A stretch of 45,766 nt of DNA from Bacteroidales bacterium (GTDB taxonomy: Bacteria; Bacteroidota; Bacteroidia; Bacteroidales; Paludibacteraceae). The position numbers and the translations under genes were made by a program. Of this stretch, positions 1-45,766 are shown one piece after another. Position 1 is the first letter of the stretch. Every line of letters begins with the position of its first letter. Below the pieces are notes generated by a model. It searched no databases and was not told where the DNA came from. It saw only the letters and a program-made list of their open reading frames with translations. The stretch spans positions 1 to 45,766 of the forward strand of contig JAJFVH010000069.1 in the NCBI GenBank assembly GCA_021371875.1, written 5' to 3'.

Positions 1-10
1 TTATATATCT

Positions 11-33
11 GCCCCCTAACCCCCTAAAGGGGG
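11..33. repeat. GC-rich palindromic repeat, single copy
   Basis: A C-run, the dinucleotide AA, then a C-run/TAAA/G-run hairpin (CCCCC at 20-24, GGGGG at 29-33) stands out in AT-rich sequence. The same architecture (C-run, two-base break, C-rich arm, A-rich loop, G-rich arm) occurs twice inside leuS at 44311-44340 and, reversed, at 44387-44416. I infer one dispersed REP-like family. The window starts too close to say whether the element extends further upstream. Confidence 0.55.
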
Positions 34-375
34 AATAATACAGGTACTTTGAGTTTTGTTATTTTATAATCATCTCCTTGTGTGTCCTGATTTTTAATCT
101 CGGTCATGGGGGTTTCATCTGTTTAAATTTTAGAACAAAGAGCAAAGAAAAAAGAGTAAAGGCATTACTAATCATGCCTTTGTGTGTCCAAAATCTTTGA
201 TCATGTTAGTTTCATACGATTAAATTTATAAATTTGACAACAAAGATATGAAAAATTGCACATTTACAATAATAACGTGCAGGTTGTATGTTGCTTTCCT
301 TTGAAAAAACAACAAATTTTATTTGTATAAAAATTTAAATACTTTATTTGAAACGGCTTTTACAAGGTTTTTGTT
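34..375. other. AT-rich intergenic stretch
   Basis: No gene is visible here. The only structure seen is a short hairpin at 158-181. Any gene served by this sequence on the left lies outside the window. Confidence 0.5.
158..181 (+). terminator. weak hairpin, possible terminator
   Basis: AAAGGCAT and ATGCCTTT form an 8-bp stem around an 8-base loop, ending in TTTGTGTG. The T-tract is poor, so this could be a terminator for a gene left of the window or simply a chance hairpin. Confidence 0.3.
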
Positions 376-383
376 TATTTTTG
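376..383 (+). promoter_or_regulatory. -7 box TATTTTTG upstream of PNPOx-like gene
   Basis: An exact match to the Bacteroidetes -7 consensus TAnnTTTG, 17 bases before the ATG at 401, so the leader would be only about 10 bases. The nearest TTTG (347-350) is 25 bases upstream, farther than the usual 19-21. Confidence 0.4.
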
Positions 384-400
384 TTGGCAAAAATATTTGA

Positions 401-874
401 ATGAAAACTTATACGATAACAGACTTGTCCGAAATGGAAGCAATTATCAACGAATGCAGTATTTGTTTTGTTGGCATTGCGGACGGGAGCAATTGTCCTT
501 ATGTATTTCCAATGAATTTTGCATATACCGGTAATGAGATAATTCTTCACTCGGCTCCTTTTGGCAAACATCTTGATTTGATTGAGAAAAATAACAAGAT
601 TTCCATAACGTTTTGCACTGATGGGAAATTAGTGTATCAACATCCTGATGTGGCTTGCAGTTATCGCATGGATTCAAAAAGTGTGATTTGTTGCGGTGAA
701 GTGTCTTTTATTGACGATATTGATGAAAAGGAAACCATTTTAAACCGTTTTATGAAAAAATATACCGACCGTCCTTTTACATATTCGCAGCCCGCTTTGC
801 GCAATGTGAAAGTTTGGAAGGTGAAAATTGAGAAAATGACGGCCAAATTGTTTGGCCAGAAGCATCGGAAATAA
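401..874 (+). CDS. PNPOx-like flavin-binding protein (pyridoxamine oxidase / NimA type)
   Basis: A 157-residue cytosolic protein that looks like a single split-beta-barrel FMN-binding domain of the pyridoxamine 5'-phosphate oxidase-like superfamily. The N-terminal half carries the family pattern of a strand (ICFVGIAD), then G.NCPYVFPMNFAY, then a strand leading to LHSAPFGKHLDLIEKNNKISIT, which in relatives contacts flavin phosphate and forms the dimer. The C-terminal part (WKVKIEKMTAKLFGQK) is the usual final strand. Relatives include NimA-type nitroimidazole reductases and uncharacterised flavoproteins; the substrate cannot be told from sequence. It is a single gene, tail-to-tail with the L,D-transpeptidase, 15 bases apart. 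Length matches small members of the family. Confidence 0.85.
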   Translation: MKTYTITDLSEMEAIINECSICFVGIADGSNCPYVFPMNFAYTGNEIILHSAPFGKHLDLIEKNNKISITFCTDGKLVYQHPDVACSYRMDSKSVICCGEVSFIDDIDEKETILNRFMKKYTDRPFTYSQPALRNVKVWKVKIEKMTAKLFGQKHRK

Positions 875-889
875 TGAAGAGAAAGCAAA

Positions 890-2665
890 TTAATCCGACA
901 ACTCCAGTATTGCTATTATTTTGGTATTCTTCAGGTTATTTATTATATACTTGTCCATTTCATACAGATCATCTCTGAATGTCATCTTGCCATTTTTATC
1001 GGTGAAACAGGTTGAATAATCTATTAATATCGGGACGGAAGGAAATAGCCCGATTCTTTTTAGCTTCATTGTTTCAGGCAATGTTTCGAGCGTTTCTTTT
1101 CCTTTTTTGCTTTTCACTTTCAGGTGAATGGAATGGTGGATTTTGTCCTGCAATAATTCCCGGTTTTCGGTTTTCGATTTATTTTTCCGGTCGTATTCGG
1201 GTAAACAGAAATAAGATAGTTCCAGCGGCTTCTCGACCCGTACACAGCCATGACTTATTGCTCGATTGTGACGGTTAAATGCGCTTTTTGAATTGGTATC
1301 GTGCAAATAAACGCTGAATTTATTGGAGAAATTAAACTTTATTCTCCCCAATGCATTGATGTTCCCCGAATCCTGAACCAGCGTATAAGGTTGGTAATTT
1401 TCTGATATTTTTGACCAGTTTATGTCTCGCGGTTGAATTTCGATACCATTTCTGAACACCCGGATTTTATTCCGACGAAGATAAGCAGTGTCTTTTTCCG
1501 CTAATTTTGAAGTTTCTTTGATAACTATGTTGTTCGGAATTGACCAGGTGGGGTTTAAAACCACTTCGTAAATATTACTTCTAAGGAATGGCGTTTTGTT
1601 TTTGGGCGATTTTCCCACGCAAACCTTCATTCTTAATGCCAATGTGTCGTGCCTAAAAGCTTTTAATGTCATGTCGGCAACATTAACACGTATATATTTA
1701 TTTCCGAGTGGTTTTGCAGGTTTCCATCTCAGACGCTCCAAATTTGCATCGATTTTGTTTACATAATCCGTAAAGGTATAGTTCAAAGCACGTATAGTGT
1801 TATTCCCGATTTCTTCGTCGATATATTGTCCGGTTTTGGTACGGAATGTATTTATAGCTTTTAAAAGGTTGCTGTCGAATATTTGATTGTGTGACAGGTA
1901 TTTCTGATTGTAAGGTAGCTCTCCTGTTATCATTAACCTACTGGAAATGAGCGGAATAATAGGATGAACTGACCCTTTTTTGATGGTTTCCTTGCCAGGT
2001 AATGCGGGTATTGGAACGAAAGCCGAATCGGCTAAGCAGGCGTATTTTTTTCTTTCTGATTGAAGTTGTAAGTAATCAGGTAAAGCCGGCTGAATCTGTT
2101 TTAAGTACCGGTTGAAATATGTTTTTTTCTCATTAAAACATTTTCTGACAAATGTTGAGTCGATAGTAAGCGTTTCAAAATAATAATTCGGTGATATTTC
2201 CTTTGGTAAAAAAAGTCCGAAATTCAAAGCTTTGCAATACCGTAAGTAAGCGTTTGAAGCCTTGATTTCCATGAGAGCCAACTTAACGTAGGACAGATTG
2301 TTTTGTTTTAATTTTTGATTTAACAGAATTAAATTGTCCAAATCAAACTGTTCGGGCATGATGCCATGTTCATTCGTTTTACTCAGAAAAGAAATGAGAG
2401 TGTCGATTTTTTCATAATTAGAGGATGGATAAACCCATTCCGGTTCGAAATCGCGGGAAGAATATTGCAGTTTAACCCATTTTAATTCAGGCGATAAACT
2501 ATCCGGCAGCATTTCCAATATTTGTTTTATCGCCGAGTCGAGTCTTTGCTCATCGATGCGATTGTAATTTGGAATGACGTTGTCAAACTTTGCAGTTGAA
2601 CCGGAACACGAACAGGTGGCAAAAATAAAAGTAAGTTGAACGAAACAAACCTTGACAAATCTCAT
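890..2665 (-). CDS. L,D-transpeptidase, YcbB/LdtD-like lipoprotein
   Basis: A 591-residue envelope protein of the YkuD family, which makes 3-3 crosslinks in peptidoglycan or attaches proteins to it. The N-terminus has a signal peptide ending in a cysteine-rich lipobox (FATCSC, Cys18 or Cys20), so it is probably a lipoprotein. Residues about 40-210 form a scaffold domain like that of E. coli YcbB, about 225-300 resemble a peptidoglycan-binding domain, and about 320-490 form the YkuD catalytic domain. The active-site motif is SHGCVRV with catalytic Cys474 and neighbouring His472, preceded by YLHDTNSKSAFNR. Some 100 residues follow the catalytic motif. It stands alone, facing away from lon. Confidence 0.9.
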   Translation of the reverse strand: MRFVKVCFVQLTFIFATCSCSGSTAKFDNVIPNYNRIDEQRLDSAIKQILEMLPDSLSPELKWVKLQYSSRDFEPEWVYPSSNYEKIDTLISFLSKTNEHGIMPEQFDLDNLILLNQKLKQNNLSYVKLALMEIKASNAYLRYCKALNFGLFLPKEISPNYYFETLTIDSTFVRKCFNEKKTYFNRYLKQIQPALPDYLQLQSERKKYACLADSAFVPIPALPGKETIKKGSVHPIIPLISSRLMITGELPYNQKYLSHNQIFDSNLLKAINTFRTKTGQYIDEEIGNNTIRALNYTFTDYVNKIDANLERLRWKPAKPLGNKYIRVNVADMTLKAFRHDTLALRMKVCVGKSPKNKTPFLRSNIYEVVLNPTWSIPNNIVIKETSKLAEKDTAYLRRNKIRVFRNGIEIQPRDINWSKISENYQPYTLVQDSGNINALGRIKFNFSNKFSVYLHDTNSKSAFNRHNRAISHGCVRVEKPLELSYFCLPEYDRKNKSKTENRELLQDKIHHSIHLKVKSKKGKETLETLPETMKLKRIGLFPSVPILIDYSTCFTDKNGKMTFRDDLYEMDKYIINNLKNTKIIAILELSD

Positions 2666-2713
2666 AATATAACTTTCAATATTTTGTTGAATGAAGTTGC
2701 ATATATAGGTTTA

Positions 2714-2721
2714 CAAATTTA
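2714..2721 (-). promoter_or_regulatory. -7 box for the L,D-transpeptidase gene
   Basis: Read on the minus strand this is TAAATTTG, an exact TAnnTTTG match, 48 bases upstream of the start codon at 2665. No clear TTTG lies at the expected distance. Confidence 0.35.
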
Positions 2722-2839
2722 GGCAATATTTGTTAATTCACCTTGTTTTTTATATATATTTTGGCACGGCTATTGAAAATATAAGGCATCAATAAATCGG
2801 AAAGCATATAAATCACTTAATATCAGCCTTATAAATTTT

Positions 2840-2868
2840 TTGATAGTTATTGATGTGCAATTATTTTG
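2840..2868 (+). promoter_or_regulatory. lon promoter candidate
   Basis: TTG at 2840-2842 (within a T6G run) is followed after 19 bases by TATTTTG at 2862-2868, one base short of the consensus TAnnTTTG. The lon ATG is about 42 bases further on. Confidence 0.35.
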
Positions 2869-2910
2869 TAATTTAGTGCCATATTGGCAGAATAAACACC
2901 CTTTGTTATA

Positions 2911-5340
2911 ATGAATATTCGATTTGATGATTTTTTTTCAGAAGACATGATGGCCTCCTCCGATGTTTTTCCTATTATTTCGCTTGACGAAAGTTCGTCT
3001 GAAATAAGCTTGAACTCGGGAGAAGTGTTACCTATCCTTCCTTTGCGCAATATGGTCATTTACCCCGGAGTTTTATTGCCGGTTTCGGTTGCACGTCCTA
3101 AATCGTTGAAACTTGTGCGCCATGCACATGAAAACGACGGTTTGATAGGCGTTTGTACGCAGATTGACAAAAAACACGAAGATCCCACAATTGATCAACT
3201 TTACCAAATGGGAACAGTAGCAAAAGTTGTGCGGATTCTTGAAATGCCCGATAATTCCACCACTGTGATTCTTGAAGGGAAGAGACGCTTCCGTTTGGGT
3301 GAGCAGACGACTACGAAGCCTTACCTGAAAGCCAAAGTTCATTTGGTAGAGGATACTTTACCCGAAGACAATAACACCGGAATTTTTCAGGCTTTGGTTT
3401 CGTCAATTAAAGATTTGGCAACCAATATCATCAATAATTCAGGTTTTTTGCCTCCCGAAACTTCGTTTGCCATCAGGAATATTGAAAATCCGATTTTCCT
3501 GATTAATTATGTATGTGTGAATTTTGGGTTGAATGTAAAGGAAAAAGTTCACTTGCTCGAGATCGACGAGATTATGGAACGTGGGTATCAGTTGCTCGAA
3601 CTTTTGAATAAAGAATCGCAACTGCTTGAGTTGAAAATGTCGATTCAAAACAAAGCCAAGGAAGGAATCGATCAGCAACAGCGTGAGTATTTTCTGCAAC
3701 AGCAAATGAAAACCATTCAGAATGAATTGGGAGGAAGTTCTCCCGAACAAGATGTGGCGGATTTTAAACAACGTGCTGCTGCCAAAAAATGGAACGAAGC
3801 TACTTCCAGAATTTTTGATAAGGAATTAAAAAAATTAGAGCGCACGAGTCAGCATTCTCCTGATTATTCAACGCAATTGAACTATATCGAAACAATGCTC
3901 GATTTGCCCTGGAACGAATTTACAGAGGATAATTTCAATTTGAAAAATGCCAAAAAAGTACTCGATGCTGATCATTTCGGGCTTGAAACGGTGAAAGACC
4001 GGATCATTGAACATCTGGCTGTTCTGAAATTGAAAGGGGATATGAAATCGCCGATTATTTGTCTTTACGGCCCTCCGGGAGTTGGGAAAACATCGCTGGG
4101 AAAATCAATTGCGCGTGCGTTGAATCGCAAATATATACGTGTTTCGTTGGGTGGTTTGCACGACGAAGCCGAAATTCGCGGTCATCGCAGAACTTATATC
4201 GGGGCTTTACCTGGACGAATTATGCAAAACATACAAAAAGCCGAATCGGCAAATCCGGTTTTTGTGCTCGACGAGATTGACAAAGTGACTGCCGATTATA
4301 AAGGGGATCCGTCCTCGGCATTGCTTGAAGTGCTTGATCCGGAACAAAACACAACATTCCATGATAACTATTTAGACGTTGATTTCGATTTGTCGAAAGT
4401 GATGTTCGTGGCCACGGCTAATAACCTGAATACAATTCCACGTCCTTTACTTGATCGGATGGAGTTAATCGAGGTCAGTGGTTATACGCAGGAAGAGAAA
4501 GTTGAAATTGCCCGCAAACATTTGATTAATAAGGAACTCGAAAACCATGGGTTGAAAGCCGGACAGGTTGTACTCTCGAAGACTGTTTTACAAAACCTGA
4601 TTGAATCGTATACGCGCGAATCGGGAGTAAGGGAATTAAACCGACAAATTGCTTCGTTGATGCGAAAAATTGCCAAGCTTGTGGCAACCGGCGAAAAATA
4701 TGATGTAGAACTTTCGGTAGATGATCTGAAAAAATACCTTGGAGCTCCGCGTTATAGTCGCGATAAATACCAGGGAAATGACTATGCGGGCGTTGTAACC
4801 GGATTAGCCTGGACCCAGGTGGGAGGTGAGATTTTGTTTGTGGAATCGAGCCTCAGTAAAAGTAAATCCCCACGCCTGACATTGACCGGAAACCTCGGTG
4901 ATGTAATGAAGGAATCGGCTATGTTGGCACTGGAATATATAAAATCGCATGCCGAAAGCTTGGATATCGATCCTTTGCTTTTCGATGAATGGAATGTGCA
5001 TGTACATGTGCCTGAAGGAGCCATCCCCAAAGATGGGCCATCGGCCGGAATAACTATGGTAACTGCATTAGCATCGGCTTTTACGAAAAGAAAAGTACGT
5101 AAAAACCTGGCAATGACAGGTGAAATAACGCTGCGTGGCAAAGTGCTTCCTGTCGGTGGGATTAAAGAAAAAATTCTCGCAGCTAAACGCGCAGGAATTA
5201 CAGACATAATACTTTGTGCTGATAACCAGAAAGATATCGATGAGATTAAACCGGTATACCTCAAGGGGTTAAAGTTTCACTATGTCACTGATATTATGGA
5301 AGTCATTAATTTTGCTTTACTCAATGAAAAAGTAAATTAA
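2911..5340 (+). CDS. lon: Lon ATP-dependent protease
   Basis: An 809-residue cytosolic AAA+ serine protease that degrades misfolded and regulatory proteins; length is standard for LonA. The N-terminal LON substrate-binding domain starts near [14 protein letters not shown] (about residue 45) and runs to about 245, followed by a coiled-coil region. Walker A is GPPGVGKT at 387-394, Walker B is the [10 protein letters not shown] stretch, and the C-terminal protease domain has the Ser-Lys dyad at Ser711 (DGPSAG) and Lys754 (second Lys of GGIKEK), with the same 43-residue spacing as in E. coli. All key residues are present. Transcribed alone, with its own terminator. Confidence 0.98.
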
Positions 5341-5345
5341 ACGTT

Positions 5346-5373
5346 AAAGAGGTGATCCATTTCACCTTTTTTT
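5346..5373 (+). terminator. lon intrinsic terminator
   Basis: AGGTGA (5350-5355) pairs with TCACCT (5362-5367); the stem extends through a G-T pair into the A-run and T-run. The T7 tract ends at 5373. It begins 6 bases after the lon stop. Confidence 0.8.
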
Positions 5374-5406
5374 ACGATTACCATGTCAAGTTACAAACTA
5401 AATGGT

Positions 5407-5414
5407 TAATTTTG
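5407..5414 (+). promoter_or_regulatory. -7 box TAATTTTG for the DUF4403 gene
   Basis: An exact TAnnTTTG match 33 bases before the ATG at 5447. It decides the start: an in-frame ATG at 5402 overlaps this box and would lie upstream of the transcript. No clear -33 TTTG. Confidence 0.5.
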
Positions 5415-5446
5415 CAGGTGAATTGAATTATAAAAATATTTTAAAG

Positions 5447-6838
5447 ATGAAAATATCCAAAACTTTCTTATTACTTTCATTCATAACTCTTTTCATAAGT
5501 TCATGTAAAACTTTACAGGTAGAAAAACCAAAGGAATCATATCTTCCGTCTAATCTTGCTCCTGCCATGTCGGAATTTCCGTTACAAGTAGAAATTGATA
5601 TTAAAAAACTGGAAACGGCGATTAATAAAAAGATGAACGGTTTGATTTACGAAGGAAACAATCTGAATAGTCAGGATTTGAGCGTGAAAATATGGAAAGC
5701 CCAAAATTTTACTTTCACCATCAACAACAATGTGATTGAATACAGGGTGCCGCTCAAAGTATGGTCGCGTTTTGCCTGGAAGGTTGAAAAATTCGGTTTT
5801 TCGGTAAGCGATCATTACGAGGCTAACGGCAGCATTGCCCTTACTTATAAAACAACAATCGACGTTGATAAAAACTGGAAGCTGATTGCCAAAACAAGTT
5901 CATCCGGTTTTCAATGGATTGAAACCCCGAAACTGAATTTGATTGGGATTACTGTTCCGGTTACTCCGATTGCCAATATCGCTCTTTCGAAAAGCGAGAA
6001 ATTAATTACCGACCAAATAGATCAGGCATTGGCTGAAATGGTTGATTTGAAAAAGATGGTCGCTATGGTCTGGAACGAGGCACAAAAACCTGTTCAATTA
6101 AATGCAGAAAACAATCTTTGGCTACGTATCACTCCTAAAGATGTTTATGTTTCACCATTTTCGGCTGACGGTCAGAAATTCAAACTTTGGGTATCGCTTT
6201 ATGCTCAGATTGAATCGTTTATGGGAACAAAGCCTGAAGCAAACCCATTGGTAGTATTGCCTGCATTTAAATTTGTTCAACGTCCGCCACAAGAATTTAA
6301 TCTTAATGTTGCTGTAGATGCAACTTTTGATAAAATTTCGGAAATGGCAAAATCACAATTATTAAACAAAACCTTTAGTGAAGGCAAAAAGTCGATTACC
6401 ATTACCGATTTGTCTGTTTTTGGCAATAACGGAAAGGCAGTCTTTATGGCTGATGTGGTTGGCTCACTAAAAGGTCGCATCTATTTCACCGGAAATATGG
6501 TTTATAATTCCCAAAAAACAGCTCTTGAAATACAGCATCCCGAATTTGATGTAAAGACGAAAAACGCCTTGGTGAAATCGGCCGGCTGGCTGTTGCACGG
6601 ACTTATTTTGAATAAATTAACGCCATATCTGACTTACCCGGTGAAAACCGATTTGGAAAACATGAAAACCGAGGCCAATAAAATGTTATCAAATTATTTG
6701 GTATACGATGGAGTTAATTTGAAAGGGGCATTAAATTCAGTGACTGTGACCGGACTTGATTTGGTTCCCGGGGCAGTTCGGATTTTAGCCAATGTGAAAG
6801 GTAATATCGCTTTGAATGTCAATGATCTAAACTTATAG
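5447..6838 (+). CDS. DUF4403 family lipoprotein
   Basis: I start this gene at 5447 (463 residues) rather than at the in-frame ATG at 5402, because 5447 opens directly onto a lipoprotein signal peptide (KISKTFLLLSFITLF, lipobox ISSC, Cys20) and the upstream ATG overlaps the promoter box. The mature protein is predicted to be lipid-anchored in the envelope. The rest resembles DUF4403: long beta-rich repeats with alternating hydrophobic residues, a central WNEAQKPVQLNAENNLWLRITPKD segment, and a C-terminal half that repeats the pattern of the first, suggestive of tubular lipid-binding (BPI/SMP-like) folds. The biochemical role is unknown. Transcribed alone between lon and ssb. Confidence 0.7.
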   Translation: MKISKTFLLLSFITLFISSCKTLQVEKPKESYLPSNLAPAMSEFPLQVEIDIKKLETAINKKMNGLIYEGNNLNSQDLSVKIWKAQNFTFTINNNVIEYRVPLKVWSRFAWKVEKFGFSVSDHYEANGSIALTYKTTIDVDKNWKLIAKTSSSGFQWIETPKLNLIGITVPVTPIANIALSKSEKLITDQIDQALAEMVDLKKMVAMVWNEAQKPVQLNAENNLWLRITPKDVYVSPFSADGQKFKLWVSLYAQIESFMGTKPEANPLVVLPAFKFVQRPPQEFNLNVAVDATFDKISEMAKSQLLNKTFSEGKKSITITDLSVFGNNGKAVFMADVVGSLKGRIYFTGNMVYNSQKTALEIQHPEFDVKTKNALVKSAGWLLHGLILNKLTPYLTYPVKTDLENMKTEANKMLSNYLVYDGVNLKGALNSVTVTGLDLVPGAVRILANVKGNIALNVNDLNL

Positions 6839-6880
6839 GTTTTTCAAAAGGAATATATTTCTAAAAATATTAAGAAAAAC

Positions 6881-6911
6881 TTGATAATTCATAAAAATAA
6901 AGTTATTTTTA
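6881..6911 (+). promoter_or_regulatory. ssb promoter candidate
   Basis: TTG (6881-6883), 20 bases, then TATTTTTA (6904-6911), one mismatch from TAnnTTTG. The ssb ATG follows 41 bases later. Confidence 0.4.
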
Positions 6912-6952
6912 CAGCCTGTTAAATTATCTATTAACTTCAAAATTCAAGAATT

Positions 6953-7375
6953 ATGTCTGTCAACAAAGCAATTTTAGTCGGAAATGTGGGTAAAGACCCC
7001 GAAATTCGTTATTTTGAAAAGGACGTCGCTGTTGCTAATTTTACATTGGCAACAACCGAAAGAGGCTACACTTTACAAAATGGGACTCAAGTTCCTGAAC
7101 GTACCGAATGGCACAACATTGTGGTGAGAAGAGGATTGGTTGAAGTTGTGGAAAAGTATGTAAAAAAGGGAATGCAATTGTATGTGGAAGGTAAAATCCA
7201 GACACGTAGTTGGGAAAAAGATGGCATTAAACGTTACATTACTGAAATTCTTGCCGATAACATTATGTTGTTAGGGAAGAAACCGGAATCTGGCGAAATT
7301 CATGCAAGTGCCGTGGCAGCTCCTGCGCCTGATATTCAGGCGCCTCCGCCGGCCGAGGATGATCTTCCATTTTAA
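6953..7375 (+). CDS. ssb: single-stranded DNA-binding protein
   Basis: A 140-residue SSB that coats single-stranded DNA in replication, repair and recombination. The OB fold occupies about 1-105, opening with NKAILVGNVGKDPEIRY and containing the typical TEWHNIV and YVKKGMQLYVEGKIQTRSW segments. A short proline/alanine linker leads to the acidic tail ending DDLPF, which in relatives binds SSB-interacting partners. Length and tail are normal. Single gene closed by a strong palindromic terminator. Confidence 0.97.
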   Translation: MSVNKAILVGNVGKDPEIRYFEKDVAVANFTLATTERGYTLQNGTQVPERTEWHNIVVRRGLVEVVEKYVKKGMQLYVEGKIQTRSWEKDGIKRYITEILADNIMLLGKKPESGEIHASAVAAPAPDIQAPPPAEDDLPF

Positions 7376-7380
7376 TTAAA

Positions 7381-7414
7381 AGAAAAGCCGCTCGAAATTT
7401 CGAGCGGCTTTTCT
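7381..7414 (+). terminator. ssb terminator, 34-bp perfect palindrome
   Basis: A perfect palindrome centred at 7397/7398 (arm core AAAAGCCGCTCGAAA) beginning five bases after the ssb stop, with a T-rich right arm and trailing TTTTAG. It could also stop minus-strand transcription from 7520. Confidence 0.9.
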
Positions 7415-7519
7415 TTTAGATTTTAGTTTTTGTGAAGAACGATATAACCCCCGGACAGGTAATTCAAGTTTGCAGGGGTGGTTGTTGTAACTCCGCAGCA
7501 TTACGATCGATTATCAAAT

Positions 7520-7810
7520 TTATTGCGGATTTGGGGTTTGCTTTGAATTTGTTTTTTTCTGAGATATCTTTTTATAAATATATCCGATGGTGAATGTCGG
7601 TATGAAATCAATGAACGGCAGCGCTTCTTCGGCAAGGTTTATAACTCCTCCGATTTTTCCTGTTTTGCCACCGAAAAGCTTATAGAAAACATAAGCGGAA
7701 ATTGGCGCCCAAATGACATCGCCCCACTCGCCTACAACAGGAAGCACATATGTAACATATCCGACTGCATCCATAAGGATGCAAAACAGCAATGGTGTTT
7801 TATCTTTCAT
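7520..7810 (-). CDS. small conserved-type membrane protein, unknown function
   Basis: A 96-residue protein I cannot assign to a named family. It has an N-terminal hydrophobic stretch (about 6-45, containing DAVGYVTYVLPVVGEWGDVIWAPISAYVFYKLF split by acidic and tryptophan residues), a glycine-rich turn (GGKTGKIGG), a second hydrophobic segment (PFIDFIPTFTIGYIY) and a lysine-rich tail, so two or three membrane passes with the tail probably cytoplasmic. It sits 109 bases downstream of rpoD on the same strand, beyond the rpoD terminator, so it is probably separately transcribed. Codon use looks like its neighbours, and I believe it is real. Confidence 0.7.
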   Translation of the reverse strand: MKDKTPLLFCILMDAVGYVTYVLPVVGEWGDVIWAPISAYVFYKLFGGKTGKIGGVINLAEEALPFIDFIPTFTIGYIYKKISQKKTNSKQTPNPQ

Positions 7811-7868
7811 AACTTTATCCGAGTTTTTCAGGTTGTAAACATAACTATTTCTGTTGGAATTACAAAAA

Positions 7869-7898
7869 AAAAGCGAAACATTTTGTGGTTTCGCTTTT
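7869..7898 (-). terminator. rpoD terminator
   Basis: AAAAGCGAAAC (7869-7879) and GTTTCGCTTTT (7888-7898) form an 11-bp stem with an 8-base loop. Read on the minus strand it is followed by a run of T (the A9 run ending at 7870) and lies 21 bases after the rpoD stop. Confidence 0.88.
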
Positions 7899-7919
7899 AA
7901 ATATTGTCGTTTTAAAAAA

Positions 7920-8783
7920 TCAGCCTAAAAATCCTTTAAGCAGTTTGCTTTTTGAGTTAGGTCTCAGCTTACGAATGGCTTTTTCCTTAATTTGTCGCAC
8001 ACGTTCACGGGTGAGACCGAATTCGTCGCCGATTTCTTCCAACGTCATTTCGGGAACACCGATACCGAAGAATTTTTTCACGATATCACGTTCTCTGTCC
8101 GAAAGTGTGTGAGCAAGTACGCGTTCAATTTCTTTCGAAAGCGATTCGTTAATCAAAGCGCGGTCGGCGTTGGGAGAATCGTCGTTGATCATTACATCGA
8201 GCAAGCTGTTGTCTTCTCCTTCAACGAAAGGAGCATCCACCGAAATGTGGCGACCCGAAACCTTCATGGTGTCGGCAATTTTGTCAACCGGAATATCAAG
8301 CTGTTCGGACAATTCCTCGGGTGAAGGACGCCGTTCGTTTTCCTGTTCGAATTTTGAAAACGCCTTGTTGATTTTATTTAACGAACCAACCTGGTTTAAA
8401 GGTAAACGTACGATACGCGACTGTTCGGCCAATGCCTGTAAAATTGATTGACGAATCCACCACACTGCATAAGAGATAAATTTGAATCCGCGTGTTTCGT
8501 CAAATTTTTCGGCAGCCTTAATCAATCCAAGGTTTCCTTCGTTAATCAAGTCGGGCAGACTTAATCCTTGGTTTTGGTATTGTTTTGCCACCGAAACAAC
8601 AAAACGAAGATTGGCGCGCGTTAACTTTTCCAGTGCAATCCGGTCTCCGTTACGTATCCGTTGTGCCAATTCAACTTCTTCTTCAACTGTGATAAGATCT
8701 TCTCGTCCAATCTCTTGTAAATATTTGTCAAGAGATGCACTTTCTCGATTCGTAATCGATTTAGTAATTTTTAACTGTCTCAT
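7920..8783 (-). CDS. rpoD: primary RNA polymerase sigma factor (Bacteroidetes RpoD)
   Basis: A 287-residue sigma-70 group 1 factor directing housekeeping transcription. It lacks region 1.1, which is normal for Bacteroidetes primary sigma factors. Region 1.2 is [27 protein letters not shown] in the first 50 residues; region 2 includes [18 protein letters not shown] and the -10-reading helix around [19 protein letters not shown]; region 3 follows; region 4 ends with the -35-reading helix-turn-helix ([19 protein letters not shown]). This factor should read the TTTG/TAnnTTTG promoters seen across the window, including its own. Confidence 0.97.
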
Positions 8784-8805
8784 TTCTATATAGAAAATTA
8801 GCTTG

Positions 8806-8836
8806 CAAAAGTAGTATTTTTTTTTGATTCAGCAAA
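8806..8836 (-). promoter_or_regulatory. rpoD promoter, TTTG-N19-TACTTTTG
   Basis: On the minus strand: TTTG (8836-8833), 19 bases, TACTTTTG (8813-8806), 22 bases before the start codon at 8783. Both boxes match the Bacteroidetes consensus exactly, so the gene for the primary sigma factor appears to use that factor's own promoter. Confidence 0.75.
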
Positions 8837-9208
8837 ATGGTTTTTTCATCAAAATGCAGTAAATTCAGTAATTCGTTTTTAACCTGATATCCGCAAGTCA
8901 TCGGATTGACTTATCAGATGCTTAACAATTTAATAGCGGATTTATGATTTAATAGAAGAAGCATATTATTCACTTATTTTTTTGTGATTAATATTTATTT
9001 TACAAGAGCTAAATTCAGTTTCTTTTGGTTATAGATTTCATCTAAAAACAGGCTGTACATTCAATAAATTTTTCGTCCAAAGGATTTTTTACGATTGTTG
9101 GTCATTAAACCAACAAAGGAAAAAGGCTTGAATATTGATATTGAAACGTAAAAACACGAAAAATGTTTTGAATTGTTGATAATTCAATGTGCAAATGTTG
9201 TTAAAACA
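8837..9208. other. AT-rich intergenic region between rpoD and htrA
   Basis: No coding sequence found. Two small hairpins are visible: AAGTCA/TGACTT at 8895-8912 and TTGTTGGT/ACCAACAA at 9095-9116 (8-bp stem, 6-base loop). Neither has a T-tract or a clear promoter, so no RNA gene is claimed. Confidence 0.5.
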
Positions 9209-9238
9209 AATTACCCCTCAGCAAGCCAAGGGGTAATT
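9209..9238 (-). terminator. htrA terminator
   Basis: AATTACCCCT (9209-9218) and AGGGGTAATT (9229-9238) make a 10-bp stem with a 10-base loop. On the minus strand it lies 27 bases after the htrA stop and runs into TTTGTTTT. Confidence 0.8.
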
Positions 9239-9265
9239 ATCGAAGAATATACCGGCTATTTTCTG

Positions 9266-10759
9266 TTAATCCGCCAGATTTATAGTGTAATAGCTTACTT
9301 TCCCGTTTGGATAAATACCCGCGATGTTGAGTACTTTAAATTGATCGGAAGTATTGATGGCCGCATCAAAAGCCGATTCAATATCGTCTACACTTCGTAT
9401 GGCCTGGTTGTTGATTTTTACGATTATAAATCCCGGTTTAATGCCCGCCTGCTGGAATTTCCCTTTTGAAACTGATTTAACTTCAATGCCGTATTCGAGC
9501 TGGAATTGATTTTTCAGTTTTGCACTTACTTCTTTAAACTCAGCTCCCAACACGTCCGTATTTACATCCGACGAAACAACCGAAGTGTTTCCCTGTCGAT
9601 TTTTAAGTTCGGCGTTTAAAGTAATTTCTTTATTATTTCGCAATACGGTTACCGAAACTTTATCGCCAGGACTGTAACGTCCGATTTGTTCTTGCAGTTG
9701 GGCGGCGGATTTTATATCCACTCCGTTCACTTTGGTAATCACATCTTCCTTTTTGATGCCGGCTTTTTCGGCAGCGCTGTTTTCAACTACTTCATCCACA
9801 TAAGCGCCTTCCATAGTTTTCAGGTTTTTTTCTTTGGCAAGTTTATCCGTTATATCGCCCATGCTTACGCCTAATACAGCACGTTGTACAACGCCAAACT
9901 GACGAATATCGGAAACAACTTTTTGAACAATACTTGTCGGAACTGCAAATGCATAACCGGCATACGAACCGGTTTGCGAAGCAATAGCCGTATTGATACC
10001 AACCAATTCGCCGCGTGTATTGACCAGAGCGCCTCCACTGTTCCCTGGATTTACGGCAGCATCGGTCTGAATAAACGATTCGATTTTCATCTGCGAGTTG
10101 ATAATATTGATATTCCGCGCTTTTGCGCTGACGATACCTGCTGTTACCGTTGAAGTCAGGTTGAAAGGGTTGCCCACAGCCAACACCCATTCACCTACTT
10201 TTAATGAGTCGGAATTTCCAAAAAGAATGACAGGCAGTTTTTCAGCATCGATTTTGATTAAAGCAATATCGGTGTTTGGGTCTGTGCCAACGAGTTTAGC
10301 TTTGAAAGTGCGATTGTCGTTGAGCGTTACTTCAATTTCCTTGGAATTATCAATCACGTGGTTATTGGTTACGATATATCCGTCGTTAGAGATAATAACT
10401 CCCGAACCCGAGCCTTCCTGCATGGGAGCTTCTTGCGGTTGTTGTTGCTGTGGACGACCGAAAAAGAATTCAAAAAACGGATCGTCGAAACCGCCGAAAC
10501 GCTGAGCGCGCATAGGCGTTTTTGTTTTTACGTGGACTACGGCATGAACCGACAATTCGGCTGCAACGGTAAAATCGGTTTCCATCGCGCTTGTAGCGCG
10601 TGCAAAATTGGCATAAGAAGCAGGAATCTGATTTTCTTTAAGAGCGTATTCATTACTTCGTTTTTTCGAAATGTAATTGGTTGTGAGATTTGTAGCGATA
10701 CTGATTGCTACTACTGCCAGAAATAAACCGAGCAGTTTCGTTTTTTGTGAAACATTCAT
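9266..10759 (-). CDS. HtrA/DegP-type periplasmic serine protease
   Basis: A 497-residue Do-type chaperone-protease for envelope protein quality control. Residues about 9-30 form a single hydrophobic signal or membrane anchor. A trypsin-like domain (about 60-290) has the triad His134 (TNNHV), Asp164 (NTDIALIK) and Ser241 (GNSGGAL). Between residues 84 and 116 there is a Phe/Gln-rich loop (FFEFFFGRPQQQQPQ), equivalent to the LA loop of DegP. Two PDZ domains follow, about 295-385 and 400-490; the second ends the protein. All catalytic residues are intact. It is a single gene. It could be named degP, degQ or htrA; sequence alone does not separate these. Confidence 0.95.
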   Translation of the reverse strand: MNVSQKTKLLGLFLAVVAISIATNLTTNYISKKRSNEYALKENQIPASYANFARATSAMETDFTVAAELSVHAVVHVKTKTPMRAQRFGGFDDPFFEFFFGRPQQQQPQEAPMQEGSGSGVIISNDGYIVTNNHVIDNSKEIEVTLNDNRTFKAKLVGTDPNTDIALIKIDAEKLPVILFGNSDSLKVGEWVLAVGNPFNLTSTVTAGIVSAKARNINIINSQMKIESFIQTDAAVNPGNSGGALVNTRGELVGINTAIASQTGSYAGYAFAVPTSIVQKVVSDIRQFGVVQRAVLGVSMGDITDKLAKEKNLKTMEGAYVDEVVENSAAEKAGIKKEDVITKVNGVDIKSAAQLQEQIGRYSPGDKVSVTVLRNNKEITLNAELKNRQGNTSVVSSDVNTDVLGAEFKEVSAKLKNQFQLEYGIEVKSVSKGKFQQAGIKPGFIIVKINNQAIRSVDDIESAFDAAINTSDQFKVLNIAGIYPNGKVSYYTINLAD

Positions 10760-10858
10760 AATGGTGTTATTTTATAATTTATGTTTGATAAAATAAATTC
10801 GTTGATACGATGCGAAATTATACAAAAAATGTTCCTGTAAAAATGTAACAATAAATTA

Positions 10859-10887
10859 TTTGTCGAAAATTAACGATAGTATTTTTG
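10859..10887 (+). promoter_or_regulatory. plus-strand promoter-like sequence with no gene downstream
   Basis: TTTG (10859-10862), 17 bases, TATTTTTG (10880-10887) on the plus strand, in a gap where both flanking genes are on the minus strand. The -7 box is exact; the spacer is two bases shorter than in the best promoters here. Confidence 0.35.
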
Positions 10888-10893
10888 TGCTTA

Positions 10894-10984
10894 ACGCGTA
10901 TTAACGGAGATGATTTTCAACTATGAAAAAAAATGAAAATTTGAACAAAAAAAGCTGCCCGATTTGTCAGGCAGCTTTTTCGAA
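10894..10984 (+). ncRNA. candidate small RNA in the htrA-eno gap
   Basis: From the promoter-like boxes at 10859-10887 a transcript would start near 10894 and meet, after about 85 bases, the hairpin at 10949-10980 with T5 on the plus strand. The only ORF inside runs on antisense to eno and looks like a shadow. This is inference from promoter plus terminator only, and the same hairpin is fully explained as the eno terminator. Confidence 0.2.
10949..10980 (-). terminator. eno terminator, possibly bidirectional
   Basis: AAAAAGCTGCC (10949-10959) pairs with GGCAGCTTTTT (10970-10980) around a 10-base loop. It starts 17 bases beyond the eno stop on the minus strand and is followed by a T-rich run there; the plus strand also ends in T5. 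Confidence 0.88.
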
Positions 10985-10997
10985 GCGATTAAAAATG

Positions 10998-12305
<1,308 letters not shown>

Positions 12306-12423
12306 TTAATTATAGAATTAGTTTTCTAATGATTGATTTCGTACCATTATTAACACTCAAAAAAAGAAATTGTTCGTCGTGTCGGACAAAAAATAAGCTT
12401 GTATTTAATTCAAATAAAAACAC

Positions 12424-12431
12424 TATTTTTG
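12424..12431 (+). promoter_or_regulatory. -7 box TATTTTTG for the DUF4197 gene
   Basis: Exact TAnnTTTG match 39 bases before the ATG at 12471; a TTG at 12399-12401 is 22 bases upstream, near the expected spacing. Confidence 0.45.
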
Positions 12432-12470
12432 TCCTAAATAAAAATTAAACGTAAACGTAAACTAAGCTGT

Positions 12471-13232
12471 ATGAAAAAGGTTATCCCATTGTTCATTGTT
12501 TGCCTGTTCTTCACCTCTTGTGCCGAACTAATGCAGGTAGCTTCGCAACTCGGAACCACAACAACATCAATACCGGTTACAAATGCCGAAAACATGGCAG
12601 GTCTCAAAAGTTCGCTCAACATAGGTATCGAACAAGCAGTCGGAAGCCTGGGAATTGAAAACGGGTTTTTCAACGATGCCGCATTAAAGGTGTTGCTGCC
12701 AAAAGAGGCACAACCTATTGTGGATAATATCAAATTAATACCGGGCGGCCAGGATTTAGTGAATAAAGCAATCCTTTCGCTCAATCGATCGGCCGAAGAT
12801 GCCGTTAAAGAGGCAACTCCGATTTTCAAAACCGCCATTACCAATATGAGCATCGCCGACGCAGCGGGTATCTTATTCGGAAAAGAAAATGCCGCCACCG
12901 AATACTTGCACCAAAACACCTACTCGCAACTGAAAACCGCATTTGCGCCAAAGGTGAAAGCATCGCTCGGTAAACCGCTTGTGGCAAACGTATCCACAAC
13001 CCAAACCTGGAATACACTCAGCTCGGGTTACAACGCCGTAGCCGGAAGCGCGGCCGGTTCAATTGCCGGATTGAAAACAGTGAATGTAAATCTGGAAGAT
13101 TATGTTACCGGAAAGGCACTGGATGCGCTGTTTATAAAAATAGCCGACGAAGAAAAATCGATCCGGACCAATCCGGCGGCTCGCGTAAACGACTTATTGA
13201 AAAAGGTTTTCGGACAATTAGACAAAAAATAA
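12471..13232 (+). CDS. DUF4197 family lipoprotein
   Basis: A 253-residue protein with a lipoprotein signal (KKVIPLFIVCLFFTSC, Cys17), so probably lipid-anchored on the envelope. The mature part matches the DUF4197 pattern as I know it: a glycine-rich SLNIGIEQAV opening, LGIENGFFNDAALKVLLP, then LNRSAEDAVKEATPIFKTAITNMSIADAAGILFGKENAATEYLHQNT, and a C-terminal half predicted helical. The molecular function of this family is not known to me. No clear terminator follows; the next 320 bases are AT-rich with repeats. Confidence 0.8.
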   Translation: MKKVIPLFIVCLFFTSCAELMQVASQLGTTTTSIPVTNAENMAGLKSSLNIGIEQAVGSLGIENGFFNDAALKVLLPKEAQPIVDNIKLIPGGQDLVNKAILSLNRSAEDAVKEATPIFKTAITNMSIADAAGILFGKENAATEYLHQNTYSQLKTAFAPKVKASLGKPLVANVSTTQTWNTLSSGYNAVAGSAAGSIAGLKTVNVNLEDYVTGKALDALFIKIADEEKSIRTNPAARVNDLLKKVFGQLDKK

Positions 13233-13554
13233 ACGGCACTAAATCAACTATAAAACAGCATTCTTTGTTTTTTTTGTACCACTACCCGTGCATTCCTTCT
13301 CCATCAATTCATACCAATGTCCTCACAAATTAATTGAAATATACCGAACAATTAGTGTAACTATACTGTTTGATTAATAGTAGGATATATACCAAATCAT
13401 ACATAGGGTATATACCTTATATAATATAGGATATATACATCATACATCATAGGGTATATACCCTACGTATAAACTATAATGACGAAACAGCTAAATAAGA
13501 AAGAGGAATTACTTAATACATCAGATAATAAATATTAATAAATCATGGAGTAAT
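13233..13554. other. intergenic region with phased repeats
   Basis: No established gene. Its main content is the four-unit repeat at 13381-13472. A 19-codon ORF (13479-13538, ATG to TAA) lies between the repeats and the HU-like gene, but it has no ribosome-binding site and no other support. A TATAAT-like string sits at 13475-13480, but no TAnnTTTG box precedes the HU-like gene. Confidence 0.5.
13381..13472. repeat. four tandem 23-bp repeats with palindromic GGTATATACC core
   Basis: Units start at 13381, 13404, 13427 and 13450, exactly 23 bases apart. Each begins TAGG[A/G]TATATAC[C/A]; the 10 following bases vary. Units 1 and 3 have GGATATATAC, units 2 and 4 have GGGTATATACC, so there is also a 46-base alternation. 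Unit 4 contains the perfect 12-base palindrome GGGTATATACCC. About two helical turns separate the cores, so proteins bound there would sit on nearly the same DNA face. The array ends 82 bases before the HU-like start and is probably an operator; I know no named equivalent. Confidence 0.75.
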
Positions 13555-13950
13555 ATGAGCATTCAGTATAAAATGATTCGGAAAGGGGACAATCTGAACC
13601 CCGAAGGACAAAAGAAAGTAGCTTACCATCCACAAGTGGTTCGGGCTGATACCGTGAAGTTAAAGAAGCTATGCAGCCATGCAGCCGGCTCAAAATCGCG
13701 AAATGCGTTGGAACTGGAGATATCAATGCGGATATTGATTGAGCAGATAGAAACGGAGTTGTGCAACAGTAACAGCGTTTGTATTGATGGATTTGGCACT
13801 TTTTCGCTGACCGCAGAGAGCCGGCCGGTAAACGATCCGGACGAAATACGCGCCGAATCTATTTCGGTGAAACGGGTAGCCTTTACAACTTCCAAAATGT
13901 TTATGAGCAGGTTGAGAGAGTCAAAGTTTGTTCGGGCCAAAGATAGATAA
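13555..13950 (+). CDS. HU-like (Bacteroidetes-type) DNA-binding protein
   Basis: A 131-residue protein of the HU/IHF superfamily in its Bacteroidetes variant: an N-terminal extension (SIQYKMIRKGDNLNPEGQKKVAYHPQVV) followed by the HU-like core with helices about 40-75 and the conserved turn VCIDGFGTFSLTAESRPV at about 80-97, then ISVKRVAFTTSKMFMSRLRESKFVRA. Such proteins bend or bind DNA without known sequence specificity. The start is favoured by GGAG five bases upstream, one of the few clear ribosome-binding sites in this window. It is preceded by the phased repeats, which may control it. Confidence 0.85.
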   Translation: MSIQYKMIRKGDNLNPEGQKKVAYHPQVVRADTVKLKKLCSHAAGSKSRNALELEISMRILIEQIETELCNSNSVCIDGFGTFSLTAESRPVNDPDEIRAESISVKRVAFTTSKMFMSRLRESKFVRAKDR

Positions 13951-13955
13951 GATTT

Positions 13956-13979
13956 TATACCCAAAAGGGTATATTTTTA
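13956..13979 (+). terminator. possible terminator of the HU-like gene, sharing the repeat half-site
   Basis: TATACCC (13956-13962), loop AAAA, GGGTATA (13967-13973), followed by T5. It works as a short intrinsic terminator between two convergent genes. The arms are the same half-sites (GGGTATA) as in the array upstream, so it could instead be a split operator. Confidence 0.5.
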
Positions 13980-14019
13980 TCGAAACCTGACATTTGACCC
14001 TTAAAAACCAAGGCTCTTT

Positions 14020-16467
14020 TTACTCAAACTCCACCACCGTAACGCCCGCACCACCAAACTGGATATGTTCGTCGCGATAGGTTCGAATGCCATGGGTGGT
14101 TCCAAGATACTGACGAATCATCTGGCGTAATGCACCGGTTCCTGTTCCATGCAGGATGCGGACCTCGGATACGCCTACCATAATAGCATCGTCGATATAA
14201 TACATAACAGCTTGCAAGGCTTCGTCGCCCCTCATACCCCGCACATCAATATCGGAGCTAAAGGTGAGTTTTCGTTGTCGAACGTCATCGGACGATGTGG
14301 TCCCCAGATTTTCGTATTTTCGGGCTTCTTTTTTTAGTTGTGTGTTGCTGATAGATTCTAATTTTGTCAGTTTTACAGTTGATTTCATTTGGCCAAATGC
14401 AACAATGGCCTGTTTGTCCTGAATTTCTATGATTTTACCCGTTGCTGTTTGACCTTTCAACCGAACATTAGCACCGACAACAAAGCTCCCTAAATCTTTC
14501 GTAGTAATGCTTTTATTACTTTCTTTGCGAATCAACAACTTTGTCTTAGGCCTCTTTAAGTCCTCTTGCGGGGGATTTAAGGGGCTTATCTTCTTTTTGA
14601 AATCGTCCAGTTCTTTCCTTATTTCCTTCGTTTTTTCTTTTTCGGCCTGTACTTCTTTTATCTGCCGAATGGTGGATTCGATTTTTGCATTGGCAGCCGA
14701 CAATAAATTACTGGCTTCATCTTTTGCTTTCGATGTAATTTCTTTTCGTTGGCGATCGATGTTGTTGAGCTCAGTTTCGTATTTTTCAAGTGTTTCCTCA
14801 AGCTTCTTTTCTTTCTGACGAATTTGCTGGCGTTTGTTTTCCCAATATCGCTTGTCTCGTACAATGTCCTGTAAATGTTTATCGTAGTCAAGGTGTTCTG
14901 TGCCTACTTTTGCAGCAGCTTCGGCAATTAAGTCTTCAGGTAGACCTATTTTTCGGGCTATCTCAATGGCAAATGAACTTCCGGGGTTGCCAATGCTCAG
15001 CTCAAACAGTGGTTGTAAATGTTGCCGATCGTAAAGCATGGCTCCATTTACAATTCCTTCGGCATCTTCGGCATAGTGTTTCAGGTTGGTGTAGTGCGTG
15101 GTAATCACGCCAAAAGCTAAGTTCCGGTTGAAACGTTCCAACGTGGCTTCGGCAATGGCTCCGCCAATTTGAGGTTCGGTACCGGTACCAAATTCATCAA
15201 TCAGTAAAAGCGTCTTAGGATTACTGTTTTTGATAAAAAACTTCATATTCAGCAAATGCGAACTGTAAGTAGAAAGGTCATTTTCGATGGATTGTTCATC
15301 GCCAATATCAATAAATAACCGCTCAAAAATGCCGGCACGGCTGCTGTCGTGAAGCGGAACAAGCAAACCGCACTGCAGCATATACTGCAATAAAACCACC
15401 GTTTTCAGGCAGACCGATTTTCCACCAGCATTGGGGCCTGAAATCAGCAAAATACGTTGTTTTTCGTTCAATACAATGTCAAGCGGAACAATTTCTTTTC
15501 CTTGTTTTTTCAATGAAAGAAACAAAAGCGGATGAATGGCTTTGGCCCATTCCAATTGACAAAGATCATCTACGCGAGGTTTTATAGCATTGATTTCTAA
15601 TGCAAAAATAGCTTTTGCCCGTAAAAAATCAACCCGTCCAAGGAAGTCCTGTGAGGCAAAAATAGATTCGGAATGCGGACGTACAAAATTGGTGAATTCA
15701 AGCAAAATACGCATTACTTCCCGACGTTCTTCGCCTTCCAGCTCCCGAACGCGGTTATTTGCCTCCACCACTTGTTGCGGTTCGATAAAAACGGTTTTTC
15801 CCGTGGCCGATTCGTCGTGTACAATGCCATTTACCTTCCGTTTAAAAGCCGGTGAAACGGGAATAACCAGCCGGCCTTCGCGCATGGTGGGAGCCACATC
15901 TTTTTCTACATACCCATCGGCCTGCGCCTGGCGGAGAATGGAATTCAGGGTGCGCGAAATACCGCTTTGCACCTGAAAAATATCTTTCCGGATCCGTGCA
16001 AGTTCAGCCGAGGCATTATCTTTTATCTTCCCAAATTTATTTAATATCGCATCAATGCGTTGTATGATAGTCGGAAAAGTATCGACACCTGAAACCAGTT
16101 CCAATAAATGCGGATACACTTCATCGTCGTGTTTGGTGAGAAAAACCACCAACCGGCGTACAGCCTCCAATGCCCGGCGAAGATCAAACACTTCCAGTTC
16201 ATCCAAAAACAAACCTTCCACCCGTACCCGCGACAAAGCCGGACGCACATCATAAAAATCACCAATAGGCAATTCATCGGCATCGGTAGTGAGTACACGT
16301 TGCATCTCGTCGGTCTGACTAAGCAATTTCATTACTTCGGCATAATCAGACGAGAAAGCAATCTCATCTACTTTTTCGGCACCCAAGGTACTCACACACT
16401 TGTCCTTCAACAACTGGCGAATGGTAGTAAAAGCTATTTTTTGTTCGAAATGAGAAGGGTAAAGCAT
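14020..16467 (-). CDS. mutS2: endonuclease MutS2
   Basis: An 815-residue MutS-family ATPase without the mismatch-recognition domain. In relatives it suppresses recombination or acts on stalled ribosomes. The core and clamp helices cover about 1-310; the ATPase has Walker A GPNAGGKS at 344-351 and Walker B LLLIDEFGTGTEP; a long charged coiled coil spans about 520-640; a KOW-like segment (VGANVRLKGQTATGKIIEIQ) follows; the Smr nuclease domain is the last 80 residues, with IDVRGMRGDEAL and the HGTGTGAL motif. It lies three bases after the ORF6N gene's stop, so both probably share a transcript. Confidence 0.97.
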   Translation of the reverse strand: MLYPSHFEQKIAFTTIRQLLKDKCVSTLGAEKVDEIAFSSDYAEVMKLLSQTDEMQRVLTTDADELPIGDFYDVRPALSRVRVEGLFLDELEVFDLRRALEAVRRLVVFLTKHDDEVYPHLLELVSGVDTFPTIIQRIDAILNKFGKIKDNASAELARIRKDIFQVQSGISRTLNSILRQAQADGYVEKDVAPTMREGRLVIPVSPAFKRKVNGIVHDESATGKTVFIEPQQVVEANNRVRELEGEERREVMRILLEFTNFVRPHSESIFASQDFLGRVDFLRAKAIFALEINAIKPRVDDLCQLEWAKAIHPLLFLSLKKQGKEIVPLDIVLNEKQRILLISGPNAGGKSVCLKTVVLLQYMLQCGLLVPLHDSSRAGIFERLFIDIGDEQSIENDLSTYSSHLLNMKFFIKNSNPKTLLLIDEFGTGTEPQIGGAIAEATLERFNRNLAFGVITTHYTNLKHYAEDAEGIVNGAMLYDRQHLQPLFELSIGNPGSSFAIEIARKIGLPEDLIAEAAAKVGTEHLDYDKHLQDIVRDKRYWENKRQQIRQKEKKLEETLEKYETELNNIDRQRKEITSKAKDEASNLLSAANAKIESTIRQIKEVQAEKEKTKEIRKELDDFKKKISPLNPPQEDLKRPKTKLLIRKESNKSITTKDLGSFVVGANVRLKGQTATGKIIEIQDKQAIVAFGQMKSTVKLTKLESISNTQLKKEARKYENLGTTSSDDVRQRKLTFSSDIDVRGMRGDEALQAVMYYIDDAIMVGVSEVRILHGTGTGALRQMIRQYLGTTHGIRTYRDEHIQFGGAGVTVVEFE

Positions 16468-16470
16468 TTA

Positions 16471-17355
16471 TTAACTATATTCTTGAATTTTACTCAGCAA
16501 AGGTAACACTTCCGAGTCCATTTTCGAAAAGGCAAACCATTTTTTGCCTAAATCCTTGAGTGAAGCGCCAATGTGATAGAGTTCAGTGTTATCAATAATC
16601 AGAAATCGGTCGTGAGCTAATTTTAGTTCAAATGCTTCAACCGGTTCATATTGAGCATTAAACTCTTTGATATCCAAATCCAATTGTCTGCTGATTTTAT
16701 TTGTATAAATTTTAAATTCTATTCCGGTTTTTCTTTTTGAAAATAAAGTAAGTATAGTGTCATCCACATAATTGTCAATCAGTATGATAGATTTTTCAGC
16801 TTTGCGTATCAAATCGGCGACAAACGTATAAGCATCGAATACTTGTCCATCAAAGAAAATGCCTTTATCCGGTTTTATATCTTTATTTTCAAGCGCTTTA
16901 AATATCTGTTCAAATTTCACGTCGGTTTCTATCTTTGCTCTTTCAAGTTTGTCCAACCGTTGAAAAATCAAAGCATTGTTGCTTATGAATTTACGCATTT
17001 CGACAAAAGTTTGCATGATTTGAATGCTCACTTTGACTGCTGTTTCGCTCTTTAAAACCGCGGAAAGCATGGCAACTCCCTGCTCGGTAAAAGCATAAGG
17101 TAAACTTGAGGAATGTTTGAGTTTTTCGAACCAGTCGCAATTTGCGACCAGTTCAATGCGTTCATATTCATTTAATTGAAAACAAAAATTGGGAGGAAAC
17201 CGTTCAGAGTTTCTTTTGACTTGTTCGTTGATGCGCTTGGTTTCTACTCCATAAAGTTCAGCAAGGTCTCTGTCGATCATTACCTACATTCCACGTATAT
17301 TAAAAATACGATTTTCTATAATAATTTCGTTGGATACAATGATATTACTTTCCAT
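16471..17355 (-). pseudogene. ORF6N-domain protein with PLD-like C-terminus, interrupted by an amber codon
   Basis: The frame runs from an ATG at 17355 through 23 codons reading MESNIIVSNEIIIENRIFNI and RGM, hits TAG at 17286-17284, and continues without other stops for 270 codons to 16471. The continuation VMIDRDLAELYGVETKRINEQVKRN is the ORF6N DNA-binding domain, whose usual form is RGxQVMxDRDLAxLYGV, so TAG replaces an expected Gln (CAG) codon. The C-terminal half looks PLD-like (IRKAEKSIILIDNYVDD and KLAHDRFLIIDNTELYHIGAS). Either a nonsense pseudogene, or translation restarts at the ATG at 17280, six bases past the TAG, giving 269 residues. ORF6N proteins are common in prophages and mobile regions of Bacteroidetes. 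Confidence 0.75.
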
Positions 17356-17409
17356 AGGAATATTAAATTTGATGGGTTAATCGTTTGTTTTTCGCACCTT
17401 AATGCAATA

Positions 17410-17417
17410 CAAAAATA
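17410..17417 (-). promoter_or_regulatory. -7 box for the ORF6N-mutS2 transcript
   Basis: TATTTTTG on the minus strand, 54 bases before the ATG at 17355. With a 3-base ORF6N-mutS2 gap, it is the only box I can find that would serve mutS2. Confidence 0.4.
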
Positions 17418-17478
17418 CAAACTCTTTTTCAATCAATCGTTAATGGGTTGGAATGTTTAGAGTTTACAGATTCAAAAA

Positions 17479-17512
17479 AAAACGGACAACCGAAAATTCG
17501 ATTGTCCGTTTT
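17479..17512 (-). terminator. terminator of the YidE/AspT-type transporter gene
   Basis: AAAACGGACAA (17479-17489) pairs with TTGTCCGTTTT (17502-17512). On the minus strand the stem is followed by a T-rich run. It lies 57 bases after the gene's stop. Confidence 0.85.
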
Positions 17513-17569
17513 GTAAATCTAAAATTTTATCAGAAACAGGATTTTAAAACTCCTTTCGGGGTTGAGAGC

Positions 17570-19243
17570 TTATACAAACGCCAAAATCAGTATCTGTGCC
17601 AAAATAACCCTCAGGAACATGGTCAAAGGATAAACGGTAGAATATGAAATGGAAGGCGCATCGTTTCCTGCAATTGAGTTTGAATAGGCGAGGGCAGGGG
17701 GATCGGTCATACTTCCCGAGAGCAATCCCATGAGTGTGTAATAATTTAGTTTCATAAACCTGCGGCCAACAATGCCGACAATCAGCAGCGGCAATGTGGT
17801 AATAATAAATCCACAGAGTATCCATAACAACCCGTTGCCCGAAACCACAGTTTCCACAAATTTACCACCCGAGGCAAGTCCCACGCTGGCAAGGAAAAGA
17901 GTAATACCGATTTCGCGTAACATAAGGTTGGCGCTTTGGGTTGTGTAGGTAATCAGTTTCAGTTTGGAACCGAAGCGACCCAGTAAAATGGCTACTACAA
18001 GTGGTCCGCCTGCCAGTCCTAATTTTACAGGCATTGGCATTCCGGGAATAAAAATTGGAATACTGCCAAATAGAATTCCTAAGAAAATCCCGACAAATAT
18101 GGTAATAATGTGAGGTTCATCAAGGCGTTTCAGCGTGTTTCCGAGCATCGTTTCGACACGTTTAATCGATTCGGGATCGCCCACTACAACTACACGGTCG
18201 CCCACTTGTAAAACCAGATTCGGATTTGCCAGCAAATCGAAGCCCGAACGGATAACGCGGGTACAATTCACATTCACCGAGCGAAGCTTGAGTGAACCAA
18301 GCGTTTTGCCGTTAATCACACTACGGGTAATCACGATGCGGCGTGAAATCATTTTGTTTTCCGATTCTTTCCAGTCATACTCAATTTCTTCGCCCATAAA
18401 TGCAATAATTGCTTCAGCATCGGCTTCGGTGGTAACGACCAAAATAATGTCGCCGTTTCTGATAATCGTTTTTCCATTCGGAACTGTAAAAGTGTTTCCG
18501 CTTAACTGGCGCGAAACTACAAACTTACGCCCGATCAGTTTGCGTATCTGGGAGAGATTTTTCCCATCCACGGCTTTCGATTGTACACTGATACTTATGA
18601 CTTTGAAAACTTCAGAGGTTGATTCGCTTGCTTCGTGTAATTTCTTTGTTTCATCATCGAAATTGATTTTGAAAATGAAACGTATAAAAATCAACGAAAG
18701 GATTATTCCCATTACACCCAGCGGATATGCTACCGCGTAGCCCAATGCAATTTGCGGAATTTCGGTTATCTGGCCGGCATCGTGCAGCTGGCGCAAGGCT
18801 TCCTGGGCGGCGCCCAAGCCGGGAGTGTTGGTTACCGCACCCGAAAGAATACCTACTAACATAGCCATCGGTATTCGTCCGCTGAGGGCATAATACAATC
18901 CAATGGTTGTTGCCACACCCAGCAATACAATTGCAGAAGCAAGCAGGTTGAGTTTCATTCCTCCCTTTTTGAATGAAGAGAAAAATCCTGGACCTACCTG
19001 TAAACCGATGGAAAAAATAAATAAAATCAGTCCGAATTCCCTGATAAAGTGCAAAACTTCATCGTTGACCGTGAATCCAAAATGACCCACAACGATGCCA
19101 ACGAACAACACAAAAGTTACCCCGAGCGATATGCCGAATATTTTAATTTTTCCCAACATGACTCCCAGAGAAATCACGAAAGCATAAACCAAAATAATGC
19201 GGGCGATACTTTCCTCGTTAAAAAGAGATGTTAACCATTCCAT
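17570..19243 (-). CDS. YidE/AspT-type membrane transporter with two TrkA-C domains
   Basis: A 557-residue inner-membrane protein. Two blocks of hydrophobic segments (about 15-195 and 390-557) flank a soluble centre that holds two TrkA-C/RCK-C-like domains (about 215-290 and 300-375, each with VxNGKTLGS- or [12 protein letters not shown]-type starts and GDxI/VxVVG ends). This layout is that of the aspartate:alanine exchanger/YidE family. Glycine- and proline-rich repeats such as [20 protein letters not shown] and [18 protein letters not shown], one in each half, are the typical paired substrate motifs. The substrate cannot be inferred. Single gene. Confidence 0.9.
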
Positions 19244-19307
19244 GATTAAATAAATGTTTGAATTCTAAAGACATAACGTTTAATAATACCCCGTTGAGAA
19301 TTGACTG

Positions 19308-19315
19308 CAAAAGTA
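19308..19315 (-). promoter_or_regulatory. -7 box for the YidE/AspT-type gene
   Basis: TACTTTTG on the minus strand, 64 bases before the start at 19243; identical to the -7 boxes of rpoD and lptB. No -33 TTTG seen. Confidence 0.4.
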
Positions 19316-19420
19316 CGAACTTAATTCTTATTGTCCATTTATTTCGAATTATAATTTTAAAGAAATTTTAATTTATGCGTTCTCTCTTGTTTTTCATTTT
19401 CTTATCACGTAAAAATGAAC

Positions 19421-19428
19421 TATTTTTG
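19421..19428 (+). promoter_or_regulatory. -7 box TATTTTTG for hisB
   Basis: Exact TAnnTTTG match, 37 bases before the hisB ATG. It lies in the divergent gap between the transporter and hisB, without an obvious -33. Confidence 0.5.
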
Positions 19429-19465
19429 TGAACTTTCTGGTTTTAATATTTAACGATTAGATATC

Positions 19466-20614
19466 ATGGCAGGTTTTCAAAATAACAAATTAAATAAACG
19501 AAAAGTTCTTTTTATTGACAGGGATGGCACTATCATCGTGGAACCGCCAGTAACTTTTCAGGTAGATAAAGTAGAACAAATTGAGTTTCTCCCCGGAGTA
19601 ATTCGTAATTTGTATTTTATCCGTCAGAAACTTGATTTTGAATGGGCTTTGGTTACCAATCAGGATGGATTGGGAACGGATGTTTATCCACAGGCGAACT
19701 TCGATGCCGTGCAGGGAATGTTTTTGCAGATTTTAAAAGGAGAAGGCGTTGAATTTGATAAGATATTTGTAGACAAATCGTTTCCTGAGGATAATTTAAC
19801 GACCCGTAAACCAGGCGTTGGTATGTTGACGGAATATTTTTCGGAACAATATGATTTGCCGGGTTCATTCGTTATTGGGGACAGAATTACAGACGTGAAG
19901 TTGGCTAAAAATCTTGGTTGTAAAGCAATTTTTATGAACGATGATGCTAAGATTCTGGCAGAAAACGGATTGATAGACTATTGCGCTTTGCAAACTGTGA
20001 GTTGGGACAGAGTTGCAGAATTCCTTTTTGCTGGCGAACGCCAAGTGACGATTAAGCGCACTACAAAAGAAACGGATATTTTTATCGAACTGAATTTGGA
20101 TGGTTCGGGTAAATGCAATATAAATACAGGGTTAAAGTTTTTCGACCACATGTTGGATCAAATCGGGAAACACTCGGGCTGCGATTTAACGGTCCAGGTG
20201 AAAGGCGATTTGGAAGTTGACGAACACCATACCATTGAAGATACGGCTTTGGCATTGGGCGAGGCTTTCCGGAAAGCGTTGGGGGACAAACGGGGAATTG
20301 AGCGCTATGGCTTTTGTTTGCCAATGGACGATAATTTGTGTGCTGTTGCATTGGATTTTGGTGGTCGCCCGTGGTTGGTTTATCAGGCTGAGTTTAAGCG
20401 CGAATATGTTGGCGATTTTCCTACCGAAATGTTGTTACATTTCTTTAAATCGTTTAGCGATGCTGCCAAAATGAATCTAAATATCAAAGCCGAAGGCGAT
20501 AACGAACACCATAAAATTGAAGGAATTTTTAAAGCCTTGGCAAAATCGATAAAAATGGCTGTGAAACGCGATATTTATCAGTATGAGTTGCCATCGACTA
20601 AAGGCGTACTCTAA
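19466..20614 (+). CDS. hisB: bifunctional histidinol-phosphatase / imidazoleglycerol-phosphate dehydratase
   Basis: A 382-residue fusion covering steps 6 and 8 of histidine synthesis. The HAD phosphatase (about 1-165) has the nucleophile motif FIDRDGTI with Asp18 and Asp20, the TNQDGLG turn and [10 protein letters not shown]. The dehydratase (about 190-382) has the metal-binding [14 protein letters not shown] and [16 protein letters not shown] motifs. The segment that in E. coli HisB carries the zinc ligands (two Cys/His pairs) is [16 protein letters not shown] at about 101-116, with no Cys or His, so no zinc site is expected. It is not in a his operon here: its neighbour is the AP-superfamily gene, 36 bases downstream. 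Confidence 0.97.
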
Positions 20615-20650
20615 ATTTACAATTTATTCAATTACAATTTACGATTTTGA

Positions 20651-22264
20651 ATGAAATCATTTTTTAAAGATATTTTTCTGACCATTACTTTCTTTTTTTT
20701 CATCGGGGGTATTTGCGCTCAACCTGCAGCGGTAGAACGTCCTCGTTTGGTGGTTGGCATCATGATTGATGGATTGCAACAAAAACATTTGGATTTGCTG
20801 TCCGGTTATTTTGATCCGGGCGGTTTTAATAAGATTACCAATCAGGGGGTAAATCTGAAAAATATAAGTTACAACATAGTTTCGGCGGGAAATTCGTCGG
20901 ATATTGCTACTGTGATGACCGGTTCTGTTCCTTTTTATCACGGGGTTGCGGGCGATAAGTATTTTAATAAAATTAACGACAAAGTACAATCCATAATATC
21001 GGATGATCAGGAAATCGGGATAGGAACAACTGAAACAGTTTCGGCGCATAACTTGTTGTCGAGCACGGTCTTAGATGAATTAATGCTGGCATTTCCCAAT
21101 AAAGCGAATAGTTATGTTGTTGCCATTGATCCTGAAGAAGCTGTCATGTTGGGCGGACATACAGCAAAAAGCGTGGCGTGGATTGATAATGTTTATATGA
21201 AATGGGTAACGACCGGTTATTACCGCGAGGGTTTGAACCGGATGGCGGATGATATGAATGTGAACGGAGGTTTTAAAACTCTTTCAACCCGTGCCTGGCA
21301 ACCTTTATATGCCATTAAGACTTATTTGGCGGCTTCAAAAAACAGCAACCTTGCCGCCTTTGAGTATCATCCGGCTGAAAAAAAAGCCAGAAACTCTTCG
21401 GTAACTATTCTGAAAAACACCCCTGCCGCCAATTCGCTGGTGGTTGATTTAGGTCTTAAAATCATTGAGCAGGAACAGTTGGGAGCCGATAATGTGCCTG
21501 ACATGATCATGCTTCAATTTACAGTCCGCACGCCGGACGAAAAGTTTTTTTCATTACAGTCGGCAGAAAAGGAAGATATGTATTTGAGGCTCGATAAGGA
21601 AATACAGTATCTTTTGCAACAAATCGACGCCAAGGTAGGATTGGATAAAACATTGGTTTTTATGTTTGGAAACCAGACAGATGTTCATTCACCAACCGAA
21701 TTAGGCGAGAACAATATACCGGCAGGATATTTTAGTGCCAATCGGTCAATGGCATTGGTTAATTCGTACTTAATGGCGCTTTACGGACAAGAACGTTGGA
21801 TAACGGGTTATTACGGGAAGAATATCTTTTTGAACAGACAAAAAATAGAACAGAAAAAACTGAATTTCAAAGAAGTGCAACAAACAGTTTGCGATTTCAT
21901 GCTCGATTTCGAAGGTGTTCAATCCGCTTTTTCTACCTGGCAGGTGTTGGGTTCCGGTGGAAATTCGGGATCGGAAATGGCTCGCTTGCGAAACTCTGTC
22001 CATAAAAACAGTGCGGGAGATGTAATTATAACTTTGCTCCCGGGTTGGCTTGAGGTTGATGAAAAACTGAATCCCGTGGGAGAATCAAATGCTATTGTAT
22101 CCTATTCGCCTGTTTATTTTTACGGTTGGCAACTCAAGCCACAAATAGTAACGACTCCATACCAGGTTACGGATATTGCCCCGACTTTATCACGGATCTT
22201 AAATATTCCCATACCCAATGCCTGCATTGGGAAGCCGATTGTGGAGTTAATATCATTTCCATAA
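20651..22264 (+). CDS. alkaline-phosphatase superfamily protein, probably catalytically inactive
   Basis: A 537-residue exported protein (signal peptide about 1-24) with the PafA-like fold pattern: GIMIDGL (Asp40), a VMTGSVPFYHGVAGD segment (88-102), DMYLRLDKEIQYLLQQID, and a C-terminal YFYGWQLKP...DIAPTLSRILNIP end. Several catalytic positions are lost. The TxxGH-type nucleophile loop reads SAGNSSDIAT (78-87). The DxxxH metal motif reads TVRTPDEKF (about 291-299). The ADH motif reads GNQ (340-342). The final HGSPY-type metal loop reads SYSPV. Only the first Asp remains. It is probably a binding or structural protein, not a phosphatase. It follows hisB by 36 bases and may share its transcript. 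Confidence 0.8.
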   Translation: MKSFFKDIFLTITFFFFIGGICAQPAAVERPRLVVGIMIDGLQQKHLDLLSGYFDPGGFNKITNQGVNLKNISYNIVSAGNSSDIATVMTGSVPFYHGVAGDKYFNKINDKVQSIISDDQEIGIGTTETVSAHNLLSSTVLDELMLAFPNKANSYVVAIDPEEAVMLGGHTAKSVAWIDNVYMKWVTTGYYREGLNRMADDMNVNGGFKTLSTRAWQPLYAIKTYLAASKNSNLAAFEYHPAEKKARNSSVTILKNTPAANSLVVDLGLKIIEQEQLGADNVPDMIMLQFTVRTPDEKFFSLQSAEKEDMYLRLDKEIQYLLQQIDAKVGLDKTLVFMFGNQTDVHSPTELGENNIPAGYFSANRSMALVNSYLMALYGQERWITGYYGKNIFLNRQKIEQKKLNFKEVQQTVCDFMLDFEGVQSAFSTWQVLGSGGNSGSEMARLRNSVHKNSAGDVIITLLPGWLEVDEKLNPVGESNAIVSYSPVYFYGWQLKPQIVTTPYQVTDIAPTLSRILNIPIPNACIGKPIVELISFP

Positions 22265-22365
22265 AGAAAACTTAAAAAAAATATTTTCAAACAGCATCGA
22301 GTGCTGGAAATGTTAAACTTAAGTCTATTAATTTGTATTGTAAATCAATAAATTATAAATAATTC

Positions 22366-23553
22366 ATGTTGTATAATTTCGACGAAATAATTGATCGTAA
22401 AGATACCAATGCTGTGAAGGTTGAGCGTTGCAAAACACTTTTCGGCACTGAAGAGGTGTTGCCTTTGTGGGTAGCCGATATGGATTTCCGTACGCCGGAT
22501 TTTATTTTAAACGCCATTCGCCGGCGGTTGGAACACCCTATTTTGGGTTATACCATGCCTCCGGGGAATTTTTATCCATTGATGCAAAAATGGATAACGG
22601 ATCATCATAATTGGGAGGTGAAACGTGAATGGATCGGATTTCTGCCGGGCATAGTTCCCGGACTTGCTTTTGCAGTGCAAAGCCTGACGGAAGAAGGAGA
22701 TGAGATTATTGTACAACCTCCGGTTTATTACCCGTTTTTCAACGTGGTACAAAACAATCAAAGGGCATTGGTTTACAATCAATTGAAAGAAGAGAATGGT
22801 AAATATGTGATGGATTTCGAGGATTTGGAGCAAAAATTCACTGCAAAAACCAGGCTTTTTATTCTTTGCAATCCGCACAATCCGGGAGGTCGGGTGTGGA
22901 CGCGTAAAGAGCTTGAACAATTTGCATCCATTTGCGAAAAGCATCAGGTAACAATTATTTCCGACGAAATTCATGCAGATATGGTTTTACCCGGTAATGG
23001 GGTTCATACTCCGTTGGCAACTATTTCGGAATGGGCTGAAAATAATACGGTTACATTTATGGCACCAACAAAGGTATTTAATATGCCGGGCTTAATCAGT
23101 TCGGGGTATATTATTCCGAATGCTAAGTTGCGGCATAAATTTGCTGCATTTCTGGAAGCTTCGGAAATGAACTCAGGGAACATATTTGCTTATATCGGGG
23201 CAGTGGCTGCGTATGAAAATGGTGAAGACTGGCGCGTGCAAATGCTCAATTATGTGAAGGGAAATATTGATTTTGTGAAAGATTATCTTGAAAAAAATAT
23301 TCCGCAAGTAAAACCTATGATTCCGGAAGCTTCATTTTTGGTATGGCTCAATTGTAAAGATTTAGGGTTGGAAACCGATGAATTGCATAAATTCTTTTCG
23401 CTGCAGGCCGGCTTGGGTCTGAACAAAGGAACTATTTTCGGCCCGGGGGGTGAATATCATTTGAGGTTGAACGTGGCCTGTGCGAGAAAAGTTTTGGAAC
23501 AGGCAATGAAGCAACTAAAGGATGCCGTGGAAAAAATAATTGGGAGTAGGTAG
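22366..23553 (+). CDS. PatB/MalY-type cystathionine beta-lyase (PLP-dependent)
   Basis: A 395-residue cytosolic fold-type I PLP enzyme of the MalY/PatB subgroup, which splits C-S bonds in cystathionine and related substrates. Family marks are LPLWVADMDFRTPDFIL near the start, GYTMPP, the substrate-side VQPPVYYPF, CNPHNPGG, SDEIHADM, and the PLP-lysine motif APTKVFNMPGL with Lys236. Length is typical. The -7 context upstream is unclear, so it may be transcribed separately from the AP-superfamily gene, 101 bases away. It could also be an aminotransferase-annotated homolog, but the MalY pattern is clear. Confidence 0.9.
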   Translation: MLYNFDEIIDRKDTNAVKVERCKTLFGTEEVLPLWVADMDFRTPDFILNAIRRRLEHPILGYTMPPGNFYPLMQKWITDHHNWEVKREWIGFLPGIVPGLAFAVQSLTEEGDEIIVQPPVYYPFFNVVQNNQRALVYNQLKEENGKYVMDFEDLEQKFTAKTRLFILCNPHNPGGRVWTRKELEQFASICEKHQVTIISDEIHADMVLPGNGVHTPLATISEWAENNTVTFMAPTKVFNMPGLISSGYIIPNAKLRHKFAAFLEASEMNSGNIFAYIGAVAAYENGEDWRVQMLNYVKGNIDFVKDYLEKNIPQVKPMIPEASFLVWLNCKDLGLETDELHKFFSLQAGLGLNKGTIFGPGGEYHLRLNVACARKVLEQAMKQLKDAVEKIIGSR

Positions 23554-23653
23554 TACCTTTAAAAATCTACTGTTTTTACAGCTTAAAACTACTTTTTTAT
23601 GCTAAATTTTAATTCATTAAAAATCAATCGCTAACACTTTCAATTATTTTTTG

Positions 23654-23661
23654 TATCTTTG
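23654..23661 (+). promoter_or_regulatory. -7 box TATCTTTG for the cold-shock gene
   Basis: Exact TAnnTTTG match, 156 bases before the ATG at 23818, in the form TATCTTTGCA also seen upstream of the DUF4395 gene. A start near 23668 gives a leader of about 150 bases that I cannot assign to any ORF, a feature cold-shock mRNAs often have. Confidence 0.55.
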
Positions 23662-23817
23662 CACAAAGACATAAAAACAGGTCAAAAAGTTGAGCAATCA
23701 TTCAATTCACATCGAATCGGTTTTATAGAAACTGTTCTCATTCCTCAGCATATAACTACGATTTCCTTGTTCTCATCGAACGATACCGACATCATTTTTA
23801 AAATTATATAAAATTTA

Positions 23818-24264
23818 ATGGCAAAATCTCAAAACTCTTTTATCAAACAGGAAAACGAGAAAAAACGTTTAAAAAGAAACAAAGAAAAACAACAAAGGAA
23901 GGAAGAACGTAAACTAAATCCTTCGAGTGGAGGTTTCGAGAACATGATTGCCTATGTCGATGAAAATGGAAACCTCACCAACACGCCACCGGATCCCGCA
24001 AAGAAGAAAAAAATTGATGCATCTACGATTGAAATAGGTGTTTCGAGAAGAGAAGAGCAGGAAGTTCCTGCCGTCCGAAACGGACGTGTCGACTTTTATG
24101 ATGATTCGAAAGGATTTGGATTTATAAAAGAAACCGGCACCCAGGAAAAATATTTTGTCCATGTTAACGGTTTGCTCGATAGCATAAAAGAAGGCGATAC
24201 TGTTTCCTTTGAGCTGGAACAGGGTCGAAGAGGCATTAATGCGGTTCATGTAAAGAAAGCTTAG
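23818..24264 (+). CDS. cold-shock-domain RNA-binding protein with basic N-terminal extension
   Basis: A 148-residue protein. The first 45 residues are very lysine- and arginine-rich (ENEKKRLKRNKEKQQRKEERK), probably helical and nucleic-acid binding. A linker follows. The last 65 residues are a cold-shock domain: GRVDFYDDSKGFGFIKE (RNP1 KGFGFI) and YFVHVNGL (RNP2 FVHV), ending VSFELEQGRRGINAVHVKKA. Such domains bind single-stranded RNA or DNA and act as RNA chaperones. Two-part members are common in Bacteroidetes. The long leader upstream may matter for its control. Confidence 0.9.
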   Translation: MAKSQNSFIKQENEKKRLKRNKEKQQRKEERKLNPSSGGFENMIAYVDENGNLTNTPPDPAKKKKIDASTIEIGVSRREEQEVPAVRNGRVDFYDDSKGFGFIKETGTQEKYFVHVNGLLDSIKEGDTVSFELEQGRRGINAVHVKKA

Positions 24265-24379
24265 ACTCTCGTTCCATGATTTTTAGCCGGTGAGATTTTA
24301 ATTCTTGCCTTAGCATTTGCCTGTAAATCGTAAGTCTCGTTATCCTGACTCACCAACCAAACAGGTGTTTATAAAAAAA

Positions 24380-24417
24380 ATACAGCCGTGACCATAATTT
24401 ATTGGTCACGGCTGTAT
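24380..24417 (-). terminator. strong terminator of the M16 peptidase gene (bidirectional)
   Basis: A perfect 15-bp stem: ATACAGCCGTGACCA (24380-24394) with its complement at 24403-24417, loop TAATTTAT. On the minus strand it is followed by eight T (the A-run at 24373-24380), 17 bases after the M16 stop. It may also stop plus-strand transcription from the cold-shock gene. Confidence 0.9.
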
Positions 24418-24433
24418 CAATTAAATTTATGTC

Positions 24434-27250
24434 TTATTCCGCAGGTTTCATCACTACTTCAAACACATTGCCCTGATCGGTTATTTGTTTCAAAGTAGAT
24501 TGAATTAACTCAGGAGTAAGCGCTTCAACAGAGGCTTTATAGTCATCAACCAGGTTGATTTTATCCTGATAATACCGAACAATAGCATTGTCCCACCAAT
24601 TGTTTTCGGCTAAATCTTCGGTATATTTTTTCAGCATATTTTCTTTTACTTTCTGCAAATCGTCGATTCTCGGACCGTTAGCAATTATTTCTTTCACTTC
24701 AGCATGAATAATGCCAATCAGTTTCTGCTGTTTTTCAGGGTCTGTGTCGAATTGCATTAACAACGTAGCTTCCTCGATAGGCGTATTCGACATTGAACCG
24801 CGAACGCCAACACCGTAAGAACCGCCTTCTTTTTCACGAATACTTTCCAGGTATCTTATATTCAGAATATTTCCGATAGCTGTGAGCGCTGTTCTGTTTG
24901 TCATATTGAAAGGTAACGATGCGCTGTATAAAATGAAATTCGAGGCTTTTTTCACTTTCATTTCTTTGGTGAAATAATTTTTCACTTCACCTTTTGGCTT
25001 GCGGATATTGTTGTCGGTGAATTTTTCAACTCCTTTTTTCGATTTTATACCGCCCAGATAAGTGCAAACCGCTTGTTTCGTGGCAGCATTGTTCGGGTCA
25101 ACATTTCCGGTAAATACGAATGTGAAATCAGCAGGAACAGCAAAACGTTCTTTGAAAATAGCCAGCGCTTTGTCCTGATTTATTTTATCTAAAGTTTCAA
25201 TATTCAAAATAACGGTACGGGCATTCCGGTTGGTTATCATTGTTCCAACCGAATCGGAAAATGCTTTACGTGGGTCGCTTGCGCTGTTGGCTAAGCTGGC
25301 ACGATACATATTCATTAATGCTGTGTACGAATTGTCGTCTTTGCGTGGAGCGGTGAAATTCAGGTAAATCAATTGCAACATAGTTTCAAAATCATTCACC
25401 GATGAACTTCCGTCGAAACCTTCTTCGTACGCGTTAATAAAAGGCGTAACATGGGCAATTTTTCCGGTCAGCAATTTATTTAATTCAATCTGAGTATATT
25501 CACCTAATCCGTTGTTTCCAACAATGCTTGTGGCTAAGGTAGCGGAAGCAAGATCATCAACGTTTGCCACCTTCGAAATACCACCATGGCTAAATGCCGA
25601 CAACAGAATTTCGTCCTGTTTAAATTTGGTGGGTTTAAACACAACTTTCACTCCATTGCTCAATGTCCATTCGGTGGTTCCGAGTTTTTCATTTTTAGCG
25701 ACTTTGTTTACTTTACCCGCTTTTGGAATTATTTTGATAAGCGGTTTATTCATATCTTCCTCAGCTTTGGCAGTAAGCTCGGCTTTTTTAGATTCTTCGA
25801 TAGCAGTTTTAATTTCGGCTTCGGAAGGAATTTTTACGGCTTCTTTGTCAGGCGCCATGATGGATACAATCAGATTCTTGTCGGTTACATACGATTTTGC
25901 AACTTGATTTACCATGTCGGCCGAAAGATTAGGCAAGATCATTTGCATGGTTTGGTATTCCCATTCAATGCCGGGAATCAATTCATCGCTCAAAAAGTTA
26001 CGTACATATTCGCGGATTAAATCACTGTTTTTCTGATTTTCCCGATCATTGTATACTTTTTCAGTTCTTTTTAACAAGTCTGTTTTAGCACGTTCAAGTT
26101 CGGAATTGGTAAACCCGAAACGTTTAACTTTTTCGGCTTCGAGCAGAATTGCTTTCAATCCTTCCATTTCACGTCCTTCGTTAGGCACTACCAACATCTG
26201 AAAGGCATCTTTCGATTTAACGAGTTCTCCGTAAAAAGCATATCCTCCTACAAAAGGCGCATTAGCTTCTTGGGTTATTTCATCGAAACGGTTCCCCAAC
26301 ATTGTTGAAATCAAATTATTAGCAACATTCACTACATACCCGCTCATCGACTTTTTAACTTCAACAGGTAATTTATCCTGTTTATATTCCAGCTCGATAC
26401 GCGTCATGCGTGCTTCTTTGTCCTTCACCAACGCAACAATTGGTTCTTCGTTATCAAAAATCGGATAAACAGGACGTTCACCTGCATTTTCTTTTTTGGG
26501 TATATCGGCAAACATTGCTTTAATTTTAGCTTCCACTTTGTCGACATCGACATCTCCAACTACAAGTATTGCCTGTTGATCAGGACGATACCACTTCTGA
26601 TAATAATCGCGAAGTGTTTTATACGAGAAATTATTGATTACGGCGGTATCGCCGATTACGTCGCGTTTGGCATATTGCGAACCCGGATATTTCAGTATGT
26701 TCGATTCTTTCCACATACGTCTTTCAGCGCCTGCACCCTGGCGCCATTCTTCGCGAATCACTCCACGTTCGGCATCGATTTCGTCATCCAACAATGAAAC
26801 AAAACCCGACCAATCGTGTAAAACCAATAATGCGCTGTCGATGATAGTTTCGCGGGTAGTAGGTATATCCGATAAATTATAAACAGTTTCGTCGAGCGAT
26901 GTATAGGCATTGATATTTGAACCGAATTTAACCCCTATTTTCTCGAAATAATTAATCACACCTTTACCGGGGTAATTTTTTGTTCCATTAAAACACATGT
27001 GTTCGAGGAAGTGAGCCAAACCGTTCTGGTCGTCATTTTCAAGTATGGCGCCTACATTTTGGGCTATAAAAAACTCAGCCCGTTCTTTGGGTAGTTTGTT
27101 GGCACGAATGTAGTAAGTCAAACCATTGTCTAATTTTCCGTAGCGAATTTTGGGATCAATCGGCACTTCAGGTGCTTGTTGAGCCATTAAGCTGACTGAA
27201 CCAATGAACAGTAAACTTAAAATAACTGATTTAATAATTCCGGTTTTCAT
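24434..27250 (-). CDS. M16 family zinc metalloprotease (insulinase/pitrilysin type)
   Basis: A 938-residue exported protease with a signal peptide ending near MAQQ (residue 25). The catalytic N-terminal half has the inverted zinc motif HFLEH at 80-84, with a downstream acidic residue expected in EWRQGAGAERR (about 165-180), and MFADIPKKENAGERPVYP. The C-terminal half (about 530-938) is a second M16 repeat lacking the HxxEH motif and ending with REKEGGSYGVGVRGS, as is usual. The whole resembles periplasmic M16 enzymes of Bacteroidetes. Single gene, separated from fRMsr by 225 bases. The substrate is unknown. Confidence 0.95.
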   Translation of the reverse strand: MKTGIIKSVILSLLFIGSVSLMAQQAPEVPIDPKIRYGKLDNGLTYYIRANKLPKERAEFFIAQNVGAILENDDQNGLAHFLEHMCFNGTKNYPGKGVINYFEKIGVKFGSNINAYTSLDETVYNLSDIPTTRETIIDSALLVLHDWSGFVSLLDDEIDAERGVIREEWRQGAGAERRMWKESNILKYPGSQYAKRDVIGDTAVINNFSYKTLRDYYQKWYRPDQQAILVVGDVDVDKVEAKIKAMFADIPKKENAGERPVYPIFDNEEPIVALVKDKEARMTRIELEYKQDKLPVEVKKSMSGYVVNVANNLISTMLGNRFDEITQEANAPFVGGYAFYGELVKSKDAFQMLVVPNEGREMEGLKAILLEAEKVKRFGFTNSELERAKTDLLKRTEKVYNDRENQKNSDLIREYVRNFLSDELIPGIEWEYQTMQMILPNLSADMVNQVAKSYVTDKNLIVSIMAPDKEAVKIPSEAEIKTAIEESKKAELTAKAEEDMNKPLIKIIPKAGKVNKVAKNEKLGTTEWTLSNGVKVVFKPTKFKQDEILLSAFSHGGISKVANVDDLASATLATSIVGNNGLGEYTQIELNKLLTGKIAHVTPFINAYEEGFDGSSSVNDFETMLQLIYLNFTAPRKDDNSYTALMNMYRASLANSASDPRKAFSDSVGTMITNRNARTVILNIETLDKINQDKALAIFKERFAVPADFTFVFTGNVDPNNAATKQAVCTYLGGIKSKKGVEKFTDNNIRKPKGEVKNYFTKEMKVKKASNFILYSASLPFNMTNRTALTAIGNILNIRYLESIREKEGGSYGVGVRGSMSNTPIEEATLLMQFDTDPEKQQKLIGIIHAEVKEIIANGPRIDDLQKVKENMLKKYTEDLAENNWWDNAIVRYYQDKINLVDDYKASVEALTPELIQSTLKQITDQGNVFEVVMKPAE

Positions 27251-27436
27251 TTTCTAATAATTTTGTTTGTTAAATGATTAATGCCTGCCAGTCGGTTGAC
27301 TGTATGACAAATTCCAAACAACAAAGAAAAGTATATTTTTCCAACTAACAAAATTTTTTTATTGTTTTTCGATAAAAAAATGTTAAATACGCCACAAACC
27401 TTGTCTTATAAAGGAATTTACTCAAAATAAACTAAA

Positions 27437-27452
27437 CAAAAATATAACTTTG
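27437..27452. promoter_or_regulatory. abutting divergent -7 boxes between M16 and fRMsr
   Basis: Plus strand: TAACTTTG at 27445-27452, 24 bases before the fRMsr ATG. Minus strand: TATTTTTG (27444-27437), about 187 bases before the M16 start. The two boxes touch end to end. -33 boxes are weak on both sides. Confidence 0.35.
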
Positions 27453-27475
27453 TATTTCAACAAAAACACAAAAAC

Positions 27476-27961
27476 ATGGCGGAAGAACTATATATTTCAA
27501 ACGGGTTGTCAAAAACAGGAAAATACGAGGAACTGCTGCCTCAAATCGCATCGCTTATCGAATTTGAGGACGATTTAACAGCGAACCTTGCCAATTTATC
27601 GGCGGCGTTGCATCAAACTTTCGGTTGGTGGTGGGTTGGATTTTACATAGTGAAGGACGGCGAACTTGTGCTGGGTCCTTTTCATGGTCCGGTAGCCTGT
27701 ACGCGGATTCAATTCGGCAGAGGAGTTTGCGGCACTGCCTGGAAAGAAGCAAAAAGTCAACTGGTTCCCGATGTTGAAAAATTCCCCGGACACATAGCTT
27801 GCAGCAACTTGTCGGTTTCCGAAATTGTGGTTCCCATTCTCGACAAAGCGGGAAAAGTTGCAGGTGTATTGGATGTCGACAGTGAACAATATGATGTGTT
27901 GAACGAAACAGATGTATTATTCCTCGAAAAAATTTGCCACCTGATAAGTACGAAATTATAA
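27476..27961 (+). CDS. free methionine-(R)-sulfoxide reductase (GAF fold)
   Basis: A 161-residue GAF-domain enzyme that reduces free L-methionine-(R)-sulfoxide, part of oxidative damage repair. The family cysteines are present as Cys75 (GPVACTRI), Cys85 (GRGVCGTA) and Cys109 (HIACSNLSV), with the same spacing as in E. coli YebR (10 and 24 residues). The GWWWVGFYI core strand is also conserved. It ends with VPILDKAGKVAGVLDVDS and a C-terminal helix. Single gene, opposite to the M16 gene. Other GAF proteins lack this cysteine trio, so the call is secure. Confidence 0.92.
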   Translation: MAEELYISNGLSKTGKYEELLPQIASLIEFEDDLTANLANLSAALHQTFGWWWVGFYIVKDGELVLGPFHGPVACTRIQFGRGVCGTAWKEAKSQLVPDVEKFPGHIACSNLSVSEIVVPILDKAGKVAGVLDVDSEQYDVLNETDVLFLEKICHLISTKL

Positions 27962-28273
27962 AAATCGGTTTAGTCCGTGACAAAAATTGTATATCGATAT
28001 AATTTTACATAAACAAATGAAACCAATACGAAAACTAAATAATGGCAGAATGGCTAAAAATTATTTCAAATATAGACTTACATATATTCAATATTACTTT
28101 TAAATCCTGAATTTCAACCAAGTATAGAAATCTTTAAATTTTTGTGATATTTTTAGCCATTTGACAATAAATCACTAACAATTTACGTTAATAAATATAT
28201 AAGAGAGATTTACTTAGAATATATATTTTCTGTGATTTAAACCGTATTGTATAACCTTATAAATTAGAGTATT
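27962..28273. other. AT-rich intergenic region before tonB
   Basis: No gene seen. The 12-base palindrome TATATCGATATA at 27990-28001 is AT-rich and carries little information. No exact TAnnTTTG box is visible before tonB, so its promoter is unplaced. Confidence 0.5.
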
Positions 28274-28936
28274 ATGGTTGTTAAAAAATCACCTCAGGCA
28301 AATCTTGAGACCAAGAAAAGCCTTTATGTAATGATGGGTTTTGTAATGGTACTCTCGTTGGTTTTTATTGTTTTTGAATGGTCGAAAAAAGACATTCACA
28401 ACTGGGCAGAAAACATGCCGATTCCCGATTTCGCAGATGACTATGTTATACCTCCTACAAATGTTCAACCGCCACCGCCGCCGCCGCCTCCAAAACCGGT
28501 TGATGAGTTTAAAATTGTGGAAAAACCCGTAACGACTGACAATTCGTTTATAAAACCCGAAGACTTGCCAACCGAAGGAGTTTCTAAACCGGAAGACATA
28601 AAATACGATATTCCGCCCGAAGTTGTAGATGAAATACATATTTACGTCGAAGAAATGCCCGAATTTAAAGGAGACGTAACGACATATCTTGCAAAAAACC
28701 TGAAATATCCTGTAATGGCTCAGGAGATAGGTATTCAAGGGCGGGTAATCTGTCAGTTTGTGGTAAATAAAGATGGCTCGATTGGAGATGTGCAAGTAGT
28801 GCGAAGTGCCGACAAGAGCTTAGATAATGAGGCTGTTCGTGTCATAAAATCGATGCCTAACTGGAAGCCTGGAAAACTGAACGGAAAAGCGGTTAGGGTA
28901 AAATACACATTACCGGTAAACTTCAAGTTAATGTAA
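28274..28936 (+). CDS. TonB-family energy transducer
   Basis: A 220-residue inner-membrane protein that carries proton-motive energy to outer-membrane TonB-dependent receptors. A short cytoplasmic N-terminus leads into one membrane helix (about 18-36). The periplasmic part opens with a proline-rich segment including eight consecutive prolines (about 66-73) and a charged spacer. The C-terminal TonB domain (about 135-220) has YPVMAQEIGIQGRVICQFVV and the terminal RVKYTLPVNFKLM strand. No exbB/exbD genes are nearby. Bacteroidetes carry many tonB paralogs, so I do not give a symbol. Confidence 0.93.
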   Translation: MVVKKSPQANLETKKSLYVMMGFVMVLSLVFIVFEWSKKDIHNWAENMPIPDFADDYVIPPTNVQPPPPPPPPKPVDEFKIVEKPVTTDNSFIKPEDLPTEGVSKPEDIKYDIPPEVVDEIHIYVEEMPEFKGDVTTYLAKNLKYPVMAQEIGIQGRVICQFVVNKDGSIGDVQVVRSADKSLDNEAVRVIKSMPNWKPGKLNGKAVRVKYTLPVNFKLM

Positions 28937-28946
28937 TAAAAGTAAA

Positions 28947-28976
28947 AAACCTGAAGAACCTGGTTTTTTCAGGTTT
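28947..28976. terminator. shared terminator between tonB and RNase Z genes
   Basis: AAACCTGAA (28947-28955) pairs with TTCAGGTTT (28968-28976) between two convergent genes, three bases short of the RNase Z stop on the minus strand. T-tracts are modest on both sides. Confidence 0.6.
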
Positions 28977-28978
28977 CC

Positions 28979-29890
28979 TTAAATATCATAAATAGTCATA
29001 TCCTCGCCTAAAACGGTGTTTTCGAAGACAGCTTTTGCTTCATTCAGCAATCCGCTTTTGTTGGTATATCGTGCTGAATAATGTCCGATAATCAGTTTTC
29101 CCACGTTGGCTTTCAGGGCAATAGTGGCGGCTTGTCCGGCAGTGGAATGTTGTGTGTTTTTAGCCCGGACAAGTTCATCATCCATGAATGTGGCTTCATG
29201 GTAGAGGCAATCAACGCCTTCGATCAGGGGAATGATTTTTTCATAATAAGCCGTGTCCGAACAATAAGCAAAACGCTTGGGTTTTTCGGGAGCCGTAGTC
29301 AGTTTTTCGTTCGGAACAACTTCACCCTCTTCGGTTTCAAAATTATCACCTTGTTTTATTTTGGGGATTCTCCATATTGGAATTTTATAAAAATCAATCA
29401 TTTCACGGATGATATGACGGTCACGCGGTTTTTCCTCAAATAAAAACCCGCAACTTGGCACCCTGTGTTTCAATGGGATTGAATAAACCTGAACCGTACG
29501 ATCTTCGTAAACCAATTCGTGAACTTTGGGATTGAGAGCATGAAAAATAACCTTAAAAGGCAATCCTTCGCAAAAAAAATACAATTGGGGTTCCATGATT
29601 TTTTCGAGTTCAGGAGCAGCATGAATATGCAAATCGGCAGTGCGATTAAGCATGCCAAAACTCGATATTAAACCGATAAGGCCAAAAACATGATCGCCAT
29701 GCAAATGTGAAATGAAAATATGCCCTAACCGATTTGTTTTAACATTCATTTGCCGCATACGGATTTGGGTTCCCTCGCCGCAATCGATCATGAATTGCTT
29801 CTCACGCATTTCAAGAATTTGTGAAGTGGGAAAATTACTCTTGGTCGGAAGTGCCGATCCGCAGCCTAATATAGTGAGTGTTGTTTTCAG
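28979..29890 (-). CDS. rnz: ribonuclease Z, probable CTG start
   Basis: A metallo-beta-lactamase-fold endonuclease that trims tRNA 3' ends. The metal motif SHLHGDH is present, with later SDTAYYEKI and GHYSARY segments. The first ATG (29809) would cut off the N-terminal strand that the family needs. Upstream of it the same frame reads LKTTLTILGCGSALPTKSN, the standard RNase Z N-terminus, back to a stop at 29911. No ATG, GTG or TTG occurs between that stop and the conserved strand. I place the start at CTG 29890 (303 residues, normal length); ATT at 29905 is the alternative. The stop belongs to the GNAT gene, 18 bases upstream in the same frame. Confidence 0.85.
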   Translation of the reverse strand: MKTTLTILGCGSALPTKSNFPTSQILEMREKQFMIDCGEGTQIRMRQMNVKTNRLGHIFISHLHGDHVFGLIGLISSFGMLNRTADLHIHAAPELEKIMEPQLYFFCEGLPFKVIFHALNPKVHELVYEDRTVQVYSIPLKHRVPSCGFLFEEKPRDRHIIREMIDFYKIPIWRIPKIKQGDNFETEEGEVVPNEKLTTAPEKPKRFAYCSDTAYYEKIIPLIEGVDCLYHEATFMDDELVRAKNTQHSTAGQAATIALKANVGKLIIGHYSARYTNKSGLLNEAKAVFENTVLGEDMTIYDI

Positions 29891-29908
29891 GGTTGGCTGG
29901 TTAATAGG

Positions 29909-30457
29909 TTAATTAGCTGAAATAAAATCTTTTTTCAGTAGGGCAAAAATTTTTAAATCGACAAATCCCCGGTTATGAAGCTCGCCATCACGCTCAATGC
30001 CTTCAAAACCGAAACCAAGCCTTTCGGCAACTTTCCCGCTTTTAGTATTTTCCGTTGCGGCCTTAAGTTGAACGCGATTCACTCCGAGTATTTCAAAGGC
30101 ATAATCAATCAACTTTTTACACGAACGGGTAATTATACCTTTATGTTGAAAAGTTTCGGACAACCAATAACCTATTTCTGTTTTTTTATTTGCCAAATCA
30201 GTATCCTTAAGCCCGACCAAACCGGCAAAAGTATCTTTATAATAAACGGCGCAAGTTATATTAATCCGATCGGAATTCAGATAATCCGCCACAAATCTTC
30301 GTGTAGAACCAATATCATTTGTCAGGTCAACAAATGGCAACCATTCTCCCAGATAACTACGTTCGTTATCAATTGTACTGAAAATAGCTTCCACATCTTC
30401 CAATCCAATCTCTTTCAAACGTATATCCTCATCAACAATTAGTTCTCTGCATTCCAT
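29909..30457 (-). CDS. GNAT N-acetyltransferase, RimL/YdaF-like
   Basis: A 182-residue acetyl-CoA-dependent acetyltransferase. It shows the RimL-type pattern: IRLKEIGLEDVEAIFSTID at the start, FAGLVGLKDTD, EIGYWLSETFQHKGI where the acetyl-CoA loop lies (Q/RxxGxG/A, here FQHKGI), and NRVQLKAATENTKSGKVAERLGF at the end. Relatives modify ribosomal protein N-termini or act on small molecules; the substrate is open. It sits 15 bases after lptB and its stop immediately precedes the RNase Z frame. Translation of RNase Z may be coupled to it. Confidence 0.9.
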   Translation of the reverse strand: MECRELIVDEDIRLKEIGLEDVEAIFSTIDNERSYLGEWLPFVDLTNDIGSTRRFVADYLNSDRINITCAVYYKDTFAGLVGLKDTDLANKKTEIGYWLSETFQHKGIITRSCKKLIDYAFEILGVNRVQLKAATENTKSGKVAERLGFGFEGIERDGELHNRGFVDLKIFALLKKDFISAN

Positions 30458-30472
30458 TTTTTGTTTGATCGA

Positions 30473-31225
30473 TTAAATTCTCGTTTTTTCCTTCAACTTA
30501 AAGTCTCGTCCAAGATATTTTTCACGAACCACAGGGTTATCAGCCAACTCCTGCGAAGTTCCTTTAAACAGGATTTTACCTTCGAAAAGCAGATAGGCGC
30601 GATCTGTAATGGTCAACGTTTCGTCCACATTGTGGTCAGTAATCAGGATTCCGATATTTTTATCTTTCAGTTTCCAGACAATATCCTGAATATCCTGAAC
30701 AGCAATGGGATCGACACCGGCAAAAGGTTCGTCGAGCATGATAAAGCGCGGTTCGATAGCCAGGCAACGGGCAATTTCGGTTCTACGGCGTTCACCTCCC
30801 GAAAGGCGGTCGCCAATGTTGTGGCGCACATTCTCCAGGTTAAATTCCGAAATCAGCGTTTCAAGTTTTTCTTTCTGATATGCACGGCTAAATTTGGTCA
30901 TTTCGAGCACAGACTTTAAATTGTCTTCCACGGTCATTTTACGAAAAACCGAAGCTTCCTGCGCCAGATAACCTATGCCGCTCTGAGCGCGTTTATATAC
31001 AGGATATTTGGTAATTTCCACGTCGTTCAGGAAGATTCTTCCCGAGTTCGGTGTTACCAAGCCCGTAGTCATATAAAATGTAGTAGTTTTACCTGCTCCG
31101 TTTGGACCGAGCAATCCGACAATCTCACCTTGTTTCACATTGATGGACACATCGTTTACAACGGTTCTTTTCCCGTATTTCTTATACAGGTTCTCGGTGC
31201 GAAGCACCATTCCTTCGTTTTCCAT
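30473..31225 (-). CDS. lptB: lipopolysaccharide export ABC transporter ATPase
   Basis: A 250-residue cytosolic ATPase that drives LPS transport through LptFG. I start at 31225 (MENEGMVLR) rather than the in-frame ATG at 31273, because the promoter boxes at 31244-31274 lie between them. Walker A is GPNGAGKTT, the signature LSGGERRR, and Walker [14 protein letters not shown]; the D-loop and [10 protein letters not shown] switch His are in place. The LptB-specific [14 protein letters not shown] segment follows. It opens an operon with the GNAT and RNase Z genes. No other lpt gene is in the window. Confidence 0.95.
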
Positions 31226-31243
31226 AATTCTCTGTTTGAACCG

Positions 31244-31274
31244 CAAAAGTACATTTTTTATTACGATTTTCAAA
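31244..31274 (-). promoter_or_regulatory. lptB promoter, TTTG-N19-TACTTTTG
   Basis: On the minus strand: TTTG (31274-31271), 19 bases, TACTTTTG (31251-31244). Same spacing and same -7 octamer as rpoD. Places the lptB start at 31225 or 31210, not 31273. Confidence 0.75.
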
Positions 31275-31424
31275 CAAAAGGCTATAAACTATTCAACAAG
31301 AATGTAATAAAAAAGCTAAACAAAAGCCTAACCGGGTTTTAACAATAAAAAACCAGTGACCATACCTCGTTTATGGTATGAAAAATACTGATTGAATGGT
31401 ATTTCCAGGTATTCATGTTCAATA

Positions 31425-31432
31425 TATCTTTG
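31425..31432 (+). promoter_or_regulatory. -7 box TATCTTTG for the DUF4395 gene
   Basis: Exact TAnnTTTG match, 29 bases before the ATG. About 45 bases upstream of it lies the inverted repeat CATACC/GGTATG at 31361-31380, which could bind a regulator. Confidence 0.5.
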
Positions 31433-31461
31433 CATCAAGATAATTTAAAATTATAAGAGAT

Positions 31462-31926
31462 ATGAATCCAAACGCTATTTGTCCGATTTCAAACAGTAAG
31501 ATCGACGAAAATGTTGCACGGCTGAATGCCGTTTTGACTGTTTTGTTTTTAGCTGCCTACGTACTAACCAACAATATTATACTCGTTTTATTCCTGTTTA
31601 TTGACTTCTTTTTGCGGGGAGCCGAACTTTCAAAATTCAGTCCTTTTGCCATTTTCTCAAAGTATGTTCTTGAAAGTTTCAAAGTAAAAAAGAAACCTAT
31701 CAACGCCGGACCCAAAATATTTGCAGCACGCATAGGTGTTATATTCAACTTAGGGATTGTGTTGTTTAGTTTGCTTGGCTTCTCTACCGTATCCTTCTTA
31801 TTTACCTTGATTTTTGGGTTGTGTGCCTTGCTCGAAGCGGCCTTTGGACTCTGTGTTGCATGCCGTATTTATCCCTTTGTTTACAAATTCACTTACTCAT
31901 CAAAATATGATAAGCTAAAAGTTTAA
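31462..31926 (+). CDS. DUF4395 family membrane protein
   Basis: A 154-residue integral membrane protein with four hydrophobic segments (about 24-38, 40-52, 92-108, 112-135). It has the DUF4395 marks as I recall them: an N-terminal CPIS segment just before the first helix, an R.A......SPF.......K pattern between helices 2 and 3, and a C-terminal GLCVACRIYPF. The two Cys near the ends of the chain are conserved in the family, which often neighbours rhodanese- or thioredoxin-like genes; none is here. Function unknown. Its transcript ends at a strong terminator. Confidence 0.75.
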   Translation: MNPNAICPISNSKIDENVARLNAVLTVLFLAAYVLTNNIILVLFLFIDFFLRGAELSKFSPFAIFSKYVLESFKVKKKPINAGPKIFAARIGVIFNLGIVLFSLLGFSTVSFLFTLIFGLCALLEAAFGLCVACRIYPFVYKFTYSSKYDKLKV

Positions 31927-31950
31927 GATGCTGATCTTTTTGTTCGTATT

Positions 31951-31985
31951 AAGCTATCTTCCTGAAATTGGAAGATAGCTTTTTT
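31951..31985 (+). terminator. DUF4395 gene terminator
   Basis: AAGCTATCTTCC (31951-31962), loop TGAAATT, GGAAGATAGCTT (31970-31981), running into T6. It begins 24 bases after the stop. Confidence 0.92.
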
Positions 31986-32057
31986 ACATTATAGAGAATT
32001 GTAACGAAACGCATTGAAATATTGCCTGTAATTAAAAAACATATCTAAGAAAATAGT

Positions 32058-32065
32058 TACTTTTG
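32058..32065 (+). promoter_or_regulatory. -7 box TACTTTTG for kbl
   Basis: Exact TAnnTTTG match, 76 bases before the kbl ATG. No -33 match. Confidence 0.45.
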
Positions 32066-32141
32066 TCCATTCAATATGACAAAATGATTTTCTTTCAAAT
32101 ATTTTTTTCTCTACAAACTGTAAATCATAAATACAAACATC

Positions 32142-33332
32142 ATGTACCAGCATTTTAAATCGCATCTCGAAAGCGAGTTGACCCATATCCGCGAAGCAGG
32201 CTTATTTAAAAATGAGCGCATTATTATTTCACCTCAGGGTGCAATGATCCGGATAGCCGATGGCAAGGAAGTTTTGAACTTCTGTGCCAACAATTATTTA
32301 GGCTTATCAAACAATCCAGAACTCATCAGGGCGGCTAAAAATGCTTTAGACACACACGGTTATGGCATGTCGTCGGTGCGTTTTATCTGTGGAACCCAGG
32401 ATATGCATAAAGAACTTGAGGCACGTATCGCTCATTTTTTCGGGACGGAGGACACCATTCTATACGCAGCTTGTTTCGATGCCAATGGTGGAGTTTTCGA
32501 ACCGCTTTTAACCGAAAAAGATGCTATTATTTCCGACGCGCTCAACCACGCGTCAATCATTGATGGTGTAAGGCTTTGCAAAGCTCAACGATTCCGGTAC
32601 GCGAATGCTGATATGGCTGATCTTGAAAACCAGTTAATTGCTGCTCAGTCACAACGTTTCAGGCTGATAGTAACCGATGGCGTTTTTTCGATGGACGGAA
32701 ATGTTGCTCCACTCGATAAAATATACGAATTAGCAGAAAAATACAATGCCATGGTGATGGTGGATGAATCGCATTCGGCGGGTGTGGTGGGGAAAACCGG
32801 TCGTGGCATAACCGAACTTTATAATTTAAAAGGTAAAATTGAAATAATCACCGGTACTCTCGGAAAAGCTTTCGGCGGAGCAATTGGCGGCTTCACGACC
32901 GGCAAAAAAGAAATTATCGAATTATTGCGCCAACGTTCGCGCCCGTATTTGTTTTCCAATTCTATTCCACCTTTGATAGCTGCCGCCGGAATCAGAATGT
33001 TTGAAATGATGGACGAAACCAACGAACTGCAGGAAAAATTGCACACAAACACTGCTTATTTCGTTGAGCGCATGAAAAAAGCCGGGTTCGACATCAAGCC
33101 AACCGGATCGGCCATTTGCGCCGTCATGCTTTATGATGCAAAACTGTCGCAGGAAATGGCGGCACGTTTACTTGACGAGGGAATTTATGTTACCGGATTT
33201 TATTATCCTGTTGTACCTAAAGGGCAAGCTCGTATCCGCGTTCAAATTTCAGCCGCTCACGAAACCGGACATTTGGACAAGTGTATTGCGGCGTTTACCA
33301 AAGTTGCCCATGAGTTAGGAGTCATTCAATGA
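32142..33332 (+). CDS. kbl: 2-amino-3-ketobutyrate CoA ligase (glycine C-acetyltransferase)
   Basis: A 396-residue fold-type I PLP enzyme that splits 2-amino-3-ketobutyrate with CoA to glycine and acetyl-CoA, the second step of threonine breakdown. The PLP lysine is Lys242 in TGTLGKAFGGAIGGF; earlier marks are LNFCANNYLGLSN, the GxxxxHxxLE-like DMHKELEARIAHFF, and VDESHSAGVVG (PLP-binding Asp). It is followed 187 bases later by tdh, which supplies its substrate, so the gene pair defines the role; without tdh this could have been read as another alpha-oxoamine synthase. Confidence 0.95.
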   Translation: MYQHFKSHLESELTHIREAGLFKNERIIISPQGAMIRIADGKEVLNFCANNYLGLSNNPELIRAAKNALDTHGYGMSSVRFICGTQDMHKELEARIAHFFGTEDTILYAACFDANGGVFEPLLTEKDAIISDALNHASIIDGVRLCKAQRFRYANADMADLENQLIAAQSQRFRLIVTDGVFSMDGNVAPLDKIYELAEKYNAMVMVDESHSAGVVGKTGRGITELYNLKGKIEIITGTLGKAFGGAIGGFTTGKKEIIELLRQRSRPYLFSNSIPPLIAAAGIRMFEMMDETNELQEKLHTNTAYFVERMKKAGFDIKPTGSAICAVMLYDAKLSQEMAARLLDEGIYVTGFYYPVVPKGQARIRVQISAAHETGHLDKCIAAFTKVAHELGVIQ

Positions 33333-33353
33333 TATGACTTCGTTACATTAGCC

Positions 33354-33370
33354 CTGCCTGCCGCAGGTAG
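33354..33370. repeat. small palindromic repeat in the kbl-tdh spacer
   Basis: CTGCCTGC, centre C, GCAGGTAG: an 8-bp imperfect stem (one G-T pair) with a one-base centre. It resembles GC-rich intergenic palindromes common in this phylum. Confidence 0.4.
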
Positions 33371-33462
33371 TTTGCTGTTATTTGCCTTTTGGGACATTAT
33401 TCACCGTTATTATCAGCTTATATTTTTTACTTTACAACTTTACAAACCAATATATGAAACGA

Positions 33463-33482
33463 GTCTACGCCAAAGGCGAGAC
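33463..33482 (+). promoter_or_regulatory. leader hairpin before tdh
   Basis: GTCT-A-CGCC, loop AAA, GGCG-AGAC: an 8-bp stem with one bulged A, 37 bases before the tdh ATG. Could be an RNA structure in the intercistronic region; no function assigned. Confidence 0.3.
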
Positions 33483-33519
33483 GAGTTCCATGTGACCTTA
33501 AAAAAACAATTATTTACAC

Positions 33520-34542
33520 ATGAAAGCTTTAGTAAAACTTCGTCCCGAAAAGGGAATTTGGATGGAAGATGTTCCTGTGCCACATGTAGGGATTAACGAT
33601 GTGTTGATTAAAATAAAAAAGACTGCCATTTGTGGTACCGATTTACATATTTACAAATGGGACGAGTGGTCGCAACAGACCATTAAAACGCCCATGACCA
33701 TTGGACACGAATATGTAGGTGAAATTGTAGAAAAGGGCCGGGGTGTAAAAAACATCCAGCTTGGCGATCGCGTTACCGGTGAAGGTCATATTGCCTGTGG
33801 GCATTGTCGTAACTGCAGAAGAGGGAAATTGCATGTTTGCGAAAATTCTGTCGGAGTTGGTGTTAACAGGGATGGAGCGTTTGCCGAATATCTTTCGCTC
33901 CCTGCCGAAAATGTAGTCCGGCTCGATCATCGCATTACCGACGAAATGGCCTCGATAATGGATCCGTTTGGAAATGCGACCCACACTGCCCTGTCTTTTC
34001 CGTTAATCGGCGAAGATGTGTTGATTACAGGAGCCGGACTTATCGGAACAATGGCGACAGCCATCTGCCGTTTTGCAGGAGCACGGAATATCGTGGTAAG
34101 CGACCTGAGCGACTACCGGTTAAAAATAGCAAAAAAAATGGGAGCCACGCTTACCGTTAACCCGACAAAAGGTGAAACCATAGAAGGAGCCTTGAAAGAT
34201 TTACGCATGCGCGGATTCGACATTGGTCTTGAAATGTCCGGGTCGCCCATCGCATTCGAAAGCATGATTGAGAATATGTATAACGGTTCAAAAATTGCCC
34301 TGTTGGGAATTTTACCCAACTCAACTACTGTAAAATGGGATAAAATTATTTTTAAAGCATTAACGTTGAAAGGAATTTACGGCCGTGAAATGTGGGAAAC
34401 CTGGTATCAGATGGAGCAGATGCTTATAACCGGAATTGATTTAACCCCTGTTATTACTCACCGTTTCTCTATCAACGAGTTCCAGAAAGGATTTGATATT
34501 ATGGAAAAAGGAGAATGCGGGAAAGTGATTTTAAGCTGGTAA
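33520..34542 (+). CDS. tdh: L-threonine 3-dehydrogenase
   Basis: A 340-residue zinc- and NAD-dependent medium-chain dehydrogenase oxidising threonine to 2-amino-3-ketobutyrate. The catalytic zinc set is Cys38 (AICGTDLH), His63 and Glu64 (IGHEYVG); the structural zinc set is Cys93, Cys96, Cys99 and Cys107 ([15 protein letters not shown]). These numbers coincide with the E. coli enzyme. The Rossmann GAGLIGTMA segment follows at about 170. With kbl upstream this is the threonine-to-glycine pathway. Confidence 0.97.
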
Positions 34543-34574
34543 TAAACTTAATAACTCACGTTAATCTAATAAGC

Positions 34575-34611
34575 AATAAACCCTAATTAGATCGATATGA
34601 TCAGGTTTATT
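34575..34611 (+). terminator. possible tdh terminator
   Basis: AATAAACC (34575-34582) and GGTTTATT (34604-34611) enclose a nested GATC...GATC stem. The tail is only moderately T-rich. Confidence 0.4.
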
Positions 34612-34620
34612 CATAATAAA

Positions 34621-34658
34621 AAGAGGCTGTCACAAGTTTTGTTTTGAGACAGCCTCTT
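34621..34658 (-). terminator. ahpC terminator
   Basis: AAGAGGCTGTC (34621-34631) pairs with GACAGCCTCTT (34648-34658), an 11-bp stem. On the minus strand it lies 43 bases after the ahpC stop and is followed by TTTTTATTA. It would also back up the weak tdh terminator. Confidence 0.85.
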
Positions 34659-34701
34659 CGATTAATCAAAAGGAAAGGTTTCTATTAATTCACTAACACT
34701 T

Positions 34702-35334
34702 TTATTTTTCAGACAAATAACTTGCAATACCTTCTTGCGTTGCTTTCAGGGCTTTATCCCCTTTTTTCCAGTTGGCGGGACAAACTTCTCCATATTCCTC
34801 TGTGAATTGAAGAGCATCGATTACGCGTATAATTTCTTCGACACTACGTCCGAGCGGCATATCGTTCACAACCTGATGACGAACAATCCCTGACTTGTCG
34901 ATTAAGAACAAACCTCTGTATGCTTCGGGAGCTCCCTCAAATTTAACATTCCCATCTTCGTCGTAAACTTCCTCGCCTGCCAGCACATCATACACTTTGG
35001 AGATTTCCAATGAATGGTCGGCTACAATGGGGTAATTTACTCCCTGGATACCACCCTGATTTTGTGGAGTTTGAAGCCATTTCCAGTGAGAGAAAGCCGA
35101 ATCTGTGGATGCTCCTACCAGCACGGTGTTACGTGCCTCAAATTCTGCCGCTTTTTCCTGAAATGCAATTAACTCTGTCGGGCAAACAAATGTAAAGTCT
35201 GCGGGATAGAAGAAGAACACAACATATTTTTCTCCTTCATACTGTTTCAATGAAAAATGTTCAACGATTTCCGAACCGTTTACTACTGCTTTCGTGTTAA
35301 ACACGGGCGCTTGTTTTCCTACTAATACTGACAT
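34702..35334 (-). CDS. ahpC: typical 2-Cys peroxiredoxin (AhpC/Prx1 type)
   Basis: A 210-residue thiol peroxidase reducing H2O2 and alkyl hydroperoxides. The peroxidatic cysteine is Cys51 in DFTFVCPTE, the resolving cysteine is Cys185 in GEVCPANW, and the catalytic Arg region is QVVNDMPLGRSVEEI. The disulfide partner (AhpF or another reductase) is not adjacent. It is a single gene with one of the best promoters in the window and a strong terminator, as expected for an abundant protein. Symbol is by family. Confidence 0.93.
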   Translation of the reverse strand: MSVLVGKQAPVFNTKAVVNGSEIVEHFSLKQYEGEKYVVFFFYPADFTFVCPTELIAFQEKAAEFEARNTVLVGASTDSAFSHWKWLQTPQNQGGIQGVNYPIVADHSLEISKVYDVLAGEEVYDEDGNVKFEGAPEAYRGLFLIDKSGIVRHQVVNDMPLGRSVEEIIRVIDALQFTEEYGEVCPANWKKGDKALKATQEGIASYLSEK

Positions 35335-35372
35335 ATATTCTAAATTTTAAATGATTAATTATTTTGACAGAA

Positions 35373-35403
35373 CAAAAATATATATTTAAAATGTGTAATC
35401 AAA
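35373..35403 (-). promoter_or_regulatory. ahpC promoter, TTTG-N19-TATTTTTG
   Basis: On the minus strand: TTTG (35403-35400), 19 bases, TATTTTTG (35380-35373), 38 bases before the start at 35334. Both boxes match the consensus; same 19-base spacer as rpoD and lptB. Confidence 0.72.
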
Positions 35404-35456
35404 ACATATTTGAATAGAATATATTAATCAAAAGATAGGTTTTGTCTATATCCCCA

Positions 35457-35939
35457 TCAACCCTTGTAAATTAATACCGTTGCATAAGCAGCCATGCCCT
35501 CATTCCGGCCAACAAATCCGACCTTTTCCGAAGTGGTTGCTTTGATTGAAATCGAATCGGCCTCAACATGCATGACGCCGGACAAACATTCCTGCATAGC
35601 CGGAATGTACGGATTCAGTTTGGGAGCTTCAGCACAAACCGTACAATCGGCGTTCCCGAATTCATACCCTTTTTCCCGGATTAACGACATCGTTCGTTTC
35701 AACAGCATTTTACTGTCTATATTCTTAAATTCATTGGCCGTATCGGGAAAATGAAAACCGATATCACGTAAATTTGCAGCTCCCAACAAAGCATCGCATA
35801 AAGCATGAATGAGCACATCCGCATCAGAATGGCCTGACAATCCAAGAAAATGCTCAATTTGAATTCCCCCCAACCACAATTCCCTGTTTGGGGCAAAAAC
35901 GTGCACATCGTACCCAAATCCAACTCTAATATTATTCAT
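35457..35939 (-). CDS. ispF: 2-C-methyl-D-erythritol 2,4-cyclodiphosphate synthase
   Basis: A 160-residue enzyme of the non-mevalonate isoprenoid pathway, closing the cyclodiphosphate ring. The N-terminal RVGFGYDVHVF contains zinc ligands Asp11 and His13; GLSGHSDADVLIHALCDALLGA gives the third (His) ligand and the flexible substrate loop; the C-terminal TTSEKVGFVGRNEGMAAYATVLI is the usual end. Complete. Downstream of porV but behind its terminator, so probably separately transcribed from the box at 35984-35991. Confidence 0.97.
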   Translation of the reverse strand: MNNIRVGFGYDVHVFAPNRELWLGGIQIEHFLGLSGHSDADVLIHALCDALLGAANLRDIGFHFPDTANEFKNIDSKMLLKRTMSLIREKGYEFGNADCTVCAEAPKLNPYIPAMQECLSGVMHVEADSISIKATTSEKVGFVGRNEGMAAYATVLIYKG

Positions 35940-35983
35940 ACCACTGTTATAATGATTATTTTTACCAACCGTTCTCCTTCAAA

Positions 35984-35991
35984 CAAAAATA
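35984..35991 (-). promoter_or_regulatory. -7 box for ispF
   Basis: TATTTTTG on the minus strand, 44 bases before the ispF start and immediately after the porV terminator stem. Confidence 0.45.
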
Positions 35992-36041
35992 AAAACAACG
36001 GTTGTATTATCCCGATCAGGACACATACAACCGTTGTTTTT
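35991..36041 (-). terminator. porU-porV operon terminator
   Basis: A 17-bp perfect stem: AAAAACAACGGTTGTAT (35991-36007) with its complement at 36025-36041, 17-base loop. On the minus strand it starts 33 bases after the porV stop and ends in T-rich sequence. Confidence 0.92.
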
Positions 36042-36074
36042 GTATTATTATTGCAATTTCGATGCAGCAAAAGA

Positions 36075-37214
36075 CTATCTCACTAAGTTTTTAAGTCCGA
36101 ACAAATCAAACGATAGTGAGAATCTTAAAGTCTGATCCAATGGATTTGATTGAGAGGTCGAAATCACATAACCTGCATCTAATTGGAATACATTTAATTT
36201 AAAACCGGCGCCGGCTGTAAAATATTTTCTGTTTCCTTTGTATTCATTTTCGTTGAAATAACCTGCACGAACAAAAAATTGTTTGTTGTAGGCATACTCG
36301 GCGCCAACTGACCACATAATTTCCTGCAATTCTTCCTTGGCTCCGCCAGGCGCATCGCTAAATGATTGGAACAAACCCGAAAGCATCGAAACATTGTTGT
36401 AATAATCCGGATTGTCATTTAATTTTTCGGGGTCGGGCGTTGGCACCAACAATTTATTCACATCCGCACTAAACGAAATACGTTGAAAATCGTCGATCGG
36501 ATAATCGAAAGACCCGCCTAAACGCATATTGGTCGGGATAAAACTGTTGGTTACATTTTTATCGTAGGATATTTTAGAGCCCAGATTGGAGATATTCAAA
36601 CCAAAAGATAAAATTCCTTCTCCTGTGGAAACATCGATAGGTTTTCTGTAATATCCTGCAACATCCGCGGCTACTGACATACCCGGGTACATTTCGCTTC
36701 CTCCAGCTCCATTATAACCGTTATTCAAATCGGAGTAAATAAACCGCAAGGCGACAGATGCAGAGAAAGTTTCGGAGAGCATTTGCGAATAAGCAGCATC
36801 TACAGCCATTTCAAGCGGATGTGCTGTTCCTTGTGGATAGCCTAATTGATCCATAAGCGTGATATCGCCCAAAGAAAAATAACGCAAAGATGCACTCAAA
36901 GCCTGGCGATCGGAAAATTTATAATAGCCAGAGACGTACGCCAAATCAATATCGGGAACCAACGACCTCAACCAGGGCGTGTATGACAATGAAACGCCTG
37001 CCTGGCTTTCCATGAAAACATACTTTGCCGGATTCCAGTACTGTGAATTCACATCCGGGGAAGTTGCGGCGCCAATATCACCCATACCTCCTGCGCGGGC
37101 ATCGGGTGCAATCGACAGGGATGGAACAACTGTAGAAATAGGATTTGGCTCAATGGCCATAACTCCCAAAGAGAACGATAATAAAACAGTTAATGTTAAG
37201 AGATTTTTTTTCAT
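36075..37214 (-). CDS. porV: type IX secretion outer membrane protein PorV
   Basis: A 379-residue outer-membrane beta-barrel of the type IX secretion system (FadL-like fold). It shuttles cargo from the translocon to the PorU attachment complex. Signal peptide about 1-20 (ends VMAIE). The N-terminal VPSLSIAPDARAGGMGDIGAATSPDVNSQYWNPAKY is the PorV/FadL-type plug region, and alternating amphipathic strands follow to the C-terminal FSLSFDLFGLK. It is directly downstream of porU (77 bases), the classic order in Porphyromonas. Confidence 0.95.
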   Translation of the reverse strand: MKKNLLTLTVLLSFSLGVMAIEPNPISTVVPSLSIAPDARAGGMGDIGAATSPDVNSQYWNPAKYVFMESQAGVSLSYTPWLRSLVPDIDLAYVSGYYKFSDRQALSASLRYFSLGDITLMDQLGYPQGTAHPLEMAVDAAYSQMLSETFSASVALRFIYSDLNNGYNGAGGSEMYPGMSVAADVAGYYRKPIDVSTGEGILSFGLNISNLGSKISYDKNVTNSFIPTNMRLGGSFDYPIDDFQRISFSADVNKLLVPTPDPEKLNDNPDYYNNVSMLSGLFQSFSDAPGGAKEELQEIMWSVGAEYAYNKQFFVRAGYFNENEYKGNRKYFTAGAGFKLNVFQLDAGYVISTSQSNPLDQTLRFSLSFDLFGLKNLVR

Positions 37215-37291
37215 TCGGAATTGTTTTGAGGTTGCAATATTACAACATTTATAATATAAGCTGATTGTTATAACGTATTTTTTAAATTTTA

Positions 37292-40200
37292 TTATTCTAT
37301 AATGAGCATTTTATTGGTTTTTGATTCAATATCGCTGTTGTTTGTATTAATACTAACCCGATATAAATAGATACCCTGTTTTACTTTAATTCCATCATTT
37401 CCAATCATATCCCAACTTACTTCGTCGGCATTGGACTGATTAAACCACCAGATTCTCCGTCCGGATAAATCAAAAATATCGACCGTGGTATTCAGAATTG
37501 TTTCCGGTCTGTCATGTTCCACCACAATCGTGGTTCCTGTTTTTACGGGATTCGGATAGTTGTAGACCTTAAATATATTCGGAGATAATCCTTTAACCAC
37601 TTCAAAATCCAATGCTTGTGTGCTTGAATTATTCAGCAAATCCCAAGCCTTGAAAGTCAGTGTATGTTTCCCGTTTTCGAGGTCTGATAATTTATATTTC
37701 ACTACGCCATTTGTATAGCTATTTGCCGCGGACTGAAAATAATCGTTCAAAACAATGGATTGGCTCGGGTCGTTATCGATAGTCAGCAATAAATCGTGTC
37801 CAATTCCACTCCCAACCCGGTTGATTCCATTGATATCATTTATGTTGGCAATGAATAGGGGAGATTCGTTCACCTGATCACCTGATACAAAGTTTTCGGA
37901 ATTCAGATACAAATTCATTTCCGGCCCATCGGTTTCGTTCACAATGTCCGGATTTGTTCCCCCGACAACAAAGCTTTCAAAATATCCCTGCGCTTCGGCA
38001 TCGGTTGAACCGTCATAAGCATAGTAATTTATCCTGCCTCCGCCATAGTTGTATTTTATATCTTTAGGGAGCATAAAGGTGAAACTATATTCCCCGTTAG
38101 TTACTACTGCTTTTCCCGAAAATAAAATATTGGGGCGGTAGTTAAATTTAAACTTTTTGCTATCCCATTCTTCCGGTTTTTCAGGATTAAAGAAATCTTT
38201 ATGGTTATCTAATGCTTTGATTGTTTGAATTTTATCGTAAATAACAATACTTAACTCTCCATTGAAGTTCTCAACTTTGTTACCTGCCTCGTCGGCAATT
38301 ATTCCTTTTATATTGACGACAGACATAGCCCGTAGTGTATCGTTTCCTTCCACATTGTCGTTTATGGCCATCGTTTTCACATTATAAGTTGTGGGATAAT
38401 TCATTTTTAAAGCCGGATCGCCCATGTAAACGTAACATAATTTATTAATTTCGTACCCGATATTATTTTTAGCAGAAACAATAGCATCGCCAATTCGGTT
38501 GTGCTTACCATTATTCTTTTTAAATAAATAATCGCAAAATAATCTGTTAATCGTGTAATTTTCAGATGCATAAACGGGACGGGCTGCCGAGAAGATTCCT
38601 ATTCCTCCTCCATACGGGTTTAACACAACCTGCTCACCCGCCGAAACAGCTTTCACATCGAACTGTAAAAAATTGCAGGTTGCACCCACCCATAAAGGTA
38701 ACTGTTGGTTTGTAAGCGATTTCACATCATTCACTGTGAGGATTAATTCATCGGTCCATCCCGCTGCTCCGGCATGTCCGGTGTAATCGAGTAGAAACAG
38801 CCCGTTTCTCAACAAATCGTGAAATTGCGTCCTGGCTAACGGATAAGTTTCGCCACTGGCGCTTACTTCCTGCAAATAAGAGTCAAGGTAAATTTTATTA
38901 ATTTGATAAGCAGGATAATTTCTGCCTAAAATAGTTGTTATATTGTCGGCATCGCGCATGTGCAGGGCAGCATCGCCATCGTCAGCAAGAAAACAAAGTT
39001 GATTTTTCCAAATACCTTTTTTGGTATTTTTCATGTAATTTATAGTCTTTTCAACAACAGTTGTCGCTTCTTCTTTGGTAGAAACGGGGAAACGCCCCAC
39101 TCCGATATCAAGCAGATGACCCGGTATCTGGGTGCCTTCGTTGTCATCCAAAAACCCAAAATAATCATCTGTTACATACGAAAGAGTCTGAACGAGTGAA
39201 TTTTCATCCTGATAAGTTAATATCAGATTTTCTCCCGACATAGCAGGCCATAATCTTCTGTTGTCAAAAGTCCCTCTGCCGAAAAGCAACAGATATTTAG
39301 GCATGTCAGAAATATTTCCTGATGCTAAGGCTCTGTCGTACAACATCTTCATTATCCACCGATAAGCAGTTGCGTCCGGAGCCCCTGACGAAAACTCGTT
39401 GTAAACCTGTTCGGTGGTTACCACAGCTACAGTCAGTTGGTCTATTTCACGGTGTGCCTGGGCAAGCGTTTCGGCTTGCGAAAGAAAGTTCGGGTGAGTT
39501 AAAATCACCATATCTACTGGCGGCAATGCGTGTAAATTTTGGTTTGAGACAACGCCTACTATTTCCGGTTTCGAAAATACACCGGAAGCTGTGGGGTCTA
39601 TTGCCAAATAATTTTTCACTTCATTGTTTGAATCCGTAAAAGTCAGCCTGCCATTGACCATTTGAGTTGGCATTTGATAAGTGTTTTGTGGATCGGTGAT
39701 GTCCCATATTTGCACCTTTGCGTCGGCATCGCTTAACCTGTATTGGTTAAATCCATTCATTCCCAGGTAGTCGACATTCTGGAACTGCATAACAGATCCA
39801 CTCATTTTGAGATACCTGCGTGTATTTATCTCCAGATAATTTAAATATCCGGTCGATATAGATGTTGGTTTTATGTATTTTAAATTAAAGGTAAAAACTT
39901 CTTTTTCAGGAAGAAAAGTATATGTTCCGGTAGCTCCTATTCCTTTTGTATATTCGTCAGTGTCCGAAATTCCGCCAAGCCGTAAGGTTTTGGTCTGACC
40001 ACCTGCCAGATTTAACTCGAAGGCAGATGATACTGAAGAGCTTGCAGCAACATCCATTCGTACTTTTGTTGAATTTGTTAGAACCGGATTGGGAAAATTG
40101 AAGCTGATATCCACATTGGTTCTTTCGTTGAAAATATCCCCATAAAATTCTTTACCCGACAGGCACAGGCTTACTGATTCTTTTTCGTACACATTATAAT

Positions 40201-41128
40201 CGATAAATTCATCCACGGGCAGAACAGTTGGATTATCGGGTAAAGTTGTAGTTTTTGTTTCAATCTTTCTTCCCGTTCCTGCATCTGAAGTTACGAAATA
40301 ATAACCATAGCTCGAATATGGATTAATTACATGGGTAAACATGCCTTTTGACTTATCATAGCTCCATTTGTTCACCCCTTGCGCGTAAAACAAAATATAG
40401 TCGCCGGCATTAAAAACGCCATCCGAACCTTTCTCCATGTATATGGACAATTCAGGCAAATCATCGGTTTTGGCAATTAAGAAACTTTGTTCGAGCACAG
40501 CTCCGCCATAACCAAATATCCGAACACTGGCAGGCGATATACCCATTGAATTCAAATCCTCAAAAGTTAACTTATAAACCCCTGAGTTGACAATTTTTAT
40601 CTTCACAAATTTACCGTTAGCCAAAACAGAATTAGCAGCATAAGTATGGCGGGTGGCAGCCTGCATTTTCTGAGGTGTATTACTTTTTTCGGTTTTTAAA
40701 ACAAATGATTTTAATTTCAATATCTGACCCGAACGTTTAACAAAAGGGAACACCGTGATATCGAGCAAACTATTGCCGCGTTCCTTTAAGATTTGTGTTT
40801 CGATTTGGGGATTTTCATTCAGATCTGCATTGCCAGGTAAGAGGAGGGATTCATCAGCAGATAAATTCACATACACAGGATTCTCTATTGAAACAATATA
40901 TGAAAATGATGGCTCTGCGGGAAATCGTTGATTAAAATAGGGTAGCTGATTCTCATTAGGATAAACCGCTCCTTCAAAAGCAATTACACTTTTACTGAAC
41001 GTATTTGCATACCATTTCTGACCACCTTGCCAGTTAAGGTTATATGCCGTCGAGCTTTCGATTGGCTGGGCATATACGCTGAAAGTTGCAACAATGAATA
41101 AATATAATAGAGCAAATTTACATTTCAT
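37292..41128 (-). CDS. porU: type IX secretion C25-like signal peptidase/sortase PorU
   Basis: A 1278-residue surface protease that removes C-terminal signal domains of type IX cargo and transfers them to lipopolysaccharide. I start at 41128, where a signal peptide opens (MKCKFALLYLFIVATFS); an earlier in-frame ATG at 41323 overlaps the neighbouring gene. The gingipain-like catalytic centre has His785 (DYTGHAGAAGW) and Cys818 (GATCNFLQF). The last 80 residues (YNYPNPVKTGTTI to NKMLIIE) are the type A C-terminal domain of type IX proteins. It is longer than the 1158-residue P. gingivalis protein. First gene of a porU-porV operon. Confidence 0.93.
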   Translation of the reverse strand: MKCKFALLYLFIVATFSVYAQPIESSTAYNLNWQGGQKWYANTFSKSVIAFEGAVYPNENQLPYFNQRFPAEPSFSYIVSIENPVYVNLSADESLLLPGNADLNENPQIETQILKERGNSLLDITVFPFVKRSGQILKLKSFVLKTEKSNTPQKMQAATRHTYAANSVLANGKFVKIKIVNSGVYKLTFEDLNSMGISPASVRIFGYGGAVLEQSFLIAKTDDLPELSIYMEKGSDGVFNAGDYILFYAQGVNKWSYDKSKGMFTHVINPYSSYGYYFVTSDAGTGRKIETKTTTLPDNPTVLPVDEFIDYNVYEKESVSLCLSGKEFYGDIFNERTNVDISFNFPNPVLTNSTKVRMDVAASSSVSSAFELNLAGGQTKTLRLGGISDTDEYTKGIGATGTYTFLPEKEVFTFNLKYIKPTSISTGYLNYLEINTRRYLKMSGSVMQFQNVDYLGMNGFNQYRLSDADAKVQIWDITDPQNTYQMPTQMVNGRLTFTDSNNEVKNYLAIDPTASGVFSKPEIVGVVSNQNLHALPPVDMVILTHPNFLSQAETLAQAHREIDQLTVAVVTTEQVYNEFSSGAPDATAYRWIMKMLYDRALASGNISDMPKYLLLFGRGTFDNRRLWPAMSGENLILTYQDENSLVQTLSYVTDDYFGFLDDNEGTQIPGHLLDIGVGRFPVSTKEEATTVVEKTINYMKNTKKGIWKNQLCFLADDGDAALHMRDADNITTILGRNYPAYQINKIYLDSYLQEVSASGETYPLARTQFHDLLRNGLFLLDYTGHAGAAGWTDELILTVNDVKSLTNQQLPLWVGATCNFLQFDVKAVSAGEQVVLNPYGGGIGIFSAARPVYASENYTINRLFCDYLFKKNNGKHNRIGDAIVSAKNNIGYEINKLCYVYMGDPALKMNYPTTYNVKTMAINDNVEGNDTLRAMSVVNIKGIIADEAGNKVENFNGELSIVIYDKIQTIKALDNHKDFFNPEKPEEWDSKKFKFNYRPNILFSGKAVVTNGEYSFTFMLPKDIKYNYGGGRINYYAYDGSTDAEAQGYFESFVVGGTNPDIVNETDGPEMNLYLNSENFVSGDQVNESPLFIANINDINGINRVGSGIGHDLLLTIDNDPSQSIVLNDYFQSAANSYTNGVVKYKLSDLENGKHTLTFKAWDLLNNSSTQALDFEVVKGLSPNIFKVYNYPNPVKTGTTIVVEHDRPETILNTTVDIFDLSGRRIWWFNQSNADEVSWDMIGNDGIKVKQGIYLYRVSINTNNSDIESKTNKMLIIE

Positions 41129-41213
41129 AGAAATCAGAAAACGTAGATAAATAATACCAGAAAAACGATTTTTGATTCGTTTTATTGTTTTGATAATGAA
41201 ATTAAAAACGGTA

Positions 41214-41825
41214 TCACTTAATTTTAAAATCGAACATCTTAGTATCGAAAATGTACCCTTCAAGCTTGTCGCCAACAGCAACTTTTCCAACTCCGGCAGG
41301 CGTTCCGGTGAAAATAATATCACCTATTTTCAAAGTAAAGAAACGACTTACATAGGCAATAAGTTCATCAACCGAAAAAATCATATCGGCAGAATGACCC
41401 TGTTGGACTGTATTTCCATTCAAATCGAGACGAAAACGAATATCTTGCACGTTCCCCAATTGCTCAACGGGTAGAAAGTCACCTATGACTGCAGAATTGT
41501 CGAAAGCTTTTGATATTTCCCAGGGTTTTCCTTCAACTTTTAGCCGGCGTTGTAAATCACGGGCTGTAAAATCGACACCCAATCCTATTTCGGTATAATA
41601 TCTGTGTGCATATTTGGAAGCAATATTCTTCCCTAACCGATTTATTTTTATTATTAATTCGGTTTCGTAATGCAGCTCATCGGTAAAATCGGGAATATAA
41701 AACGGTTTATTGTTTTTTAACAATGCCGTATCAGGCTTCATAAAAACAACGGGTTCGGCAGGATTTTTTGAATTAAGTTCTTTATTGTGTTCAACGTAAT
41801 TTTGTCCTATGGCTAATATTTTCAT
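41214..41825 (-). CDS. fumarylacetoacetate hydrolase family protein
   Basis: A 203-residue YcgM-type FAH-fold hydrolase or decarboxylase. Family marks: MKILAIGQNYVEH, PVVFMKPDTAL, the metal-binding HYETELIIKI, GLGVDFTARDLQ, and the substrate-side IIFTGTPAGVGKV. The physiological substrate, probably an acylpyruvate or oxaloacetate-like acid, is not certain. Its ATG overlaps the rex stop by four bases (ATGA), so it is translated from the rex transcript. This may place it under NADH/NAD control. Confidence 0.93.
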   Translation of the reverse strand: MKILAIGQNYVEHNKELNSKNPAEPVVFMKPDTALLKNNKPFYIPDFTDELHYETELIIKINRLGKNIASKYAHRYYTEIGLGVDFTARDLQRRLKVEGKPWEISKAFDNSAVIGDFLPVEQLGNVQDIRFRLDLNGNTVQQGHSADMIFSVDELIAYVSRFFTLKIGDIIFTGTPAGVGKVAVGDKLEGYIFDTKMFDFKIK

Positions 41826-42511
41826 TTTGAGTTATTATTAGTTTTCTTTTGACAGTTCTCACATTCTTTAATGGCATTTAATCTGTTAAACATTACTGCC
41901 AAATGCGCGTATATTGATGTGTTTTGCACCACTATTTTTTCGGGAACGCGTATTCGATAAGGGGTAAAATTCCAAATAGCCTGAATGCCTCCGGCTATCA
42001 TTATTTCTGAAACCGCCTGGGCTTTATCCACCGGTACGGTTAAAATACCAATATTGACTCCCGTCTGTTTTTGCAGTTCAACGAACCGGTCGGTATGATG
42101 AATTGGAATGCGATTGATGCTTGTGCCTGACAATTCATATTTTACATCAAAACCCGCAACGATTTCCAAACCGAACTGATTCAATCCGTTGTCGTGCATT
42201 AACGCTCCTCCAAGACTACCCACACCAAACAAAAACGCGTTGTGCGAATTAGTGAAACCTAAAAAATTTTCGAGTACGTCTACCAATTCTTTGACATCAT
42301 AGCCAACACGCGTGCGACCCGAAATTTGCACGTAAGATAAATCCTTGGCAACCATCGATGCATCTACGGCAATATTTTTCGCAATCTGAGTAGAAGATAA
42401 AAACGATTCGCCTTCCTTTAAAACCAGCTGAGCATAAGCCAAATACCATGGTAAACGCCTTAAAGTGGGTTCGGGAACTTTAAATAAATTTGTTGATTCT
42501 AAATTCGACAT
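41822..42511 (-). CDS. rex: redox-sensing transcriptional repressor Rex
   Basis: A 229-residue NADH-responsive repressor. I start at 42511 (MSNLESTNLF) rather than 42544, because the -7 box at 42542-42549 overlaps the upstream ATG. The N-terminal winged helix (about 10-75) includes VPEPTLRRLPWYLAYAQLV, SSTQIAKNIAVDASMVAKDLSYV and GRTRVGYDV; the Rossmann domain has FLFGVGSLGGALM; the helix-swap C-terminus ends VVQNTSIYAHLAVMFNRLN. In relatives it represses fermentative genes until NADH rises. I did not find a clear Rex operator (TTGTGAA-N4-TTCACAA type) in its upstream gap. Confidence 0.95.
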   Translation of the reverse strand: MSNLESTNLFKVPEPTLRRLPWYLAYAQLVLKEGESFLSSTQIAKNIAVDASMVAKDLSYVQISGRTRVGYDVKELVDVLENFLGFTNSHNAFLFGVGSLGGALMHDNGLNQFGLEIVAGFDVKYELSGTSINRIPIHHTDRFVELQKQTGVNIGILTVPVDKAQAVSEIMIAGGIQAIWNFTPYRIRVPEKIVVQNTSIYAHLAVMFNRLNAIKECENCQKKTNNNSK

Positions 42512-42541
42512 CCTGGGTGTGTTTTTTAAATATTTGACATG

Positions 42542-42549
42542 CAAAAATA
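42542..42549 (-). promoter_or_regulatory. -7 box for rex
   Basis: TATTTTTG on the minus strand, 31 bases before the ATG at 42511. It overlaps the alternative ATG at 42544 and so supports the shorter start. Confidence 0.45.
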
Positions 42550-42642
42550 ATCATTTTTTTCATAAAGTCTAATTTACAACTCATTAAAAAACTCTTACTA
42601 TGAATTTTAGCCTTTTCCCGACAGATTATTGGATAAAATGTT

Positions 42643-42650
42643 TAACTTTG
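42643..42650 (+). promoter_or_regulatory. -7 box TAACTTTG for leuS
   Basis: Exact TAnnTTTG match, 66 bases before the leuS ATG, in the extended form TAACTTTGCA. No good -33 nearby. Confidence 0.5.
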
Positions 42651-42715
42651 CACGTTATAAAAATCATAACATTAAAGATTACAAACTACTGATTATCAAA
42701 TATTAATCGTATAAA

Positions 42716-45577
42716 ATGGAGTACAATTTTAAAGAAATAGAGCAGAAGTGGCAAGCTTATTGGAAAGAAAAAGAAACTTACAAAGTTGATGCAAATCCCG
42801 AAAAACCCAAATTTTACGTTTTGGATATGTTTCCCTATCCTTCGGGAGCCGGATTGCATGTGGGACATCCACTTGGCTATATTGCTTCCGATATTTTCAG
42901 CCGCTACAAACGCTTGCAGGGTTTCAATGTACTCCACCCGATGGGTTACGATGCTTATGGTTTGCCGGCAGAACAATATGCCATCCAAACGGGTCAACAT
43001 CCGGCTGTTACCACCAAAAAAAATATCGACCGCTATCGCGAACAATTGGATAAAATAGGTTTCTGTTACGATTGGAGTCGCGAAATCCGAACCTGCGACC
43101 CCGATTATTACCAGTGGACCCAATGGGCATTTATCCAAATGTTTAACCATTTTTTCGATACACAACTTCAGAAAGCCCAACCGGTTACGGCACTTGTAAA
43201 AATGTTTGAGGTTTCAGGGACAGAAGAAATCCAGGCTGCGTGTACCGAAGAGATGACTTTCACTGCCGAAGAATGGAAAGCAAAAACCGAAAAAGAGCAA
43301 CAGGAAACTTTACTCAATTATAGAATTGCCTATCTGGCAGATATGAAAGTAAATTGGTGCCCGGCGTTGGGAACCGTTTTGGCCAACGACGAAGTTAGTG
43401 AAGGCGTTTCCGTTCGCGGCGGTCATCCGGTGGAACAACGCGTTATGCGACAGTGGAGTTTGCGTGTTTCGGCTTATGCACAGCGTTTACTCGATGGACT
43501 CGACAAAATCGACTGGACCGAGTCGCTGAAAGAAACCCAAAAAAACTGGATTGGACGCAGCGAAGGTGCGGAAATGAGATTTTCCATCTCCTCTGGAGAA
43601 GCTCAGGGAGAGGTGCTTACGGTTTTCACCACCCGCGCCGATACCATTTACGGCGTAACTTTCATGGTACTTGCACCCGAAAGCGAATTGGTAAAAGTTT
43701 GCACAACTTCCGGGCAAGCTGCCGAAGTTGAAAATTATATTGCAGCCACAAAAAGACGCACCGAACGCGAACGCATTGCCGACCGACGGGTTACAGGCGT
43801 TTTTTCCGGTTCGTATGCCATCAATCCGGTAAGCGGGACTGAAATTCCTGTCTGGATTTCGGATTATGTGTTGGCAGGTTACGGAACCGGCGCCATTATG
43901 GCTGTTCCGGCGCACGACAGCCGCGACTATGCTTTTGCCCGGCATTTTAACCTGCCAATCATTCCGCTTATCGAAGGTTGCGACGTGAGCGAAGAAAGTT
44001 TTGATGCCAAAGAAGGCATCATGATGAATTCAGGTTTTCTGAACGGAATGACTGTGAAAGAGGCTATTGCGAAAGCTAAAGAATATATTTCCGAAAAAGG
44101 AATCGGACGTGTGAAAGTAAATTATCGTTTGCGTGATGCCATTTTCAGTCGCCAACGCTATTGGGGCGAGCCATTCCCCGTTTACTACAAGAACGGGATG
44201 CCTTACATGCTCGACGAAAGCCGCTTGCCACTCGAATTGCCCGAAGTGGATAAATTCCTCCCGACCGAAAAAGGCGAACCACCGCTGGGACGTGCCAAAA
44301 ATTGGGAATACCTCCCCCCATCCCCCTCCAAAGGAGGGGGCGAGAACTCTGATTCAAACTCGCAAAACGTTGATGGTTTGCAGTCTCCCTCCCCTTCGGG
44401 GAGGGTTGGGGAGGGGTATCCGCTCGAATTGAATACTATGCCCGGTTTTGCCGGTTCGTCGGCATATTACCTGCGTTACATGGATCCGAAAAACGACAAA
44501 GCCTTGGTGAGCAAAGAAGCAAACGAATACTGGCGCAATGTGGATTTGTATATCGGAGGAACCGAACATGCCACCGGTCACCTGATTTACAGCCGTTTCT
44601 GGAATAAATTCCTTTTCGATTTAGGGTTGGTTTGCGAAGATGAACCATTTAAAAAACTGATTAACCAGGGAATGATTCAGGGACGAAGCAATTTTGTTTA
44701 CAGAATAAAAGACACGAATACTTTTGTTTCGCTGAATCTGAAAAATCAATACGAAACGACGCCGATTCACGTGGATGTCAATATTGTTTCGAACGACATT
44801 CTCGATATTGAAAAATTTAAGAACTGGAATCCTGAATACAAAACGGCCGAATTTATTCTCGAAGAGGGAAAATACCATTGTGGTTGGGCAGTCGAAAAAA
44901 TGTCGAAATCGATGTACAATGTGGTGAATCCCGATGATATTGTGGAAAAATATGGCGCCGATACACTGAGGCTTTACGAAATGTTTCTTGGGCCGCTCGA
45001 ACAATCGAAACCTTGGGATACCAACGGCATTGATGGCGTCCACCGCTTCCTGAAACGCTTGTGGAGTTTGTTTTATAAAGATGGAATTTTCGTTGTAACC
45101 AATGATGAGCCGACCGCCGAAGAGCTGAAAGCTTTACACAAAACGATAAAAAAAATCACGTTCGATATTGAAAACTTTTCGTACAACACCTCCGTTTCGG
45201 CTTTTATGATTTGTATCAACGAATTGTTCACATTGAAATGCAGCAAAAAAACCATCCTCGAACCTTTGGTTATTTTGCTTGCACCTTTTGCGCCGCATGT
45301 AGCCGAAGAACTGTATCATGCACTTGGAAATGAAACAACGGTTTGCGATGCGGTTTTTCCTATCTGCAATGAGGAATACCTGAAAGAGTCAGCCGTGAAA
45401 TATCCCATTTCATTTAATGGAAAAGTTCGTTTCATGTTAGAGCTTCCTGCCGATATGAGCAAGGAAGATGTAGAAAAAACGGCTTTGACAAACGATCAAA
45501 CGATCAAACAGCTGGATGGAAAAGCGCCTAAAAAGGTGATTGTGGTTCCCGGAAAAATTGTGAATATAGTCATATAA
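42716..45577 (+). CDS. leuS: leucyl-tRNA synthetase with palindromic insertion
   Basis: A 953-residue class Ia synthetase charging tRNA-Leu. HIGH motif is HVGH at 48-51 ([14 protein letters not shown]), the CP1 editing domain has [15 protein letters not shown] and the [15 protein letters not shown] editing site, [13 protein letters not shown] marks the return to the catalytic core, and KMSKS is at 728-732. Residues 533-567 (between NWEY and [11 protein letters not shown]) are an in-frame, Pro/Ser/Gly-rich segment encoded by two inverted GC-rich palindromes; removing it leaves about 918 residues. No frameshift or stop is created and all catalytic motifs are intact, so the enzyme is expected to work. 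Confidence 0.97.
44309..44418. repeat. inverted pair of GC-rich palindromes inserted in leuS (REPIN-like)
   Basis: Left copy: CCTCCCC-rich run (44311-44319), then an 8-bp hairpin CCCCCTCC/AAA/GGAGGGGG (44322-44340). Right copy: hairpin CCCTCCCC/TTC/GGGGAGGG (44387-44405), then GGGGAGGGG (44408-44416). Read on the opposite strand the right copy has the same order as the left. Outer ends ATACC(T)CCCC and GGGG(A)GGGGTAT are near-perfect inverted repeats. The spacer (44341-44386) is ordinary-looking sequence. The doublet adds 105 bases in frame. Confidence 0.75.
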
Positions 45578-45578
45578 A

Positions 45579-45597
45579 CCCCTGACCAATAAAGGGG
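45579..45597 (+). terminator. weak hairpin after leuS
   Basis: CCCCT (45579-45583) and AGGGG (45593-45597) form a 5-bp stem two bases after the stop region, without a T-tract. Low support. Confidence 0.2.
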
Positions 45598-45650
45598 AAC
45601 CGGATTAGTATTGTCTTATAAAAATAATGATTATCCGTATTCCGACCTAC

Positions 45651-45766
45651 AATCCCGTTAGGGATTTAATATCGGTAGAATTATTCGCCCACCCTCGTTT
45701 GTTGCACCCCGTACGGGGTGCTATATGTGTGTGAAAATGTCTTTCTACCGATATTATATGCCTACG
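45651..45766. repeat. mosaic palindromic repeat at the right edge
   Basis: Three nested structures: AATCCC-GTTA-GGGATT (45651-45666); a perfect 18-base palindrome GCACCCCGTACGGGGTGC (45704-45721); and a perfect 14-base inverted repeat TAATATCGGTAGAA (45667-45680) / TTCTACCGATATTA (45743-45756) that encloses it. The element probably continues past the window. Similar CGGTAGAA/TTCTACCG modules with a CCCnTAnGGG centre are, as I recall, dispersed in many Bacteroidetes genomes. Confidence 0.7.

Follow-up and report, generated by a model that had tools for sequence, protein, structure and literature searches.

The leuS gene of a Bacteroidales bacterium raises the question of why a pair of palindromes should sit in frame inside an essential gene, and what could have brought it there. 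The gene occupies 42716–45577 of the window (the whole analysed stretch of 45,766 nucleotides, taken from a 233-contig genome bin, G000, that is 88% complete) and lies on the forward strand, as do the doublet, the probable scar and the contig-end hairpin described below. Its product is a leucyl-tRNA synthetase (LeuRS) of 953 aa, recognised from the open reading frame and from Pfam tRNA-synt_1, editing and anticodon domains. The palindromic doublet spans 44310–44417. It begins with a left outer arm, ACCTCCCCCCAT (44310–44321), which pairs with the right outer arm both in the fold and in the consensus of ten doublets. This is followed by a left hairpin, CCCCCTCC-AAA-GGAGGGGG (44322–44340), predicted by folding and showing paired changes on both sides in relatives, and by a 46-nt spacer with the core TCGCAAAACGTTGA...TTTGC (44341–44386), akin in alignments to the spacers of other in-gene doublets. 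The right hairpin, CCCTCCCC-TTC-GGGGAGGG (44387–44405), appears in the fold and in the ten-doublet consensus, and the right outer arm, TTGGGGAGGGGT (44406–44417), in the sequence and the fold.

The original prediction had described two inverted copies of one palindrome in leuS, separated by 46 bases and with near-matching outer ends, and both copies are indeed present. The outer arms largely pair (ACC...GGT), and the DNA fold of 44305–44422 reaches -30.3 kcal/mol (z -3.97), a value equalled by none of 200 shuffles. The predicted in-frame addition is equally borne out: the reading frame stays open across 42716–45577, doublet included, and the insert comprises 35 residues (533–567; the element covers these plus edges). 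Its supposed placement between the editing and catalytic domains does not hold strictly, as the Pfam editing domain of LeuRS stops at residue 457, a conserved stretch begins at 473, and the insert lies downstream of both. Since the predicted LeuRS model is poor (mean pLDDT 57), we infer, rather than read from it, that the insert occupies a loop.

A covariance model of ten doublets matches the leuS copy, which belongs to the model's training set, at 44309–44419, and this is its sole match within the window at E <= 0.5. The third single copy that had been placed at 11–33 is a related hairpin and not a full copy, with no covariance-model match there; it consists of a single C-rich hairpin plus outer arm, GCCCCCTAACCCCCTAAAGGGGG, at the contig end (11–41), of the end type found in intergenic doublets such as L013. 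Downstream of leuS stands a pair of palindromes of another kind, at 45654–45666 and 45707–45718.

LeuRS was sought in 60 genomes including our own; a match was obtained in all, those in G020, G025 and G045 being only weak and at the level of paralogues, and 50 loci entered the LeuRS alignment. The closest congener compared, G024, has a LeuRS that is 95% identical and an empty site, reading NWE-ING-YPLEL against NWE-Y-LPPSP...VGEG-YPLEL in the window. Relative to this empty allele, which confirms that LeuRS exists elsewhere without the segment, the insert with its Tyr takes the place of three residues, for a net gain of 33. Judged from the alignment, the leuS doublet is an insertion. The same LeuRS site holds doublets in G000, G016, G027 and G034, and further LeuRS doublets lie at core positions 631 (G026) and 681 (G027, G034). 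No signal of co-conversion was found around the leuS doublet, where the other carriers are already 0.43–0.49 different from G000 at synonymous codons.

The doublet belongs to a repetitive family. IleRS (35 codons) and AlaRS of the same genome also carry in-frame doublets, and the in-gene doublets of the three LeuRS sites, IleRS and AlaRS align from end to end, spacer included. In the ten-doublet consensus, 7 of the 22 pairs show changes on both sides. The ten training doublets were found by construction; at E <= 0.01 the covariance model matches 39 of the 60 genomes, our own included, with strong matches outside the training set at G034 C100, G020 C85 and G011 C206. A spacer profile recovered one additional doublet (G034) that was absent from its building set. 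Matches at L010 and L019 were dropped as chance, their positions lying outside the hairpins. A search of the window's own genome for more copies returned 32 doublet-model matches, counting both strands, and 188 matches to a loose C-rich hairpin pattern, compared with 4 for the reversed control. With these further copies and the empty site in the closest congener compared, the original idea of a repetitive, mobile-type insertion stands.

What moves such a unit is a separate matter. The doublet had been assigned to the REPINs, which would be moved by a RAYT (a Y1 HUH transposase), and its inverted palindromes fit that assignment. Searching our own genome and the 60 genomes with PF01797 gave two Y1_Tnp genes in our own, which also favours a RAYT, and a third could be missed because the bin is 88% complete. 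However, the two genes are flanked by other palindromes, GGTGCGTAGCACC in one case and AATCCCGAAGGGATT, ACCCCGACAGGGGT and relatives in the other, and GTAG, CTAC, CGTC and GACG are absent from 44305–44422 on either strand. A Y1_Tnp match is absent from 12 of the 60 genomes, and genus genomes without one can be hairpin-rich, with 175, 132 and 89 C-rich hairpin-pattern matches in G019, G020 and G032.

Across genomes, C-rich hairpins bracket 4 of 30 Y1_Tnp genes, and a further 5 are flanked on one side only (excluding two contig-edge loci). These counts exceed those at random places (1 and 30 of 355) and so speak for a RAYT, but on inspection the hairpins are other sequences, such as TCCCCGTAGGGGA and CCGCCAAAGGCGG. 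The number of hairpins is correlated with that of Y1_Tnp genes (rho 0.53), as a RAYT partner would have it, and with that of DUF559 (rho 0.68), over 36 genus genomes that are not independent of one another. With DUF559 controlled for, the partial rank correlation between hairpins and Y1_Tnp is 0.26, against 0.54 between hairpins and DUF559 with Y1_Tnp controlled for. The flanks of the genome's own genes, the inspection of flanks elsewhere and the rank correlations leave a RAYT unsupported as the doublet's partner, and we consider the REPIN assignment very unlikely. The protein accompanying C-rich hairpins of this kind is DUF559.

A full DUF559 element can be seen at LeuRS position 291, just before FTTRADT, where seven relatives have 137–187 extra in-frame residues arranged as a hairpin-coded linker, a DUF559 domain and a second hairpin-coded linker. 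Five of these carriers belong to the genus (G016, G021, G026, G027, G034) and two to other families of the order (G037, G054). DUF559 is present in 37 of the 60 genomes, and all three DUF559 domains found in our own are in frame, within ValRS (before ATTRPET), IleRS (before FPADFI) and MetH. The hosts of embedded copies, named by similarity or reading, are LeuRS, IleRS (two sites), ValRS, MetH, PurL and UvrA, and Pfam backs each of these six enzymes for one protein; two further hosts are DNA methylase-like by reading, and the host at L119 is without an assigned identity. The LeuRS, ValRS and first IleRS sites coincide, each lying immediately ahead of the TTR/TTT motif that opens the editing domain. 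A Pfam scan of nine host proteins (E <= 0.001) returned the host domains, DUF559 and its relative MTES_1575, and no splicing or intein domain, and the nuclease would accordingly be expected to remain part of the protein.

The association of this domain with hairpins was counted on 71 of 89 DUF559 matches, after removal of those scoring under 60 bits or shorter than 95 aa, of duplicates and of loci at contig edges. Under a strict rule, C-rich hairpins flank 46 of the 71 copies on both sides (20 of 28 embedded, 26 of 43 others) and 67 on at least one side. One side was flanked in 7 embedded and 14 other copies, and neither in 1 and 3, respectively. At random places in the same loci both sides were flanked in 1 of 355 cases and one side in 30 of 355 (Fisher p below 1e-25).

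Pfam describes DUF559 as a domain of unknown function. A DUF559 profile run against the PDB matches 3hrl (3e-30) and 3r3p, the homing endonuclease I-Bth0305I (E 6e-6), and the predicted DUF559 fold (pLDDT 88.8) again finds 3hrl and 3r3p in Foldseek (E 2e-5 and TM 0.69/0.78 for the latter), as well as PvuRts1I (E 0.002) and, weakly, Vsr (E 0.04). By profile and by fold, the domain is related to I-Bth0305I. The accessible text of PMC9403480 assigns a DUF559 gene to the EDxHD family, and that of PMC12907096 links a Caulobacter DUF559 protein to DNA damage. Across an alignment of 22 domains picked from 76, residues E21, D49, E60, D62 and H66 do not vary. Values of dN/dS between same-site copies are 0.04–0.40 where computable, and on this measure the putative nuclease is under purifying selection.

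Most embedded copies also group together. In a tree of 76 domains, 31 of them fall on one side of a branch with a support of 87 (113 columns, unstarred), and two copies in methylase-like hosts fall outside this clade. Its subclades follow the host site, with supports of 98 for PurL, 99 for IleRSb, 95 for IleRSa and 94 for ValRS. The LeuRS-site copy of G037 groups with MetH copies, suggesting that the LeuRS site was invaded a second time; a single LeuRS clade is not rejected (p-AU 0.22).

Comparison of G000 with G024 sets elements against their hosts. In ValRS, synonymous-type codon differences number 7 of 101 in the element and 193 of 555 in the host. Downstream of the element the count is 12 of 91 within 0–100 codons and then 94 of 261 (100–400 codons; p 3e-5), and upstream it is low only in the last 20 codons (1 of 16, with 13 of 38 beyond). 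In MetH, the elements are 52% identical and the hosts 96%. Over 46 same-site pairs judged at p<0.001, element divergence is lower in 5, higher in 1 and non-significant in 40; lower element values are general in PurL, so part of the signal may be composition. As read from these substitutions, the history of the element is in conflict with that of its host at two sites, ValRS and MetH, as homing predicts.

The purifying selection and the recurrence at fixed positions could also be expected of a host domain acquired for a useful function, with the doublets as ordinary linkers. Such a domain would have had to suit unrelated hosts (synthetases, MetH, PurL, UvrA and RecG), yet it is patchy in its presence, LeuRS position 291 being filled in 5 of the 30 genus genomes in which it was read. 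Hairpin borders, scars and the disagreement of element and host histories at two sites also tell against it, and we regard a useful host domain as highly improbable.

Based on the shared sites, full and reduced forms can be compared directly. Position 291 of leuS has DUF559 in the seven genomes and a lone right end in G000 and G024. In the window this end is one degraded right-end hairpin plus outer arm, TCCATCTCCTCTGGAGAAGCTCAGGGAGAGGT, in frame at residues 290–300 (43583–43614), and comparison with the better preserved solo end of G024 and with full elements makes it a probable solo-hairpin scar. The IleRS site before AWTTTPW carries DUF559 in G004 and G022 and a doublet in G000, G011, G020 and G025. 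Doublet and DUF559 element each have an arm plus hairpin at both ends, with end sequences that differ among subfamilies. Because the spacer matches no DUF559 interior, we infer a deletion origin of the doublets from the shared ends and sites only, and the doublets may instead form a line of their own whose ends are of the same type.

It is here that a further explanation has to be weighed, namely that the palindromes are a repeat family in the style of the Rickettsia palindromic elements (RPEs), moved by other machinery, and that DUF559 is cargo which repeatedly landed between two copies. The doublet spacers do form a family of their own: run against the DUF559 element interiors of the loci analysed, the doublet-spacer profile scores above chance for doublets only, although at 46 nt this is weak evidence. 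In G034 a short doublet directly adjoins the DUF559 element at leuS position 291, and two hairpin-rich genus genomes, G011 and G025 (196 and 145 hairpin-pattern matches), have no DUF559 match; both are fragmented, so genes could be missed. Against cargo, DUF559 keeps C-rich hairpins at one side or more in 67 of 71 copies and at both in 46, and most of the phylum-wide copies listed are flanked by them too (under a looser rule, without a control). Nor does chance capture predict that embedded DUF559 should be one lineage with site-specific subclades. We judge the cargo explanation unlikely.

To see how far this architecture extends, a wider contig scan was examined through the best 80 of at least 556 relatives among the 587 stretches listed, with a query that favoured the embedded lineage, so that the fraction of embedded copies in it is not unbiased. 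From the record titles we take the scanned relatives to be Bacteroidota, save for one Limnohabitans bin, whose RecG resembles the RecG of flavobacterial loci. Of the 80 DUF559 domain matches from these best 80 (five spurious second-domain rows of 3 bits or less excluded), 57 are found in ORFs that reach 350 aa or more. C-rich hairpins flank both sides of most of the 57, by a looser rule and without a control. Hosts among these listed matches, named by reading, include ValRS, LeuRS, IleRS, RecG, MetRS (L268), MetH (L275) and others, with Pfam support at L212 (RecG), L265 (LeuRS) and L268. In a separate draw across the phylum, DUF559 occurs in 166 of 395 genomes; among the 150 best matches listed, two of them from our own genome, 39 are in ORFs with a length of 500 aa or above.

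A fragmented, 233-contig bin of 88% completeness invites the suspicion of an assembly artefact. The same architecture is nevertheless present in isolate records (among them Flavobacterium difficile, Maribacter luteus, Tenacibaculum gallaicum and Cellulophaga baltica), and in the single-contig genomes G162, G165, G191 and G295 DUF559 lies inside ORFs over 800 aa. In two isolates, L265 (Cellulophaga baltica) and L266 (Dysgonomonas sp.), no strong LeuRS match was obtained other than the ORF that bears DUF559. We give an artefact next to no weight.

Taken together, the sequence evidence makes it probable, in our view, that the leuS doublet belongs, as a form without nuclease, to a family of in-frame, splicing-free, palindrome-bounded homing elements that has spread through Bacteroidota. 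The full element comprises an outer arm and C-rich hairpin, a DUF559 endonuclease domain of the EDxHD (Vsr-like) kind, and a second hairpin and outer arm; since it is open in one frame from end to end, it would be translated within the host protein, where it is presumably tolerated owing to a loop position. The putative nuclease, made within the host protein, would cut the empty allele of the same gene, for example on incoming DNA or after transfer to a new cell, and repair would then transfer the element together with part of its flanks. The palindromes may join both ends as a cruciform, may supply stop-free linkers of Pro, Ser and Gly, and may favour internal deletion to short doublets and single-hairpin scars. 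DUF559 would also move the doublets, in trans, and these would have arisen by deletion.

The broader proposal, which we hold to be evenly balanced, is of a Bacteroidota-wide class of selfish elements that would home into housekeeping genes without splicing, their nuclease persisting as a domain of the host enzyme (synthetases, MetH, PurL, UvrA, RecG) between hairpin linkers, and whose nuclease-less descendants would be common in-gene palindromes. These elements appear to invade essential genes by staying in the protein. If this is true, homing endonucleases need neither introns nor inteins to inhabit essential genes, a tolerant loop being enough. It would also offer an explanation for the in-frame palindromes and the odd linkers of Pro, Ser and Gly seen in Bacteroidota proteins, assign DUF559 a function, and provide natural cases in which essential enzymes tolerate large in-frame insertions at fixed positions. 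For annotation, it would mean that these enzymes contain DUF559 as something foreign. Among the open-literature papers listed by the searches, none was seen to describe DUF559 elements lying in frame between palindromes.

Among known systems, the closest in profile and predicted fold are the EDxHD (Vsr-like) homing endonucleases, represented by I-Bth0305I (PDB 3r3p). I-Bth0305I is a mobile intron protein according to its PDB listing and, in the accessible text of PMC3943268, has extra DNA-binding regions, whereas DUF559 here sits in the frame of housekeeping proteins and is bounded by palindromes, and no intein domain was found. Inteins that contain a homing endonuclease, as generally understood and as described in the accessible text of PMC3943268, are alike in lying in frame in essential enzymes at fixed positions, in site-specific lineages and with a patchy distribution; they differ in their splicing domain, which was not found in the nine DUF559 hosts. 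MITEs offer a parallel in that short, nuclease-less copies share their end design with a longer coding element, but the doublet is without a proven transposase partner, the larger element is homing-like and a common interior was not found.

The REPIN/RAYT system resembles the doublet in its unit of two inverted palindromes and in its many copies per genome, but the doublet is without the RAYT REP tag and the RAYT genes of the genome carry other repeats. Intragenic GTAG/CGTC REPs, described in the accessible text of PMC3733652 as palindromic repeats within protein genes that include tRNA synthetases and uvrA, differ likewise in the GTAG/CGTC tag that the doublet lacks. Rickettsia palindromic elements sit in frame within protein genes, in the accounts available, and the likeness to them that was suggested at the outset is apt: in both cases a palindromic repeat remains open in frame within host genes, here LeuRS, IleRS and AlaRS of one genome. 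Set beside these RPEs (compared by description only) and REPs, the doublet is distinguished by its C-rich two-hairpin design with outer arms and by its longer, nuclease-encoding relatives.

Palindrome-type sequence is not confined to the doublet in the AlaRS of the window's genome (L002:2-2464). The same protein contains more peptides of palindrome type, SLPTSPLTPLLEERGV and SLSLNPSPTERDFEEG, so genes that hold a doublet seem to gather solitary ends as well. In LeuRS, two further loci (L051 and L054, from genomes G002 and G015) carry an in-frame insert of ~80 residues at another place, core positions 629-646 of the alignment, and the DUF559 search gave no match to this nuclease domain within it. 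The IleRS insert of locus L093 (G004:C120) is identical in sequence to that of L283, a record titled Porphyromonas cangingivalis MAG. The two probably represent one genome, and this species title is doubtful because G004 is kin to the window's genus.

Embedded DUF559 domains were also seen in two proteins that read as DNA methylase-like, L139 (G024) and L150 (G002). Both domains lie outside the main embedded clade of the DUF559 tree, and L150 has repeated linkers of the LLPSFGGAGGGQTSENK type.

Two long proteins may carry another kind of mobile nuclease embedded in frame. These proteins, of 1336 aa (L314:142-4149, G016) and 1230 aa (L315:302-3991, G021), each contain an in-frame match to Y1_Tnp, the RAYT-type HUH transposase domain, which precedes an NPPY motif and is followed by NKGLQPLV repeats. 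By reading, both proteins resemble restriction-modification enzymes.

Two other palindromes, CCCGTTAGGGA (45654-45666) and CCCCGTACGGGG (45707-45718, inside GCACCCCGTACGGGGTGC), form a pair downstream of leuS. They are broadly of the kind found near some Y1_Tnp genes in relatives. The original prediction had assigned the in-frame leuS doublet (44310-44417) to the RAYT/REPIN system; the downstream palindromes are a more promising candidate than that doublet for a REP pair of RAYT type.
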